Origin: Flagellimonas maritima
GTDB lineage: Bacteria; Bacteroidota; Bacteroidia; Flavobacteriales; Flavobacteriaceae
DNA length: 64,000 nt
Reading direction: 5' to 3'
NCBI RefSeq assembly: GCF_003269425.1
Contig: NZ_CP030104.1
Location: 310,001 to 374,000, forward strand
The translations under genes and the position numbers were made by a program. The notes below the pieces were generated by a model, which was not told the origin of the DNA, did not search any database, and worked only from the letters and a program-made list of their open reading frames with translations. Of this stretch, positions 1 through 64,000 are shown piece after piece. Position 1 is the stretch's first letter; each line of letters starts with the position of its first letter.

Positions 1-3000
1 GTCACCTGTAGCAGTAATCTCTCCCAAACCAGGAACATTACAAGTAACTTCAGCTGTTTGAATTGTAGCGACCGTTAGTGGTCTATCTGGTGATCTTACA
101 GTAGTAACATTACTTACCACATCGCAAAAGGGTGTATTCAATGCTTCCACTCGAACAACAAGGTTACCCGCAGGCAATCCTGTAATTATTTCCGGTGAGC
201 TTATAGGGGCATTAGTATCAAAGCTTCCCGTTACACCCGTTGTTGTTTCTACACCTGAGTTATCCCTTGAAAAGACCTCATAGTTGTATTGACCACTATA
301 ATTGTTTATTTCTAAACTGATTTCACCATCATTACCGTTAAAACATGTTACTGGGCCTACCTCAGCTATTATAGCTTCAATGTTGTTATACTCGGGCATA
401 TTAACCGTTGCCGTTAAATAGGAACAGCCGCCATTACCAACATCGGTCACCGCAAAAATATAATCTCCCGGTGTTGAGATTGGCCAGATTACCCTATCAG
501 TTCCGGATGAGCTTCGTGGTGCTTCTGAACCTAATGGCAAAATTTCCACCTGATAATCTCCTGCGCCTTCATTAATGATTATCGTTATAGATCCTGGGCT
601 TACTCCTGTACCTGAGGTGTCACAGGTAATTTCACTAACATTATATGTAAATGTTATATCCGTTGGAGTATTTATATTGACAGTTGCTGTCTCTTCACAT
701 CCATTTTGGTCTCTAGCGGTTAATATGATACTTTGATTGGTACCATTATCGATAACCTCAAATGTGTTGCTTGTTTGGAAATTGGTACCATCAAACTGCG
801 GTGTACCATCATTCATACTATAGGTGTAAGGTCCTGTCCCAGTTGCTGTGCCCGATCCATCCCCATTTGTATCTGTAAAAATTGTGATGTTTGCAGTACT
901 AAACTGATTACTTGATGGGTTACAGCTAAATTCTGTGTTAATGGCATTGACCGACAATAATGTAGGCTCGCTGATAATAATATCAGTTGAACGGTCTGTA
1001 CATCCTCTATCGGACACAACTTCTACCTGATAGGTGTCGGGTGCTAAATTATCGAATAAAGGAGAGCCCTGAGGTCCTGCAATCACCGTTGAGCTTGCTC
1101 CATCGTACAATATATAGTTTATAGGTGTGTCCGTATCACTCCCAGGTTGTAATTCTATAGCTATTGTTCCGTTATTTGCTCCGTTACATGTAATGTCCGT
1201 ACTTGGAGTAGCTGTAATTACCGGTGTATCTACCGTTGATACATTTACAACTGCTTCATCCGAACATAGGGGTGACGTATTGGAATCCAAATCGGTTACC
1301 AATATATTGTAATCACCGGGCAATACATTATTGAATATGTTGGAACTTTGTGGAGGGCCAATATCGGTCAAAGTCGCATCGTCCCGTAATTGATATCTAA
1401 AGTTACCACTACCCCCTGTAGTATTTACCTCGATAACACCATCACCAGCATTACAAGTGGGGAACGAGGTTGCATCAGCAGTAATAGCAAAGAAATCAAA
1501 AACTTCTGCCGTAACTGTATTTGTACATCCATTACCATCTCTAACCGTGATGATATAACTTCCTGGGTTTGGCACAACAAAGTTTACATTACTTTGGAAG
1601 CCACTCCCAATATTATACTCAAAAGTCTCTTCTGGAAGCCCCGACCCTGTGGACAATGGAGCTGTTACTTCAATTTGATAGCCACTTACCGCGGTACATT
1701 GATTGGTTACATCAATAGTTGGTGTAGGCACTCCCGCATCTTGCGTAATTGTTGCTGTTGTTAAAGCGGTACAGCCGTTGGCATCTTGGACATAAAAGTC
1801 ATAATCGCCAGGATATGGACCTGCAACTTCAAAAGTGGTATCAGCTGAAAAAGTTGTGGGTGCAGGGTCTCCCGTAGGTACAAACGCATAGGTGAACGGA
1901 GCAGTTCCACCAAAGCCTCTAACTGTTACAAAAGCCCCTGCATTACAGGTTGCTGCAACATTATTATCTATAATGATAGAAGGTGAACTAAAACCTATAA
2001 AAACCAAGGTGCTTCCACTACAACCCGTACTATCATCTGTAACAAGAATTTGATAATTACCGGGTGCTAGACCACTGAAATTATTACTAAAAGGCATTGA
2101 TTCTCCAGTACGTGGTGTTGGCCCGTCAATGATTGCGCCTGTATCGGTGTTCTCTAAGGTGACTGTAAAATTTCCAGAAGGAATACCTGTTATTTCATAA
2201 TTGATTGTGCCACTTCCTGAGACATTACAAGAAGCTGTTGTAGCTGTAGCATTAACTGCAACAGGACTTGAAGCCGAAATGGGATCAATCTCTTCTATAT
2301 AGGTACAGCCGTTTGCATCCCTGACTTCAACAAAATAAGTGACATTTGGAACAACTAAGCCGGTAACATCAAAAATATCGTTCCCAGGTCCAGTGCCAAG
2401 TTGAAAAGTTGGGTCTCCCACCAATCTAAATTCATATGGTGCAGTTCCCCCACTGGCTTGAACTCTATAAGGAAATGAGGTATCTGAACATGATGGAGGA
2501 GGCGAATCCAACGGTGTTAAATCCAAAACATTTTGGTCAATAATAAATTCATCCCGATCTTCACACCCTTGCGAATCTGTAGTGACAACGGTATAGTTTC
2601 CTAGTGGAAGATTTGGGAAATTAACGGTAGTACTTGCAGTTCCTATCGAAGAGGCTACAGGATTGCCATTTACATCCAATAAAACATAGTCAAAAGGTGC
2701 CACACCATTTGAAATTGTTGTAGACACTGAACCAAGTATTGGTCCAGATGTACATATTGCATCTGTTGGGGTAACTGTAGCGTCCAAAGCAGAACTATTA
2801 CCAATTGTTACGCTATATGGGGGACTTTCACAACCCCTACTATCTCGTATTACAAACCCTCCATGGGTTCCAGGTCCGTAACCAGAAAAAATATTCTGCG
2901 AACTAAATGTCGCACCACCATCATTACTATATTCATACGGCGGTATTCCTTGTGTTGTATCAGGGGTCAATTCAACGATTCCACTAGTAGGATCACCGCA

Positions 3001-6000
3001 TTGTGTATCTGTCGCAGATGCTGAACCTGCTATAGTTTCAGGTGGAGAAATAGTGACTATATTGGATTCGGTAGTACATCCGCGGCTATCCGTAATCAAA
3101 AATTGATAAGTAGTATCAGAAGTTATAGAACCGTCGTTAGGTACACTGTAGGTAAAAGAATTTCCTGTTATATTATTATTATCGGAAGTGTAGGTACCGC
3201 CATTGATTCTTACTTCATAAATATCATAATTTCCGCTTGAGGTATACCCATTACTTATGTTTACCTGAATCTGACCTGGAGGCCCGGCACAATCCAATTC
3301 TTGAATAGTTGTTGCCAGAGCAGTAACTTGAGGTTCTATTGTAGCAGTAACTGTATCCCTACAATCATTGGCATCTACGACTTCTATGGTGTAGTTTCCT
3401 GGTGTAAGTCCAGAGAATATATTGCTTGCGCCCAACGAACCTCCATTAATTCGATATTGATAAGGAGCCGTACCTAATGTGGCATTTACCGCTAGGGTCG
3501 CGGCTGTAAAATTATCATAACAAAAATCTGAAGCTCCCAAATCCAAGGTCAAGGTCGGTGCTTCCAATTCAGTGAGCGTGAAACTATCCGTAACCGTACA
3601 ACCATTGGCATCAGTAACACTTACTTGGTAAAGCCCGTCTTGTGATAAGTTTGAAAAAACGCGTCCATTTTTTGGACCTCTCGTTGAACCATCGGGCTGT
3701 GTCATGGTATAACGATTACCTCCCCAACCTCCTGCGGTATTTATTCTGACCGAACCAATATTACCATTTTGGCAGCTCATGTCCGTAACATCCAAACCAG
3801 AAATCGTAAAAGCCGTAGACGGCTCTTCAATCACCAATGTAGCGGTATCTGTACAGTTCGTTTCCTCATCGGTTACAGAAATCACATAACTACCCGCGGC
3901 CAATCCTGTTACTGGAACAATTCCACTGCTTTGCGCGGTTTGCAATGGGCCGCCATCTATACTGTAGCTATAGGTTGAATTGAATCCATCTACTAGATAG
4001 CGTCCTTCCCCATCAGAATCCCCAACACAGGTAACTACCCTGGTCTGCTGGGCTGTTACCCCAATTGAACTAATGTCTGTTATTGCGTAATTTTCATCGT
4101 AGGAACAACCTTCATTATCGGTTACCCTAAAGGTATAGGTACCCAATCCCAATCCAGAAAAGTCACTATTTGTTCCGTTATTGACAGCACTTGCTGCTGG
4201 AGCAATAATTTCATAGGTGTAAGGTCCCGTTCCCCCTGTTACGATAAGTCCAACAGTAGCTGTTGTTGTTATACAGTCTAAACTGGATATAGTGAAGGCT
4301 AAATCTGTAGGTTTATCCAAAGAATTAAAAATGATAGGTGCCAAAGCTTGTACACATCCATTGGAATCTCTGATTAAAGGAGTATAGCTTCCTGTTCCCA
4401 AGTTGGCGAATACAGGGTTTGTACTAAAACCTGCACCAATGCTAAATTCATAAGGTCCCGTTCCCCCTGAAACACCTGAAATTGTTATTTGTCCACCATT
4501 TTCATCGGTACACGTAGGAGCAGAGTCCGCGGCTGCTGTAGCATTAATATTTGATGGTGTACCTACTGTCCCTATTACAGGAGCTGTGGTACAAGTAAAT
4601 GAGTCTTGTTCATATCTGAGCACGATATCGTAATTTCCAGGTGCCAAGTTGGAAAATACATTACTTACTTGGTATGTGGCTCCATTATTATTACTGTATT
4701 CTATTTCATAACCAAAACCATTGGTAACATTTACTGTAATCCTACCATTGTTGGATCCGCCACAATCGGCATCTTCTTCCGTAATAGAAAAAATTGGAGG
4801 TGGAATATCCGGTACATCCACTGAGGCACTTCGTTGACAACCATTGGCATCCTCAACCAAAATGGCATAAGTCCCAGGTGTGGTTACATTGAAAGTAGTA
4901 ATACCTGAATAATTTGCTCCGAAAGGTCCACCATCTACGCTAAATCGATATGGAGCGGTCCCTCCTGAGGTATTCAAATCAACATCAACAGAAGTCGCGC
5001 CGCAACCAAAACTTTCTGATGCAGTCGCGGAAACATCCAAAGGACTTATACCGTTGCCTATCTCTATAGGGTCACCATTAATGTCCTGAGTTATAATTTC
5101 AGAACATTTATTGGTTTCGACTCTAATACTATAGGTTCCTGGGCTAACGTTCGCAAAAGTATAGTTATCCGAACCATTGGGTCCGAACGTATCTACGGTA
5201 ACGCCACCTTTTATCAACCTATAGGTATAGAATCCAGGTACTCCTGAAACTTGCACATCGATGCTTCCCAACTCGCTGGGGCAAAGGATATCGTTTGCAG
5301 TAACTTCTACGGTAACATCCAAATCTTGAACTGTAACGGTATTTGATGGGAACAAACATGCACTTGCAGAAACATTTTTTAAACGAACCCAAACTCTATA
5401 ATCCCCTGGTGTAGTTATGTCAAAAAATGGATCATCTTGGTAAGGTCCTGCGGAACTATTTAAACTGTATTCATATCCTGCGGGTACATTGGTCACCTCT
5501 ACCCTACCGGGATTCCCACATATTATATCTTCATGAATCAATTGTGGATTTAGAGGGTTTAGTGTTGACTTAAAATAGAAAAACTGACCTGAATCGACCC
5601 TAACCCTAAACTCACCTGCAGAATCCAAATTAAATGTAGCACTTGTACCTACAGTATTCCAAGTACATGCTGCGTTTATGGTAGGACAGTCATCAACAAC
5701 AGTGGGAGCACAAGTATTGGGATCAAGTTGTTGCCACTCGTAGTTACTTCCTGATTGGCTCAATGTCAATGTTCTAATATCACTTGTACCACATAGAAAG
5801 AATTTTGCTAAGGTACTACCATCGTTGGGACAGACTACTTCTTCATTTGCACCTTGGATAATGGTCATGAACATACTACTGCTAACGGTGGAAAAAGTAG
5901 ATGAATTAGTGACCGAGTTATCAATCCTAGAAGTCGAAGGAGAGTTTTTGGTGCTGGTTTCTGAGGTTGTAAGCATTAATTCGGTCAAAAAAGTTTTGAC

Positions 6001-6090
6001 CTCTGTTTTCGCTAATACCGTGGAGCAAAATATTGATATGAAAATCAAAACCACCGCATAAAGCAAATGCTTTTTCTTTTGAGGAAGCAT
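1..6090 (-). CDS. Giant secreted SprB-repeat / adhesin-like protein (partial, 3' end outside window)
   Basis: The ATG is at 6090-6088 and the minus frame is read here as open to base 1, giving 2030 codons with no stop. The protein starts with a Sec signal peptide (MLPQKKKHLLYAVVLIFISI, likely cut after VLA near residue 27), then about 200 non-repetitive residues. About 20 modules of 80-95 residues follow. Most end in a strand with a motif like V(T/R)DANGCT; copies are visible near bases 430, 1527, 1773, 2018, 2304, 2830, 3083, 3597, 4108, 4350 and 4835. Each has a YxYS...GPYxF-like core and a PGxYxxxV strand. This is the SprB-repeat / Ig-like pattern of large flavobacterial surface proteins secreted by the type IX system, such as the gliding adhesin SprB. 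The C-terminal sorting domain is not visible, so T9SS export is inferred. Gene type is confident; role (gliding, adhesion or surface structure) is not. Confidence 0.85.
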   Translation of the reverse strand, partial: MLPQKKKHLLYAVVLIFISIFCSTVLAKTEVKTFLTELMLTTSETSTKNSPSTSRIDNSVTNSSTFSTVSSSMFMTIIQGANEEVVCPNDGSTLAKFFLCGTSDIRTLTLSQSGSNYEWQQLDPNTCAPTVVDDCPTINAACTWNTVGTSATFNLDSAGEFRVRVDSGQFFYFKSTLNPLNPQLIHEDIICGNPGRVEVTNVPAGYEYSLNSSAGPYQDDPFFDITTPGDYRVWVRLKNVSASACLFPSNTVTVQDLDVTVEVTANDILCPSELGSIDVQVSGVPGFYTYRLIKGGVTVDTFGPNGSDNYTFANVSPGTYSIRVETNKCSEIITQDINGDPIEIGNGISPLDVSATASESFGCGATSVDVDLNTSGGTAPYRFSVDGGPFGANYSGITTFNVTTPGTYAILVEDANGCQRSASVDVPDIPPPIFSITEEDADCGGSNNGRITVNVTNGFGYEIEYSNNNGATYQVSNVFSNLAPGNYDIVLRYEQDSFTCTTAPVIGTVGTPSNINATAAADSAPTCTDENGGQITISGVSGGTGPYEFSIGAGFSTNPVFANLGTGSYTPLIRDSNGCVQALAPIIFNSLDKPTDLAFTISSLDCITTTATVGLIVTGGTGPYTYEIIAPAASAVNNGTNSDFSGLGLGTYTFRVTDNEGCSYDENYAITDISSIGVTAQQTRVVTCVGDSDGEGRYLVDGFNSTYSYSIDGGPLQTAQSSGIVPVTGLAAGSYVISVTDEETNCTDTATLVIEEPSTAFTISGLDVTDMSCQNGNIGSVRINTAGGWGGNRYTMTQPDGSTRGPKNGRVFSNLSQDGLYQVSVTDANGCTVTDSFTLTELEAPTLTLDLGASDFCYDNFTAATLAVNATLGTAPYQYRINGGSLGASNIFSGLTPGNYTIEVVDANDCRDTVTATIEPQVTALATTIQELDCAGPPGQIQVNISNGYTSSGNYDIYEVRINGGTYTSDNNNITGNSFTYSVPNDGSITSDTTYQFLITDSRGCTTESNIVTISPPETIAGSASATDTQCGDPTSGIVELTPDTTQGIPPYEYSNDGGATFSSQNIFSGYGPGTHGGFVIRDSRGCESPPYSVTIGNSSALDATVTPTDAICTSGPILGSVSTTISNGVAPFDYVLLDVNGNPVASSIGTASTTVNFPNLPLGNYTVVTTDSQGCEDRDEFIIDQNVLDLTPLDSPPPSCSDTSFPYRVQASGGTAPYEFRLVGDPTFQLGTGPGNDIFDVTGLVVPNVTYFVEVRDANGCTYIEEIDPISASSPVAVNATATTASCNVSGSGTINYEITGIPSGNFTVTLENTDTGAIIDGPTPRTGESMPFSNNFSGLAPGNYQILVTDDSTGCSGSTLVFIGFSSPSIIIDNNVAATCNAGAFVTVRGFGGTAPFTYAFVPTGDPAPTTFSADTTFEVAGPYPGDYDFYVQDANGCTALTTATITQDAGVPTPTIDVTNQCTAVSGYQIEVTAPLSTGSGLPEETFEYNIGSGFQSNVNFVVPNPGSYIITVRDGNGCTNTVTAEVFDFFAITADATSFPTCNAGDGVIEVNTTGGSGNFRYQLRDDATLTDIGPPQSSNIFNNVLPGDYNILVTDLDSNTSPLCSDEAVVNVSTVDTPVITATPSTDITCNGANNGTIAIELQPGSDTDTPINYILYDGASSTVIAGPQGSPLFDNLAPDTYQVEVVSDRGCTDRSTDIIISEPTLLSVNAINTEFSCNPSSNQFSTANITIFTDTNGDGSGTATGTGPYTYSMNDGTPQFDGTNFQTSNTFEVIDNGTNQSIILTARDQNGCEETATVNINTPTDITFTYNVSEITCDTSGTGVSPGSITIIINEGAGDYQVEILPLGSEAPRSSSGTDRVIWPISTPGDYIFAVTDVGNGGCSYLTATVNMPEYNNIEAIIAEVGPVTCFNGNDGEISLEINNYSGQYNYEVFSRDNSGVETTTGVTGSFDTNAPISSPEIITGLPAGNLVVRVEALNTPFCDVVSNVTTVRSPDRPLTVATIQTAEVTCNVPGLGEITATGD

Positions 6091-6238
6091 AGGTTAAGTC
6101 TTATTAAGAAAGAATACTTCAGATTTGGGGATCCTTATATTCTAATTTGTAATTATCTAAACTTATATATTTCTATTTATCTTTCGACTGATTTTAGCCG
6201 TATTTAATCTATAAAAACTACTATTTCAACGTCAAATT

Positions 6239-7360
6239 ATGAAAAAAAGTGTATTCCTTCCTTATTTTTTCGTTGTAATGCTCACCTCATCTTGTGCCCA
6301 AAATTCAGACAAGGATATTAATATTCCAAAAAAAGTGGGTTTTGATACACAACTTGTTATTGATGGAATTCAAAACCCATGGGGTATGGCATTCCTTCCA
6401 AATGGAACTATTCTGATTACGGAAAAAGCGGGAAAGTTGCTTCTATGTACTAACGGAAAAATTACGGAAATCAATAATCTGCCTGATATATACGTAAGAG
6501 GACAGGGCGGACTCATGGATATCGCATTACACCCGGATTATGAAAATAATGGATGGCTCTATCTTTCATATTCATCTGCGAGCGGTAGTGGCAAAGGTGG
6601 AAATACAGCAATCTTAAGGGCCAAACTTTCTGGAAATTCATTAACAGAGAAACAGTTATTATATAAAGGAATACCAAATACTACCAAAGGGCAGCATTTT
6701 GGTTCGCGACTGGAATTTGATGGAGAAGGTTTTTTGTTTTTTTCTATTGGGGACAGAGGCAATAGAGACGTGAACCCACAAGATATAACCAAAGATGGTG
6801 GAAAAATTTATAGGATACTTGATGATGGGCGTATTCCAGAAGACAATCCATTTATAAACAGCTCCAATGCAAAAACCGCTATTTATAGCTATGGCCATCG
6901 CAACCCCCAAGGTTTGGCAATACATCCGGAAACGGGAAATTTATGGGAACACGAGCATGGTCCAAGGGGTGGTGATGAAATCAATATAGTACAAAAAGGA
7001 AAAAACTACGGTTGGCCCGTTATTACCTACGGTATAAACTATAGTGGCACAAAGATTACAGACCAGACCTCAAAGGAAGGAATGGAACAACCAATTTACC
7101 AGTGGACACCTTCCATTGCCCCTTGTGGAATGACATTTGTATCCTCGGATAAATATCGGGATTGGAAAGGAAATTTACTGGTCGGTTCTTTGGCATTTCA
7201 ATATTTGGAACGCTTGGTCATTGTAGACAATCAAATTACATATCGTGAAAAATTATTGGATGGCATGGGCAGGTTGCGGAATGTAAAGCAGGCTCCTGAT
7301 GGATATATTTATGTTGGTATCGAAGGGAAAGGAATATATAAACTGATACCCAAAAATTAA
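6239..7360 (+). CDS. PQQ-dependent sugar dehydrogenase-like lipoprotein
   Basis: A 373-residue protein with a lipoprotein signal peptide; the lipobox LTSSC puts the acylated Cys at residue 19. The rest matches the soluble glucose/sorbosone dehydrogenase (GSDH) beta-propeller: NPWGMAFLPNG near the start, GQGGLMDIALHPDY, GSRLEFDGEGFLFFSIGDRG, a YGHRNPQGLA strand and EHGPRGGDEIN before KNYGWPV. In this family such residues bind PQQ and calcium and the enzyme oxidises aldose sugars to lactones. Substrate cannot be read from sequence. It is divergent from the giant repeat gene (148-bp gap) and convergent with murQ (19 bp), so it is probably a single-gene unit. Confidence 0.9.
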   Translation: MKKSVFLPYFFVVMLTSSCAQNSDKDINIPKKVGFDTQLVIDGIQNPWGMAFLPNGTILITEKAGKLLLCTNGKITEINNLPDIYVRGQGGLMDIALHPDYENNGWLYLSYSSASGSGKGGNTAILRAKLSGNSLTEKQLLYKGIPNTTKGQHFGSRLEFDGEGFLFFSIGDRGNRDVNPQDITKDGGKIYRILDDGRIPEDNPFINSSNAKTAIYSYGHRNPQGLAIHPETGNLWEHEHGPRGGDEINIVQKGKNYGWPVITYGINYSGTKITDQTSKEGMEQPIYQWTPSIAPCGMTFVSSDKYRDWKGNLLVGSLAFQYLERLVIVDNQITYREKLLDGMGRLRNVKQAPDGYIYVGIEGKGIYKLIPKN

Positions 7361-7379
7361 TAGGGAGATGGTGTTGAAA

Positions 7380-8195
7380 TTACTTCATCGCTTCAATGGC
7401 ACGTTTTACAGAACCATATTTTTTTAATGCCTTTTCTGCATTTGCATAGTCCAGGCCAAGTTCCTCAACCAAATATCGTGTTCCCCTGTCTACCAATTTA
7501 GTGTTGCTCAATTGCATGTTCACCATTTTGTTTCCCTTTACTCTTCCAATACGAATCATTAAAGCGGTCGAAATCATATTGAGTACCATTTTTTGACTTG
7601 TACCGCTTTTCATTCTGGTACTCCCCGTCAAAAATTCTGGGCCTACATTAACTTCCATGGCGATATCAGTGTCAGTAGCCAAGGGTGAACCTGGATTGTT
7701 GGTAATGCCTGCAGTTAAAATACCATGGTCTTTTGCATAAGCGATACCTCCTAGCACATAAGGTGTGGTTCCTGAAGCAGCTATTCCTACCAGAACATCA
7801 TTGGCATTGATATCATAAGCTTTCAGATCTTTCCAAGCTTGGTGGACATCATCTTCTGCAAATTCCACAGCTTTACGAATCGCATTGTCACCACCGGCAA
7901 TCAACCCTATAACTTTATCATGAGGCATTCCAAACGTAGGCGGTATTTCAGAAGCATCCAGAATGCCCAATCTACCACTTGTACCAGCACCTATATAAAA
8001 TAATCTACCTCCATTTTCAAATCTTGTGGCCAGTGCATCCACCAATTCAGCGACTTTTGGCAAAACCCTTTCTACGGCCTCGGCAACTTTTTTGTCCTCA
8101 TTGTTGATATTGATTATAATATCTAAAGTATTCATTTGATCTAACTGATCATATAAGGACGGTTTCTCTGTAATTTTTACGTGCTTTTCTGCCAC
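7380..8195 (-). CDS. murQ: N-acetylmuramic acid 6-phosphate etherase
   Basis: This cytoplasmic enzyme cleaves the lactyl ether of MurNAc-6-phosphate to give GlcNAc-6-phosphate and D-lactate. The 271-residue protein has a SIS sugar-phosphate fold: GGRLFYIGAGTSGRLGILDA, EIPPTFG, the loop AASGTTPYVLGG, and the family signature GPEFLTGSTRMKSGTSQK before VLNMIST. The start is GTG at 8195; no ATG lies nearby upstream in frame, and the next internal Met (residue 22) would remove conserved N-terminal sequence. It begins 2 bases after the stop of the DeoR-type gene, so the two are cotranscribed. AnmK, which makes its substrate, is encoded at 21099-22175. Confidence 0.95.
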   Translation of the reverse strand: MAEKHVKITEKPSLYDQLDQMNTLDIIININNEDKKVAEAVERVLPKVAELVDALATRFENGGRLFYIGAGTSGRLGILDASEIPPTFGMPHDKVIGLIAGGDNAIRKAVEFAEDDVHQAWKDLKAYDINANDVLVGIAASGTTPYVLGGIAYAKDHGILTAGITNNPGSPLATDTDIAMEVNVGPEFLTGSTRMKSGTSQKMVLNMISTALMIRIGRVKGNKMVNMQLSNTKLVDRGTRYLVEELGLDYANAEKALKKYGSVKRAIEAMK

Positions 8196-8197
8196 TT

Positions 8198-8947
8198 TTA
8201 CAATAATTGTATGTTCATATTCTTAAAGACATCAAGTTTAATGTCCCAGGGTTCCAATTCAGTTATCAAAACATCCACTTCCTCTACCCCACATATTTTA
8301 TAACGTTGCAAAGATCCTATTTTTTCAGAAATACATGGAGACACAACTTTTCTGGAACTGTGTATCATTGCCTTCTTCATTTGTACAATCTCCCAATCGA
8401 ACTCTGTTAATCCTTCAATGGCGTGAATCGAATTCGTCCCCAAAAAACAAATATCGACTTTAATCTCTGATAACATATTGATTGCACTACCGCCAACGGC
8501 AATCTGAGAATCTTTAGACATTCGACCACCAATAAAAATAACCTCAATATTGGTTTTTCCCAATAGTTGTACAGCAATTGGAAGACTTGGCGTAAAACAT
8601 GTCAGTTTAATTTTTGAAGGCAATCGTCTTGCCAACTCAAGGTTGGTAGTTCCCCCGCTCAACAAAATTACCTGACCTTCTTTTATAAGGCTAAGTGCTT
8701 TTTCGGCAATTTGCGATTTTTTTTCGAGAGAATAAATCTTTTTTCCTATAGGATTATAATTATTAAATCCTAAAGAAATAGCTCCTCCATGAACCTTTTT
8801 TAATTGTTGGGAATTGTGCAATTCTTTAATATCCCTTCTAACGGTATCGACAGAAACATTTAGCAAGTTACTCAAATCAGTCAGTAATACCCTGTTGTGT
8901 ATTCGTACTTCGTTCAAAATAAACTGGTGCCTTTCTTCCTTTAACAT
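8198..8947 (-). CDS. DeoR/GlpR-family transcriptional regulator
   Basis: A 249-residue repressor-type protein. Residues 1-55 are a DeoR winged helix-turn-helix (ERHQFILNEV, then LLNVSVDTVRRDIKEL and KKVHGGA). Residues 75-235 are the sugar-phosphate sensor domain, with LLSGGTTNLELARRL, FIGGRMSKDSQIAVGG and CFLGTNSI. DeoR proteins usually bind DNA until a phosphosugar releases them. It sits in one unit with murQ and is divergent from the nagB fusion gene; the 176-bp gap contains TGCAATT direct repeats and a palindrome (9039-9055) that would suit its operator. The likely inducer is MurNAc-6-P, GlcNAc-6-P or GlcN-6-P (inference). MurQ regulators in other phyla are usually of the RpiR type. Confidence 0.88.
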   Translation of the reverse strand: MLKEERHQFILNEVRIHNRVLLTDLSNLLNVSVDTVRRDIKELHNSQQLKKVHGGAISLGFNNYNPIGKKIYSLEKKSQIAEKALSLIKEGQVILLSGGTTNLELARRLPSKIKLTCFTPSLPIAVQLLGKTNIEVIFIGGRMSKDSQIAVGGSAINMLSEIKVDICFLGTNSIHAIEGLTEFDWEIVQMKKAMIHSSRKVVSPCISEKIGSLQRYKICGVEEVDVLITELEPWDIKLDVFKNMNIQLL

Positions 8948-9038
8948 ATAGAATGTAAAGTTAAATAAATCTTAAAAACTATCGATTGCAGCAAAATACG
9001 GCAAAATGAATAAATAATTAAATTAAATTCAATAAAAC

Positions 9039-9079
9039 TGCAATTAATTGCAATTGATGCGGTTTTTTGCATATATTTG
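9039..9079 (+). promoter_or_regulatory. Promoter and probable operator of the nagB-susCD operon
   Basis: The perfect 14-bp palindrome TGCAATTAATTGCA lies at 9039-9052, and TGCAATT occurs as direct repeats at 9039 and 9049, one helical turn apart. A third half-site in reverse orientation (GATTGCA) is at 8984-8990. An exact Bacteroidota -7 element, TATATTTG, is at 9072-9079, with a TTG at 9048-9050 (21-bp spacing) inside the palindrome. A protein bound there would cover the -33 region, as expected for repression by the adjacent DeoR-type regulator. Binding is inferred. Confidence 0.5.
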
Positions 9080-9123
9080 GAGTTAATGTTTCGATATTTT
9101 GCGAGAACACTATATAATTATCG

Positions 9124-11031
9124 ATGAATAACCACTATCAAGAAGACCTAAGGTTTGAAAAAATTCAGACCATCATCCATGAGGATTCAAATATTGCTTC
9201 ACTATCTGTAGCAAACGAAATTGCAAGCTTGATCAACCAAAAACAGAAACAGGGCAAACATGCTGTTCTTGGATTGGCAACAGGTTCTACCCCTACAAAA
9301 ATGTATGATTACCTGGTTCAATTTCATAAAGAAGGTAGGTTAAGTTTTAAAAATGTTATAACCTTTAATCTTGACGAATACTTTCCAATGGAGCCAGACT
9401 CCATCCATAGTTACGTAAGGTTCATGAACGAACATCTTTTTGACCATATAGATATTGAACGCCACAATATCCACATTCCAAATGGTAACCTCAATAGAGA
9501 TGAAGTTCGTAAATACTGTGAGGACTATGAACAAAAAATCCAAAACGTAGGTGGATTGGATATACAGGTTCTTGGTATCGGTAGAACAGGACACATTGGT
9601 TTCAACGAACCAGGTTCCGCTCTAAACAGTAAAACACGATTGATACGTCTTGACCGAGTCACCAGATTGGATGCGGCCAGTGATTTTTTTGGTGAAGAAA
9701 ACGTTCCCAAAAGAGCAATCACAATGGGGGTTGGAACTATTATGGATGCTAAAAAAATCATCCTAATGGCATGGGGCGAAGGAAAATCTGAAATCATAAA
9801 ACAAGCAGTTGAAGGTAAAATAAGGGAATCGGTCCCCGCTACCTTTTTACAGCACCATGAAAATTGTGAGTTTGTATTGGATGGAGCAGCTGCATCATCA
9901 CTTACCAGAATGAAGACGCCTTGGCTGGTAACCGATTGCGATTGGGACGATAGCCTAATCAAGAGTGCTACAATTTGGTTGTCAGAAAAATTGGGTAAAG
10001 CCATACTTAAATTGACCAACGAAGATTATAACGAGTATGGGATGGGCAACTTGGTCGCAGAGATTGGTTCTGCAGAACAGATTAATCTAAAAGTTTTCAA
10101 TCAATTGCAACACACCATTACAGGTTGGCCGGGCGGAAAGCCAAATGCGGATGATAGCCAGAGACCTGAACGTGCAGCGCCACATCCAAAAACGTCACTA
10201 ATATTTAGCCCGCACCCTGATGATGATGTGATTTCAATGGGCGGGACACTGTTAAGATTGGTAGATCAGGCACATAATGTGCACGTAGCATACCAAACCT
10301 CTGGAAATATTGCTGTGTTTGATGATGAAGTCATTCGCTTTTTGGATTTTGCTACCGATATCCAAAAAGATGATAAGGAACTTAAAAAACAAGTAAAGAA
10401 GGTCCGTGAATTCTTGGCCAATAAAAAACCTGGAGAAATAGACAGTGCCGAGATACAACACTATAAAGGCCTCATAAGAAAAAGCGAAGCATTGGCAGCC
10501 TGTAGGTACTGTGGGGTGAAAGAAAAAAATGCCCATTTCCTCAACCTTCCTTTTTACGAAACGGGAGCCATTCGCAAAAAACCCTATTCAGATGAGGATA
10601 TACAAATAACGTATGATTTATTAAATACTATAAAACCACATCAGATATTTGCCGCTGGTGATCTTTCCGATCCACATGGAACACATAGGGTCTGTCTGGA
10701 AGTTGTATTTAAGACCTTGGAGCGATTAAAAGAAGAAAGGGCGGAATGGGTCAGGAATTGCTATGTATGGCTTTATCGAGGTGCATGGCAAGAATGGGAA
10801 ATAGCAGATATGGAAATGGCAGTTCCCATTGGACCAAAAGACATGGCCAGAAAGAAAAATGCAATTTTTAAGCATCAATCACAAAAGGATAGTGCCATGT
10901 TCCCCGGTAATGATGAAAGGGAATTCTGGGAGCGTGCCGAACAAAGAAACAAAAAGACCGCAAACCGATACAATGCACTCGGTATGGCAGAATATGAAGC
11001 TATGGAGGGCTTTGTAAGATATAATTTTTAA
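9124..11031 (+). CDS. nagB: Glucosamine-6-phosphate deaminase fused to a PIG-L/LmbE-type deacetylase domain
   Basis: A 635-residue two-domain protein. Residues 30-290 are a NagB deaminase/isomerase (GlcN-6-P to fructose-6-P plus ammonia): GLATGSTPTKMY, TFNLDEY with Asp84, and GIGRTGHIGFNEPGS with His157 and Glu162. The position of E. coli Asp141 is Thr155. Residues 355-635 are a PIG-L/LmbE zinc deacetylase domain with SPHPDDD (His364, Asp366, Asp367) and DPHGTHR (His518, His521). NagB alone is about 266 residues, so this is a true fusion. No nagA is seen in the window, so the second domain could remove the acetyl group from GlcNAc-6-P before deamination (inference). It lies 27 bp before susC and is probably cotranscribed with it. 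Confidence 0.9.
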   Translation: MNNHYQEDLRFEKIQTIIHEDSNIASLSVANEIASLINQKQKQGKHAVLGLATGSTPTKMYDYLVQFHKEGRLSFKNVITFNLDEYFPMEPDSIHSYVRFMNEHLFDHIDIERHNIHIPNGNLNRDEVRKYCEDYEQKIQNVGGLDIQVLGIGRTGHIGFNEPGSALNSKTRLIRLDRVTRLDAASDFFGEENVPKRAITMGVGTIMDAKKIILMAWGEGKSEIIKQAVEGKIRESVPATFLQHHENCEFVLDGAAASSLTRMKTPWLVTDCDWDDSLIKSATIWLSEKLGKAILKLTNEDYNEYGMGNLVAEIGSAEQINLKVFNQLQHTITGWPGGKPNADDSQRPERAAPHPKTSLIFSPHPDDDVISMGGTLLRLVDQAHNVHVAYQTSGNIAVFDDEVIRFLDFATDIQKDDKELKKQVKKVREFLANKKPGEIDSAEIQHYKGLIRKSEALAACRYCGVKEKNAHFLNLPFYETGAIRKKPYSDEDIQITYDLLNTIKPHQIFAAGDLSDPHGTHRVCLEVVFKTLERLKEERAEWVRNCYVWLYRGAWQEWEIADMEMAVPIGPKDMARKKNAIFKHQSQKDSAMFPGNDEREFWERAEQRNKKTANRYNALGMAEYEAMEGFVRYNF

Positions 11032-11058
11032 CTCTAATTAATTAAACTCAACTACTCT

Positions 11059-14000
11059 ATGAAAAAAATGCATTTAAATTTAGGAAGGCTATTGCTTTTC
11101 CTGCCTTTATTGATTCTGTTTTGTTCCAGCGCAATTGCTTATGGACAGAACGATCAATATACGATTACAGGAACAGTGACAGATGCCGCAAATGGAACTC
11201 CAATACCTGGAGCTTCTGTATTTATTGAAAACACTTCTTTTGGAAGTGTAACAGATTTTGATGGGAACTATACTTTCGTTGCAAATTTATCCTCGGGCAA
11301 TTATACCCTTGTAGCTAGCTATTTGGGATTTTCATCTTCAAAATCTGAACTTAGTTTCGGATCAAGTAGTTCTGTAAGTGCTGATTTTGTTCTCACAGAA
11401 GATTTGTTAAATTTGGACGAAGTGGTAGTAACGGGATCAACAGTAGTACAAGAAAGAAAAAAACTGGGTAACGCCGTAACTACCGTAAAAAGTGTAGAAC
11501 TTTTAAAAGCTGATCCTATTAACGTTACTTCTGCAATACAGGGTAAAGTTCCTGGCGCACAGATAACACAGAACTCAGGTGATCCAGCGGGGGGATTTTC
11601 CATCAGGTTAAGAGGTCCAAGTACTATTAGCGGATCTTCAGAACCTTTATATATAGTTGATGGTGTTATTGCAAGTAACTTAACAACGAATGTAACAAAT
11701 CTTAACGTCAGCGCGGGAGATGCGAGTCCTGGCCAAAACAGAATGGTGGACATCAATCCAAATGATATTCAGGATATTAATATTCTGAACGGTTCAGCCG
11801 CTGCTGCTATTTATGGATCACGTGCTTCTAATGGTGTTGTTGTAATTACAACTAAAAGAGGAACCAATATGGTAGACGGTCCTGAAATCTTTTTTAAGAC
11901 ATCTTTTAATGTAAATGATTTAAGGAAAGAAGTTGATGTAAATTTGAGAGGTGAACAGTTTGGAGGGGAAGATGTAAGACTTTGGCCAATATTTGGTAGA
12001 GATGCTGAAGGCAATACAACCCCTTTCGCAAATCTTCTGACAAATAAAGTAGACGTACAACGTTTTGATTACCAAGATTTGATTTTCCAAACGGGCCTTG
12101 GTACCGATAACTACTTATCAATCAGGGATGGTAACGAAAAAATGGGTTACGCGGCATCGGTGGGATATTTATCCAATGAAGGTATTATTAAGAATACAAA
12201 ATACAATAGACTTTCTGCTAGACTCAATTTTAACCATTCCGTCAATGATTGGCTTTCTTATAATGTAGGTCTTTATTTTATGAATAGCTCATCCGATGAA
12301 AAACCTGATGGTAATGTTTTTTGGAGTCCTATAAATTCTGTCAATATTACCAATAATATTTACGATGCATCTCAAAGAGACTCAAACGGAAATCTACAGA
12401 GCGTGGAGCCAACAAGAGTCAACCCATTGTCAATTATTGAAGACTTTGATATTACTCAAGATGTTACTAGGTTCATTCCTAATTTGACGGTATCCTTGAG
12501 ACCAACTGATTTTTTAACAATAGATCAGATTTTGGGTATGGATACCTATAAGCAAGAAGGTAATATTTCAATTCCAATCTATCCTTATGAGCCTGTAAAT
12601 GCAGCATATTTTAATCAAGGGTATCAAGGTAATGCCGAAGCAACGGTTTTCAATTGGAATTATGATATAAATGCCACGTTTGACTTTGATATCACCAACA
12701 ATATCAATTCACAGACCATTGTTGGATACAATTTTCAATCCAGTAGCGTAGAAGATTCTGGAACTCAAGGAAGGGATTTAGATGCCAACGGTGTACCTAC
12801 AGTTCCTTTACAACCACAATTTGGTGATGATAGATTAGATATTTTTGGAGGATTTATTCAAGAAACTTTATCGTTCAGTGATAGATATTTTTTAACATTT
12901 GCTGGAAGGGTTGATGGAGCAACAAACTTTGACCCAGACAAAAGAACAAACTTCTATCCAAAGGTTTCAGGTTCCTATGTATTATCAAGCGAGCCCTTTT
13001 GGGAAAATTCAGGCATATCCAATGTAATTAATTCAGCAAGAATACGTACATCTTATGGTGAAGCGGGAAATTTAACTGCTGTAGGTCCTTATGCAAGATT
13101 CGGTAGATATAACCCGAACGAATTTCAAGGTACAACGACCTTGAGCCAATCCAGTGCACTTGGTAACGAAGATTTGGAAGTGGAGCGATTGAAAGAATTT
13201 GAAATTGGTACAGATCTCAGCTTATTCGATAACAGAGCTTCTATATTGTTCACTTACTACAATCAGCAAATATCAGATCTAATTGTTCAACGTACATTAG
13301 CGCCATCTGAAGGAGGTCTTTCCAGATTTGAAAACGTTGGGAGCATGAAAAACAATGGTTTGGAAATTTACCTGAGAGTTACTCCTATTAGAACAGATAA
13401 CTTAAAATGGGATTTAAATTTCAACTTCTCCAGAAATAGAAATGAAGTTATCGCAACTACAGGCGGACCAATATCCATTGCAACTGTTAGTGGAGCTCCA
13501 CCACAGGTAAGAGAAGGTGAACCGCTAGGGGTATTTTTCGGAACTTATTTTGCAAGAAATGATGACGGTAGTTTATTATTGACCGAAGATGGTTTACCTC
13601 AACAGGAAAGAGGTGATGCCTTGGCGGGAACAATTCAAAGAGATGAAGACGGACAACCAACTGGCGATCCGCTGAGAAGGGTAATCGGTGATCCAAACCC
13701 AGATTATCTTTTGGGAATAGGAACAGATTTACAATACAAGCAATTTTCTTTCTCTATGCTATGGGAGTCTGTACAAGGTTTTGATGTTTTTGATGCTGAT
13801 AAACGTACCAGACAAGGTGTTGGTGTAGGAAGGTTGGCAGAGCAAGAATTATCAGGAGAATTGCCAAGAGGCTATATATCTTCAATCTATCCTATACAAG
13901 AGTTTAGAATGGAAGACGGTTCATTTGTAAAACTGCGCGAGGTATCCTTAGGTTATACTTTTCCAGAATTATTTAAAGGTGTGAAAAACTTTACAGTGGC

Positions 14001-14154
14001 TCTAAAAGGAAGAAACTTGATTTCCATTGACAACTTCTTTAGTTATGATCCAGAAACAAATGCTGGTGGGCAATCAAATTTGTTACGTGCTGTGAACTTT
14101 GGAAACGTTCCAATTCCGAGAACTTTTATTTTATCACTAAGCGCAAATTTCTAA
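11059..14154 (+). CDS. SusC/RagA-family TonB-dependent outer-membrane transporter
   Basis: A 1031-residue outer-membrane protein. It has a signal peptide (hydrophobic run LLLFLPLLILFCSSAIA), then a carboxypeptidase-regulatory-like domain at about residues 35-115 (TITGTVTDAANGTPIPGASV). The plug follows at about 118-240, with LDEVVVTGS, GKVPGAQITQNSGDPAGG, SEPLYIVDGV and the SusC signature AAAIYGSRASNGVVVITTK. The rest is a beta-barrel ending in an aromatic residue (SLSANF). SusC proteins import oligomers with a SusD partner, here the next gene. Because it lies between nagB and peptidoglycan-recycling genes, the cargo is predicted to be amino-sugar or peptidoglycan fragments. Confidence 0.93.
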   Translation: MKKMHLNLGRLLLFLPLLILFCSSAIAYGQNDQYTITGTVTDAANGTPIPGASVFIENTSFGSVTDFDGNYTFVANLSSGNYTLVASYLGFSSSKSELSFGSSSSVSADFVLTEDLLNLDEVVVTGSTVVQERKKLGNAVTTVKSVELLKADPINVTSAIQGKVPGAQITQNSGDPAGGFSIRLRGPSTISGSSEPLYIVDGVIASNLTTNVTNLNVSAGDASPGQNRMVDINPNDIQDINILNGSAAAAIYGSRASNGVVVITTKRGTNMVDGPEIFFKTSFNVNDLRKEVDVNLRGEQFGGEDVRLWPIFGRDAEGNTTPFANLLTNKVDVQRFDYQDLIFQTGLGTDNYLSIRDGNEKMGYAASVGYLSNEGIIKNTKYNRLSARLNFNHSVNDWLSYNVGLYFMNSSSDEKPDGNVFWSPINSVNITNNIYDASQRDSNGNLQSVEPTRVNPLSIIEDFDITQDVTRFIPNLTVSLRPTDFLTIDQILGMDTYKQEGNISIPIYPYEPVNAAYFNQGYQGNAEATVFNWNYDINATFDFDITNNINSQTIVGYNFQSSSVEDSGTQGRDLDANGVPTVPLQPQFGDDRLDIFGGFIQETLSFSDRYFLTFAGRVDGATNFDPDKRTNFYPKVSGSYVLSSEPFWENSGISNVINSARIRTSYGEAGNLTAVGPYARFGRYNPNEFQGTTTLSQSSALGNEDLEVERLKEFEIGTDLSLFDNRASILFTYYNQQISDLIVQRTLAPSEGGLSRFENVGSMKNNGLEIYLRVTPIRTDNLKWDLNFNFSRNRNEVIATTGGPISIATVSGAPPQVREGEPLGVFFGTYFARNDDGSLLLTEDGLPQQERGDALAGTIQRDEDGQPTGDPLRRVIGDPNPDYLLGIGTDLQYKQFSFSMLWESVQGFDVFDADKRTRQGVGVGRLAEQELSGELPRGYISSIYPIQEFRMEDGSFVKLREVSLGYTFPELFKGVKNFTVALKGRNLISIDNFFSYDPETNAGGQSNLLRAVNFGNVPIPRTFILSLSANF

Positions 14155-14164
14155 TAAGAAAACA

Positions 14165-15475
14165 ATGAAAAATATAAATAAAATTTTTATAGCAATTACC
14201 TTTTTCTCTGTCATTGTATCTTGTGACAAAGAATTTATAGATCCGATTAACATTTCCGATCCAGAAGTTGAAGGAAGTGTTGAAAACCTTGTTAAGCTTA
14301 TAAATGGAATCCAGCAACGTTTCAGTACTGACCGTGCAGGTGCTAAATATACAACGGTTACTGCATCTGGATTAACTGCTGACGAATTGAGATTGATCAA
14401 CCCTGGTAACTTAGGAGAAGCCGAATTAACAAATGGTGGCAATGAAATTTCCATCAACAACGGTGTTATTAGAAGTATGTGGGGAGGAATTATGCTAGTT
14501 CGAAATGAATCCTTGACTGTATTTGAAAGTGCTGATGCTGCGGCAGCAGACGAAGCAGAAGCCAATAGTCTAAAAGCTTATGCATTGTTTTATGAAGCTT
14601 TGGCGAATGGAACGCTAATTAGATTTTTTGAACAAGTACCTCTGGCGACCGAACAAAACGCAGAGTTTAACAGTAGAGCAGAAGTATTGGCTGATGCAAT
14701 AAGTAATTTAAATATTGCTTTAGGATATGTCCAGAATGGTATTTCTTCATCCGTATCTTCAGGTGTTTTCCAATCTGTAGATTTGGAGAATTCTATCCAA
14801 GCATTACTTGCAAGATATCATTTAATGGCAGGTAACTATGCAGAAGCGGTTACAGCCGCAAATGCTGTTGACCTATCAGTACAATCTACTTGGTCATATG
14901 ATGCGGCGATACCAAATCCTATTGCCGAAACTTACGGGACCAACAATGTTGTTGAAGCAAAAGACGATGAATTTGGACTGCCGGATGACCTCTTACCAGA
15001 CCCAGACGATGAACGTGTTGATTTCTACGTTACCATTGCGAATGACCCTTCTACAAATGAAGATGCATTTTTTGCAGTTGGTTTCTTTGATGATAATTTA
15101 GATGAGATTCCTGTTTATCTTCCTGGTGAAATGCTATTGATTGAAGCGGAAGCATTGGCCAGGCAAGGTCAAGTTCCTCAGGCTATCACAGTATTGAACG
15201 AGGTATTGACAAAAACCGCTGCGGAAGATGCCTTTGGAGTTGGTGCTAATTTACCTCCTTATGCGGGGGCAGCAACCGAAGAAGCAGTTTTGGAAGAAAT
15301 CTATAGAAATAGACGTATTGAATTATTTTTAAGTGGAATGTCACTAGAAGATAGTAGAAGATTTAATAGACCAGGTCCAGGTGACGCCAATTCTGAGCGA
15401 AACAGGAATTATTATCCATATCCAGATACGGAAAGGGACAATAATACCAATACCCCGCCTGATCCAACAAATTAA
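14165..15475 (+). CDS. SusD/RagB-family outer-membrane lipoprotein
   Basis: A 436-residue lipoprotein with lipobox VIVSC (Cys20), starting 10 bp after susC. It has SusD features: an N-terminal region beginning EFIDPINISDPE, TPR-like helices (about 125-250: KAYALFYEALANGTLIRFF, LLARYHLMAGNYAEAVTAA) and a C-terminal segment with the PGEMLLIEAEALARQG and EEIYRNRRIELFLSG helices typical of the family. SusD proteins cap the SusC barrel and bind the glycan. It is shorter than the usual 480-550 residues and acidic. It is followed by a strong terminator, so it ends the first transcription segment. Confidence 0.88.
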   Translation: MKNINKIFIAITFFSVIVSCDKEFIDPINISDPEVEGSVENLVKLINGIQQRFSTDRAGAKYTTVTASGLTADELRLINPGNLGEAELTNGGNEISINNGVIRSMWGGIMLVRNESLTVFESADAAAADEAEANSLKAYALFYEALANGTLIRFFEQVPLATEQNAEFNSRAEVLADAISNLNIALGYVQNGISSSVSSGVFQSVDLENSIQALLARYHLMAGNYAEAVTAANAVDLSVQSTWSYDAAIPNPIAETYGTNNVVEAKDDEFGLPDDLLPDPDDERVDFYVTIANDPSTNEDAFFAVGFFDDNLDEIPVYLPGEMLLIEAEALARQGQVPQAITVLNEVLTKTAAEDAFGVGANLPPYAGAATEEAVLEEIYRNRRIELFLSGMSLEDSRRFNRPGPGDANSERNRNYYPYPDTERDNNTNTPPDPTN

Positions 15476-15521
15476 ACAACATTAATTTTGAGTTAGTTGT
15501 TAGTTTCAATTTAATCAAGCG

Positions 15522-15557
15522 AAAAGGCCTACATTTAGTCCACGGTAGGCCTTTTTT
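15522..15557 (+). terminator. Rho-independent terminator after susD
   Basis: AAAAGGCCTAC (15522-15532) pairs perfectly with GTAGGCCTTTT (15545-15555) across a 12-base loop and runs into a T tract. It stands 46 bp after the susD stop and only 13 bp before the next start codon, so it separates, or attenuates between, two halves of the locus. Confidence 0.85.
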
Positions 15558-15569
15558 AGTTACTATAAT

Positions 15570-17072
15570 ATGCAAAGAATCTGTTACATCGTTCTTCTAC
15601 TCTGCTGTATATCATGTAGTACATACAAAAAAAGCAATGCGCCCAAAAAAGAATTTAGAGGCGTATGGATTGCAACAGTTGTAAACATCGACTGGCCAAA
15701 AAATGCCAATGACGATTCTGCAAAACAGAAAAAGGATTTTTTGAAAATCCTTGATTTTTATCAAAAGCTTAATTTCAATGCAGCTATTGTTCAGATACGA
15801 ACAGCTGGCGACGCATTTTATAAGACAAATTTGGCTCCTTGGTCCAAATACTTAACCGGAAAAGAAGGCGAGGCCCCCAAAGACTTTAACGAACCTTTAA
15901 ACTGGATGATAGCAGAGACCCATAAGCGTGGAATGGAATTTCATGCATGGCTGAATCCCTATAGGGCCACTTTTAATTTGGATACACTTTCACTTTCAAA
16001 AGAGCACGATTTTTACAAGCATCCAGATTGGATGCTCAAGTATGGAAAAAAATACTATTATAATCCTGGCTTGCCAGAAGTGCAACACAAGCTGACCAAC
16101 ATAATTACAGAAATCGTTACAGATTATCCTGTGGATGCAATCCATTTTGATGATTATTTCTACCCCTATAAAATTAAAGATGAAGTTTTTAACGACAGTA
16201 TCACTTTTAAGACCTACGGTTTACAAAACCAAAGGTTGGATGACTGGCGAAGAAGCAATGTAGACTCGTTGGTAAAAAAAGTACATAGATCCATCAGAAA
16301 AAATAAACCATGGGTTCAATTTGGAATCAGCCCTTTTGGAGTATGGAAAAATAAAAGTACAGATCCCAAAGGATCGGACACAAAGGCGGGGCAAACCACT
16401 TATGAAGATTTATATGCCGACCCACTGTTATGGATTGAAAAAGGGTGGATCGATTATTTGGTTCCGCAAGCCTATTGGAGCATGGATTATGACCCTGCTT
16501 CGCACAGAACAATAGCAACTTGGTGGGCCAATACCATAGAGAACACTAATCTTTATATGGGAAACGGTCCCTATAAAATCAAGAACAATACAGATAAAGC
16601 CTGGAACAAAAAGAAAGAAATCCCAAAACAGATAGCGTTCGCCAGAGAAGAGCCAAATATTACAGGGAATGTTTTTTTTAGTGCTAAATCATTATTGGGA
16701 CAAAACGAAAATGTAACAAAAATCTTAAAAAGGAAATTTTATAGATTTCCTGCACAAAACCCAGATGGCCTGGTGAAGTCAAAAAGAAACGTCCCAAAGC
16801 CTAAAATTGAATCCATACAAGTAAATGAAACCAATATTAGAATAAACACGGTACATAAAGACAGTATTCCCCGATTTCTTCAGTTTTACCTAAAGCTGGA
16901 CTCCAATGAAAAGTTGCTTATTAAAAAAAGTTACCTTTCCGAAAATGAAAATTTGAACACGACCCAAATTCAATTACCAAAAAGTCAGCTTAAGAATATG
17001 ATGGTAGTTTCGGTAATCGATGCCTATGGAAATGAAAGTGAATTGCAGCCATTGAAACTAAAATCAGACTGA
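15570..17072 (+). CDS. GHL10-family (DUF187) glycosyl hydrolase-like lipoprotein, DigH/YngK type
   Basis: A 500-residue lipoprotein (lipobox CCISC, Cys16). The GHL10/DUF187 TIM-barrel covers about residues 28-390: EFRGVWIATVVNIDWPKN, FNAAIVQIRTAGDAFY, MEFHAWLNPYRATFN, VDAIHFDDYFYPY, VQFGISPFGVWKN and YLVPQAYWSMDY. The C-terminal 110 residues look like a beta-sandwich. The characterised E. coli member DigH (formerly YddW) is an outer-membrane lipoprotein that cleaves peptide-free peptidoglycan glycan strands. That activity would fit the recycling genes around it (inference by family and context). The gene starts 13 bp after the terminator. Confidence 0.87.
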   Translation: MQRICYIVLLLCCISCSTYKKSNAPKKEFRGVWIATVVNIDWPKNANDDSAKQKKDFLKILDFYQKLNFNAAIVQIRTAGDAFYKTNLAPWSKYLTGKEGEAPKDFNEPLNWMIAETHKRGMEFHAWLNPYRATFNLDTLSLSKEHDFYKHPDWMLKYGKKYYYNPGLPEVQHKLTNIITEIVTDYPVDAIHFDDYFYPYKIKDEVFNDSITFKTYGLQNQRLDDWRRSNVDSLVKKVHRSIRKNKPWVQFGISPFGVWKNKSTDPKGSDTKAGQTTYEDLYADPLLWIEKGWIDYLVPQAYWSMDYDPASHRTIATWWANTIENTNLYMGNGPYKIKNNTDKAWNKKKEIPKQIAFAREEPNITGNVFFSAKSLLGQNENVTKILKRKFYRFPAQNPDGLVKSKRNVPKPKIESIQVNETNIRINTVHKDSIPRFLQFYLKLDSNEKLLIKKSYLSENENLNTTQIQLPKSQLKNMMVVSVIDAYGNESELQPLKLKSD

Positions 17073-17074
17073 TT

Positions 17075-17557
17075 ATGCAAGATATGCTTGTTAGGCTTTT
17101 AGATTTACCAGATATCGCTAAAGAGGAAGATTTTCTTTTGAAAACCGAAGATATTGTAATTAAAAGACCCATTGCACCTGAGAAAAGCATAGTCACATCT
17201 TGGGTAACATCCAATTTTAGCACTAATTGGGCCGATGAGGTTGATGTAGCTTTTGCCAATCTTCCCGTTAATTGTTATATCGCGCAACGTGGACAGTCAA
17301 TTTTGGGTTTTGCGTGTTTCGAATGTACCTCAAAGAATTTTTTTGGCCCAACGGGTGTACTCGCATCAGAACGTGGAAAAAGTATTGGGAAAGTACTTCT
17401 CGTAAAATCGCTCGATGCATTAAAAGAAATGGGGTATGCCTATGCAATCATAGGAGGTGTAGGTCCAGTATCATATTATGAAAAAACAGTACATGCCCGT
17501 ACTATTGAAAAATCGGAAAAAAGCATCTATCAAAACTTGTTAAAACATCCAAAATGA
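17075..17557 (+). CDS. GNAT-family N-acetyltransferase
   Basis: A 160-residue cytoplasmic protein with a GNAT fold. The acetyl-CoA pyrophosphate loop is at residues 92-102 (ASERGKSIGKV, the R/QxxGxG/A pattern), followed by a helix (LLVKSLDALKEMG) and the strand YAIIGGVGPVSYYEK. It starts 2 bases after the GHL10 stop and its end overlaps the ampG-like start by ATGA, so translation is probably coupled. The substrate is unknown; an amino sugar or muropeptide amine is suggested only by position. Confidence 0.85.
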   Translation: MQDMLVRLLDLPDIAKEEDFLLKTEDIVIKRPIAPEKSIVTSWVTSNFSTNWADEVDVAFANLPVNCYIAQRGQSILGFACFECTSKNFFGPTGVLASERGKSIGKVLLVKSLDALKEMGYAYAIIGGVGPVSYYEKTVHARTIEKSEKSIYQNLLKHPK

Positions 17558-18837
17558 GCGCTGAAAAAAAAGATAAAGGCGCGTGGGCCTGGATACCATT
17601 GCTCTATTTTACACAAGGTATCCCGTATATTTTGGTGGTAACAGTTTCCGTAATCATGTATAAACGCCTGGGAATAAGTAACGCCGAAATAGGCCTATAT
17701 ACCAGTTGGCTTTATTTACCATGGGTTATAAAGCCTTTATGGAGCCCTTTGGTCGATCTAAATGGAACAAAGAGAAAATGGTTTTTGGCAATGCAGTTTG
17801 TTGTTGCTTTGGCCTTTTTGGGCATTGGACTATTTCTTCCTTCAAATGCATTCTTCACAATTACGTTGGCGTTTTTTTGGATGGCTGCATTCGCATCGGC
17901 AACCAATGATATAGCCTCAGATGGTTATTATATGATTGGTCTTACTCAAAAGAAGCAATCTTTTTTTATAGGGCTGCGCAGCACTTTTTATAGGCTTGCC
18001 ATGGTTACGGGACAAGGGCTATTGGTGATTTTTGCAGGATTTCTTGAAAACAAATATGGAGATAATACAAAAGCTTGGTCCATGACCATGATATGTGCTG
18101 CAATTTTGATGCTAGTTTTGACCGTATCAAACTTTTTCGCGGCACCAAAATTTGAAGAACCACAAAAAAAATCAACTGAAAAACCAGTAGGGTTTTTAGA
18201 AGTATTTGCCTCATTTTTTAGAAAAAATCATATCTGGGTTGCATTGTTATTTATTCTGACATATCGTTTGGGCGAATCGCAATTGGTAAAAATGGCATCT
18301 CCCTTCTTATTGGATACATTGGAAGTCGGAGGTTTGGAATACTCAACTGAAGCTGTGGGAACCATCTATGGAACCGTTGGAATTATTATGTTATCACTGG
18401 GCGGAATCATAGGAGGAATCCTAATCTCCAGGGACGGTTTAAAAAAATGGATGCTACCAATGCTTTTGGCACTTAATCTTCCAAATGTACTATATGCAAT
18501 ATTGGCTTACACACAATCCACAAGTCTTTTTGCAGTTGTGGGAACAGTCGTTTTGGAACAATTTGGCTATGGATTCGGTTTTGCAGCCTTTCTTATTTAT
18601 CTCATTTATATATCTGAAGGAATCTCAAAAACTTCACATTATGCCATAGCAACAGGATTCATGGCATTGGGAATGATGATTCCAGGAATGTTAAGTGGTT
18701 ACATACAAGAATGGCTGGGATATGATGGATTCTTTCTTTGGGTCGTAATCGCCGCTTTGCCAGCCTTCTTTGTACTTCGATTTTTGGAATACCCTGCCGA
18801 TTACGGAAAAAAATCAAATGAAAGCGATGTCCAATAA
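17554..18837 (+). CDS. ampG: AmpG-like MFS muropeptide permease
   Basis: A 427-residue membrane protein with about 12 hydrophobic segments. It matches the AmpG branch of the MFS: WIPLLYFTQGIPYILV, YTSWLYLPWVIKPLWSPLVD and FASATNDIASDGYYMIGL. AmpG imports GlcNAc-1,6-anhydroMurNAc (with or without peptide) across the inner membrane. The nagZ-like and anmK genes just downstream act on exactly these imported products, which supports the assignment. It overlaps both neighbours (ATGA upstream, 11 bases downstream). Confidence 0.85.
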   Translation: MSAEKKDKGAWAWIPLLYFTQGIPYILVVTVSVIMYKRLGISNAEIGLYTSWLYLPWVIKPLWSPLVDLNGTKRKWFLAMQFVVALAFLGIGLFLPSNAFFTITLAFFWMAAFASATNDIASDGYYMIGLTQKKQSFFIGLRSTFYRLAMVTGQGLLVIFAGFLENKYGDNTKAWSMTMICAAILMLVLTVSNFFAAPKFEEPQKKSTEKPVGFLEVFASFFRKNHIWVALLFILTYRLGESQLVKMASPFLLDTLEVGGLEYSTEAVGTIYGTVGIIMLSLGGIIGGILISRDGLKKWMLPMLLALNLPNVLYAILAYTQSTSLFAVVGTVVLEQFGYGFGFAAFLIYLIYISEGISKTSHYAIATGFMALGMMIPGMLSGYIQEWLGYDGFFLWVVIAALPAFFVLRFLEYPADYGKKSNESDVQ

Positions 18838-20437
18838 ACTGCTTCCATACAAAACGGCAAGAGAAAAACTTACGATAAAACAAAAAGTGGGGCAATTGTT
18901 CATGCCTGCAGTTTTTATCAATGACAGCGAAGAAGAAATTATTAAAATCGAAAGTTTAATACGAACAAACACCATAGGGGCCATTTGCTTTTTTCACAGT
19001 AGGGCCAGTGCAGCAACAAATTTTGAGGGAAAGAAGGATGTAATATATAATGAAAACAGTTATGAGCGATTAAAACAACTCATTAAAAGATACCAAAAAG
19101 CCGCTGACATTCCTTTGCTCGTAGCCATTGATGCTGAATGGGGGCTTGCCATGCGGATAGAAAATACAAATCAATATCCCTACGCTATCACTTTGGGGTC
19201 AATACAGGAAGATAACGAACTGATTCACGAAGTTGGAAGACAAATAGCGCTGGACTGTATAAAAGCTGGGATTCATTGGAATTTGGCGCCCGTAGTGGAT
19301 ATCAATAACAATCCAAAGAATCCTGTAATTGGATATAGGGCTTTTGGTGATGACAAAAATGAAGTTACCGCTAAAGCGGAAGCTTATATCAATGGAATGA
19401 AAAGTGTGGGAGTACTCAATGCCATCAAACATTTTCCAGGCCACGGCGATACGGATACAGATTCCCATTTGGGATTACCAGTAATACACAAATCAAGACA
19501 GGAGCTGTTTGAAAATGAGCTCTACCCCTATAATAAATTGATAAAAAAAGGTGTGGATGCTGTTATGGTTGGGCATTTGTCGGTGCCTGGATTGGACAAT
19601 TCCGGTAACCCCTCCACAACATCACCAAAAATTATAACGGATTTGCTGCGAAACGAATTGAACTTTGAAGGCGTTATCATTTCCGATGCTTTAAACATGC
19701 ATGCCGTATCAAAAAAGTATTCCCAAAATGGAGCACTTGAAGCCAATGCTTTTGCTGCTGGAATGGACATGATGTGCTTTTCTGAAAATTCGGAAGAAGG
19801 TATTGCGAAAATTTTGTCCACAGCTTCCGAGCATAATATTGAATGTAGTTTTAGGCGATTATGGAAGTTAAAAGAAAAAATATTCTTTGAGGTCAATGGA
19901 AAAGCAGACCTTAAATGTAAATCCACTTCAGAATTGAATCGGAAAATTGCCAGCAAATGTATCACCGAGCTTTATGGAGAACCTAACAACATAAAGGATT
20001 TTAACAAAACCCATTTCTTGAATCTTTCCATTGAAAATCATTCCAAAAACTTTTTTTCATCTGAAATTGAATCAGAATATGGAAAAAAACGGCTAACATT
20101 GAACAATCTAACAATTGATGAGGTCAAAACAAAAGCTTCCCAACATCAGCATATAGTATTGGCACTCTTTCCACCTTCGGTAAAGCCAAAAAATCATTTT
20201 GGGTTTCCCAGAAAACTGTTAGACATTATCAGGAGTTTAATCGCCCAAAAAAACATTTTGATCTATCTCTTTGGAAATCCCTATGTCTTGGATGAGCTAG
20301 GATTAAAGCCCGATTCCAATGCAGTCGTGATTTATCAAGATTTTATCGAATTTCAGCAAGAAGCTTTTTCTCATTTTTCTGAAAAAATACAAGCCTTGGG
20401 CAAACTTCCCATAACCCTAAAAACGTTTGAAGCATGA
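18827..20437 (+). CDS. nagZ: Glycoside hydrolase family 3, beta-N-acetylglucosaminidase (NagZ-like)
   Basis: A 536-residue cytoplasmic protein (no signal peptide). The GH3 TIM-barrel is at about 15-340, with the NagZ signature KHFPGHGDTDTDSH (His202, Asp208) and the nucleophile motif ISDALNMHAVS (Asp287). A second domain at about 365-536 resembles the GH3 C-terminal domain, unlike the 341-residue single-domain E. coli NagZ. NagZ removes GlcNAc from GlcNAc-anhydroMurNAc. Start: ATG 18827 or ATG 18818, both overlapping the ampG end; a longer frame back to 18770 is unlikely. It overlaps the next gene by ATGA. Confidence 0.87.
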   Translation: MSNKLLPYKTAREKLTIKQKVGQLFMPAVFINDSEEEIIKIESLIRTNTIGAICFFHSRASAATNFEGKKDVIYNENSYERLKQLIKRYQKAADIPLLVAIDAEWGLAMRIENTNQYPYAITLGSIQEDNELIHEVGRQIALDCIKAGIHWNLAPVVDINNNPKNPVIGYRAFGDDKNEVTAKAEAYINGMKSVGVLNAIKHFPGHGDTDTDSHLGLPVIHKSRQELFENELYPYNKLIKKGVDAVMVGHLSVPGLDNSGNPSTTSPKIITDLLRNELNFEGVIISDALNMHAVSKKYSQNGALEANAFAAGMDMMCFSENSEEGIAKILSTASEHNIECSFRRLWKLKEKIFFEVNGKADLKCKSTSELNRKIASKCITELYGEPNNIKDFNKTHFLNLSIENHSKNFFSSEIESEYGKKRLTLNNLTIDEVKTKASQHQHIVLALFPPSVKPKNHFGFPRKLLDIIRSLIAQKNILIYLFGNPYVLDELGLKPDSNAVVIYQDFIEFQQEAFSHFSEKIQALGKLPITLKTFEA

Positions 20438-21102
20438 GTAATGATATTCTTTCTTCCTGGGAAAAGAATGCTTCGGAATGGATTAAAGTGATTCGAGATA
20501 ATAGTATTCCATCAAGAAGATTCACCAACAAGGCAATATTGGAAACGATTGCAGAATTGGATGCAAAAAATTTTGTGGATATAGGCTGTGGAGAAGGTTG
20601 GTTGACACGGGAAATAAGTAATATTGGATTCAATGCCAGTGGTTTGGATGCTATTGAAAACCTGATTTTGGAGGCTAGAAAAAAAGGTTCGGAAGATTAT
20701 CATGTATTTACTTTTGAAGATATCATCGAAGCAAAACCTATTCCCAATGCGCCTTTTGATGTTGCAATCTTCAACTTCTGTCTCTATCTGAACGAAGAAT
20801 TGAAAACACTTTTGGAACATACCCTGAAAAGCATTTTGGCTGGCGGATATGTTCTTATTCAAACATTACATCCGTTTTTCCTTCTTCAAAATGGACTAGC
20901 CTACAAAAGTCAATGGCTAACAGATTCATGGAAAGGCTTGCCGGGAAAATTTGAGGACGGCCATTCTTGGTATGCTAGAACTTTTGAAGATTGGTATAAA
21001 GTACTCTCTTCGTTGGAAAATATTGAAATATCCATAAAAGAAATTTTAAATGACGAAGAAAAACCCATTTCGTTGATTTTCAAACTAAAAAAGATATCAT
21101 GA
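20434..21102 (+). CDS. Class I SAM-dependent methyltransferase of unknown substrate
   Basis: A 222-residue Rossmann methyltransferase. Motif I is FVDIGCGEGWLTREIS (residues 48-63), motif II has the acidic residue in ASGLDAIE, and IPNAPFDVAIFNFCLYLNEE fits motif IV. A C-terminal lid contains GHSWYARTFEDWYKVL. It overlaps nagZ (ATGA) and anmK (4 bases), so it belongs to the recycling operon. No known step of peptidoglycan recycling needs a methyltransferase, so its role is open. Confidence 0.85.
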   Translation: MSNDILSSWEKNASEWIKVIRDNSIPSRRFTNKAILETIAELDAKNFVDIGCGEGWLTREISNIGFNASGLDAIENLILEARKKGSEDYHVFTFEDIIEAKPIPNAPFDVAIFNFCLYLNEELKTLLEHTLKSILAGGYVLIQTLHPFFLLQNGLAYKSQWLTDSWKGLPGKFEDGHSWYARTFEDWYKVLSSLENIEISIKEILNDEEKPISLIFKLKKIS

Positions 21103-22175
21103 AGAAATACAAGGTCGTAGGGTTGATGTCGGGAACATCTTTGGATGGATTGGACTTGGCCTATTGTCATCTTTGGCAAACCAATGAGCATTGGGAATTT
21201 TCTATTGAATTTACAAAAGAAGTCCAATACGGCGAGAAAATGCGGGACTATCTAAAAAATGCCATTTACTTAACAGAAAATGACCATGCCCAACTTCATA
21301 AAGATTATGGTGTTTGGTTAGGGGAACAGGTTAAATACTTCATCGAAGAAAACAATCTTGAAGTTAATTTCATATCAAGCCATGGGCACACATCCCATCA
21401 CAGACCGGAAGATGGGTTTACCTTTCAATTGGGCGATGGACAATTGTTGGCAGATACTTGCAATAAACAAGTGGTCTGCGATTTTAGAACAGAAGATGTT
21501 TCACTCGGTGGACAAGGTGCTCCTTTGGTCCCTATCGGTGACAGATTATTGTTCCATCAGTATGATTTTTGCTTGAACCTTGGTGGAATCAGTAATATTT
21601 CATTTGAAAAAGAAGGGCATCGTATTGCCTATGATATAGGTCTGGCCAATATGCCTTTGAATTTTATAACAGAAAAAATGGGACTCGCTTATGATGAAGG
21701 AGGAAAACTTGCAAGAAGCGGAAACTTGGATACTGTATTACTTCAAAAACTCAATCAGTTGGAATATTACAAATTACCCTACCCCAAGTCAACAGGTTAC
21801 GAGTTTTTTACTGAGCAAGTCGTTCCATTGATTGAAGCCTCAAATATATCTGATGTTGATTTACTACATACTTTTATCCATCACAATTGCGAACAAATAG
21901 CAAAGGATGTCCATGAGCATAAATCAGGGTCAAATCAAACTATTTTGGTTGCCGGCGGTGGTGCTCTGAACATTTTTTTCATAGATACATTAAAAGAAAA
22001 GCTTGGGCCTGATATTAAAGTAATCGTCCCCCCTAAAAAATTGGTAGCATTTAAAGAGGCATTGGTTTTCGCTTTAATGGGAGCATTACGCCTAGAGGAA
22101 AAAATCAATGTTCTGAGTACGGTGACCGGAGCCAAAAGGGATTCTTCCAGTGGAACAGTATACCATCCAGCATAG
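21099..22175 (+). CDS. anmK: Anhydro-N-acetylmuramic acid kinase
   Basis: A 358-residue kinase of the ASKHA fold, close in length to E. coli AnmK (369). It has the family start VVGLMSGTSLDGLDLAYCHL (phosphate 1), ISSHGHTSHHRPEDGFTFQL, LGGQGAPLVPIGD, LNLGGISNIS and AGGGALN near the C terminus. AnmK hydrolyses the 1,6-anhydro ring and phosphorylates anhydroMurNAc to MurNAc-6-P, the MurQ substrate. It is the last gene of the plus-strand operon and converges with the bcr-like gene 15 bp away. Confidence 0.95.
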   Translation: MKKYKVVGLMSGTSLDGLDLAYCHLWQTNEHWEFSIEFTKEVQYGEKMRDYLKNAIYLTENDHAQLHKDYGVWLGEQVKYFIEENNLEVNFISSHGHTSHHRPEDGFTFQLGDGQLLADTCNKQVVCDFRTEDVSLGGQGAPLVPIGDRLLFHQYDFCLNLGGISNISFEKEGHRIAYDIGLANMPLNFITEKMGLAYDEGGKLARSGNLDTVLLQKLNQLEYYKLPYPKSTGYEFFTEQVVPLIEASNISDVDLLHTFIHHNCEQIAKDVHEHKSGSNQTILVAGGGALNIFFIDTLKEKLGPDIKVIVPPKKLVAFKEALVFALMGALRLEEKINVLSTVTGAKRDSSSGTVYHPA

Positions 22176-22190
22176 TAAGATCAGTTATTC

Positions 22191-23399
22191 TTATGCCGTT
22201 AGCAATGGCCTTGGCTTTTTCACCATTAAAAAAATGGCCAATGAAGCTAAACCACAAATTGCCAAGCCAACAAAAAGTGGCAGTACTTTATCATCAACAA
22301 AGTTTCCTATAAAAGATGCTATGGGCACGGATATCACTGTGGACACAAAACCATTTATGGCTGCTCCTATTCCAGCAATATGACCTATGGGCTCCATGGC
22401 TATGGAACGGAAGTTCCCCCACATAAAACCCAAACAGAAAAACTGTAGGAACAGAAACGCTACTAAAATAAAAATGTTTGGATTTGCCGAGCTCCAAAAT
22501 AATACGACAAACAAAATGGCGACTATACAAAATGCAATGAGTGCCATAAACGATAGCTTGCGCATTCCAAAACGAATTACGAGCGTACCATTCGAAAACG
22601 TAGAAAGACCAATGGATACAGAAAGTCCTGCAAATATGTAAGGGAAAGTATCTTTTAAACCGTACATATCCTCAAAAATATGTTGGGAAGCACTCAGATA
22701 CACCAGAAAAGCTCCTGTAATTAACCCCGAAACAAAAGTAAACGCCACTGTTTCGCGATAGCGTAAAAACTCTTTGAGACCATCGGTAAACATATGGGAA
22801 GTTATTGGAATCTTATATTCTGGATGTAGGGTTTCGGGCTGACGCTTCCAAAACCAGATACCCACAATGAACGTAAACACCAATTGCATATAAAAAATCG
22901 CCTGCCAATTAAATGCATCCAAAATCACCTTGCCTATAGCGGGGGCAACAATGGGAACCAAAATAAAAAATGCCGTTACAAAGGACATAACCCTTGCCAT
23001 ATAATCCCCTTTATACGTATCACGAATAATAGCGATTGCAATAGTCCTGGCAGTAGACAAACCTATTCCTTGCAATATTCTACCAAAAACCATCCATTCC
23101 AGATTTGGAGCTGCTATACAAATAAAACTTGCGACACCGAACACCAACATTCCCAGATACACAACAGGTTTTCTTCCGTAGCAATCAGAAAGCGGGCCAA
23201 AAAACAACTGCCCGACACCCAGTCCCAAAAAAATCATGGTGATGAGCATTTGGTTGTCCGTAGGGTCTGTACTATTGATTGCTTCACCGATATTTGGAAT
23301 TGCAGGTAGTAAGGCATCTATGGATAAAGCTACAATGGACATTAATGCAGCCATTAAAGCAATAAATTCAAAATTGGGTTTTTGGGTATCTTTTTGCAT
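22191..23399 (-). CDS. Bcr/CflA-family MFS drug exporter
   Basis: A 402-residue inner-membrane protein with about 12 transmembrane segments. The N-terminal half carries DHA1 transporter motifs: SIDALLPAIPNI in TM1, FGPLSDCYGRKPV (motif A, residues 67-79) and GRILQGIGLSTART. The Bcr/CflA branch exports drugs or metabolites by proton antiport; the substrate cannot be inferred. The stop is 15 bp from the anmK stop (convergent). An exact TAnnTTTG box lies 4 bases before its ATG. Confidence 0.85.
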   Translation of the reverse strand: MQKDTQKPNFEFIALMAALMSIVALSIDALLPAIPNIGEAINSTDPTDNQMLITMIFLGLGVGQLFFGPLSDCYGRKPVVYLGMLVFGVASFICIAAPNLEWMVFGRILQGIGLSTARTIAIAIIRDTYKGDYMARVMSFVTAFFILVPIVAPAIGKVILDAFNWQAIFYMQLVFTFIVGIWFWKRQPETLHPEYKIPITSHMFTDGLKEFLRYRETVAFTFVSGLITGAFLVYLSASQHIFEDMYGLKDTFPYIFAGLSVSIGLSTFSNGTLVIRFGMRKLSFMALIAFCIVAILFVVLFWSSANPNIFILVAFLFLQFFCLGFMWGNFRSIAMEPIGHIAGIGAAINGFVSTVISVPIASFIGNFVDDKVLPLFVGLAICGLASLAIFLMVKKPRPLLTA

Positions 23400-23403
23400 G
23401 CTG

Positions 23404-23411
23404 CAAAACTA
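23404..23411 (-). promoter_or_regulatory. Possible -7 element directly before the bcr-like gene
   Basis: On the minus strand TAGTTTTG matches the Bacteroidota -7 consensus TAnnTTTG exactly and is separated from the ATG at 23399 by 4 bases, which would give a leaderless or nearly leaderless mRNA. No clear -33 TTG is present, so this is weak. Confidence 0.3.
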
Positions 23412-23889
23412 GGTATACCCTAATAAGTGAGAAGTATTTCTAGAAAGTATTTTGCATTATTTTACTACTGGACAGGATTATTTTGAATGGACGGAAATTG
23501 AATCGTTCAAATTGATTATGTTCATATCATATTTGCCATATTGACTATTCGGTAATGCGAGCTAAAAAATTTACTTTACATATTTTTCCCTCAGATAACT
23601 TTTTACCGTTACGGGGTATCGAGTGAACATTCCCAAATTTTAATCTTCAAATGATTGACCAAAAACACATCTTTAATACTGTAGAATTTTCTTTGAAATC
23701 ATTGGGGTGTTTTATGGATAGAAATACTTTTCAGACTATAAAAACTATCCAAAATAATAGCGACTTTTCCTAAATAAACTATACAATTTTTATCCTTAAC
23801 CTCTAACTTGATGAAGTACTCTGGGGGCTAAGTCGAAAACAATCAATACCGCTTTGCTCCAAGAGCCAAAAAAAACTAGATTTCAGTTT

Positions 23890-23987
23890 TGACTCTTGAA
23901 TCCTGATTCCTGATTCCTGATTTCTGATTCCTGATTCCTGATTCCTGATTCCTGATTCTTGATTCTTGATTCTTGATTCTTGATTCT
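23890..23987. repeat. Tandem heptanucleotide array (14 units of TGATTCY)
   Basis: Fourteen head-to-tail 7-bp units: TGACTCT, TGAATCC, two TGATTCC, TGATTTC, four TGATTCC and five TGATTCT. The array is homogeneous at one end and degenerate at the other. It ends 7 bases from the stop codon of the carboxyltransferase gene (23995) and is not in a coding frame. It has no spacers, so it is not a CRISPR. Slippage-prone arrays of this kind may vary in copy number between strains. Confidence 0.95.
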
Positions 23988-23994
23988 CTGAAGG

Positions 23995-25536
23995 TTACAA
24001 AGGTATATTTCCGTGTTTCTTTTTTGGTGTCTGTACTTCTTTTTTCTCAAGCATGGCAAAGGCCTTTAACAATTTACGCCTTGTATTTTCAGGAAGAATT
24101 ACTTCATCTATAAATCCACGCTGTGCCGCACGGTATGGATTAGCAAATTTTTCAGCGTATTCCGCCTCTTTTTCGGTTAATTTCTGCAAAGGGTCTTCTG
24201 CCGCCGCAATTTCCCTCCTAAAAATAATCTCACTTGCTCCTTTGGCACCCATTACAGCGATTTCCGCATTGGGCCAAGCAAAATTGAAATCTGCCCCAAT
24301 ATGTTTAGAATTCATTACATCATAAGCACCACCGTATGCCTTTCTGGTAATTACTGTGACCCTTGGCACGGTAGCTTCGCTTAAAGCATATAACAATTTA
24401 GCACCGTGCACAATAATACCGTCCCATTCTTGGTCTGTACCGGGTAAAAAACCAGGTACATCAACCAACACTAGCAAAGGAATGTTGAAAGCATCACAAA
24501 AACGCGTGAAACGAGCTGCTTTCCTTGAACTCTTGACGCCAAGTACACCAGCTAAGAACATGGGCTGATTGGCGATAATTCCTATACTTCTACCCCCTAA
24601 TCGCGCAAAGCCGACAATAATATTTTCAGCATAGTCTTTATGGATTTCGTAAAACGAGTCAGCATCAATGATTCCACCGATGACATCGTGCATGTCATAA
24701 GGCTTATTTGGATTATCAGGGACAATGCCCGAAAGCTGCTCCCTAATTTCATCATCCAATTGGTATGGTATTAATCTTGGAGCTTCTGAATTATTTTGTG
24801 GCAAATACTCCAATAGCTTCCTAATATCGTCCAGACAGGTTGCATCATTGGAGGATGTTTTGTGCGCAACTCCTGATTTTGTGGAATGAGCACTGGCTCC
24901 CCCCAATTCTTCTGATGTCACCTCTTCGTTCGTTACCGTTTTTACTACGTTGGGTCCAGTAACGAACATATAACTTGTTTCTTCTACCATAATGATGAAG
25001 TCAGTCATAGCAGGAGAATATACTGCGCCACCGGCACAAGGACCCATAACTGCGGATATTTGGGGAACTACTCCAGATGCTTGAACATTTCTATAAAAAA
25101 TATCGGCATATCCACCTAGCGATTTTACGCCTTCTTGAATTCGAGCGCCGCCAGAGTCATTCAATCCTATGATTGGAGCCCCCACTTTCATGGCCAGATC
25201 CATCACTTTACAAATTTTTTCTGCATGTGTTTCTGATAATGCCCCGCCAAAAACGGTAAAATCCTGTGCATATACATAAACCAATCTTCCATTTATGGTT
25301 CCATAACCGGTCACCACCCCATCTCCATAATAAACTTCTTTGTCCATACCAAAATCTGTGGTACGATGGGTCACCAAAATCCCCATTTCCTCAAAAGAAC
25401 CTTCATCCAAAAGATAATTGATACGTTCCCGTGCCGTTAATTTTTTCTTTTGATGTTGTTTTTCAATCCGTTTTTCACCACCGCCCAAATGGGCCTGCGC
25501 TATTTTATCCTTTAATATCTTTTGCTTGGAATCCAT
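23995..25536 (-). CDS. pccB: Acyl-CoA carboxylase, carboxyltransferase subunit (propionyl-CoA type)
   Basis: A 513-residue cytoplasmic protein covering both halves of the carboxyltransferase fold. Recognisable segments are [62 protein letters not shown] and, in the second half, [17 protein letters not shown] and [13 protein letters not shown]. It transfers CO2 from carboxybiotin to an acyl-CoA. The nearby methylmalonyl-CoA mutase genes favour propionyl-CoA as substrate (inference). It is the third gene of a carrier / carboxylase / transferase operon, 5 bases after the second. Confidence 0.92.
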
Positions 25537-25541
25537 ACAAA

Positions 25542-26984
25542 TCAGTTTGTTGGTAATTTTACTATTTTTCGATCTTCAAGATATTGATGCAAAGCGATCA
25601 TTGCCGCCATTTCCGCCTCGTCGGTATTCTTTTGTTTAAGAATCTCAGGGGAATAATAATTCTTTACGAAATGCGTATCAAAATTTCCAGACCTGAATGC
25701 TTCATGCTCAAAAACAAATGTACCGAAGGGCAATGTGGTCTGTACTCCTTTTATTTTATAATCTTGAATAGCATCCAAAATTAATTCAATGGCTTCTTCA
25801 CGGGTTTTACCATAAGTAATCAATTTTGAAAGCATAGGATCGTAATAGATAGGAATGTCCATACCTTCTTCAAAGCCATTATCTACTCGAATACCTTCTC
25901 CCTTGGGCAATTTGTAAACTTCCAAATTGCCAACGCTGGGCAAGAAATCATTTAAGGGGTCCTCAGCGTACACCCGTAGTTCCATGGCATGTCCTGTTAT
26001 TTTCAAATCTTTTTGTTTTAAGGGCAGTTCCTCACCCCTAGCAACCTTAATCTGTAGTTCAACCAAGTCAACGCCAGAAATCAATTCAGTTACCGGATGT
26101 TCCACCTGTAAACGGGTATTCATTTCCAAGAAATAGAAATTGAGGTCAGCATCCATTAAAAACTCGACGGTTCCCGCTCCTACGTAATCACAAGCTTCTG
26201 CAACCTTTGTTGCCGCAATCCCCATTTCATTTCTTAATTCTGGGGTCAAAATGGAGGACGGGGCTTCTTCCACTACCTTTTGATGTCGCCTTTGAATACT
26301 ACATTCACGTTCAAAAAAGTGAAGCACATTGCCATGGGTATCTGCCATTACCTGTATTTCGATATGCCTTGGTGAGGTCACGTATTTTTCAACAAAAACG
26401 GAACCATCGCCAAAAGCAGAAGTGGCTTCACTAATGGCCCGTTTCATTTGGGACTCCAAATCTTTTTCTTTTTCAACGACGCGCATACCTTTTCCACCAC
26501 CTCCAGCTGAAGCTTTTATCAAAACTGGATATCCAATTTCGTTTGCAATTTTCTTCGCTTTTCCAACATCGGTAATAGCCTCATCAATACCGGGCACCAT
26601 AGGAATATTGTAAGCTTTTACAGCTTCTTTGGCTGCAAGCTTGCTTCCCATTACCCGTATTGCCTTGGATTTTGGACCAATAAAAGTGAGTCCGTTTTTT
26701 TCGACCGCTTCGGCAAAATCCGCATTCTCGCTCAAAAATCCATATCCGGGATGAATTCCATCAACATTTAGTTTTAATGCGACTTCAATAATCTTGTCTC
26801 CCAGCAAATATGATTTGTTGGATGGTGCTTCGCCTATGCACACCGCTTCATCAGCAAACCTTACATGAGGGGCATTTCTGTCGATTTCAGAAAATACGGC
26901 AACGGTACGTATTCCCATTTTTTTTGCGGTCTTCATTACTCTGACCGCTATTTCACCACGATTGGCAATCAATATTTTTTTCAT
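25542..26984 (-). CDS. pccA: Acyl-CoA carboxylase, biotin carboxylase subunit
   Basis: A 480-residue ATP-grasp enzyme that carboxylates carrier-bound biotin. It shows [20 protein letters not shown] at the start, [15 protein letters not shown], the glycine-rich [15 protein letters not shown], and the active-site run [17 protein letters not shown] chose ATG 26984 because [13 protein letters not shown] is the normal N terminus; a frame extension to 26999 relies on TTG and would overlap the previous gene. It ends without its own biotinyl domain, which the preceding gene supplies. Confidence 0.93.
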
Positions 26985-26991
26985 ACTTGAT

Positions 26992-27477
26992 TTATTCAAA
27001 TTCGATAAGTAGTTGTTTTTTCTCGACAGCCTCGCCCTGCTTTACAGAAATCTTTTTAATGATTCCGTCCCTAGGAGAAGTGATACTATTTTCCATTTTC
27101 ATGGCTTCCAAAATCAATAGTGGGTCATCCTCTTTGACATCTTGGCCCTCTTCAACAACTATATCTAAAATCAAGCCTGGCATTGGCGCGGCTATTGAAT
27201 CAATGTTCTTAGAGCCGTTTGTGGCAAAACCCATTTTTTTTATGAGTTGGTTCAGTGGCGTACTAATCAAAACCTTGTATTCATCACCATTGACCTTGAT
27301 GGTATAGGATTTACTGTAAAAATCTGCACTTAGAATCTGCACATGGTAAGAGACCCCTCCCTTTAGCATATGAAATTTACCCTTGTCAGTTTTAAGTATG
27401 TCCAAAGAAGAAATATCACTTTCTGAAATCTGAAAATCAAAATCTTCATTGACATTTAATACATATGAATTCTCCAT
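26992..27477 (-). CDS. Biotin carboxyl carrier protein of the acyl-CoA carboxylase
   Basis: A 161-residue carrier. The C-terminal 70 residues are a biotinyl (lipoyl-like) domain with PMPGLILDIVVEEGQDV and the biotinylation motif EAMKMEN (Lys127). The N-terminal part (HMLKGGVSYHVQIL, YTIKVNGDEYKV) resembles the linker region seen in propionyl-CoA carboxylase alpha chains, consistent with a PCC alpha split into two genes. It is the first gene of the operon, with a promoter-like TTTG / TATATTTA pair upstream. Confidence 0.9.
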   Translation of the reverse strand: MENSYVLNVNEDFDFQISESDISSLDILKTDKGKFHMLKGGVSYHVQILSADFYSKSYTIKVNGDEYKVLISTPLNQLIKKMGFATNGSKNIDSIAAPMPGLILDIVVEEGQDVKEDDPLLILEAMKMENSITSPRDGIIKKISVKQGEAVEKKQLLIEFE

Positions 27478-27503
27478 AAAATTTTTGCCTTAGGTTGTCT
27501 ATA

Positions 27504-27537
27504 TAAATATAAGATTAAAGCATTGATCTTATGCAAA
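27504..27537 (-). promoter_or_regulatory. Promoter of the acyl-CoA carboxylase operon
   Basis: On the minus strand TTTG (27537-27534) is followed after 22 bp by TATATTTA (27511-27504), one mismatch from the Bacteroidota -7 consensus TAnnTTTG. The carrier gene starts 26 bp downstream. Confidence 0.4.
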
Positions 27538-27644
27538 ACTACTTCTATAAACTTTTAAGGATTATGACAATAATCATCGATTAGTTTGTTAATATCCATT
27601 AATTATGCAACAATATTGGCAAACTAAAAATCTTATCAATTGCT

Positions 27645-27652
27645 TACTTTTG
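27645..27652 (+). promoter_or_regulatory. -7 element upstream of udk
   Basis: TACTTTTG matches TAnnTTTG exactly and ends 17 bp before the udk ATG at 27670. It lies inside a possible TTG-initiated N-terminal extension (27640), which argues that the extension is not translated. Confidence 0.4.
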
Positions 27653-27669
27653 AGATTCAAATTATCGTT

Positions 27670-28278
27670 ATGCTGATTTTAGGAATTGCGGGCGGCACGG
27701 GTTGTGGAAAAACTACAGTTGTCAATCAAATTGTGAATGAACTTCCAGAGAATGAAGTAGGTGTTATTTCTCAAGATTCATATTATAACGACCTTTCACA
27801 CATGAGTAAGGAAGAACGGGGAAAGGTAAATTTTGACCATCCTAATTCCATTGATTTCGACTTATTGATTTCACATCTTGAACAATTAAGACAGGGCAAG
27901 TCAATAAACAAGCCAATATACTCATTTGTAGAGGAAACACGATTGGAAGAAACTGTTTTGACCCCACCAAGAAAAGTAATGATCGTTGAGGGAATCTTGG
28001 TTCTGAGCAATCCCAGGTTGAGAGATATGTTCGATATCAAAATCTACGTTCATGCAGATTCTGATGAACGTTTGATACGAAGGTTGCAAAGGGATATTCG
28101 TGAACGTGGCCATGATTTGGACAAGGTGTTGACAAGATACCAAACTGCGGTAAAGCCCATGCACCAACAATTTATAGAGCCCTCCAAAGAATTTGCGGAT
28201 ATCATAATCCCGAACAATCACTATAATACTGTCGCAGTTGATATGGTGAGAACCATTATAAACGATAGATTAAGTTAG
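27670..28278 (+). CDS. udk: Uridine kinase
   Basis: A 202-residue P-loop kinase that phosphorylates uridine and cytidine in pyrimidine salvage. The Walker A loop is GIAGGTGCGKTT near residue 5, with VISQDSYYND, NFDHPNSIDFDLL and VEGILVLSNPRLRDM following. ATG 27670 is chosen because family members begin a few residues before the P-loop. The next gene starts 3 bases after the stop. Confidence 0.93.
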   Translation: MLILGIAGGTGCGKTTVVNQIVNELPENEVGVISQDSYYNDLSHMSKEERGKVNFDHPNSIDFDLLISHLEQLRQGKSINKPIYSFVEETRLEETVLTPPRKVMIVEGILVLSNPRLRDMFDIKIYVHADSDERLIRRLQRDIRERGHDLDKVLTRYQTAVKPMHQQFIEPSKEFADIIIPNNHYNTVAVDMVRTIINDRLS

Positions 28279-28281
28279 GGA

Positions 28282-28614
28282 ATGGGATTTAAAGAATTAA
28301 AGCAAAAAAAGTGGTTTAAGGTCATGACAAACATGTACGTTTTGGTATTGACAATTTTTGTGATCTGGATGGCTTTTTTTGATACCAATTCGATGATGAT
28401 TCATCTAGAATTGCGAAACGAGGTAAAGAAATTAGAGAAACAGAAAGAATTTTTAGAAGATGAAATCAATAAGGACAAGGAAATCCTTAAAAAACTTTCG
28501 AATAAAAGCGAATTGGAAAAGTTTGCCCGGGAAAAATATTATATGAAGAAAAAAAATGAAGAGATTTTCTTGATCGAATATGAAGATAGCGTAAAGACAA
28601 AAAAGAATGAGTAA
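28282..28614 (+). CDS. Septum formation initiator (FtsB/DivIC) family protein
   Basis: A 110-residue bitopic membrane protein: a short cytoplasmic N terminus, one transmembrane helix at about 18-36 (MYVLVLTIFVIWMAFF), then a periplasmic coiled coil (NEVKKLEKQKEFLEDEINKDK) and the family end ELEKFAREKYYMKKKNEEIFL. Members bridge FtsQ and FtsL in the divisome. It sits between udk and the mutase genes and overlaps the next gene by 8 bases, an arrangement that looks fixed but not functionally linked. Confidence 0.88.
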   Translation: MGFKELKQKKWFKVMTNMYVLVLTIFVIWMAFFDTNSMMIHLELRNEVKKLEKQKEFLEDEINKDKEILKKLSNKSELEKFAREKYYMKKKNEEIFLIEYEDSVKTKKNE

Positions 28615-29998
28615 GCCAAATTTGTTTGATGAATTTCAAAGTGTTTCCGCCAAGCAATGGAAGCAAAAAATACAGTTTGATCTAAAGGGCGCAGATTATA
28701 ACGAAACCTTGCTTTGGGAATCTCTGGAAGGCATCAATGTAAAACCTTTCTACCATGCCGAAGACCTAAAAGGTTTAAAGGTTTTTCAATTCCCTAAAGA
28801 TCACGATTGGAACATTGCACAGTCTATTTATGTTGAAGATTCCAAAACAGCAAATACCAAGGCCCTAGACTGTTTAAAAAAAGGTGTTGACAGTATACTT
28901 TTTGTTATACCGAACAAGGATATCGATTTTGAAGGTTTACTTTCAAAAATTAATTTGGAACAAACACCAGTGCACTTTAGCTTTCAATTTTTGGACGTTG
29001 CTCCCATCAAGGAAATATTGAAACTTGTACAGGGTATAAAAGCAAAGCTTAGCTTTACTATTGACATCATAGGCAACTTGGCCAAAACAGGTAATTGGTA
29101 CCACAAATTAGAAAAAGATCACGCTCTATTAGAGGAAATTTACACGCTGTCTTGCGATAAAAATAAATTCAGCATAATTGGCGTGGATATCTTACACTAT
29201 CAAAATGCTGGGGCCAATATGGTGCAACAATTGGCCTATGGTCTGGCACATGCCAACGAATACCTCAATTATCTTACAGACGGTTTATCCGGGAAAAAAT
29301 CATTTCCTATAACCTTTAAAGTTTCGGTTAGCGGCAACTATTTCTTTGAAATAGCCAAATTGAGAGCATTGCGATGGCTTTGGAAAAGTTTGGCAACAGC
29401 ATACGGATTGGAAAATGATTGCCAAATTATTGCCAAGCCTTCAATCCGTAACAAAACATTATACGATTACAATGTTAATATGCTCCGTACAACGTCAGAA
29501 TGTATGTCGGCAATACTTGGAGGAGCTGATACAATCATAAATTTACCCTACGATGCCGTATATCATAAGACAAACGAATTCGCGGAACGTATCGCACGCA
29601 ATCAATTGCTTTTATTAAAGGAAGAAAGCTATTTTGACAACGCTTCAAAAATGGCAGAGGGAGCCTACTACATTGAATCCTTGACCCAACAATTGGCACA
29701 AAAAGCATTGGAACTCTTTAAACAGATTGAAAGTTCAGGTGGTTTCTTAAAAGAACTGAAAAAAGGAAACATCCAAAGAAAGATTAAGGAAAGTGCCGAA
29801 AAAGAACAGCAACTTTTCAATTCTACGGCACTAACGTTAGTGGGTACCAATAAATATCAAAATTTGGAAGACCGTATGAAAGGTGATTTGGAACGTCACC
29901 CTTTTGTTAAAACCAAACCTAGAAAAACAATCATAGAACCCATTATCGCTAAACGCCTGGCAGAAATGTTGGAACAAAAAAGATTGGATGATGAGTAG
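28607..29998 (+). CDS. mutA: Methylmalonyl-CoA mutase, small (beta) subunit
   Basis: A 463-residue protein related to the mutase TIM-barrel but without the cobalamin-binding domain. Recognisable regions are [40 protein letters not shown] and [18 protein letters not shown]. In heterodimeric mutases this subunit is structural and the large subunit is catalytic. Its end overlaps the large-subunit start by 11 bases, so translation is coupled. Confidence 0.9.
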
Positions 29999-32057
29999 AA
30001 AGAACCTTCAGAATATACTATTATCAGAAACAGCAGGAAAAAGTCCAGAGAAGACCCCGATAAGTTTTGCGGCGGGCATTCCTCCATTTCTCCGCGGTCC
30101 TTACTCTACTATGTACGTGCGGCGACCTTGGACCATACGGCAATATGCAGGATTTTCAACGGCAGAGGAAAGCAATGCATTTTATCGCAGAAATCTTGAG
30201 GCGGGGCAAAAAGGTCTTTCTGTGGCATTTGATCTACCCACGCACAGAGGTTATGACAGTGATAACGAACGGGTAGTTGGCGATGTAGGTAAAGCTGGAG
30301 TGGCCATTGATTCTGTCGAGGACATGAAAGTCCTTTTTGATGGAATCCCCTTGGATAAAATGTCAGTTTCCATGACCATGAACGGGGCCGTACTGCCCAT
30401 TATGGCATTTTATATTGTTGCGGCGCAGGAACAAGGCGTTTCCATGGAACAACTTTCAGGTACCATACAAAACGATATCTTAAAAGAATTTATGGTGCGG
30501 AATACCTACATCTATCCCCCCGCTCCATCCATGCAACTGGTCGCCGATATTTTTGAGTTTACCAGTAAACATATGCCCAAGTTCAACAGCATTAGCATAT
30601 CTGGGTACCATATGCACGAAGCTGGCGCTCCTGCTCCACTAGAGTTGGCATATACGCTTGCAGATGGCATAGAGTACATTAGGACTGGATTAAAGACCGG
30701 TCTTAAAATTGATGATTTTGCACCACGCCTTTCTTTTTTCTGGGGAATTGGCATGAATCACTTTACAGAAATTGCCAAAATGAGGGCGGGTAGAATGCTT
30801 TGGACCAAATTGGTGAAAGAGTTTGAACCAAAAAACGAGAAGTCTTTGATGCTACGCACCCATAGCCAGACCAGCGGTTGGAGCCTAACGGAACAAGATC
30901 CGTTCAACAATGTTGCTCGTACCACTATTGAAGCAATGGCAGCCGTATTCGGTGGAACACAGAGCTTGCACACCAATGCACTGGACGAAGCCATAGCGCT
31001 ACCAACGGACTTTTCTGCACGAATTGCCCGAAATACACAAATTTATCTGCAACAGGAAACCTATATTACCAGAACCGTAGATCCTTGGGCAGGTAGCCAT
31101 AAACTAGAAAAATTGACTGTCCAAATTGCAGAAAATACTTGGGAACTTATACAAGAAGTAGAAGAGCTTGGAGGAATGACCAAAGCCATAGAAGCTGGAA
31201 TACCAAAAATGCGCATCGAAGAGGCAGCAGCAAAAAAACAGGCTCGGATAGATAGCGGACAAGATACCATTGTGGGCGTAAACAAGTATCGCTTGGAAGA
31301 TGAAGATGACCTTCAAATCCTGGAAGTCGATAACGATAAAGTTCGTAAACAGCAGATAGCACAATTGCAGCAGATTAAATCTACCAGGGATGAAAATGCC
31401 GTTCAAAAAGCGTTGGACCAAATTACTTTTGCCTCAAAGAAAGCGATGGAAAACAATTCCGAGCGTAAAAATTTACTAGCTTTAGCTGTAGAGGCGGCAA
31501 AACTCCGTGCAACATTGGGCGAAATCAGTGATGCGATGGAAAGTGCATTTGGGCGCTATAGAGCAAAAATTCAATCATTTACGGGAGTGTATTCCAAGGA
31601 AATCAAAAACGATGAAAGCTTTGAAAAAGCCAGAAAGATGGCAGATGATTTCGCTTTGGAAGAAGGTCGGAGGCCAAGAATCATGGTTGCAAAAATGGGG
31701 CAGGATGGCCACGACCGTGGCGCCAAAGTAGTGGCGACTGGGTATGCCGACCTTGGTTTCGATGTAGATATTGGACCTCTCTTCCAAACACCTTCCGAAG
31801 TTGCAAAACAAGCCGTTGAGAACGATGTTCATGTACTGGGAATATCTTCATTGGCCGGGGGGCACAAAACATTGGTCCCCGAGGTTGTTAAATCGCTAAA
31901 AGAACATGGAAGGGAAGACATTATGGTCATTGTGGGGGGAGTTATTCCAAAACAAGATTACGAGCATCTATTTAAGCATGGTGCCGTAGCCGTATTTGGC
32001 CCTGGTACAAAAATCAGTGCTGCCGCAATTGAAATTTTAAATATATTAATGGACTGA
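29988..32057 (+). CDS. mutB: Methylmalonyl-CoA mutase, large (alpha) subunit
   Basis: A 689-residue adenosylcobalamin enzyme that interconverts methylmalonyl-CoA and succinyl-CoA. The substrate-binding barrel shows [50 protein letters not shown] and [20 protein letters not shown]. The C-terminal B12 domain carries [13 protein letters not shown] (His575, the lower cobalt ligand) and GPGTKI. Two tandem ATGs exist (29988 and 29991). With the carboxylase on the other strand it forms a propionyl-CoA to succinyl-CoA route; a methylmalonyl-CoA epimerase is not in the window. Confidence 0.95.
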
Positions 32058-32192
32058 AAGGCCATAAAATTATCAAAATTAAAACTTTAACCTTCTTTAA
32101 CGCACTATGTTAAGGTTATTCATATTCTGTTAACAAAATACATTTTATAGCATCTTAAATAATCGTATTTTAGCCTCTAACTTACTATTAAA

Positions 32193-32966
32193 ATGGGCAA
32201 GATTATTGCTATAGCAAATCAGAAGGGTGGCGTAGGTAAAACTACCACTACTGTAAACCTTGCTGCTTCTCTTGGTGTGTTGGAAAAGAAAGTGCTGCTC
32301 ATAGATGCAGATCCACAGGCCAATGCCACATCCGGTTTAGGAGTAGATGTAGATGGTATTGAGAAAGGTTCCTATCAACTATTGGAACATACCATGGGCG
32401 TGGATGAAGTAATCATACCCACAGATTCTCCTAATGTTGACCTTATTCCTGCGCACATAGATTTAGTTGCCATCGAAATTGAGTTGGTAGATAAGGACAA
32501 TAGGGAGTACATGTTGAAGGAAGCGCTGAAAGGCTTGGGAGATAGATATGATTTTATATTGATAGACTGTGCACCTTCTTTGGGATTGCTGACACTAAAC
32601 GCACTTACCGCGGCCGATTCGGTGATGATTCCAATACAGTGTGAATATTTTGCACTTGAAGGTCTGGGAAAACTGCTCAATACCGTTAAAAGCGTTCAGA
32701 AAATACACAACAATGACCTGGATATCGAAGGGATGCTCTTGACCATGTACGATTCTAGACTGCGACTTTCCAATCAAGTTGTGGAAGAAGTCAAAAAACA
32801 TTTTGCGGACATGGTCTTCGATACCATCATTCAGAGAAATGTTAGGCTAAGTGAGGCTCCCAGCTATGGTGAAAGTATTATTAAGTATGATGCCAGTAGC
32901 AAGGGTGCAAGCAATTATCTGAACTTGGCCAATGAATTATTGAAGAAAAACAAGGAAAAAGTTTAA
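32193..32966 (+). CDS. parA: Chromosome-partitioning ATPase ParA (Soj)
   Basis: A 257-residue Walker-type ATPase with the deviant P-loop NQKGGVGKTTTTVNLAASL (residues 9-27), VLLIDADPQANATSGLG and the switch DFILIDCAPSLGLLTLNAL. It positions origin regions together with ParB, the next gene, which starts right at its stop. An operon with parB, the DUF5683 gene and dapB follows. The upstream gap has a near-consensus -7 box (TATTTTAG, 32166) and paired TTAAC/GTTAA sites. Confidence 0.95.
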   Translation: MGKIIAIANQKGGVGKTTTTVNLAASLGVLEKKVLLIDADPQANATSGLGVDVDGIEKGSYQLLEHTMGVDEVIIPTDSPNVDLIPAHIDLVAIEIELVDKDNREYMLKEALKGLGDRYDFILIDCAPSLGLLTLNALTAADSVMIPIQCEYFALEGLGKLLNTVKSVQKIHNNDLDIEGMLLTMYDSRLRLSNQVVEEVKKHFADMVFDTIIQRNVRLSEAPSYGESIIKYDASSKGASNYLNLANELLKKNKEKV

Positions 32967-33878
32967 ATGGCGAAAGCAACTAAAAAACAGGCTTTGGGAA
33001 GGGGCCTGTCCGCACTGTTGAAAGATCCTGAAAATGATATTCAATCGGTTTCAGATAAAAATGCGGATAAAGTAATCGGTAATGTTGTTGAACTGGATAT
33101 TGATGCAATTGAAGTAAATCCTTTTCAACCACGTACCAATTTCAATGACGAAGCACTTAAAGAACTGGCGATATCGATTCGGGAACTCGGCATTATCCAA
33201 CCTATAACTGTTAGAAAACTCGATTTCAATAAATTTCAGTTGGTTTCTGGAGAAAGAAGATTTCGTGCATCTAAATTGGTAGGGCTAAAAACAATCCCAT
33301 CATACATACGTATTGCCAATGATCAGGAATCATTGGAAATGGCCTTAGTGGAAAACATTCAAAGGCAGGATTTAGATCCGATTGAAATTGCGCTTTCTTA
33401 CCAGCGTCTAATCGATGAAATTGAAGTAACCCAAGAAAAACTAAGCGATCGCGTTGGTAAAAAGCGTTCTACAATCACGAACTATCTTCGTCTTCTTAGA
33501 TTGGACCCCATTATTCAAACAGGAATGCGGGACGGTTTTGTAAGCATGGGCCATGGTCGTGCCTTAATCAATATCGAGGAAACAAAAGACCAAATCAGTA
33601 TTTATGAAAAAATAGTTGCCGACAGTCTATCCGTAAGGGAAACGGAAGCTCTGGTAAAAGCGTACAGAGAAGCTAAAAACCATGACGGAACTAAGAAAAT
33701 AAATAAGCTTACCAAAGATGTTCCAAATTACGTTTCCAAAGGAATGGATGCACTAAAAGAACATCTTTCCGCTAAAGTAGCTATTACAGCTTCCCAAAAT
33801 GGTAAGGGTAAAATAGTCATTCCATTTCATTCCAAAGAAGAATTTCAACGTTTAAGAAAATTATTGACAGGTGAATAA
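32967..33878 (+). CDS. parB: Chromosome-partitioning protein ParB (Spo0J)
   Basis: A 303-residue ParB-family DNA-binding CTPase. Starts with ALGRGLSALL (ParA-contacting region), then the N-terminal domain NPFQPRTNFNDEALKELAIS, the CTP-binding motif VSGERRFRASKL, ENIQRQDLDPIEIALSY, and an HTH with RVGKKRSTITNYLRLLRL. The C-terminal dimerisation segment is basic. I saw no near-perfect parS palindrome in this window. Confidence 0.94.
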   Translation: MAKATKKQALGRGLSALLKDPENDIQSVSDKNADKVIGNVVELDIDAIEVNPFQPRTNFNDEALKELAISIRELGIIQPITVRKLDFNKFQLVSGERRFRASKLVGLKTIPSYIRIANDQESLEMALVENIQRQDLDPIEIALSYQRLIDEIEVTQEKLSDRVGKKRSTITNYLRLLRLDPIIQTGMRDGFVSMGHGRALINIEETKDQISIYEKIVADSLSVRETEALVKAYREAKNHDGTKKINKLTKDVPNYVSKGMDALKEHLSAKVAITASQNGKGKIVIPFHSKEEFQRLRKLLTGE

Positions 33879-34521
33879 GTACCTATTTTTTCTGGTCTTT
33901 TCTACAGTATTCTTTCAACTTGCTTTTTCACAAGAAGATGAAACCCTGCCCCACCCTACTGAAATTGATTCGCTTGCCCAAGATTTGGAAGGTAATGGGA
34001 TCATTATACAAGAAGTTACTTATGAAAAAAAAGCGATCAATCCCCTAGCTCCCAGTAAAGCTGCTTTTTACTCAGCTATTTTTCCAGGCTTGGGACAGAT
34101 TTATAACAAACGGTATTGGAAAGTACCCATTGTTATAGGGGCAATTGGAACAGGCATCTATGTTTATTCCTTTAATAATACCGAGTATAACCGAGCACGT
34201 GATGCCTTTAAAAGAAGACGGGCAGGTTTTACGGATGATGAATTCTATGATTTAAACAATGATAATGCTGTTGGTGCGGAACCCGACATCTCTGATGAAG
34301 CATTGCAAGATGCGCAAGAAAGCAGCCAGCGTGACAGAGATCTTTCATTGTTGGTTACCATTGCGCTGTATGTGCTCAATATTGTGGACGCTAATGTAGA
34401 TGCACATCTTAAACAATTTAACGTAGATGAAAATCTTAGTCTGGACTTTAAGCCTTTTTTAGATGTAGACCCGTTAAGCAACAGACCAAACTATGGATTG
34501 GCTTTGGTCGTAAAATTTTAA
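33871..34521 (+). CDS. DUF5683 family exported/membrane protein
   Basis: A 216-residue protein with an N-terminal signal sequence (YLFFLVFSTVFFQLAFSQ). The DUF5683 core follows: SKAAFYSAIFPGLGQIYNKRYWKVPIVIGAIGTG with hydrophobic helices, then an acidic loop and a second membrane stretch LLVTIALYVLNIVDANVDAHL. Function is unknown. The start is GTG at 33871, overlapping the parB stop by 8 bases; it is the only start that keeps the signal peptide. Confidence 0.85.
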   Translation: MNKYLFFLVFSTVFFQLAFSQEDETLPHPTEIDSLAQDLEGNGIIIQEVTYEKKAINPLAPSKAAFYSAIFPGLGQIYNKRYWKVPIVIGAIGTGIYVYSFNNTEYNRARDAFKRRRAGFTDDEFYDLNNDNAVGAEPDISDEALQDAQESSQRDRDLSLLVTIALYVLNIVDANVDAHLKQFNVDENLSLDFKPFLDVDPLSNRPNYGLALVVKF

Positions 34522-34524
34522 TCG

Positions 34525-35226
34525 ATGAATATAGGATTGTTCGGCTACGGGAGAATGGGTAAAATGATAGAGCAAATAGCACTGCATAGAGGTCATAAAA
34601 TTATAGCCAAGATCGATGCGGGCACTCCTGAGATAGATTTTGATTCAATGGATGTTGCCATAGATTTCAGCACTCCAGATGCAGCTTTTAAAAATATAAC
34701 GGATTGTTTTAAAAATGGAATCCCCGTAATTTCGGGTACAACGGGATGGCTGGCCAATTACGATAAAACCGTAAGCATTTGCAATGATGAAAAGGGTGCA
34801 TTTATCTATGCTTCCAATTTTAGTTTGGGAGTAAATGTATTTTTTGAGTTGAATTCATATCTGGCAAAAGTAATGGCGAACCTAAATCAGTATGCTGTTT
34901 CCGTTGAGGAAATCCATCATACAAAAAAATTGGATGCTCCCAGCGGCACGGCAATAACCCTGGCAGAAGGGATTATGGAACATTCTCAGTACCAAAATTG
35001 GCAATTGAACAAAACCGATGAAGAAACTATTGGGATAACATCCAAAAGAGAAGGTTCTGTTCCGGGCACCCATACAATTTCATATGAATCTGAAATAGAT
35101 TCCATCAAAATAAAGCACATCGCCCATAATCGTGAAGGTTTTGCCATGGGAGCTGTAATTGCAGCAGAATGGATCAGGGGGAAAATCGGTGTTTTTTCTA
35201 TGAAAGATGTGTTAAACTTAAATTAG
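34525..35226 (+). CDS. dapB: 4-hydroxy-tetrahydrodipicolinate reductase
   Basis: A 233-residue NAD(P)H-dependent reductase of lysine and diaminopimelate biosynthesis. The N-terminal Rossmann loop is GLFGYGRMGKMIE (residues 4-16), with VAIDFSTPDAAF, PVISGTTGW and SNFSLGVNVFFEL. The catalytic/substrate motif is EEIHHTKKLDAPSGTA, followed by HNREGFAMGAV. It is shorter than E. coli DapB (273), as is common in this phylum. It supplies meso-diaminopimelate precursors for peptidoglycan. Confidence 0.94.
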   Translation: MNIGLFGYGRMGKMIEQIALHRGHKIIAKIDAGTPEIDFDSMDVAIDFSTPDAAFKNITDCFKNGIPVISGTTGWLANYDKTVSICNDEKGAFIYASNFSLGVNVFFELNSYLAKVMANLNQYAVSVEEIHHTKKLDAPSGTAITLAEGIMEHSQYQNWQLNKTDEETIGITSKREGSVPGTHTISYESEIDSIKIKHIAHNREGFAMGAVIAAEWIRGKIGVFSMKDVLNLN

Positions 35227-35274
35227 AACGTAACAAAAAAATAGACTGTCTGTCTTACTAATAAATTATTGCAC

Positions 35275-37014
35275 ATGAACGGTACTCAATGGATCATTTT
35301 TATTTTGATTGTACAGATCATTCATTTTCTTGGAACTTGGAAACTCTACATAAAAGCTGGCAGGAAAGCTTGGGAAGCCGCTATACCTATTTATAATGGT
35401 ATTGTTTTGATGAAGATCATAAATAGACCTTGGTGGTGGGTCCTATTACTTTTTTTACCTATCATCAATTTATTGATGTTCCCCGTTGTCTGGGTAGAAA
35501 CCATTAGGAGTTTTGGAAAAAACAAACTTTGGGATACCTGGCTTGTTATTCTAACCTTGGGGTTTTATATCTATTACATCAATTATTTTGAAGATGTAAA
35601 ATATATAGAAGATAGAAGTTTAAAACCTAAAACAGGGCTTGGCGAATGGGTAAGTTCCATTGTTTTTGCAATCGTAGCGGCAACATTTGTGCATACTTAT
35701 TTTATACAGCCCTATGTAATTCCAACGGGTTCTTTGGAACGTACGTTACGAATTGGTGATTTTCTGTTTGTAAGCAAATTTCATTATGGTGCGCGCGTAC
35801 CAATGACCACCTTGGCAGCTCCCATGGTACATGATACGTTACCTGTCTTAAAAAGTAGATCTTACATAGCAGATGTAAATCCTGAAACTTACAAGTCCTC
35901 ATGGAAAAATAAACTTCAATTACCCTATTTGCGCCTTCCCGGATTCAATACGGTCAAGAAAAACGATATTGTTGTCTTTAGTTTGCCTTCAGATACGCTG
36001 TACCAGTTTTTTAAAGCTGAAAAAGCGGTAAAAAAGCCAATCGATAAAAAATCCAACTACGTAAAGAGATGTGTGGGGACTCCAGGGGATTCCCTAGCTG
36101 TAATTGATGGTTTTGTCCATATCAACGGAAAAAAACTTCAGCTTTCTGATAGGGCAAAGGTAATGTATGATTATACCATTTATTCCCAAAAAGGTGTGTC
36201 CAGTAGGTTACTTGCCCAAGTTGATGCTTCAGATTACTACAGAAAATATATTACATCCAATCTGGATCAAAATCAATATAACGCACTTGCTCCCTTTGTT
36301 TTGGGCGCCAACCGCACGGATGATGGAAAGATTGAACTCGTTACGGAAGAAAAGGGAATACCAACTGATGTAATACGGCAGTTGAGACTTTCACTTACAG
36401 AAGAAAAACCGAGATCAAGAATTGCAAACCTGACCGATGAAATGGTCACCGAACTACGGAATAATAAAAGTATAGATTCCGTGGTAAGAACTAATGAGAA
36501 AAAGGGTGTTTACGGAGGTGCCTATCCCCAAAAGCCCAATCTTTATCCGTGGAACAATGATAATTTCGGGCCTATTTACATTCCCGAAGCAGGGGCCACT
36601 GTGGAAATAAATTCGAAAACAATCCCATTATATAAGAAAATCATTAGAGACTATGAGAACAACGAAGTCCAAGTAAAGGGACAAAAGGTCTACATAAATG
36701 GCCAAGAATCAAACTCGTATACCTTTCAACAAGATTATTATTGGATGATGGGAGACAACCGAGACCATTCTGAGGATGCAAGAACATGGGGATATGTGCC
36801 TGCAGACCATATTGTGGGGAAACCTGTTTTTCTTTGGATGAGCTTTGACAATTTTGATGAAGGTCTCTCAAACTGGAGACCTAGATGGGAACGTATTTTT
36901 ACTACCGTTGGGGGAAGTGGAAAACCTGTATCCTATTTAATCTACTTTTTAATTGCCTTGGGCGCTTGGTTTGTGTTCGATTTTTTTAGAAAAAGAAAAA
37001 AGAAAGCGGAGTAA
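35275..37014 (+). CDS. lepB: Signal peptidase I, enlarged form
   Basis: A 579-residue inner-membrane peptidase, much larger than typical LepB (about 320). Residues 1-100 contain three hydrophobic helices of a DUF5684-like region (WIIFILIVQIIHFLGTWKLY, PWWWVLLLFLPIINLLMFPV). A further transmembrane segment precedes the catalytic Ser153 in PTGSLERTL. The general base is Lys264 in YVKRCVGTPGDSL, and GDNRDHSEDARTWG lies at 493-506. About 200 residues are inserted between the Lys and GDNR boxes. ATG 35275 is preferred over the TTG 6 bases upstream. Confidence 0.9.
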   Translation: MNGTQWIIFILIVQIIHFLGTWKLYIKAGRKAWEAAIPIYNGIVLMKIINRPWWWVLLLFLPIINLLMFPVVWVETIRSFGKNKLWDTWLVILTLGFYIYYINYFEDVKYIEDRSLKPKTGLGEWVSSIVFAIVAATFVHTYFIQPYVIPTGSLERTLRIGDFLFVSKFHYGARVPMTTLAAPMVHDTLPVLKSRSYIADVNPETYKSSWKNKLQLPYLRLPGFNTVKKNDIVVFSLPSDTLYQFFKAEKAVKKPIDKKSNYVKRCVGTPGDSLAVIDGFVHINGKKLQLSDRAKVMYDYTIYSQKGVSSRLLAQVDASDYYRKYITSNLDQNQYNALAPFVLGANRTDDGKIELVTEEKGIPTDVIRQLRLSLTEEKPRSRIANLTDEMVTELRNNKSIDSVVRTNEKKGVYGGAYPQKPNLYPWNNDNFGPIYIPEAGATVEINSKTIPLYKKIIRDYENNEVQVKGQKVYINGQESNSYTFQQDYYWMMGDNRDHSEDARTWGYVPADHIVGKPVFLWMSFDNFDEGLSNWRPRWERIFTTVGGSGKPVSYLIYFLIALGAWFVFDFFRKRKKKAE

Positions 37015-37044
37015 GCCACGCTCCGTAGTTCGTAAAATAATTCA

Positions 37045-37677
37045 TTGAAAACATTACTACATCCTACATATTTTCCGAATATTGCCACTTTTGCAGTAAT
37101 TGTACAAAAAGATTTTTTATGGGAAGCCCATGATAATTTCCAGAAGCAAACCTATAGAAATCGTTCTTATGTATCCACTGACCAAGGGAAATACATGTTG
37201 ACCATACCCATTAAACATGTTGGGGCACGGGAAGGACGACAAAAATACCGTGATGTTGAAATTGATGATAGTTCCAATTGGCGAAAACAACATTGGCGAA
37301 CTTTGGAAACCGCTTATAGAACATCACCTTTTTTTGAATTCTATGAAGATGATATAAAACCTTTGTTTTTTGAACCTGAGCATTTACTTTTTGACCTCAA
37401 TTTAAAAACAATACACACTATTGGAGCATGTTTGGGAATTAAAATAGCCCATGAGAAAAATAATTCTTTTGAGAAAAATCCAGACATGTTCAAAGATTTA
37501 AGGAACTTGGTGAAAGCAAAGAAATCTCAGAACATTAAAATTGTTGAATATTCCCAAGTGTTTGAAGAAAGGAATGGCTTTATAGGAAATCTCAGTGTCT
37601 TGGATCTGCTTTTTAATGAAGGAACCAATGCGCTGGAATATTTGAAAAACCAATCATTGGATTTTTTAAATGCATAG
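37045..37677 (+). CDS. WbqC-like family protein
   Basis: A 210-residue protein matching the WbqC-like family (PF08889): LHPTYFPNIATFAVIVQ at the start, QTYRNRSYVSTDQGKYMLTIPI, and WRKQHWRTLETAYRTSPFFEFY. The family is found in O-antigen and other clusters but its reaction is not established. Start is TTG 37045: the conserved HPTYFP motif begins five codons later and no ATG precedes it. It follows lepB by 30 bp and overlaps DUF6122 by 8 bases. Confidence 0.83.
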   Translation: MKTLLHPTYFPNIATFAVIVQKDFLWEAHDNFQKQTYRNRSYVSTDQGKYMLTIPIKHVGAREGRQKYRDVEIDDSSNWRKQHWRTLETAYRTSPFFEFYEDDIKPLFFEPEHLLFDLNLKTIHTIGACLGIKIAHEKNNSFEKNPDMFKDLRNLVKAKKSQNIKIVEYSQVFEERNGFIGNLSVLDLLFNEGTNALEYLKNQSLDFLNA

Positions 37678-37978
37678 ATTTATTATCCATTACAGCATAC
37701 ATTTTATACTTCCTATACTTATTGGTCTTTTTATTGTAAAGAATAACAAGGTCAAGGTTACCCTTATTCTTCTAGCAGGTATTCTTATCGATGTGGACCA
37801 TGTGTTGGCAGAACCTATTTTTGACCCCAATCGTTGTAGTATAAACTTTCATCCCCTCCATAGCTATTTTGCAATACTGATATATTGCATACTACCTTTT
37901 TTTAAAAGAACCAGAATTATTGGCCTGGCACTTATCATTCATATTATAGCGGACCTTACCGATTGCCTATTGATTTGA
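37670..37978 (+). CDS. DUF6122 family small membrane protein
   Basis: A 102-residue, mostly hydrophobic protein with three to four membrane helices. It carries the conserved pattern LIDVDHVLAEPIFDPNRCSI and FHPLHSYFAI, where His and Asp residues recall YdjM-like membrane metal-dependent hydrolases. Function is unknown. Its end overlaps the end of the convergent EEP gene by 12 bases. Confidence 0.8.
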   Translation: MHRFIIHYSIHFILPILIGLFIVKNNKVKVTLILLAGILIDVDHVLAEPIFDPNRCSINFHPLHSYFAILIYCILPFFKRTRIIGLALIIHIIADLTDCLLI

Positions 37979-38980
37979 TGTATAGCGCAAAGTAGCTGCT
38001 ACAGGATAATGGTCAGATAATTTTAAATTAAAATTATTGTGGGAGATAACCTCAAAAGAAGGATCGGAAAGAATATAATCTATACGTAGTGGAAACCCGA
38101 ACAAGCTGTAGCTACGTCCAAATCCGTTGCCTTTTTCCAAAAAACTATCCTGCAAATCACCTTTTACTATTCTATAGACATTTGAGAATTGGGTATTGTT
38201 GAAATCACCACAAACTATATTTTTATAAGGGCTTTTACTCATATGTGCTTCAAAAATCTTGGCCTGTTCCAATTGTTTTGAGAACGTATCCACCAATCTT
38301 TTATAATTTTTTTCTGATTCTTTTTCGGAGAATGAATCTGATGAAGGAACTATTTTGAAAGATTGCAAATGTAGATTGTAGACTCTTATCGTATCCGAGT
38401 TATATAGAATATCAGTATAAATAATATTATTTCCCGTACTGGGTAGGCTAAGTGAACCATTTTCTATAATTGGAAATTTAGAAAAAATTGCCTGTGTAGT
38501 TTTACGTCGGGAATAAGTTGTTACACTTTTATGTGGATACTGGGAAAAGTCCTCGTTTCTTTCTCTGTTATATTCTTGGATACATAGTATATCCGGGTTT
38601 TCATCTGCTATAAATTTTACGATGCTATCACCGATACCAGCCTCTTTAATCCACTCATTTTTGTTAAAGCTCCATGCATTGAAGGTCATGATTTTTAAAT
38701 CAGATTCACTGGCGCTATCATCTTTCTTGGAAATACCGTAGAAAGAACCAAAAACTAAATACCCCAATAATAAAGCTGTAAAGGATAATAGAAACTTTTT
38801 TTTCTTGCTATATAGCCAGTAAAACAAAAAAATTATATTTAAAATAAACAGAAAGGGGACACCTAAACTCAGTACGGAAAGGATGGGAATAATTTGAACG
38901 CTGAAAAAAGAGAGAATACAAGTTAACAATAGCGCCAAAGCAACAATAATATTTAATCCAAATGTTAACTTGCCCAACAT
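37967..38980 (-). CDS. Membrane-anchored endonuclease/exonuclease/phosphatase (EEP) family protein
   Basis: A 337-residue protein with three N-terminal transmembrane helices (residues 1-85), then an EEP domain facing the periplasm. EEP motifs are IMTFNAWS (97), ILCIQEYN, YNLHLQS, VCGDFNNTQFS, RIDYIL and LSDHYPVA near the end, so metal-binding and catalytic His/Asp residues are present. Members hydrolyse phosphodiesters (DNA, phosphoinositides, sphingolipids); the substrate here is unknown. It is the last gene of a minus run after the rhomboids. Confidence 0.87.
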   Translation of the reverse strand: MLGKLTFGLNIIVALALLLTCILSFFSVQIIPILSVLSLGVPFLFILNIIFLFYWLYSKKKKFLLSFTALLLGYLVFGSFYGISKKDDSASESDLKIMTFNAWSFNKNEWIKEAGIGDSIVKFIADENPDILCIQEYNRERNEDFSQYPHKSVTTYSRRKTTQAIFSKFPIIENGSLSLPSTGNNIIYTDILYNSDTIRVYNLHLQSFKIVPSSDSFSEKESEKNYKRLVDTFSKQLEQAKIFEAHMSKSPYKNIVCGDFNNTQFSNVYRIVKGDLQDSFLEKGNGFGRSYSLFGFPLRIDYILSDPSFEVISHNNFNLKLSDHYPVAATLRYTSNQ

Positions 38981-39001
38981 AACAGAAGGTTTTTTTACAA
39001 A

Positions 39002-39868
39002 TTAATCCTCTTTTCCCGCCTTGAACAAAAAGTCTTTTTCCGCTTTGGATAAGCTCTCGTACCCAGATTTGCTGATTTTGTCCAAAATCATGTCTATTTT
39101 GCGTTGATGGGCTTCTTTATCATAGTCAACACCAGTTTTGGACTTGGATGCATTTTTTTTGTACACCGTTTTCAATGGAGCTTTTTTATTCCCGGATTTA
39201 AACAGCATTGCTATGGAATCCCTAAACTTGGTAAATCCAGAACCAATGTCAGTTCCCTTCAACAATTGTCTTGCATAAATGTAACCGAGCAATGCTCCTC
39301 CCAAATGTGCTAGCCTACCCCCAATATTTCCACCATAGGGAATTTGAATCAAATCCACCAAAACAAAAAATGCCCCTACGTACCAAAGTTTAACATTAAA
39401 AAATATGACACGCACCTCTTGATTGGGTATATAGGCACAGATAAAAATTAACACAGCCGTTACTCCCGCAGATGCTCCTATCAATGCCGTATTGGTATTC
39501 AGTAATGTTGGGAAAATATTATAGCTCAACAAGAAAACAGTTCCGCCAACGATAACACCCAAAAAATATACGTTTATAAATCTTTGAGCATCAAATAGAT
39601 TTAAAAATATTCGACCTGTAAAATAGAGCATCAACATATTCCAAAAAATATGTCCGAACCCAGCATGAAAAAAAGAATACGTGATAATCGACCATGGTTG
39701 TCCAAAAAACTCCAAAAAATCTTTAGGTAACTGGAACCATTCAACAACCGAAATATCGAGAAGGGCAATACCCAAACCGCCAAGAACAAAAACCAATACG
39801 TTAAGCACTATAAGCTTTTCCGCTATGTTCAATCTGGCAAAGTTATATTGTAAATTTCCGTTCGCCAT
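39002..39868 (-). CDS. Rhomboid family intramembrane serine protease (second copy)
   Basis: A 288-residue membrane protein with about six transmembrane helices and a basic cytoplasmic tail. Catalytic residues are visible: Ser133 in ALIGASAGVTAV and His188 in RLAHLGGALLGY; HAGFGHIFWNML (68-79) is the usual L1/TM2 region. The 60-residue tail (KKAPLKTVYKKNASKSKTG, then KIDMILDKISKSGYESLSKA) is typical of Bacteroidota rhomboids. It follows another rhomboid gene by 3 bases. Confidence 0.9.
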   Translation of the reverse strand: MANGNLQYNFARLNIAEKLIVLNVLVFVLGGLGIALLDISVVEWFQLPKDFLEFFGQPWSIITYSFFHAGFGHIFWNMLMLYFTGRIFLNLFDAQRFINVYFLGVIVGGTVFLLSYNIFPTLLNTNTALIGASAGVTAVLIFICAYIPNQEVRVIFFNVKLWYVGAFFVLVDLIQIPYGGNIGGRLAHLGGALLGYIYARQLLKGTDIGSGFTKFRDSIAMLFKSGNKKAPLKTVYKKNASKSKTGVDYDKEAHQRKIDMILDKISKSGYESLSKAEKDFLFKAGKED

Positions 39869-39871
39869 ATA

Positions 39872-40669
39872 TCAATTCCATCTGTTTTGGTTAAACTGAT
39901 TCTTTTTCCAATACCACATCATAATAAATCCTATGAGCGCACCTCCTATATGAGCGAAATGTGCAATCCCCGTATTGATATTACCAATACCAAAAATCAA
40001 ATCTACAGCCAATAAAAGCGGCACAAAATATTTGGCCTTAATGGGTACGGGAAGAAATATCAACATTAACTTTGCTTCTGAATACATAAAGGCAAATGCC
40101 ACTAAAATTCCATAAATGGCACCAGAAGCTCCAACTGCAGGGGTTTTTAAACTTGCATGTGAATCAAAAATTGTTTGGAAATCAATATTTAATATACTAG
40201 GATTTATATTGTTATTTAATAAAAACTTTGATGCATTGTTATAAAATTTTTCACCTGAGTATTGTGTCCCAACTTGACTATCTACATTCAACATTTCATA
40301 ATAAACATCGCTAGAAATATAACCGCTAAGTATATCATAACCTTCTTGTATATAATAATAATTCATTCCAGTATGTAAAAAAGCAGAGCCAAGTCCTGCT
40401 GAAAAATAAAAAAACAGAAATTTGTTTCTTCCCCAAGCTTGCTCCAATGGTGTTCCAAATGCCCACAACGCATACATATTAAAAAGAATATGCATAAAGT
40501 TGCCATGCATGAACATATGGCTAATCACCTGCCACCATTGAAAATTCTCGTTTTTGGGGAACCAAAGTGATAGCCACTGGTACATCTGATCTCCATAAAC
40601 TTGAGTGGCCAAAAACAAAATAACGTTGATAATCAACAAGTGTTTAACTGCCTCGGTCAATCTACCCAT
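39872..40669 (-). CDS. Rhomboid family intramembrane serine protease (first copy)
   Basis: A 265-residue membrane protein with Ser182 in VGASGAIYGILV and His240 in HFAHIGGALIGF, so the catalytic dyad is intact. HGNFMHILFNMYAL (55-68) marks TM2. Between TM3 and TM4 there is an unusually long Tyr/Asn-rich hydrophilic loop (about residues 103-178). It starts directly at the mutL stop. Tandem rhomboids beside mutL suggest one cotranscribed unit. Confidence 0.9.
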   Translation of the reverse strand: MGRLTEAVKHLLIINVILFLATQVYGDQMYQWLSLWFPKNENFQWWQVISHMFMHGNFMHILFNMYALWAFGTPLEQAWGRNKFLFFYFSAGLGSAFLHTGMNYYYIQEGYDILSGYISSDVYYEMLNVDSQVGTQYSGEKFYNNASKFLLNNNINPSILNIDFQTIFDSHASLKTPAVGASGAIYGILVAFAFMYSEAKLMLIFLPVPIKAKYFVPLLLAVDLIFGIGNINTGIAHFAHIGGALIGFIMMWYWKKNQFNQNRWN

Positions 40670-42517
40670 CTAACTTAATTTTTTTTCAATATCCCTTTCG
40701 GAAATAATAGTGTACGTCATTTTTTGAAAAGGACTTAGACTGGGCTCCTTACACCCGAATAAATCATTTACCAAAGCCAGTTGTGATTCTTGGTTCAATA
40801 ATTCTCCTGTTTTTACAGCTAGGTTTTTAGAAAGTGCCCTTGCCAATACCTCTGCTTGGGAAATTGTACTTTCCGAATATCCTTCCCTATAATCAGCTAT
40901 CAGACGATCTAATACCGTGCCAATTCTACTTTCAGATAAAATCAAAGGGACACCTGTCACCTTTACAGTTTCCTGTTCCAAATTCTCAAAGGCAAAACCA
41001 ATGTTTCCCAGACTATCTTTCAATTCGTTCAATGTAACCAGTTCCTGTTTTGAAAAAGAGAGTTCCAAAGGAAATAATAGTTGTTGACTTATCCCCTCTT
41101 TTACCGTAATCTCCGTTAAAAATTTTTCAAACAATATACGTTCGTGTGCCCTATTTTGATTGATGACCAACATCCCGGATTTGATAGTGCTAACAATGTA
41201 TTTACGACGAAGTTGAAATGTAGTACTTGTATGTTCTTCAACATCTTCCTCTGAATAAAAGGTTCCTTGCAACAAGACATCAGACTCAATTTCAACGCTG
41301 CTAAAATTATCCGTACTTGCACCGGTATCCAAATCTTTGTAAAGATTTTCCCAGCCTTTTGCACTCACTTTTTGATAGGTATGTGATTTAACACTTTGTT
41401 CTCCAGTTTTTGCAAATGGGTTAAAAGCAGCATCGACGGTAACTTTTGGGAGTACAACACCCCTTCCTTTATAGGCATAGGGTGTATCCAAATTTGGATC
41501 GTGCTCAAAATCCAATACGGGCGCTATGTTAAATTGGCCCAAACTATGTTTTATAGTTGAACGCAATATAGCATACATCGTGTTTTCATCATCAAACTTG
41601 ACCTCGGTTTTCGTAGGGTGAATATTGATATCTATACATGATGGGTCAACATCCAAATACAAAAAATAACCTGGATATACATCAGATTTTATAAGTCCCT
41701 CAAAAGCTGCGATTACGGAATGATGCAGATATGGACTTTTGATGAATCTATTGTTGGCGAAGAAAAATTGTTCTCCCCTACTCTTTTTGGCAAACTCAGG
41801 CTTGCAAATGAACCCAGATATCTTTACTACTTCCGTCTCTTCGTTCACCGGCACTAAACGATTTTCCATCTTGCTTCCAAAAACATGATTGATTCTTTGC
41901 CTATGATTTACTTGCGGAAGATTAAAAACTTCTGAACCATTATTATAAAAATGAAATTCGATGCTTGGGTGTACTAAAGCGACCCTATGAAATTCATCTG
42001 TAATGTGACGCAACTCAACTTGATTCGATTTGAGAAAATTACGACGTGCGGGAATATTAAAAAAGAGATTCTTAACAGCGATCGACGTTCCTGTCGGCGT
42101 AGCTATAGGTTCTTGGGCAACGACCTGACTCCCTTCAATTTTTAAATACGTACCAACATCAGAGTCTTCTGTTTTGGTCTGCATGTCTACATGCGCTATT
42201 GCTGCAATAGATGCTAAAGCCTCGCCCCTAAAACCTTTCGTTTTTAAATTGAATAAATCTTTTGCATCTGATATTTTGGATGTAGCATGCCGTTCAAAGG
42301 ATAATCTGGCATCGGTCTCGCTCATTCCCTTACCATTGTCAACTACCTGAATCAAAGCCTTGCCACCATCTTTTATTATTAACTTTATCAAGGATGCATT
42401 GGCATCAATGGCATTTTCCAAAAGTTCCTTAACCACTGAAGCTGGTCGTTGAACAACTTCCCCTGCTGCTATTTGATTGGCAACATGGTCTGGCAAAAGT
42501 TTAATGATATCTGCCAT
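40670..42517 (-). CDS. mutL: DNA mismatch repair protein MutL
   Basis: A 615-residue protein. The GHKL ATPase is complete at residues 1-330: ELLENAIDANAS, VVDNGKGMSETDARL, RHATSKI, TKGFRGEALASIAA and GTSIAVKNLFFNIPARRNFL. The C-terminal dimerisation domain begins near 430. Endonuclease motifs of most non-enteric MutL proteins are altered: the DQHA(x)2E(x)4E region reads NQNRAHERILFE (Asn453, Asn455) and the CPHGRP region reads SPFQKM (about 595-600). ATPase function is likely; nicking activity is doubtful. It overlaps the small gene upstream by one base. Confidence 0.95.
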   Translation of the reverse strand: MADIIKLLPDHVANQIAAGEVVQRPASVVKELLENAIDANASLIKLIIKDGGKALIQVVDNGKGMSETDARLSFERHATSKISDAKDLFNLKTKGFRGEALASIAAIAHVDMQTKTEDSDVGTYLKIEGSQVVAQEPIATPTGTSIAVKNLFFNIPARRNFLKSNQVELRHITDEFHRVALVHPSIEFHFYNNGSEVFNLPQVNHRQRINHVFGSKMENRLVPVNEETEVVKISGFICKPEFAKKSRGEQFFFANNRFIKSPYLHHSVIAAFEGLIKSDVYPGYFLYLDVDPSCIDINIHPTKTEVKFDDENTMYAILRSTIKHSLGQFNIAPVLDFEHDPNLDTPYAYKGRGVVLPKVTVDAAFNPFAKTGEQSVKSHTYQKVSAKGWENLYKDLDTGASTDNFSSVEIESDVLLQGTFYSEEDVEEHTSTTFQLRRKYIVSTIKSGMLVINQNRAHERILFEKFLTEITVKEGISQQLLFPLELSFSKQELVTLNELKDSLGNIGFAFENLEQETVKVTGVPLILSESRIGTVLDRLIADYREGYSESTISQAEVLARALSKNLAVKTGELLNQESQLALVNDLFGCKEPSLSPFQKMTYTIISERDIEKKLS

Positions 42518-42801
42518 TAGGGATTGAGGAATATTGATAAATCAAAATCTATGATGAATAGGAATAGCAGTATCAAAATGGCTACGATAATCAGGAATCT
42601 TAACTTTACGTTCTTATCGCCTTCGTTTTTCAAATCATCCACTGCGGAGGAAAACTTGTTTTTAAGTCCTCTTTGGGTATGTGCCGTACTTCTGTATTTA
42701 TCTAGTTTATGTTCTATTTTAAAAGGACTGTTTTCACCTTTATAGTAGCGTGGTGAATAATTGTAACTTCTATTTTTTCTAAGTTTTAGAAAATTTCGCA
42801 T
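42517..42801 (-). CDS. Small membrane protein, conserved hypothetical
   Basis: A 94-residue protein with a basic, Tyr-rich N terminus (RKNRSYNYSPRYYKGENSPF), a central polar part and one C-terminal transmembrane helix (LRFLIIVAILILLFLFIIDF). I recognise no catalytic motif. Relatives in flavobacteria are sometimes labelled riboflavin synthase beta subunit, probably because ribH lies next door; nothing in the sequence supports that. Its stop overlaps the mutL start (shared base 42517), which argues it is a real, cotranscribed gene. Confidence 0.72.
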   Translation of the reverse strand: MRNFLKLRKNRSYNYSPRYYKGENSPFKIEHKLDKYRSTAHTQRGLKNKFSSAVDDLKNEGDKNVKLRFLIIVAILILLFLFIIDFDLSIFLNP

Positions 42802-43104
42802 TGTATCCTTTTCCGTATACCCTCAAAGGTACTTAAAATCGAAAAAACAGATGAGCAACAAGTCCCAAAAAGTGTTAACAGTCTGGAAAGTTTGATGTTC
42901 CAGTGCAAGCTCAAATACAAATTCAAAAACCAAACTCAAGTTCAAATTCAGTTAAACTATCGCAAGTTCATACTATACATTTCAAATTATGACGGATAGG
43001 GCTATTTTTAGTTTTTTGAGCCTGTGAATATATTGTACTTACATGTAAAGTTACTGCCCGCATACGAGTGGGATTGTATTTGGGTTTTGTTTTTGAATTT
43101 GTAT
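42802..43104. other. Gene-free gap between ribH and the mutL run, with AAATTCAA-type repeats
   Basis: No gene is visible. The left half contains degenerate repeats of a CAAGTTCAAATTC type (42905-42952). The right edge carries an inverted copy of one of them (separate entry). There is no good U-tract terminator. Confidence 0.55.
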
Positions 43105-43106
43105 TT
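42913..43106. repeat. Inverted repeat (23-bp arms, 22 of 23 matching) flanking a 148-bp core
   Basis: The arm at 42913-42935 is the reverse complement of 43084-43106 except for one base. The right arm overlaps the ribH stop codon (TAA at 43107-43105). Other degenerate copies lie next to the left arm (42935-42952). The arms are AT-rich, and the 148-bp core has no gene. Confidence 0.85.
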
Positions 43107-43587
43107 ACGTCCCCAAAACTGCCATTTTAATTGCAGCGATAGCAGCTTCGGTACCTTTGTTGCCATGTTTTCCACCGCTGCGGTCCAAAGCTTGTTGTAA
43201 GTTGTTATCTGTTAGGACACAGAAAATAACGGGAGTATCATACTTAACGTTCAAATCTTTTATCCCTTGTGCAGTAGCACTGCAAACAAAATCAAAATGA
43301 CTGGTCTCTCCACGGATTACGCTACCTATGGCTATAACAGCATCCACATTTTGGGTGGCTAGCATTTTCTTGCATCCAAAGGTGAGCTCGTAGCTACCGG
43401 GAACATTCCAACGGATAATATTTTCCGTCAGTGCACCACAATCAACAAGTGCTTCAAAAGTGCCATTGTACAAGCCTTCTGTAATGGTTTCGTTCCATTC
43501 AGAAACAACAATCCCAAATCGAAGCGTTGCAGCGTTTGGGATTGATGATTTATCGTAAGCCGAAAGATTTTTGTTCTCTGTAGCCAT
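43105..43587 (-). CDS. ribH: 6,7-dimethyl-8-ribityllumazine synthase
   Basis: A 160-residue enzyme catalysing the penultimate riboflavin step, condensing the ribitylamino-uracil with dihydroxybutanone phosphate. Family motifs are FGIVVSEWNETITEGLYNGT (substrate Trp/Asn), NVPGSYELTFGCKK, AIGSVIRGETSHFDFVCS (phosphate and catalytic His) and RSGGKHGNKGTEAAIAAIKM. It follows the TPR gene by 2 bases and assembles as an icosahedral or pentameric particle in other species. Confidence 0.95.
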   Translation of the reverse strand: MATENKNLSAYDKSSIPNAATLRFGIVVSEWNETITEGLYNGTFEALVDCGALTENIIRWNVPGSYELTFGCKKMLATQNVDAVIAIGSVIRGETSHFDFVCSATAQGIKDLNVKYDTPVIFCVLTDNNLQQALDRSGGKHGNKGTEAAIAAIKMAVLGT

Positions 43588-43589
43588 TA

Positions 43590-44351
43590 TTAAGTTTTGG
43601 CCAAACCTATGAGTACGTCTATATTGTTCGCTTCCTGTGAATTGGAAAACTCGTTCTTAATTCGTTCAAAGAAACCTAAAGCCTTTTCTTTTTGGCCTAA
43701 ATCCATTGCAATGATACCTGCCTTGTATAAAAACCTTGGCGTTGTAAAGTCATTGGCATTGTGTGCTATAGCTTTTTCATAATAATCCAAGGCATCCTCT
43801 TGTTGATTCAATTGGGAAAATGCATCTCCAATACCTCCTTTAGCCATTGCGCCCAAAATAGCGTCATCAGAGGAAAAATCTTCAAGATGTGTGATTGCTT
43901 CTCCGTATTGCTGCATATTAAGATACGTCATTCCTGCTGAGTATTTTGCCAGGTTTGCCGCTTTTGTTCCTTTGTATTCTTCAATAATGTCCAAAAAACC
44001 ATATTTTCCTTCAGCACCGTTCAAAGCCAGTGAAAACAGAGAATCTTTTTCGGTTTCGCTGGTCAAAGCCTGATCAAAATATTGCTGTGGATAATAAAGT
44101 TCGTTGGCAGCCGATGCTTCTTTAGGTTTTTGAATGAATTCATTATACCCTAAATAGCCAAGAACACCTATCGCAATAGCTCCAATTACGCCTAATATGT
44201 AGTTCTGGTTTTTCTGTACCCAGGCTTCAGTTTTGGAGGCTCCTTCATCCAACGAACTAAAAACTTCTGCAGTGGTACTGTTTTGTTCGTCCAACTGGGC
44301 TTCCTCAACCTTATTTTTTGGCTTAAAGCCTCGCTTTTTGTATGTTGCCAT
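43590..44351 (-). CDS. Membrane-anchored tetratricopeptide repeat protein (YfgM-like)
   Basis: A 253-residue protein with a basic N terminus (MATYKKRGFKPKNK), one transmembrane helix at about 53-73 (YILGVIGAIAIGVLGYLGYN) and TPR helices after it (NLAKYSAGMTYLNMQQYGEA, GGIGDAFSQLNQQEDALDYY, RFLYKAGIIAMDLGQKEKAL). The layout resembles YfgM / ancillary SecYEG proteins. ATG 44351 is the usual start; the longer frame to 44393 relies on TTG. It heads the unit TPR-ribH and is divergent from recF. Confidence 0.86.
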   Translation of the reverse strand: MATYKKRGFKPKNKVEEAQLDEQNSTTAEVFSSLDEGASKTEAWVQKNQNYILGVIGAIAIGVLGYLGYNEFIQKPKEASAANELYYPQQYFDQALTSETEKDSLFSLALNGAEGKYGFLDIIEEYKGTKAANLAKYSAGMTYLNMQQYGEAITHLEDFSSDDAILGAMAKGGIGDAFSQLNQQEDALDYYEKAIAHNANDFTTPRFLYKAGIIAMDLGQKEKALGFFERIKNEFSNSQEANNIDVLIGLAKT

Positions 44352-44371
44352 TCTTGATTTTGTTAATCGGG

Positions 44372-44379
44372 CAAAAATA
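44372..44379 (-). promoter_or_regulatory. -7 element of the TPR-ribH unit
   Basis: Minus-strand TATTTTTG matches TAnnTTTG exactly, 20 bp before the ATG at 44351. It also shows that the TTG-initiated extension to 44393 is unlikely to be translated. No clear -33 TTG. Confidence 0.35.
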
Positions 44380-44415
44380 AAGTTTTTATCCAAAACCGAA
44401 AGGTAATTTATTCGT

Positions 44416-44423
44416 TATTTTTG
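44416..44423 (+). promoter_or_regulatory. -7 element of recF
   Basis: TATTTTTG matches TAnnTTTG exactly, 54 bp before the recF ATG (44478) and back to back with the box of the divergent TPR gene. Confidence 0.35.
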
Positions 44424-44477
44424 GAATCTTTAATTTGTCGTGCATCGACTAAAATCACTATGTTTCTTTAGCTTTTT

Positions 44478-45557
44478 ATGTTTTTAAAGCACTTATCTTT
44501 AGTTAATTATAAAAATTTCTCTTCCAAGAATCTGGAATTTGACCCCATAATCAATTGTTTGGTTGGTGATAATGGTGTTGGCAAAACCAATATCTTGGAT
44601 GCAATCTATCATCTTTCTTTCGGAAAAAGTTATTTTAACCCCGTTGCAACGCAAAACATTAAGCACGAAACCGATTTTTTTGTCATTGAAGGGGAGTTTG
44701 AAAAGAATGGCCGTGCCGAAAAAATCATTTGCAGTTTTAAAAAAGGATTGAAAAAGATTATCAAAAGAAATGATAAGGCCTATGAAAAATTTTCTGAGCA
44801 TATCGGTTTTTTACCACTGGTTATCATTTCCCCTTCGGATAGAAATTTGATTATTGAAGGAAGTGACACACGCAGGAAGTTTATGGATGGTGTCATTTCC
44901 CAATCGGACAAGGCATATTTGCAAACACTCATTAAGTATAACAAAGTACTGATGCAGCGGAATTCGCTACTAAAATATTTTGCCGTAAACCATACGTTTG
45001 ACAATGATACCTTAACTATTTATAACGAACAATTACAGGGTTTTGGAACTGAAATACACCAAAAAAGAATGGAATTCATTTCCGCTTTCGTTCCAATCTT
45101 TAAAGAGCAATATGCACATATTTCTGAGAAAGAAGAACAGATAATGCTTTCCTACGAAAGTCAACTTTCTGAGAAAAAACTATCTGAGCTTTTGGAGAGC
45201 TCAATAACTAAGGACAGGGCATTGCAATATACAAGTATGGGCATCCATAAAGATGATTTAAATTTTACCATTGATGGACATCCCATCAAAAAATTTGGAA
45301 GCCAGGGACAACAAAAAACATTTTTAATCGCTTTAAAGTTGGCGCAGTTCCATTTCATCAAAGAGCAAGCGAAAACTACACCAATACTTCTTTTGGATGA
45401 TATTTTTGACAAATTGGATGAAAACAGAGTTTCCCAAATCGTAGCCTTGGTCAATAATGACAATTTCGGACAGATATTTATCAGCGACACCCACGCAGAG
45501 CGAACAGAAAATGTAGTTAAAAATATCCGCCAGACCTATAAAATATTTACCTTGTAG
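44478..45557 (+). CDS. recF: DNA replication and repair protein RecF
   Basis: A 359-residue SMC-like ATPase that helps load RecA at gaps. Walker A is GDNGVGKTN (residues 30-38), the ABC signature region is [12 protein letters not shown], and Walker B is [16 protein letters not shown], followed by the D-loop/His switch [11 protein letters not shown]. The N terminus [12 protein letters not shown] is standard. The downstream lipoprotein starts one base after its stop. Confidence 0.95.
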
Positions 45558-45558
45558 C

Positions 45559-45981
45559 ATGAAGAGCGTTTTTTTGTATTTTGCATTTTTGGTAATTTGG
45601 GGATGTAACAAAACATCAATATCAAAAGATGATCTTTCTTATTTAAATGGATATTGGGAGATTGCTGAAGTGGAATTTCCTGATGGGAATAAAAAGACCT
45701 ATTCTGTAAACCCGAACGTCGATTTCATTCAGATTGACCACATGGAGGGATTTCGGAAAAAGTTGCAGCCCTCTTTCAACGGTACATACAGCACTTCAAA
45801 TGACAAGGAAGTTTTTAAAATAGTCCATGTAAACGAAGCGTTTACTATTCAATATAAAAAAGCCCAAAATGAGTGGGAGGAAAAATTGGTCCATTTGGAT
45901 TCGATGACATTTTCCGTGATGAACGAGGAAGGAAAATTATACTCATATAAACGTTTTCAACCCATTTCAATTCCAAAATAA
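45559..45981 (+). CDS. Small lipoprotein, lipocalin-like, unknown function
   Basis: A 140-residue protein with lipobox VIWGC (Cys16). The mature part has LNGYWEIAEVEFPDG, a pattern seen in lipocalin-like domains, and alternating beta-type strands (FNGTYSTSNDKEVFKI, LVHLDSMTFSVMNEEGKLYS). I do not recognise a specific family. Its last base is the first base of the next gene, so it is translated with recF and DUF721. Confidence 0.75.
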   Translation: MKSVFLYFAFLVIWGCNKTSISKDDLSYLNGYWEIAEVEFPDGNKKTYSVNPNVDFIQIDHMEGFRKKLQPSFNGTYSTSNDKEVFKIVHVNEAFTIQYKKAQNEWEEKLVHLDSMTFSVMNEEGKLYSYKRFQPISIPK

Positions 45982-46277
45982 TGGCAAAACGGCATAATTC
46001 ACATCTTAATCTAAGCGATGCCCTGGGGGAGTTTATCAAAGAAAACAAGCTCCAAAAAGGTATGGATAAAGTGGATGCTAAAGATGCTTGGGTCAAACTG
46101 ATGGGCAATGGGGTCAACAATTATACCACTGGTGTCGAACTCAAGAACGAAACCTTGTTCGTATCTCTTTCATCTTCGGTACTTAGGGAGGAACTAAGCT
46201 TGGGGAAAACAAAAATTATTGCCATGCTCAATGAAGAATTGGGTAAAAATTTGGTAAAGAAACTGGTTTTAAGGTAA
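45981..46277 (+). CDS. DUF721 domain protein
   Basis: A 98-residue basic protein matching DUF721 (DciA-like in part): LSDALGEFIKENKLQKGMD, AWVKLMGNGVNNYTTGVELK, ETLFVSLSSSVLREELSLGK and MLNEELGKNLVKKLVLR. The family includes the helicase operator DciA and proteins found beside recF. A DNA-replication role is suggested by the recF context, not shown. A bidirectional terminator follows directly. Confidence 0.83.
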   Translation: MAKRHNSHLNLSDALGEFIKENKLQKGMDKVDAKDAWVKLMGNGVNNYTTGVELKNETLFVSLSSSVLREELSLGKTKIIAMLNEELGKNLVKKLVLR

Positions 46278-46304
46278 AAAAGCCATTCAAAACGAATGGC
46301 TTTT
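46276..46304. terminator. Bidirectional terminator between the DUF721 gene and ndk
   Basis: AAAAGCCATTC (46278-46288) pairs perfectly with GAATGGCTTTT (46294-46304) over a 5-base loop, giving a T run on both strands. It sits between the convergent stops at 46277 and 46332. Confidence 0.9.
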
Positions 46305-46331
46305 CATTTATAAATTATATTGAAGAGCTGT

Positions 46332-46751
46332 CTAAAATATTTCCCTTCCGGAAAAATGGAAAGAACCTTCAATTTTTGCGTTGTCATCACTATCTGAACC
46401 GTGAACGGCATTTTCCCCAATACTTGACGCATACAATTTACGAATTGTGCCTTCTGCAGCCTCTTCAGGGTTGGTAGCACCTATTAAAGCCCTGAAATCC
46501 TCAACTGCGTTGTCTTTTTCCAATATAGCAGCTACTATGGGTCCTCTGGTCATGAATTCTACCAATTCGCCAAAGAAAGGTCGCTCTTTATGTATTTCGT
46601 AAAATTCTTGGGCGTCCCTTCTACTTAATTGTGTGTATTTCATAGCAACGATTTTAAAACCCGCAGCTGTTATTTTTTCCAAAATAGCACCAATATATCC
46701 GTTCTCAACGGCATCTGGTTTTATCATGGTAAATGTTCTATTTCCAGTCAT
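46332..46751 (-). CDS. ndk: Nucleoside diphosphate kinase
   Basis: A 139-residue enzyme that moves the gamma-phosphate between nucleoside triphosphates and diphosphates. It shows [31 protein letters not shown] and the phosphohistidine motif NAVHGSDS (His117). Standard length. It converges with the recF run and lies 49 bp after the PhoD-like gene on the same strand. Confidence 0.95.
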
Positions 46752-46800
46752 TTTTTTGAATTTTCCGCAAACTTACGGTTTTTCGAACAACGAACAACGC

Positions 46801-47844
46801 TCAATAGGTTTGTTTTAGTTCTTGAAAAATACTATTGTCCTCCCCCATGATCTTTAAAGTCGCCTTTTTGTTTTCCAAATCCAGTTCTATAACACCAAAA
46901 CTTTGCACCTTGGTTACATCACCTACCCGAAATTTATTGGGTTCCCCCTTATAACTGGCATAGAAATGCGTAAGTCCACTACTGGTAAAATCTATTAATG
47001 GGTATTCCATGCCCTTCAGCGTAGTTTTTGAAAATTCTGAAATATGACGATCACCGGATAAGATTATGACCCCTTTGGCACCTGATTCTGTAATCAATGA
47101 GTTGAGTTTTTCAACTTCTTTTGGAAAATTGCTCCAGCTTTCAAAACCATGCTGTCCAGATAAGAATTGGATACTTGTAACGATGAGGTTAAAATCGGCA
47201 CTGGAACTTTTCAATTCTTCTTGGAGCCAGTTCCATTGTTTTTTGCCAAGAATCGTATCATCAGCATCGGTATTTAGTTTATAGCGGCGGTCAGGGTCGG
47301 GGTCCGCTTCTAAAGGGCTCCTAAAATATCTTGTGTCTAGAACAAAAATCTTAATCTGACCTTTATCGGTTTCATAAATGTGCGAAGCATATACGCCTTC
47401 TTGGTTTCTTCGTTCGCTATTTTTGGGAACCTGCATAAAATCCAAAAACTGTTGTTGGCTCTCCTTTTTCATACTGAACTCCCTTCCAGCATCGTTTAAA
47501 CCATAGTCATGATCATCCCAAGTACCTATTACGGGAATCGCCTCCGTTAGCTTTTTATATCCTTCATTTTCAGTTTGTTGTGCATACATGGATTTCAGTT
47601 CGTCCATATCCTTCGTATCCGCATAAATATTATCGCCTCCCCAAATCCATACATCTGGATTTTGGTGCAAGATGTCATCCCAAAAAGGATTTGTTTCATT
47701 TTGTTTATTGCAAGAGCCAAATGCAATAGTAAAAACAGCATTTGATTCCTTTGATTCAGGCTTGGCAGGATAGGGAATATTTTGCTTGGATTTACAGGCA
47801 AAAAATGAAACAATAATAAAAGATAGAAAAAAAACATTTCTCAT
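46801..47844 (-). CDS. PhoD-like (alkaline phosphatase D family) lipoprotein
   Basis: A 347-residue metallophosphoesterase with lipobox SFFAC (Cys17 from ATG 47844). Metal-binding motifs of the PhoD family are FGSCNKQNETNPFWDDI, WIWGGDNIYAD, GTWDDHDYGLNDAG, VLDTRYFR and LSGDRHISEF. Members are secreted phosphodiesterases/phosphatases needing iron and calcium. ATG 47844 is chosen because it places a signal peptide at the start; the longer frame lacks an ATG there. Divergent from nrnA. Confidence 0.88.
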   Translation of the reverse strand: MRNVFFLSFIIVSFFACKSKQNIPYPAKPESKESNAVFTIAFGSCNKQNETNPFWDDILHQNPDVWIWGGDNIYADTKDMDELKSMYAQQTENEGYKKLTEAIPVIGTWDDHDYGLNDAGREFSMKKESQQQFLDFMQVPKNSERRNQEGVYASHIYETDKGQIKIFVLDTRYFRSPLEADPDPDRRYKLNTDADDTILGKKQWNWLQEELKSSSADFNLIVTSIQFLSGQHGFESWSNFPKEVEKLNSLITESGAKGVIILSGDRHISEFSKTTLKGMEYPLIDFTSSGLTHFYASYKGEPNKFRVGDVTKVQSFGVIELDLENKKATLKIMGEDNSIFQELKQTY

Positions 47845-47865
47845 GAACAATGATTTTGAATACAA

Positions 47866-47873
47866 CAAAAATA
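47866..47873 (-). promoter_or_regulatory. -7 element of the PhoD-like gene
   Basis: Minus-strand TATTTTTG matches TAnnTTTG exactly, 21 bp before the chosen ATG at 47844, supporting that start. Confidence 0.35.
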
Positions 47874-47907
47874 GGTTTTGTGAAGTTACCACTATATTAT
47901 ATTATTG

Positions 47908-47915
47908 TATATTTG
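47908..47915 (+). promoter_or_regulatory. -7 element directly before nrnA (possible leaderless start)
   Basis: TATATTTG matches TAnnTTTG exactly and ends 5 bp before the nrnA ATG (47921). Transcription would begin at or next to the start codon. It also argues against the longer frame beginning at 47786. Confidence 0.4.
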
Positions 47916-47920
47916 AACGC

Positions 47921-48937
47921 ATGAATTTAGAGGACATAAAGACGGTCAAGTCTATTCTTTCCCAACCCCAAAACATCGTAATCATACCTCATAAAAATCC
48001 TGATGGCGACGCTATCGGCTCATGTTTGGCATTACAAGCTTTTCTTACTAAAATGGGGCAAAAACCCACTGTTATTTCTCCCAACGATTTTCCAAAGTTC
48101 TTAAAGTGGATGCCTGGGAACGATGCAATTTTAAATTTTGAGAAAGAGAACTTTCAATCCCATAAATTATTGAAAGAAGCGACATTAATCTTTACGCTGG
48201 ATTTCAATGATCTTTCTCGAATAGGCCAATTGGAACCCATCCTGAAGGAGAAAGAATGTACATTCATAATGATCGACCATCACCAACAGCCCAGTGAATA
48301 TGCTACCGTTACCTATTCTGACGTGAGCATGAGCTCCACTTGTGAAATGGTATATAATTTTATCGATTTTTTGGAAGAACTTGATAAAATTGATGAAGCC
48401 ATAGCTACGAACATCTATACAGGAATTATGACGGATACAGGTTCTTTTAAGTATAGGTCGACTTCCAGTAGAACTCACCGCGTAGTTGCAGATTTGATAG
48501 ATAGAGGTGCCAACAACATGGAAATCCATCAACAGGTCTACGATACCGTCTCATCATCTCGGTTACATTTACTTGGAGTCGCTCTTAGCAACATGATAAT
48601 CCTACCAGAATATAGAACTGCTTACATTACACTATCCCAAGAAGAATTGGACCTTCATGAATTTAAAAAAGGGGATACCGAAGGATTCGTAAATTATGGA
48701 TTGACTTTGGAAGGAATTATTTTTGCTGTTATTTTTATCGAAAATAAGGAAGAGGGTATCATAAAAATCTCATTCAGGTCAATAGGTGATTTTTCCGTGA
48801 ATGAATTTGCAAGAAAACATTTCAATGGAGGGGGTCATGACAATGCCGCTGGTGGCAGAAGTGAAGTTACTATGGAGGAAACAATACAAAACTTCAATAT
48901 TATATTGAAAACATATAAAAGTCAATTGAACCCATGA
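47921..48937 (+). CDS. nrnA: DHH/DHHA1 phosphoesterase, NrnA-like oligoribonuclease/pAp phosphatase
   Basis: A 338-residue enzyme that degrades very short RNAs and 3'-phosphoadenosine 5'-phosphate in NrnA-type members. The DHH domain has IPHKNPDGDAIGSCLAL, TLDFNDLSRIG, MIDHHQQPSEY (the DHH motif) and GIMTDTGSFKYRSTSS. The DHHA1 end carries SFRSIGDFSVNEFA and FNGGGHDNAAGG. It is the first gene of an operon with gldI (ATGA overlap). ATG 47921 is preferred because the family begins near the IVIIPHKNPDGD strand and because of the promoter box just upstream. Confidence 0.92.
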   Translation: MNLEDIKTVKSILSQPQNIVIIPHKNPDGDAIGSCLALQAFLTKMGQKPTVISPNDFPKFLKWMPGNDAILNFEKENFQSHKLLKEATLIFTLDFNDLSRIGQLEPILKEKECTFIMIDHHQQPSEYATVTYSDVSMSSTCEMVYNFIDFLEELDKIDEAIATNIYTGIMTDTGSFKYRSTSSRTHRVVADLIDRGANNMEIHQQVYDTVSSSRLHLLGVALSNMIILPEYRTAYITLSQEELDLHEFKKGDTEGFVNYGLTLEGIIFAVIFIENKEEGIIKISFRSIGDFSVNEFARKHFNGGGHDNAAGGRSEVTMEETIQNFNIILKTYKSQLNP

Positions 48938-49500
48938 GAATAGTGGTTTTCTTCTTAATCGCGATTTTATACATAAGCTGTGGGGGGCCAGAACCACGTA
49001 GACCTGTAAAAATAAAATCCGGAAGCTTTTTTAAGGAATCAGTAGAGCGGAACAAAGCGCTGCTGGCGGTAGAAGAAAAACTGATACAGGAAATTATCCA
49101 GAAAGATTCTGCCAACACCTATTTGGCAAGTCCTAGTGGGTTTTCATATTTTTTTGAAATCAATAATGATACGGCCACTTATTATCCAAGAACAAATGAC
49201 CAAATATTGTTTTCCTACAATCTTGTTACCTTAGACAACGACACTATATATTCTATGCAGGATTTGGGTCCTATTTCCTACGTAATCGACAAGGAACAAT
49301 TGTTCTCGGGGCTTCAGAATGCGGTCAAATTGCTTAAAATAAACGAGAGGGCCACATTCTTGTTTCCTTCATTACAAGCATATGGTTATCATGGGGACGG
49401 AGATAAGATAGGTCCTAGGACTCCTTTAAAATCTACTATAGAATTACATACAATACTTATAAATCAAGACAGTTTAAATTTAAAATCTGAATTACAATGA
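48934..49500 (+). CDS. gldI: Gliding motility-associated peptidyl-prolyl isomerase GldI
   Basis: A 188-residue lipoprotein (lipobox LYISC, Cys16) with an FKBP-type domain in its C-terminal half: SGFSYFFEINNDTATYYP, QILFSYNLVTLDNDTIYS and INERATFLFPSLQAYGYHGD with the closing ELHTILI strand. GldI is required for gliding in F. johnsoniae, where it probably folds surface components. Here it overlaps both nrnA and the following immunophilin gene. The giant SprB-like protein at 1-6090 would be a plausible client. Confidence 0.88.
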   Translation: MRIVVFFLIAILYISCGGPEPRRPVKIKSGSFFKESVERNKALLAVEEKLIQEIIQKDSANTYLASPSGFSYFFEINNDTATYYPRTNDQILFSYNLVTLDNDTIYSMQDLGPISYVIDKEQLFSGLQNAVKLLKINERATFLFPSLQAYGYHGDGDKIGPRTPLKSTIELHTILINQDSLNLKSELQ

Positions 49501-50600
49501 AACAATCACTTGTTTTAATTACACTATGTGTTATAGTTCTCCTGGGATGCAAATCAGGAAAATATGCCGATCTGGGAGATGGTATTTTTGCCGATATTCA
49601 AACGAGCATGGGCGATGTTATCGTAAAATTGGAACACGAAAAGACCCCGGTCACGGTAGCAAATTTTGTATCACTTGCTGAAGGAAACAGTCCTTTTGTA
49701 AGTGACAGTTTAAAAGATAAAAAATATTATGACGGCCTTATTTTTCATAGGATTATTAAGGATTTTATGATTCAAGGTGGAGATCCTACGGGAACAGGGA
49801 GTGGAAACCCAGGCTATAAGTTCAAGGATGAATTCCATGATTCACTTTCACATTCAAAGAAAGGTATGTTGTCCATGGCCAATTCTGGACCAAAGACCAA
49901 TGGCAGCCAATTTTTCATTACGCACAAAGCCACCCCTTGGCTCGATAGAAGACATACCGTATTTGGCGAGGTGGTCAACGGAATGGACGTAGTGGATACA
50001 CTTGCCACTGTAGAAACTCTAGAAAGGGACAAGCCAAAAGTAGATGTCGTCATGAATAAGGTTGAAATAATCAGGAATGGTAAAGAAGCCAAAAAATTTG
50101 ATGCTGTTCAAATCATGACGGATTATTTTAAAGAAGAGGAGGCTGTAGTTGCGGCTTTTGAAAAAATGAAAACAGAACTCATAGCAGAATTTGAAAAGCA
50201 GAAAGAAGCTGCTGAAGAGACCGATTCTGGATTAAAAATCTATACGTTGGTTGAAGGGGACGGTGAAGAACCAAAAGTTGGTCAAAAAGTTCTTGTCAAC
50301 TACGCGGGCTGGTTACCAAATGGTGATTTGTTCGATAGTAATAGAGAAGAAATGGCAAAAAAGTACAACATGTATGACGACAGAAGAATGCAAGGTGGCG
50401 GTTATGCACCAGTTCCCATGGAATACAGTCCAGAAGCACGCTTGATTCCAGGATTTAAGGAAGGGCTACAAGCGATGAAAGTTGGTGACAAAGTACGTTT
50501 GTTCATTCCACCGCATTTGGGATATGGAGCTCAAGGAGGAGGCCCTATCCCTCCAAATTCCGATTTAATTTTCGACTTGGAGATTACCGGAATACAATAA
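49497..50600 (+). CDS. Dual-family immunophilin: cyclophilin and FKBP domains in one lipoprotein
   Basis: A 367-residue lipoprotein (lipobox VLLGC, Cys18). Residues 25-200 are a cyclophilin: FHRIIKDFMIQGGDPTGTGS, FKDEFHDSLSHSKKGMLSMA, KTNGSQFFITHKATPWLD and HTVFGEVVNGMDVV. A coiled linker follows (about 205-242). Residues 245-367 are an FKBP: VLVNYAGWLPNGDLFDSN, RLIPGFKEGLQAMKVGDKVR and PHLGYGAQGGGPIPPNSDL. Both are peptidyl-prolyl isomerases; this cyclophilin-FKBP order has been described for Flavobacterium. It probably folds envelope proteins with GldI. Confidence 0.92.
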   Translation: MKQSLVLITLCVIVLLGCKSGKYADLGDGIFADIQTSMGDVIVKLEHEKTPVTVANFVSLAEGNSPFVSDSLKDKKYYDGLIFHRIIKDFMIQGGDPTGTGSGNPGYKFKDEFHDSLSHSKKGMLSMANSGPKTNGSQFFITHKATPWLDRRHTVFGEVVNGMDVVDTLATVETLERDKPKVDVVMNKVEIIRNGKEAKKFDAVQIMTDYFKEEEAVVAAFEKMKTELIAEFEKQKEAAEETDSGLKIYTLVEGDGEEPKVGQKVLVNYAGWLPNGDLFDSNREEMAKKYNMYDDRRMQGGGYAPVPMEYSPEARLIPGFKEGLQAMKVGDKVRLFIPPHLGYGAQGGGPIPPNSDLIFDLEITGIQ

Positions 50601-50624
50601 CAATACAAAAAGATAGAACAAAAC

Positions 50625-50664
50625 AGGCCGTCTAAAAAGGTATATTTTATACAGCCTCTTTTTT
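50625..50664 (+). terminator. Probable terminator after the nrnA-gldI-immunophilin operon
   Basis: AGGC (50625-50628) and GCCT (50654-50657) bracket an inner GTATA-TTT-TATAC hairpin (50640-50652), followed by a T6 run (50659-50664). The stem is imperfect. Confidence 0.45.
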
Positions 50665-50753
50665 AGTCTAAAGTATGGCTAAGACATCTTTGGACATTGG
50701 TCACTTAAGATATAAGAGCTAGATTAGAAGCATTCATAAGCCTCACCGTTTTA

Positions 50754-51821
50754 ATGGGACAAAAAGTCAAAACGATAATTGCAATTGCTCTTCCCCTTCA
50801 AGTAATTTTGGTCAAATGGCTCGCAAACTATCCTGGACTTGTAGAGGAATATTATAGCAATGGAATATATCCTTACATCTCACAATTTTTGAGAATCCTT
50901 TTTGGATGGGTTCCTTTCTCTGTAGGAGACATTTTCTATACACTTTTGGCCTTTTTAGCTTTAAGGTACATTTACAAAAACCACAGGTTTATCAGAAAAA
51001 GACCGCTGCAATTTCTAAAAGATATTGTTGTGGTATTGTCTATCGCATATTTCACATTTCACTTATTTTGGGGGCTAAACTACTATCGCCAACCTATAAC
51101 ATGGAAATTACAGATTGAAAAAGAATACACGATGGAAGAATTGGTTTCCATCAATGAATATTTGATAGAAAAGGTAAATAAATATCAAGTTCAGATAACA
51201 AGAGATACAACGAACATGGTGAAAATTCCATATTCCAGAAAAGAAATATTCAAAAGGACCAAAGAAGGGTATTCCAATTTAAGCAGGCATTACCCTGATT
51301 TCGAATACAATACTTCAAGTCTGAAAGCTTCATTATACAGTCTACCACTCACCTATATGGGATATGGCGGTTACTTGAACCCTTTTTCCAATGAAGCACA
51401 AGTAAATGGGTTAATGCCGGCTTCTCGATTGCCTACGGTAAGTGGTCACGAAGTAGGTCATCAATTGGGGTATTCCGCAGAAGATGCCACCAACCTTATT
51501 GGCTTTTTGGTCACTATAAAAAATGATGATATCTATTTTAAACATACTGCCTACTCACATGCCCTGGGATATTGCCTATCGGATTTATTAAGAAAAGATG
51601 AGGTAAAGTTCAGGGAACTCTTTGAAAAACTTAACCCGGGAGTCAAGAAGAATTTTAAGGAAATATCCGAATTTTGGGAGCAATATGCCAATCCATTAGA
51701 ACCAGTTTTCAAGTCGGTTTTCAGTGCTTTTCTAAAAGCGAACAATCAACAGGAAGGTATCCAAAGTTATAACTCTGTAGTAGGTCTTGTCATTAATTAT
51801 CACGAAAAGTACGGTTTCTAA
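50754..51821 (+). CDS. DUF3810 family membrane protein with an HExxH motif
   Basis: A 355-residue protein with two or three N-terminal transmembrane helices (about 8-25, 55-75, 88-106) and a periplasmic domain. The conserved stretch SGHEVGHQLGYSAEDATN (230-247) contains HExxH (His232, Glu233, His236) and a downstream acidic residue, a zinc-metallopeptidase pattern. YSLPLTYMGYGGYLNPFS and ALGYCLSDLL are also typical of the family. No activity is established that I know of. It is monocistronic by spacing, 65 bp before the next start. Confidence 0.82.
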   Translation: MGQKVKTIIAIALPLQVILVKWLANYPGLVEEYYSNGIYPYISQFLRILFGWVPFSVGDIFYTLLAFLALRYIYKNHRFIRKRPLQFLKDIVVVLSIAYFTFHLFWGLNYYRQPITWKLQIEKEYTMEELVSINEYLIEKVNKYQVQITRDTTNMVKIPYSRKEIFKRTKEGYSNLSRHYPDFEYNTSSLKASLYSLPLTYMGYGGYLNPFSNEAQVNGLMPASRLPTVSGHEVGHQLGYSAEDATNLIGFLVTIKNDDIYFKHTAYSHALGYCLSDLLRKDEVKFRELFEKLNPGVKKNFKEISEFWEQYANPLEPVFKSVFSAFLKANNQQEGIQSYNSVVGLVINYHEKYGF

Positions 51822-51886
51822 AATCCAGTTTGTACAATACCCTTACTTCCGCTACCTTTAAACAGACTAATCCAATACTCGAACAT

Positions 51887-54829
51887 ATGAAAATGAAACT
51901 TCTGGCACTCGCGCTGCTTTTGGGCGGTTTTTCTTTGTTTGCACAAGATTATTTTCCCAAAAATGACGGTGTAAAAGCAAAGAACAACAATTACAGGGCG
52001 TTTACAAATGCCAAAATATACGTTACCCCTAACCAAATCTTTGAGAACGCTACATTGCTTATACAAAATGGCAAAGTGGTTCAAGTAGGGAAGAATATTT
52101 CAATTCCGAAAAATGCGATTACGGAAGATTTACAAGGAAAATATATTTATCCGTCTTTTATCGATGTGTTTTCCGGGTTTGGTGTAAAGATGCCGGAAAA
52201 AGCAAAAAGTGACGGAAGATCGGCACAATATGGCCCTTCAAGAGAAGGATTCTATTGGAACGATCATGTGATGCCGGAGAACAATGCAATATCCAATTTT
52301 AGCTACGATAAGAAAAAAGCCGGAGAATTGCGAAAACTTGGCTTTGGGGTGGTCAATTCACACATTCAAGATGGAATAGTTAGAGGCACGGGTGTATTGG
52401 TAGCCCTTAATGATGAAGGAAACGAATCCAGACGAATATTGGAAGACAAGTCTGCACAGTATTTTTCTTTTAAAAAAAGTATTGCCAAAAATCAATCTTA
52501 TCCGACATCATTGATGGGTGCGACCGCATTGCTAAGACAACTATATTACGATATGGATTGGTACAGCAAGGGCGACGGAGATACCAAAGACCGTTCCTTG
52601 GAAGCTCTTATTGAGAATAAAAATATGATGCAGATATTTTCTGCTGGGAATAATGGAAATGTACTTAGAGCCGATAAAATTGGGGATAAATTCGGGATTC
52701 AGTACGCTATTCTTGCAGGAGGAGATGAATACGAGTTTATCGACGATGTCAAAGCTACAAATGCCAAACTAATCGTTCCTATCAATTTTCCCAAAGCTTA
52801 CGATGTCTCAAACCCGTACGAAGCACATTATGTGTCCTTGAAAGATATGCGGCATTGGAATTTGGCACCTACCAATCCAAAAGTACTGCAAGAAAATGCA
52901 GTTCAATTTGCGCTCACTTTGCACAATTTAAAATCCCCGTCGGAGTTTACATCAAAATTGATGAAGGCCATAAGCTATGGTCTTTCTAAAACCAGAGCAT
53001 TGGAAGCGTTGACCACGGTTCCTGCGGGCATACTTGGTAAATCCAATAAAATTGGTTCTTTGCAAGCTGGTAGAGAGGCAAACTTTTTGATTACTTCAGG
53101 AGACATTTTTGAGAAGGGGAATACGCTATATGAGAATTGGGTGCAAGGTTCAAAAAACGTTATCAATTCCAAGGACCAGAAGGATATTCGGGGGGAATAC
53201 AACTTTGCCATTAACGGAAATACCTACGATGTTTCAATAACCGGTGAAATCAGTAAACCAAAGGTTACCGTTAAAGCAGATACTGTAAAGCTTAATTCTA
53301 AAATTGATTATAACAAGGATTGGTTGAATTTGTCTTTTTCAACCAAAGAGGGAGAATCATATCGATTGATTTCCTTGGTTGGTAAGGATTCACAAAATAT
53401 CAATGGAAAAATTGTGCTTCCAAGTGGCAAGGAATCATCCATTGGTCTTCGCAAAATCTCATCCTTTGAAGAAAAAGCGAAAGAAGATGCCAAAAATAAT
53501 GTTCCTGAATTAGTATCGCTCTCTTATCCCAATGTGGGTTATGGCTACAAAACAAAGCCGAAGCAGGAAAATTTCCTCTTTAAAAATGCAACAGTTTGGA
53601 CAGGAGAGACCATTCTGGAGAATACCGATGTGTTAGTTAAAGATGGAAAAATCTCCAAAATTGGTAAAGACCTTAGTGCAGGAAGTACTAAAACTATAGA
53701 TGCGACCAATAAACATTTAACTGCTGGTATTATAGACGAGCACTCCCACATTGCGGCATTGGCAATCAACGAAGCAGGTCATAATTCGACCGCCGAAGTA
53801 AAGATGACCGACGTAGTAGACCCAAAGGATATGGATATCTACAGAAATCTTGCAGGTGGTGTCACTGCGCTTCAATTGCTCCATGGATCGGCAAATCCCA
53901 TTGGTGGACGTTCGGCCATATTGCGCTTAAAATGGGGAGAAAATGCAGACGGACTTATTTTTGAGAACCAACCCAAATTTATCAAGTTTGCTTTGGGTGA
54001 AAATGTAAAACAATCCAATTGGCAGAGCTTCTCAAGATTCCCACAAACGAGAATGGGCGTGGAACAGGTTTTTGTTGACTATTTTCAAAGGGCAAAGGAA
54101 TACGATGCCAAGAAGAAAAGCGGCCAACCATATCGATATGACGAAGAACTGGAAACCCTTGCCGAAATCTTGAACGCGGAACGATTTATCAGTTGTCATT
54201 CCTATGTACAGAGCGAGATAAATATGTTGATGAAAGTCGCTGAAAAGTTCGATTTTACCGTAAACACCTTTACCCACATCCTGGAAGGCTACAAAGTAGC
54301 TGATAAAATGGCGGAACATGGCGTTGGCGGTTCTACCTTCAGCGATTGGTGGGCCTATAAATATGAAGTGAATGACGCTATACCCTACAATGCGGCAATA
54401 ATGGCCAGCCAGGGGGTTACCGTTGCCATAAACAGTGATGATGCAGAAATGTCCAGAAGATTAAATCAAGAGGCCGGCAAAATAGTTAAATATGGTGGTA
54501 TGTCAGAAATTGAAGCATGGAAAACCGTAACACTGAATCCTGCCAAATTACTCCATATAGATAACAGGGTGGGAAGCATAGAAGTTGGTAAGGATGCCGA
54601 CATTGTCCTCTGGAACTACCATCCACTTTCCGTATATGCAAAAGCAGAAAAAACACTGATTGAAGGAGCAGTTTATTTTGATTTGGAAAAAGACAAAATG
54701 CTACGCGAGTCGGCGAAACAGGAACGAAGCAAACTGATCAATTTGATGCTGAACGAAAAAAAGAACGGAAAAAAGATGCAAGGCCCACAACAAAATAAAA
54801 AAATCAGGTTTCACTGCGACAGCCTCTAA
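51887..54829 (+). CDS. Secreted two-domain amidohydrolase-family protein
   Basis: A 980-residue protein with a Sec signal peptide (MKMKLLALALLLGGFSLFAQ). It holds two tandem amidohydrolase modules. In the first (about 40-470) the DxHxH metal site is lost: the position reads IDVFSGF (residues 92-98). The second (about 555-960) keeps it, IIDEHSHIA with His619 and His621, plus ISCHSYVQS, VNTFTHILEGYK and INSDDAEMSRRL. An Ig-like segment may link them. Start ATG 51887; the frame upstream uses TTG and lacks a signal. The next gene, 11 bp on, is a third module. Substrate unknown; relatives include dipeptidases and imidazolonepropionase-like enzymes. Confidence 0.85.
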   Translation: MKMKLLALALLLGGFSLFAQDYFPKNDGVKAKNNNYRAFTNAKIYVTPNQIFENATLLIQNGKVVQVGKNISIPKNAITEDLQGKYIYPSFIDVFSGFGVKMPEKAKSDGRSAQYGPSREGFYWNDHVMPENNAISNFSYDKKKAGELRKLGFGVVNSHIQDGIVRGTGVLVALNDEGNESRRILEDKSAQYFSFKKSIAKNQSYPTSLMGATALLRQLYYDMDWYSKGDGDTKDRSLEALIENKNMMQIFSAGNNGNVLRADKIGDKFGIQYAILAGGDEYEFIDDVKATNAKLIVPINFPKAYDVSNPYEAHYVSLKDMRHWNLAPTNPKVLQENAVQFALTLHNLKSPSEFTSKLMKAISYGLSKTRALEALTTVPAGILGKSNKIGSLQAGREANFLITSGDIFEKGNTLYENWVQGSKNVINSKDQKDIRGEYNFAINGNTYDVSITGEISKPKVTVKADTVKLNSKIDYNKDWLNLSFSTKEGESYRLISLVGKDSQNINGKIVLPSGKESSIGLRKISSFEEKAKEDAKNNVPELVSLSYPNVGYGYKTKPKQENFLFKNATVWTGETILENTDVLVKDGKISKIGKDLSAGSTKTIDATNKHLTAGIIDEHSHIAALAINEAGHNSTAEVKMTDVVDPKDMDIYRNLAGGVTALQLLHGSANPIGGRSAILRLKWGENADGLIFENQPKFIKFALGENVKQSNWQSFSRFPQTRMGVEQVFVDYFQRAKEYDAKKKSGQPYRYDEELETLAEILNAERFISCHSYVQSEINMLMKVAEKFDFTVNTFTHILEGYKVADKMAEHGVGGSTFSDWWAYKYEVNDAIPYNAAIMASQGVTVAINSDDAEMSRRLNQEAGKIVKYGGMSEIEAWKTVTLNPAKLLHIDNRVGSIEVGKDADIVLWNYHPLSVYAKAEKTLIEGAVYFDLEKDKMLRESAKQERSKLINLMLNEKKNGKKMQGPQQNKKIRFHCDSL

Positions 54830-54840
54830 AACCATAAAAG

Positions 54841-56133
54841 ATGAAAAAGACGATAACATTACTATTGATTTTAGGGCTATTGAGCAATTTAAACATACTG
54901 GCCCAACAGACCCCTGCCCCTAAGCAATCTGAAGCGATTACGATTACGGGAGCAACCGCACATATTGGTGATGGCACAATAAAGGAAAACTGCACCCTAA
55001 TCTTTGAAAGTGGAAAAATTACTGCCATTGGTGGTTCTGAAACAGAGAGCAAAGGTCAAATTATCGATGCCAATGGAAAGCATATCTATCCGGGCTTTAT
55101 AGCACCAGGAAAATCTTTGGGTTTAGTTGAGGTAAATGCCGTTAGGGCAAGTAACGACCAAGATGAAATTGGCGATATAATTCCACATATACGAAGTATT
55201 ATTGCATATAATGCTGAATCTAAAGTTGTAGAGAGTATGCGGCCCAATGGTGTACTGCTCGCTCAAATTGCCCCAAAAGGAGGTAGAATTTCAGGTACAT
55301 CGTCCATTGTCCAGTTTGATGCTTGGAATTGGGAAGATGCAGCGGTGAAAACCGATGATGGCATCCACTTGAACTGGCCAACACTTTTTAGAAATGGCAG
55401 ATGGTGGATGGGAGAGCCCAGAGGTTTTATTCCAAACAAGGATTATGATAAACAAGTGAGCGAGGTAAAAACGTTTATGCAGAACGCAAGTGCATATGGA
55501 AAAGGCACTTCCGATGAAATCAATGCCCCTTTTGCTGCAATGCAAGGTTTGTTCAATGGTTCAAAACACCTATACATCTATGCCGATGGTGAAAAGGAAA
55601 TGATGGACGCCATTACAAATGCAAAAGAATCCGGAGTGGAAAAAATAGTGCTTGTCGGGGGATACCACGCACATAAAATCATTGACTTTTTAAAAACAAA
55701 CAGTATTCCAGTTTTGGTAAACTTTACCCATACACTTCCAAAATTTGATGATGATGATTATGATCTCACATACAAATTGCCCAAACTTTTAATGGACGAA
55801 GGACTCACTGTGGGACTTCAAAACGCCTCGGCCTCGAACTTTCAGACCAGGAACCTTCCATTTTATGCAGGTCAGGTTGTAGCGCAAGGATTGGAAAAAG
55901 AAAAAGCACTTCAACTGATAACTGGAAACAATGCCAAAATATTAGGAATAGATGCGGATTACGGCACTTTGGAAGTAGGTAAAAGTGCAACATTGTTCAT
56001 TTCTGAAGGCGATGCTTTGGATATGCGGACCAACCAACTTTCCAGAGCTTTTATTGATGGACGGGATATTTCCCTGGAAACACATCAAACTGAATTATGG
56101 AAACGCTATATGGGCAAGTACGAAGGGAAATAG
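54841..56133 (+). CDS. Secreted amidohydrolase-family protein lacking the metal site
   Basis: A 430-residue protein with a signal peptide (LLLILGLLSNLNILAQ). It resembles the first module of the preceding protein: TITGATAHIGDGTIKENCTL, IDANGKHIYPGFIAPGKSLG, and a C-terminal LQLITGNNAKILGIDADYGTLEVGK-type segment split here as GTLEVGKSATLFISEGD. The DxHxH motif is absent (residues 88-92 read APGKS), so it is probably not catalytic alone. The gene pair is cotranscribed, suggesting a complex of active and inactive subunits (inference). Confidence 0.82.
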   Translation: MKKTITLLLILGLLSNLNILAQQTPAPKQSEAITITGATAHIGDGTIKENCTLIFESGKITAIGGSETESKGQIIDANGKHIYPGFIAPGKSLGLVEVNAVRASNDQDEIGDIIPHIRSIIAYNAESKVVESMRPNGVLLAQIAPKGGRISGTSSIVQFDAWNWEDAAVKTDDGIHLNWPTLFRNGRWWMGEPRGFIPNKDYDKQVSEVKTFMQNASAYGKGTSDEINAPFAAMQGLFNGSKHLYIYADGEKEMMDAITNAKESGVEKIVLVGGYHAHKIIDFLKTNSIPVLVNFTHTLPKFDDDDYDLTYKLPKLLMDEGLTVGLQNASASNFQTRNLPFYAGQVVAQGLEKEKALQLITGNNAKILGIDADYGTLEVGKSATLFISEGDALDMRTNQLSRAFIDGRDISLETHQTELWKRYMGKYEGK

Positions 56134-56278
56134 TACCGTACAAATTCTGTACGCAATACACTTTGAGCTTTTTGAAGTTTGACTTAAAAATATGGATCAA
56201 ATAATAGCTAAAGCTATCGATTAAAAAAGAGGATTTTATCTTCTTCAAAAGAGATATTAAAAGTGTACGATATCAGTT

Positions 56279-56332
56279 CGAGCGCAGTCGAGAACCTTTA
56301 AATGAAAATACAGCATATCTCGACTGCGCTCG
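56279..56332. repeat. REP-like intergenic hairpin
   Basis: CGAGCGCAGTCGAGA (56279-56293) is the perfect reverse complement of 56318-56332, with a 24-base loop. It is GC-richer than its surroundings and lies in the 266-bp gap between convergent genes (stops at 56133 and 56400). Its shape and position resemble dispersed bacterial REP or terminator-like repeats, but only this copy is in the window. Confidence 0.8.
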
Positions 56333-56399
56333 ATATGACAGAAGCCAACTGTAATCAAAAAGGTACAAGTCATTAAAGTCCAGCTCACCTATCAACTTA

Positions 56400-57203
56400 T
56401 CAATTTTTTTTCACCTCTACAAACTTTGCACCTTCAGGTTTTGCATAAAAACTATCCGGTTTAGAAACAACACTTAATGAAACATTCTCAAAAGCAAGCT
56501 TGTTACTGGCATCCAAAATTTTTCCATCTTCCAAATTGTACCAAGTAATTGACTTTGGCAGAACCAAGCCTTCAACAGTTTGCCAATCATCATATCGAAT
56601 CCATTTGATATTATCCGATGCCTCGCCCGAGCGATAGGTGACGGTGTATCCCAACCACTCTATCTGGTAATTATCAGGATTGTAATGAATAAAATACTCG
56701 TCTTTGGAAGATGCCCCCACCCCAGATTCATAAGAAATTCGAATACCAGGATAGGCTTTATCCCCATATATCAAATTCTCCGTTTCGGAATAGATTATGC
56801 CATCATCTGCCAAAACAAAGGGCATCGCGTAAAAATAGAACATAAGATTATGGTAAAAACCCGCATCTCCCCTATAGATGTTTTCATCATCCAAAAGCCA
56901 AACTTCTTTACCATCAAAACCAAGTGAAAAATTTTCTGCATCTACTCTATCCTTCCTTGACCATAGATCAATGGTGTGGGTTTCCGTAAAATCCGTTTTA
57001 GGTAAGTCATACGTTAACGTCTGCTGATTTTTCCAGGCTTCCAATCCTCGATGAGCCATAAAAACTTTTTCCAAAGCTTCAGGAAACTTCTTTTTGGCTT
57101 CAACGGACACCTCTTCGGCACGATCTTTTGTATCTTCTTTTTTCGGATTGGGTTTACACGCGACAATTGCAATCGCCAAGAATAGGATAGTTATTTTATT
57201 CAT
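56400..57203 (-). CDS. DUF6503 family lipoprotein
   Basis: A 267-residue lipoprotein (lipobox AIVAC, Cys16) followed by a charged Lys/Glu linker. The mature domain is beta-rich with HRGLEAWKNQQTLTYDLPK, TIDLWSRKDRVDAENFSLGF and RYDDWQTVEGLVLPKSITWY, typical of DUF6503; the pattern recalls LolA/LppX-like lipid-binding barrels but I cannot confirm that. Function unknown. It is convergent with the amidohydrolase gene and divergent from the methyltransferase gene. Confidence 0.78.
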   Translation of the reverse strand: MNKITILFLAIAIVACKPNPKKEDTKDRAEEVSVEAKKKFPEALEKVFMAHRGLEAWKNQQTLTYDLPKTDFTETHTIDLWSRKDRVDAENFSLGFDGKEVWLLDDENIYRGDAGFYHNLMFYFYAMPFVLADDGIIYSETENLIYGDKAYPGIRISYESGVGASSKDEYFIHYNPDNYQIEWLGYTVTYRSGEASDNIKWIRYDDWQTVEGLVLPKSITWYNLEDGKILDASNKLAFENVSLSVVSKPDSFYAKPEGAKFVEVKKN

Positions 57204-57238
57204 GAGTTTGTAGTTTACACCTTCGTCGGAAATATCTT

Positions 57239-57266
57239 TTTGGGATTACAAGAATATGTATTTTTG
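57239..57266 (+). promoter_or_regulatory. Promoter of the rRNA/tRNA methyltransferase gene (possible leaderless start)
   Basis: TTTG (57239-57242) is followed after 16 bp by TATTTTTG (57259-57266), an exact TAnnTTTG box. The GTG start codon is only 4 bp further (57271), so the mRNA would have almost no 5' leader. Confidence 0.45.
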
Positions 57267-57270
57267 ATAT

Positions 57271-58074
57271 GTGATAGAAAGCAAAATAATTAGCAGTGTT
57301 CAAAATCCTTTGGTAAAAAAAGTATTGGCGTTAAAGGAAAAATCCCGCGAAAGGAAAAAAACCGGACTTTTTGTTGTGGAAGGCCGGCGTGAAATTGAAC
57401 TTGCGCAAAAGGGGGGGTATAAGTTGAATACCCTTCTCTATTGTGAAGAAATTTTAGGTGATTTCAATACTCTTAAAATTTCTGACAAGCAATCAATTGA
57501 GCTTGTTCAGATATCCAAGTCTGTTTACGAAAAACTTGCCTATCGCAAGACTACCGAAGGGATTTTGGCAATTGCTAAAAGTAAATCACATTCTTTGGAC
57601 GCTATTCATTTTAAAAATAAAAATCCGTTGATTCTGGTTGCGGAGGCCCCTGAAAAACCAGGTAACATAGGTGCTTTATTGAGAACAGCAGATGCAGCAG
57701 CGGTAGATGCCGTACTGATTGCCAATCCCAAATCTGATGTCTACAACCCGAACATTATACGCTCCAGCGTAGGTGGTTTGTTCACAAACCAAATTGGAAT
57801 GGGCTCTACGGAAGAAATTGTTCATTTTTTAAAGAAAAAAAAAGTCAAGATATACTGTGCCGCATTAACAGCTTCAAAAAAATACATGGATTGTAATTTT
57901 AAGTCTTCCTCTGCAATAGTAGTGGGTACCGAAGCGTTAGGTTTATCAGAACTATGGCTCCAAAATTCCGACCAAAACATCATCATACCGATGGAAGGTG
58001 AAATCGATTCCATGAATGTTTCCGTATCGGCGGCAATACTTATATTTGAGGCCAAGCGGCAACGTGTACAATAG
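57271..58074 (+). CDS. TrmH/SpoU-family RNA 2'-O-methyltransferase
   Basis: A 267-residue protein. Residues 1-95 are the substrate-binding SpoU_sub_bind domain (NPLVKKVLALKEKSRERKK, FVVEGRREIELAQKG). Residues 110-267 are the SPOUT knot with EAPEKPGNIGALLRTADAAA, NIIRSSVGGLFTNQIG, VVGTEALGLSELWL and IPMEGEIDSMNVSVSAAILI (motifs 1-3). It methylates ribose in rRNA or tRNA; the site is not predictable. The start is GTG 57271: an in-frame TGA sits two codons upstream. Confidence 0.9.
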   Translation: MIESKIISSVQNPLVKKVLALKEKSRERKKTGLFVVEGRREIELAQKGGYKLNTLLYCEEILGDFNTLKISDKQSIELVQISKSVYEKLAYRKTTEGILAIAKSKSHSLDAIHFKNKNPLILVAEAPEKPGNIGALLRTADAAAVDAVLIANPKSDVYNPNIIRSSVGGLFTNQIGMGSTEEIVHFLKKKKVKIYCAALTASKKYMDCNFKSSSAIVVGTEALGLSELWLQNSDQNIIIPMEGEIDSMNVSVSAAILIFEAKRQRVQ

Positions 58075-58077
58075 CCT

Positions 58078-59310
58078 ATGGAAAAAACTACACTCTTTTA
58101 CATTATTATCGGTATCCTAGTGGTTCAGTATTTGATTCATCAATTATTGGAATACCTGAATGCAAAACGCTTTAAATCAAAAGTGCCTTCTGAACTGAGC
58201 GATGTGTTTGATGAAACCGAATACCAAAAGTCCCAACAATACAAAAAAACAAATTATAGATTTGGACTTTTTTCAGATGGGTTCTCATTGTTGCTTACGC
58301 TTTGCTTTTTATTTTTTGGTGGCTTTGAACTGGTAGATACATGGACTCGTTCTATAACGGAGAGCACAATTCCCATGGCCTTATTGTTCTTTGGAATCAT
58401 TTTACTGGGGAGCAGCATTCTGGGCATACCTTTCTCTTATTATCAAACCTTTGTTATAGAGGAAAAATACGGTTTTAACAAAACTTCGAAAAAATTGTTT
58501 TTTTTGGATAAAATCAAAGGAGCGGTACTGACCATTATATTTGGAGGTGCGATATTGTCCCTTTTTATACTTTTCTATCAATGGACAGGACCAAATTTTT
58601 GGATATATGCATGGTTAATGGTCGGTGGGGTAACCCTCTTCATAAATTTGTTCTATAGCCGTTTGATAGTACCGCTTTTTAACAAACAAACCCCACTCAA
58701 GGAAGGAAACTTGAAAAGTGCCATAGAAAACTATGCTAGAAATGTGGGTTTTGAATTGAAGAATATTTTTGTAATTGATGGGTCAAAGAGGTCTACAAAA
58801 GCAAATGCTTATTTTTCTGGATTTGGAAAAGAAAAACGGATAACGCTTTTTGATACGTTGATCAATGATTTGAACGAAGACGAAATTGTAGCAGTTTTGG
58901 CACATGAAGTTGGTCATTACAAGCGAAAGCACATTATTTTCAATTTGGTCGTTTCCTTGGGATTAACAGGTTTTACCCTATTTATTCTTTCACTTTTCAT
59001 CAACAATCCGCAAATATCATTGGCCATAGGTGTATCCATCCCAAGTTTTCATGCAGGTCTTGTAGGTTTTGTGTTATTATACAGTCCCATTTCTGAAATT
59101 ACAGGTTTGGCCATGAACTATCTATCCAGAAAATTTGAATTTCAGGCCGATGATTATGCCAAAAAAACCTTTGCTGCAACACCTTTGGTAACCTCCCTTA
59201 AAAAACTGTCCAAAAACAATTTGAGCAATTTAACCCCTCATCCCGCATACGTTTTCGTGCACTACTCCCACCCTCCTCTAATTGAACGGATTAGAAACTT
59301 AAAGGCATAA
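58078..59310 (+). CDS. M48 (Ste24/CAAX-prenyl-like) membrane metallopeptidase
   Basis: A 410-residue inner-membrane zinc protease with about seven transmembrane helices. The active site is VLAHEVGHYKRKH (His276, Glu277, His280), with the third ligand region FEFQADDYA. The N-terminal half shows YQTFVIEEKYGFNKTSKKLF and the segment ANAYFSGFGKEKRITLFDTL precedes the active site. Family members clip membrane or prenylated proteins; in bacteria they serve envelope quality control. It follows the methyltransferase gene by 3 bases. Confidence 0.9.
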   Translation: MEKTTLFYIIIGILVVQYLIHQLLEYLNAKRFKSKVPSELSDVFDETEYQKSQQYKKTNYRFGLFSDGFSLLLTLCFLFFGGFELVDTWTRSITESTIPMALLFFGIILLGSSILGIPFSYYQTFVIEEKYGFNKTSKKLFFLDKIKGAVLTIIFGGAILSLFILFYQWTGPNFWIYAWLMVGGVTLFINLFYSRLIVPLFNKQTPLKEGNLKSAIENYARNVGFELKNIFVIDGSKRSTKANAYFSGFGKEKRITLFDTLINDLNEDEIVAVLAHEVGHYKRKHIIFNLVVSLGLTGFTLFILSLFINNPQISLAIGVSIPSFHAGLVGFVLLYSPISEITGLAMNYLSRKFEFQADDYAKKTFAATPLVTSLKKLSKNNLSNLTPHPAYVFVHYSHPPLIERIRNLKA

Positions 59311-59316
59311 TTATTG

Positions 59317-59347
59317 TTGTTTACATTTAAAGATTATGGTAACTTTA
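59317..59347 (+). promoter_or_regulatory. Possible promoter of the RelA/SpoT gene
   Basis: TTG (59317-59319), a 20-bp spacer and TAACTTTA (59340-59347, one mismatch from TAnnTTTG) stand 7 bp before the ATG at 59355, again implying a very short or absent leader. Confidence 0.35.
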
Positions 59348-59354
59348 ATATAAT

Positions 59355-61559
59355 ATGACGGAGGCTGCTATTGAAAAAGAGAACAAGGAGATTGCGAAAC
59401 AGTATAAAGAGTTGCTTCGCATAAGTTATCAAAACTTGAGCCCTCAGGACAAGAAGTTGATACGCTCTGCTTTTGATGTTGCCGTGGATGCGCATAAAGA
59501 CCAACGGAGGAAATCAGGTGAAGCCTATATTTTCCATCCCATTGCCGTGGCGAAAATCGTTGCATCAAAAATTGGACTGGATGCGGTTTCCATAGCCTCT
59601 GCCCTGCTCCATGATGTTGTTGAGGATACGCCCTATACCCTTGATGATATTGAGCGTATGTTCGGCGAAACGGTTGCGCGTATTGTGGATGGACTCACAA
59701 AAATTTCCCATCTCAAAAAAGATAAGGATATCAGCCAACAAGCTGAAAACTTCAGGAAAATGCTGTTGACCCTGCATGATGATGTTAGGGTAATCATCAT
59801 TAAAATTGCGGATAGGTACCACAACATGCTCACCATGGATTCCATGCCAGAGCACAAACAGGTGAAAATAGCATCAGAGACCTTATATATCTATGCCCCG
59901 CTGGCACACCGAATAGGTCTGTACAACATCAAGACCCATTTAGAGGACCTTAGCTTAAAATATACTGAGCCTGACGTCTTTAACGATATTCAGGCCAAAA
60001 TTGAAGATACCGAAGAAGAGCGATTGGCCTATATCGAGGATTTCTCGGAAATTATCCGTAATTCTCTGGATAAAGAAGGGCTGAACTACACGATCAAAGG
60101 AAGGATGAAATCCATTTTTTCCATTAGAAGAAAAATGAAAGTACAGAATGTTTCTTTTGATGAGGTCTATGATAAGTTCGCACTCAGGATTATCTATAAA
60201 TCCGATAAAAAGAACGAAAAATTCTTGGCTTGGAAAATCTATTCCATTGTTACCGACCATTTTACACCAAACCCAATCCGTTTGCGCGATTGGATCACCT
60301 CACCAAAATCCACAGGTTATGAAGCCCTTCATATTACGGTAATGGGGCCAAAAGGGAAATGGGTAGAAGTACAGATACGGAGTGAACGCATGCACGAAAT
60401 CGCAGAAAAAGGTTATGCTGCCCATTTTAAGTACAAACATGGTGATCAAAAAGAGCAGGGCATTGAAGAATGGCTCAATAGGTTACAGGAGGCGTTGGAA
60501 ACTTCAAACAACAATGCCGTTGATTTTGTAGAAGAGTTCAAGCTCAATCTCTATTCCAAGGAAATTTTTGTATTTACTCCAAAAGGCGAGCTAAAATCCA
60601 TGCCCAAAGGAGCAACACCACTGGATTTTGCATTTCATATCCATACCGAAATCGGTATGAAAACAAGGGGAGCACGAGTTAATGGCAAACTGGTTCCGTT
60701 GGGGTCAGAGCTCCATAGCGGTGACCAAGTAGAAATAATAACCTCAGAAAGTGCCAAACCCAATCAGAGTTGGTTGGACTATGCCCAAACGGCCAGGGCA
60801 AGGTCAAAAATCAAATCTTCTTTGAGTGAGGAAAAAAAGAATATTGCCCAAGATGGAAAAGAAATCCTTCGAAGAAAGCTCAAATCCCAAAAAATTACCC
60901 TCAATGAGGATACGGTCAATAAACTGGTAACATATTTTAAATTAAAAACCAGTTTGGATTTATTTTATCGTGTAGGCATCGGTGTAATTGACAATGAGCG
61001 TATTAAAGAGTTTGCTTCGTCTTACCACAACGCATTTCTTAACTTCTTTAAAAACAGAATTAGAAGGAATCCAACTCCCAAAGATATTGACAAGGAAGAA
61101 ATTACCACAAAATACGACATGCTCGTATTCGGCAAGGAGGAAGAAAAGCTAAATTATAAACTTTCCCAATGCTGTAACCCTATTCCCGGTGATGACGTAT
61201 TTGGTTTTGTTAGCGTAAACGACGGTATAAAAGTCCATAAAAAGAACTGCCCCAATGCAATTTCTTTGCAATCCAATTACGCCTATAGGATCATGACGGC
61301 CAAGTGGATAGATTCCACACAAGAAGAATTTATGGTCGATATAAAGATTAGTGGAATAGACAATTTGGGTCTTGTAAATGATATTACCAATATTATCTCG
61401 GACAATATGCACGTAAACATGCGCAACTTAAATTTTAGTGCCGATGGAGGAACTTTCACCGGCAAAATAACATTGGCCGTAAAAAACAACACAATTCTTA
61501 AAAAACTGGTCAACAATTTGAAGCAAGTGGAGGGTATAGACAAAGTAGCAAGAATTTAA
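59355..61559 (+). CDS. RelA/SpoT bifunctional (p)ppGpp synthetase/hydrolase
   Basis: A 734-residue long RSH protein. The HD hydrolase domain has LLHDVVEDTPYTLDD (HDxxED at His86 to Asp91), so hydrolysis is likely retained. The synthetase domain follows (RMKSIFSIRRKM, DKFALRIIYKSD, SPKSTGYEALHITVMGP, VEVQIRSERMHEIAEKGYAA). A TGS domain (about 395-460: IFVFTPKGELKSMPKGATPL) and a C-terminal ACT domain (VDIKISGIDNLGLVNDITN) regulate it. It sets the stringent-response alarmone level. Fur-family and purA genes follow on the same strand. Confidence 0.93.
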   Translation: MTEAAIEKENKEIAKQYKELLRISYQNLSPQDKKLIRSAFDVAVDAHKDQRRKSGEAYIFHPIAVAKIVASKIGLDAVSIASALLHDVVEDTPYTLDDIERMFGETVARIVDGLTKISHLKKDKDISQQAENFRKMLLTLHDDVRVIIIKIADRYHNMLTMDSMPEHKQVKIASETLYIYAPLAHRIGLYNIKTHLEDLSLKYTEPDVFNDIQAKIEDTEEERLAYIEDFSEIIRNSLDKEGLNYTIKGRMKSIFSIRRKMKVQNVSFDEVYDKFALRIIYKSDKKNEKFLAWKIYSIVTDHFTPNPIRLRDWITSPKSTGYEALHITVMGPKGKWVEVQIRSERMHEIAEKGYAAHFKYKHGDQKEQGIEEWLNRLQEALETSNNNAVDFVEEFKLNLYSKEIFVFTPKGELKSMPKGATPLDFAFHIHTEIGMKTRGARVNGKLVPLGSELHSGDQVEIITSESAKPNQSWLDYAQTARARSKIKSSLSEEKKNIAQDGKEILRRKLKSQKITLNEDTVNKLVTYFKLKTSLDLFYRVGIGVIDNERIKEFASSYHNAFLNFFKNRIRRNPTPKDIDKEEITTKYDMLVFGKEEEKLNYKLSQCCNPIPGDDVFGFVSVNDGIKVHKKNCPNAISLQSNYAYRIMTAKWIDSTQEEFMVDIKISGIDNLGLVNDITNIISDNMHVNMRNLNFSADGGTFTGKITLAVKNNTILKKLVNNLKQVEGIDKVARI

Positions 61560-61569
61560 TTTTTAGCTG

Positions 61570-61577
61570 TACCTTTG
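61570..61577 (+). promoter_or_regulatory. -7 element of the Fur-family gene
   Basis: TACCTTTG matches TAnnTTTG exactly, 24 bp before the ATG at 61602. It overlaps a possible TTG-initiated extension (61575), favouring the ATG. Confidence 0.35.
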
Positions 61578-61601
61578 TCCTTTAGTATAGGCGAGAAAGC
61601 A

Positions 61602-62078
61602 ATGGGTAACAATAAAAATCAGGAAATTGTAAAAAATGTGTTCACTTCTTTTTTAGAAGATAATGGACATCGTAAAACACCCGAACGCTACGCCATTCTA
61701 CAAGAAATTTACAATAGTGACGATCATTTTGATGTGGAATCCCTCTATATAAAAATGAAGACCAAAAACTATAGGGTAAGTCGCGCAACATTGTACAACA
61801 CCATTGAACTTTTATTGGATTGTAAATTGGTCAGAAAACATCAGTTTGGGAAAAACCAGGCACAATACGAAAAATCATATTTTGATCGCCAACATGATCA
61901 TGTAATCTTGACCGATACCGGCGAAGTTGTGGAATTTTGCGACCCCCGAATCCAATCCATAAAAAAAACCATTGAAGAGGTTTTTGACATCAAAATCAAT
62001 AACCATTCATTATATTTCTACGGAACCAGAAACCTGCCTGCCGAGCGGCATGGCAAAGAAGAAAACCTAACCGAATAA
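61602..62078 (+). CDS. Fur/PerR-family transcriptional regulator
   Basis: A 158-residue Fur-fold protein. The winged helix is at about 15-85: [40 protein letters not shown] and [15 protein letters not shown]. The dimerisation part keeps [20 protein letters not shown], with metal-binding His, but both Cys of the usual HDHxxCxxCG motif are replaced (ILTDTG) and no C-terminal CxxC exists. A structural zinc site is therefore absent. It may sense iron, peroxide or zinc. purA starts 12 bp downstream. Confidence 0.87.
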
Positions 62079-62090
62079 CCAACACATTTC

Positions 62091-63359
62091 ATGGTAGATT
62101 TATTGCTTGGACTCCAATGGGGAGATGAAGGAAAAGGGAAAATCGTTGATGTACTTACCAAAGATTACGATATCATAGCTAGATTTCAAGGAGGCCCAAA
62201 TGCCGGACATACTTTGGAATTTGATGGTATTAAACATGTATTGCATACAATTCCGTCAGGGATTTTCCATAAAAATGCCATAAATATTGTGGGCAACGGA
62301 GTAGTCATAGATCCCGTCATTTTTAAAAAAGAGCTTGACAATCTTGATAAATTTAATATCGATATTGTTTCCAAACTTTTTATCTCAAGAAAAGCACACC
62401 TTATTTTGCCTACGCACCGTCTTTTGGATGCTGCATCTGAAGCTGCCAAGGGCAAAGCTAAAATAGGTTCTACACTAAAGGGCATCGGTCCCACCTATAT
62501 GGATAAGACCGGTAGAAACGGCATGCGCGTTGGCGACTTGGAATTTGATAATTGGAAAGAGAAATACAGAGCTTTGGCTAACAAACATGAGGCCATGATA
62601 GGGTTTTACGATGTAGATATCCAATATGATCTTGAAGAGCTGGAAGCTGAATTCTATGAAGGTGTTGCCACCCTAAAAAACTTAAGATTCATAGATAGCG
62701 AAGAATATATTTTTAGCGCACAGGATAAAGGTGAAAAAATACTGGCCGAAGGAGCCCAAGGCTCTTTATTGGACATTGATTTTGGAACCTATCCCTATGT
62801 GACATCATCCAATACAACGGCTGCAGGTGCATGCACAGGTCTGGGCGTAGCACCGAATAAAATAGGCCGTGTGCTGGGGATTTTTAAGGCATATACCACA
62901 CGCGTAGGTAGTGGTCCCTTCCCTACCGAATTGTTTGATGAGGATGGCGAAACCATGGGACGCGTAGGCAATGAATTTGGTGCAACTACAGGAAGACCCA
63001 GAAGATGTGGATGGTTGGATTTGGTGGCGTTGAAATATACAGTTAAAATCAATGGCGTTACCGAATTGATGATGATGAAAGCTGATGTGCTAAGCGGTTT
63101 TAAATCCATAAAAGTCTGTACAGCTTACACATATAAAGGTGAAGAAATAACCCATCTTCCCTATAATGTTGAAAGTGAATATGTAACACCCATTTACAAA
63201 GAGATGAAGGGCTGGGCAAAAGATCTTACAAAGCTTACCAAAGCAGAAGAACTACCTTCTACCCTTAATGACTATATCGAATTTTTGGAAGAACAGTTGA
63301 ACGTACCTATTAAAATAGTTTCCGTAGGACCGGATAGACTGCAGACAATTCATAGATAG
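62091..63359 (+). CDS. purA: Adenylosuccinate synthetase
   Basis: A 422-residue enzyme joining IMP and aspartate with GTP in AMP synthesis. Motifs: LLGLQWGDEGKGKIVDVL (GTP loop, catalytic Asp/His), RFQGGPNAGHT, GSTLKGIGPTYMDKTGRNGM, LAEGAQGSLLDIDFGTYPYV, and GATTGRPRRCGWLDLVALKY near the C terminus. The start and length are standard. It follows the Fur-family gene on the same strand and probably shares its mRNA. Confidence 0.96.
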   Translation: MVDLLLGLQWGDEGKGKIVDVLTKDYDIIARFQGGPNAGHTLEFDGIKHVLHTIPSGIFHKNAINIVGNGVVIDPVIFKKELDNLDKFNIDIVSKLFISRKAHLILPTHRLLDAASEAAKGKAKIGSTLKGIGPTYMDKTGRNGMRVGDLEFDNWKEKYRALANKHEAMIGFYDVDIQYDLEELEAEFYEGVATLKNLRFIDSEEYIFSAQDKGEKILAEGAQGSLLDIDFGTYPYVTSSNTTAAGACTGLGVAPNKIGRVLGIFKAYTTRVGSGPFPTELFDEDGETMGRVGNEFGATTGRPRRCGWLDLVALKYTVKINGVTELMMMKADVLSGFKSIKVCTAYTYKGEEITHLPYNVESEYVTPIYKEMKGWAKDLTKLTKAEELPSTLNDYIEFLEEQLNVPIKIVSVGPDRLQTIHR

Positions 63360-63815
63360 TCCAAGCATATTTATGAAACACTTTCTACATTTTAAAAACT
63401 AAAATTTCAATTAATCGTTATGTTGAATTTATTTCAACATCATTAAACTATTTTGAACATCGATTTTTGAGATGAGAGTCTGAAACAAGTCCAGAACAAT
63501 AAAAGAAATAAATTTTCAAGACAAAATAATAAATCCACAACAGGGTTATCTACTATTTTAAATTGAAGTTACACTGTTCAGAATCAGTAAATATCTCATA
63601 TTTGAATCTTCGCAATACAACTGACCAAATCTTCTATGCATTGGTTTTCAACCCCTTCGCACAGTTGGTACTTTATTTTCTCCAAATCTTGTTAAACATC
63701 AATAAAAAGTATTTATAACGGATAATTTCCTTTTGCAGTTACATTTCCGAGCATTTGGGTCAAAAATTGATTTGGGCCAATTCTATCTTTACAGTACTAA
63801 CTAAACTTTTTAACT
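63360..63815. other. Gene-free gap after purA
   Basis: These 456 bases show no credible gene on either strand and no tRNA cloverleaf I could find. ATGTTGAA (63420-63427) pairs with TTCAACAT (63433-63440), an AT-rich 8-bp hairpin 61 bp after the purA stop, but without a T run. The region upstream of 63816 presumably holds the promoter of the next gene; no exact TAnnTTTG box with good spacing was seen. Confidence 0.55.
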
Positions 63816-64000
63816 ATGTCATCCAAAAAAGAGCTTTTTGCACGGTTCGGTATCGCTTCAAAAGGTACTGTTTACATAATCGTAAGTATTCTAACATTAT
63901 TATCCGCATTCAATGCGGGTGGGAAACAATCAGGAAGTAGGGATGCCATTGAATATATTGCAAATCAAAGTTATGGTACTATTCTTTTGAGCATTGTAGC
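63816..64000 (+). CDS. DUF1206 family membrane protein (partial, 5' end)
   Basis: ATG at 63816 opens a frame that runs past the window end: 61 complete codons. The start MSSKKELFARFGIASKGTVY and the following hydrophobic helix IIVSILTLLSAFNAGGK, then SRDAIEYIANQSYGTILLSI, match the DUF1206 pattern (a repeated GxxAxGxVY helix hairpin). Function unknown. A longer frame seen at 63755 is in another register and lacks these features. Confidence 0.72.
   Translation, partial: MSSKKELFARFGIASKGTVYIIVSILTLLSAFNAGGKQSGSRDAIEYIANQSYGTILLSIV

What the first reader, a model, noticed from the sequence alone, without database searches (positions are those of the whole stretch)
7380..22175. A compact peptidoglycan-recycling locus built around a SusC/SusD importer
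murQ, a DeoR-type regulator, a nagB fusion, susC, susD, a DigH-like GHL10 lipoprotein, an AmpG-like permease, a NagZ-like GH3 and anmK stand together, mostly with overlapping starts and stops. The known reactions chain completely: glycan cutting outside, outer- and inner-membrane import, NagZ, AnmK, MurQ, then entry into fructose-6-P. Classic recycling genes are scattered in E. coli, and a dedicated SusCD pair for muropeptide glycan is not something I know as a characterised system. It may be a polysaccharide-utilisation-type locus for cell-wall material, own or foreign.
Basis: partly seen in the sequence, partly recalled or inferred. Interest (0 to 1): 0.72.

Follow-up and report, generated by a model that had tools for sequence, protein, structure and literature searches.

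The report
Cell-wall recycling operon with swappable importer
A marine bacterium keeps its genes for reusing cell-wall sugar in one operon, and an outer-membrane importer that comes and goes in its relatives has been fitted into it, probably so that wall fragments from outside can be eaten as well.

Summary
The locus is not built around SusC/SusD. A core (murQ, nagB-PIG-L, ampG, GH3, anmK) stands in the same order in 16 of 19 sampled genera with the closest AnmK; none of the 19 has SusCD in it. In the window's genus, SusCD sits in one slot in 36 of 55 resolvable loci, in three unlike types. SusCD-bearing loci carry a distinct DeoR, which in the window stands in place of the ancestral one. The SusD subfamily occurs across Bacteroidota; 57 of the 80 loci examined (of 309 found) have murQ, anmK, namZ or the nagB fusion within 10 kb, against 0 of 20 control SusD loci. 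Import of MurNAc-containing fragments is thus well supported by neighbourhood, untested by experiment. Two reader claims fail: cutting 'outside' (GHL10 lacks a surface-export signal) and a 'complete' chain (no NagA over cut-off in this genome; the PIG-L half of the fusion is the best substitute). A murein-linked SusCD locus has been annotated in print (Urechidicola symbiont, 2023); my searches listed no experiment on such an importer.

The parts
7380..8195 (-). murQ, MurNAc-6-phosphate etherase
   Evidence: TIGR00274 312 bits over cut-off 302; DASE and GSTRMK motifs
8198..8947 (-). DeoR/GlpR-type regulator of the SusCD-associated clade
   Evidence: PF00455, PF08220; tree placement
8948..9123 (.). 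divergent control region: operator-like TGCGGTTTTTTGC at 9058-9070 (one-mismatch variants at 8991 and 9039) one base upstream of a TAnnTTTG box at 9072-9079
9124..11031 (+). NagB (GlcN-6-P deaminase) fused to a PIG-L deacetylase domain
   Evidence: NF002557 1061.6 bits; PF01182+PF02585; HPDD and HxxH in 58 of 58; no NagA over cut-off in genome
11059..14154 (+). SusC-type TonB-dependent outer-membrane transporter (optional cassette)
   Evidence: TIGR04056 608.7 bits over 368.25; slot survey
14165..15475 (+). SusD-type surface lipoprotein with ERNRN.YPYP signature (optional cassette)
   Evidence: PF07980 33.9 bits over 23.1; alignment A1; contexts
15570..17072 (+). GHL10 lipoprotein, Cwp19-like lytic transglycosylase candidate, probably periplasm-facing
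   Evidence: PF02638 234 bits; Cwp19 5oq2 E 1.9e-104; N-termini
17075..17557 (+). GNAT-like protein of unknown role
   Evidence: weak PF00583 E 0.0056, below cut-off
17554..18837 (+). AmpG-like inner-membrane permease
   Evidence: TIGR00901 191 bits, below cut-off 350; solved AmpG 9c3f E 1.6e-24
18827..20437 (+). NagZ-like GH3 beta-N-acetylglucosaminidase, no signal peptide by eye
   Evidence: PF00933; NF003740 170.5 bits, below cut-off 207; D-S-H dyad in 64 of 64
20434..21102 (+). class I methyltransferase that accompanies this SusCD type; role unknown
   Evidence: PF13489; 22 of 22 sequence-read loci with type-1/3 SusCD vs 1 of 19 without
21099..22175 (+). anmK, anhydro-MurNAc kinase
   Evidence: NF007144 506 bits over 436; one AnmK match in the genome

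Best explanation
It is a peptidoglycan-sugar recycling operon to which a surface importer has been added. Shown: a conserved core; a slot between nagB and ghl10 that is empty or holds one of three SusCD types; a SusCD-associated DeoR standing in place of the ancestral DeoR in the window; wide association of this SusD subfamily with MurNAc genes. Inferred mechanism: SusD captures soluble peptidoglycan-derived glycan or muropeptide fragments at the surface and SusC imports them with TonB; GHL10 in the periplasm trims them to GlcNAc-anhydroMurNAc units; AmpG carries these inward; the GH3 removes GlcNAc; AnmK makes MurNAc-6-P; MurQ gives GlcNAc-6-P and D-lactate; the PIG-L half of the fusion deacetylates GlcNAc-6-P (stand-in for the missing NagA) and the NagB half yields fructose-6-P. 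DeoR represses the divergent murQ-deoR and nagB-to-anmK units from operators next to the nagB promoter until a pathway sugar phosphate appears. Core-only relatives recycle their own wall; the cassette adds outside fragments.
For: Core order in 16 of 19 genera with AnmK 51-63% identical, SusCD in the slot in 0 of 19; 20 loci (of 93) with AnmK 43-48% identical share no other queried gene. Genus: 55 of 60 genomes resolvable, 36 with SusCD in the slot (6 window-like, 27 second type, 3 third type), 19 without (25 of the 36 read as sequence, 11 called from SusD-AmpG hit spacing). Parsimony on the core tree needs 12 changes of slot state. DeoR tree: window DeoR lies with the susC-side DeoRs of eight two-DeoR loci; 15 of 15 single-DeoR SusCD loci of the genus in that clade, 18 of 19 SusCD-less loci in the other. 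Subfamily context 57 of 80 vs 0 of 20. Separate loci deoR/susC-susD-(namZ)-SSF symporter-murQ in six genomes (five distinct) and susCD-mt-anmK-SSF-murQ in two (identical SusD). Operator pattern: 61 sites in 56 deoR-nagB gaps vs 0.1 in shuffles; TAnnTTTG in 49 of 56 vs 8.5. GHL10: full-domain match to Cwp19, reported as a lytic transglycosylase (PMC6016235, passages). No NagA over cut-off; fusion in 58 of 120 genomes, 47 of these without NagA.
Against: No ligand, expression or growth data. 23 of 80 subfamily loci show none of the four marker genes, and 16 of those 23 are 15 kb or longer; one (L234) sits by a sulfatase, so the subfamily may not be uniform. AmpG-like and NagZ-like proteins score below NCBI's curated cut-offs. 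The operator pattern was read off the same gaps it was counted in, and the gaps are homologous. Within this window the pattern with one mismatch is no commoner than chance (5 vs 5.3), though four of its five matches lie in the 176-bp control region; it is rare in susC-side gaps (4 of 22). All 11 genomes with NagA also carry the NagB fusion, so the two do not exclude each other. The methyltransferase and GNAT-like genes have no place in the scheme.
Confidence: 0.66

Rival explanations
1. SusCD imports GlcNAc-rich material such as chitin oligomers or other amino-sugar glycans, and stands here because it shares NagB and the DeoR signal, not because it carries MurNAc.
For: In several Hymenobacter and Saprospiraceae loci the subfamily stands beside the NagB-PIG-L fusion with no murQ hit nearby (e.g. 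L242, L248, L254). NagB serves any GlcNAc source.
Against: None of the window cluster's proteins matched a chitinase or GH20 family; murQ, anmK or namZ, which act on MurNAc, are within 10 kb in 48 of 80 loci vs 0 of 20 controls; L242 also has a GHL10 gene.
Confidence: 0.17
2. The whole locus, SusCD included, serves recapture of the cell's own shed wall fragments, not foraging on others.
For: AmpG, NagZ, AnmK and MurQ are own-wall recycling enzymes in model bacteria (recalled); GHL10 is predicted to face the periplasm.
Against: Congeners keep the core without SusCD (19 of 55), and three unlike SusCD types swap in the slot, which suits a changing external supply; other loci of the subfamily carry NamZ and a separate symporter. 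None of this excludes recapture.
Confidence: 0.3
3. SusCD is an unrelated passenger that happens to lie in the operon.
For: It is absent from many loci and is exchanged often.
Against: SusCD also occupies the same slot in Cellulophaga baltica, uncultured Aquimarina (no murQ hit there) and one more genus; a SusCD-associated DeoR stands at the core promoter; the subfamily is tied to MurNAc genes in unrelated loci.
Confidence: 0.05

Closest known systems
Urechidicola symbiont murein-linked PUL (PMC10199937; passages and one figure legend read)
   Same: SusCD with deoR, murQ, nagB, ampG, GH3, GH10, GH171 on one contig; [quoted passage not shown]
   Different: Two SusCD pairs, plus amidase, epimerase, carboxypeptidase, GH18 and GH171; annotation and transcript data, substrate left open in the passages; slot exchange and DeoR replacement not described in the passages read
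Tannerella forsythia ampG-ybbC-murTKQ operon (PMC5388701, PMC7670621; passages read)
   Same: AmpG and MurQ in one transcript of a Bacteroidota; AmpG function shown in E. coli
   Different: No SusCD or AnmK in the operon as listed; regulator is GppX; free-MurNAc transporter MurT and kinase MurK
E. coli anhydromuropeptide recycling (AmpG, NagZ, AnmK, MurQ; recalled)
   Same: Same reaction order
   Different: Genes scattered, NagA present, no TonB-dependent importer (recalled)
Cwp19 / DigH GHL10 enzymes (PMC6016235, PMC12288456; passages read)
   Same: GHL10 domain; Cwp19 aligns over the full domain
   Different: Cwp19 is a Gram-positive surface autolysin with cell-wall-binding repeats; DigH acts on denuded glycan at the E. 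coli septum, its GHL10 membership is recalled and it was not aligned here
B. thetaiotaomicron fructan PUL SusC/SusD variation (PMC5967196; abstract and outline read)
   Same: Same PUL, different SusCD in close relatives, with different substrate use
   Different: Fructan; here SusCD is optional and the rest of the operon persists without it

Membership tests
Polysaccharide utilisation locus (SusCD-centred) | susC-susD pair with glycan-active genes and a regulator | tested here: met
Polysaccharide utilisation locus (SusCD-centred) | SusCD is the constant centre of the homologous loci | tested here: not met
   absent in 19 of 55 congeners and from the slot in 19 of 19 other-genus loci
Polysaccharide utilisation locus (SusCD-centred) | surface-exposed glycan-cutting enzyme | tested here: not met
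   GHL10 lacks export signal in 46 of 47; rule-based, not localisation data
MurQ | curated equivalog score and catalytic Glu motif (motif recalled) | tested here: met
AnmK | curated equivalog score | tested here: met
AmpG | NCBI curated score | tested here: not met
   191 bits vs 350; kin to solved AmpG
AmpG | muropeptide transport | not testable with these tools
   needs assay
NagZ (GH3) | NCBI curated score | tested here: not met
   170.5 vs 207
NagZ (GH3) | Asp-His dyad of GH3 N-acetylglucosaminidases | tested here: met
   64 of 64; dyad described in PMC6987092 (passages)
GHL10 lytic transglycosylase (Cwp19 type) | GHL10 domain aligned over its length | tested here: met
GHL10 lytic transglycosylase (Cwp19 type) | anhydroMurNAc products | not testable with these tools
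   needs product analysis
NagB-PIG-L fusion (NF002557) | curated score, both domains with motifs | tested here: met
NagB-PIG-L fusion (NF002557) | GlcNAc-6-P deacetylase activity | not testable with these tools
   inferred from missing NagA
SusD | Pfam score; SusD fold by structure search | tested here: inconclusive
   Pfam met; model mean pLDDT 69; fold search never accepted, machine busy

The most novel reading that the evidence does not exclude
There is a phylum-wide SusC/SusD subfamily (SusD signature ERNRN.YPYP..ER) devoted to importing peptidoglycan-derived MurNAc glycans. In Flagellimonas/Allomuricauda-type flavobacteria it moves as a block with its own DeoR (in L150 vs L177 apparently with nagB too), plugging into a house-keeping recycling operon and putting it under the importer's regulator, so that own-wall recycling becomes foraging on other bacteria's walls. 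The fused PIG-L domain replaces NagA.
Probability: 0.45. Interest if true: 0.78.

Novelty: new variant of a known kind. Interest (0 to 1): 0.6.

Why it matters
The T. forsythia passages read concern inner-membrane uptake of muropeptides and MurNAc, and my searches (capped listings) showed no tested outer-membrane importer of peptidoglycan fragments in Bacteroidota. This locus names a candidate with a sequence signature, a regulator, an operator and natural plus/minus pairs, so the question becomes directly testable. It also points to a possible NagA replacement in flavobacterial genomes that lack NagA, which would mend pathway reconstructions for many of them.

Tried and rejected
Rejected: SusCD as a conserved centre; surface cutting by GHL10 (rule-based); a strict anti-correlation of NagA and the fusion (NagA in 11 of 120, all 11 with the fusion). 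Recent transfer of SusCD judged by four-fold sites: susC is higher than its flanks (L131-L132 82% vs 42-76% for genes other than susC/susD; window-L129 54% vs 30-49% for genes other than susC/susD, susD itself 41%), but codon bias of a highly expressed gene would do the same, so it is left open. The operator pattern read off deoR-nagB gaps does not carry over to susC-side gaps (4 of 22). Generic sigma-70 and terminator scans were at shuffle level. Sequence search for SusD relatives of known ligand gave two weak hits with no ligand named. A SusD model was obtained, but fold search and a second model (NagB-PIG-L) were never accepted. NagK, D-lactate use and AmgK/MurU in this genome were not searched. 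Signal peptides were judged by eye, no predictor was run. The 5.8-billion-protein search and scans of viral or metagenome contigs were not used.
Full report
What is there. The window lies at bases 310001-374000 of a one-contig 3.77-Mb genome. Eight of ten junctions are 27 bp or less, four of them overlapping; the others are the 94-bp gap before ghl10 and the 176-bp divergent region between deoR and nagB. Motifs checked (window and fetched orthologues): PIG-L metal motifs 58 of 58, NagB His/Glu motif 53 of 58, GH3 dyad 64 of 64, GH3 nucleophile motif 61 of 64, MurQ 74 of 74, AnmK GTS.DG.D 90 of 90 (a second AnmK motif 64 of 90). One oddity: the position recalled as Asp141 of E. coli NagB is Thr, invariant in 12 aligned fusions; the solved NagB 2bkv (recalled as B. 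subtilis) has Asn there.

The core is older than the importer. AnmK is found in 113 of 120 sampled family genomes, the window's included, in two identity classes. I read the surroundings of all 19 others in the high class (51-63%) and of 20 of the 93 in the low class. In 16 of the 19, gsdh, murQ, nagB, ampG, GH3 and anmK follow in order (gsdh lies outside the stretch fetched for L035 and L044); deoR is present in 15, ghl10 in 8 and the methyltransferase in 3 of those 16; SusCD is in the slot in none of the 19 (L036 has a SusC far from it). Of the other three, two show only gsdh-murQ-anmK and one anmK alone in the stretch read. The 20 low-class loci share no other queried gene with the window.

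The slot. AmpG was found in 58 of 60 genomes of the genus; three of the 58 are too fragmented. Of 55, SusCD lies between nagB and ghl10/ampG in 36: 6 window-like, 27 of a second type with SusD about 40% identical to the window's, 3 with a third type (SusC 31-34% to the second type; the one SusD of the three that I scanned, L174, belongs to another Pfam family, PF12771). 25 of the 36 were read as sequence; 11 of the second type were called from the spacing of SusD and AmpG hits. 19 have no SusCD. nagB is missing from the stretch in L141, L182 and L187 (SusCD then follows deoR directly) and in L154 of another genus. On a quick tree of the joined core proteins (61 loci, L133 left out, SH-aLRT support only) parsimony needs 12 changes of slot state, 9 for presence alone; strongly supported branches force at least 8 for the label 'none'. 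L131 and L196 have close cores (MurQ 96%, AmpG 94%) and different SusCD; L150 and L177 are sisters with and without. In the last pair murQ and ampG are alike (96-97%) while deoR (60%) and nagB (85%, four-fold sites 35% against 56-70% in the genes other than deoR and nagB) differ, which suggests that a block from deoR to SusCD was exchanged together.

Regulator replacement. Eight loci have two deoR genes, one by nagB and one divergent to susC. In the DeoR tree (80 rows) the susC-side copies of these loci fall in one group (98/85) with the window's DeoR; the nagB-side copies of the same loci lie in the ancestral group. 15 of 15 single-DeoR SusCD loci of the genus in the tree have the SusCD-associated DeoR, and 18 of 19 SusCD-less loci the ancestral one (exception L186, perhaps a loss of SusCD). 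L130 and L133 are not counted, their deoR reading frames being split or cut. Cellulophaga baltica (L139/L221) has SusCD with a DeoR outside that group, a further exception.

Control region. TGCNRTTTWWTGC, a pattern I read off these gaps by eye, occurs 61 times in 56 deoR-nagB gaps (44 with a hit) against 0.1 in shuffles; the gaps are homologous, so the number measures conservation, not independent evidence. TAnnTTTG, recalled as the Bacteroidota -7 box, occurs in 49 of 56 against 8.5, and in 17 of 22 susC-side gaps against 4.1. In the window the operator (9058-9070) ends one base before the box (9072-9079). Across 43 gaps with both, distances cluster near 1, 9-10, 17-19 and 29-30, about one helical turn apart. 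Against this: in the window alone the one-mismatch pattern is at chance number, and susC-side gaps rarely carry it (4 of 22).

The SusD subfamily elsewhere. Outside the slot I read 19 SusD loci (L134-L138, L140, L143, L144, L151-L153, L155-L160, L192, L193; L135/L136 and L143/L144 have near-identical SusD); 15 have murQ and/or namZ nearby; L151, L156, L159 and L160 do not. Six are compact deoR/susC-susD-(namZ)-SSF symporter-murQ loci, namZ in four of them; L157 adds LD-carboxypeptidase, epimerase-like, AnmK and a FAD/4Fe-4S oxidase that could take MurQ's D-lactate. NamZ in these loci shows no obvious signal peptide by eye (two starts are uncertain). 57 of 80 have murQ, anmK, namZ or the nagB fusion within 10 kb (42 of the 58 loci that are 15 kb or longer); 0 of 20 control SusD loci from nine genomes do (Fisher 1.8e-9; related loci are not independent; controls are all of the window's family). 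I chose the controls from the printed part of the hits. Two distant AnmK hits were checked and are AnmK by Pfam (L246, L285). Of the 23 without a marker, five were looked at through six proteins: SLT transglycosylase (L271), GH3-beta-lactamase and PagL (L252), an HGSNAT-type acetyltransferase (L258), a sulfatase (L234), a weak DUF4153 match (L260).

Topology and chemistry. SusDs carry acidic residues just after the lipid Cys (42 of 43; the one miss, L153, is probably a misplaced Cys), GHL10 orthologues do not (46 of 47). The export-signal rule was read in passages of PMC5080379. GHL10 matches the Cwp19 domain end to end; Cwp19 gives anhydroMurNAc ends (PMC6016235, passages), which is what AnmK needs. 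NagA: no hit over cut-off in this genome, best 28 bits vs 225.65, all 23 candidates scored; in the family sample at most 14 candidates per genome were scored. The fusion's PIG-L half has distant kin among diacetylchitobiose deacetylases (8bgn, E 2.7e-5).

Known work. T. forsythia has an ampG-murTKQ operon without SusCD as listed. The Urechidicola symbiont PUL is the closest printed case found and was noted as murein-related. Maribacter forsetii has a GH3 gene next to an AnmK gene, consistent with the core (PMC11345257, passage). The listings (top entries only) showed no experimental SusCD importer of peptidoglycan fragments; the library lacks most subscription papers. The listings showed no paper titled or abstracted on the NagB-PIG-L fusion as a GlcNAc-6-P deacetylase.

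Verdict. The import substrate, the PIG-L step and the methyltransferase's role remain inference.

Noticed in passing
20434-21102; L143, L144, L159, L236-L238: The methyltransferase is present in 22 of 22 sequence-read genus loci with type-1/3 SusCD (window included), 1 of 19 without, 0 of 3 with the third type, and sits next to susD in separate loci; I know of no MurNAc step that needs it.
   Followed up: partly
17075-17557: GNAT-like gene between ghl10 and ampG in many SusCD-bearing congeners (also L184, L189 without SusCD), with no Pfam match over cut-off.
   Followed up: partly
L134-L138, L140, L157: Separate compact loci deoR/susC-susD-(namZ)-SSF symporter-murQ; the NamZ proteins lack an obvious signal peptide, unlike the lipoprotein-like NamZ of the window's genome (L204).
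   Followed up: partly
L157, L155: A 970-aa FAD-oxidase/4Fe-4S protein beside murQ-anmK, a candidate D-lactate dehydrogenase for MurQ's by-product.
   Followed up: no
L195, L252: GH3-beta-lactamase-family fusion proteins in or beside loci of the same SusD subfamily.
   Followed up: no
L242, L258: HGSNAT-type membrane acetyltransferase directly after susD in Hymenobacter.
   Followed up: no
L037-L039, L041, L043, L045, L178, L190, L191, L200: A second NagB-PIG-L subfamily (about 57% identical) occupies the same place in the core, so nagB seems to be exchanged too.
   Followed up: no
9124-11031: Residue 155, matching E. coli NagB position 141 (recalled), is Thr in all 12 aligned fusions.
   Followed up: partly
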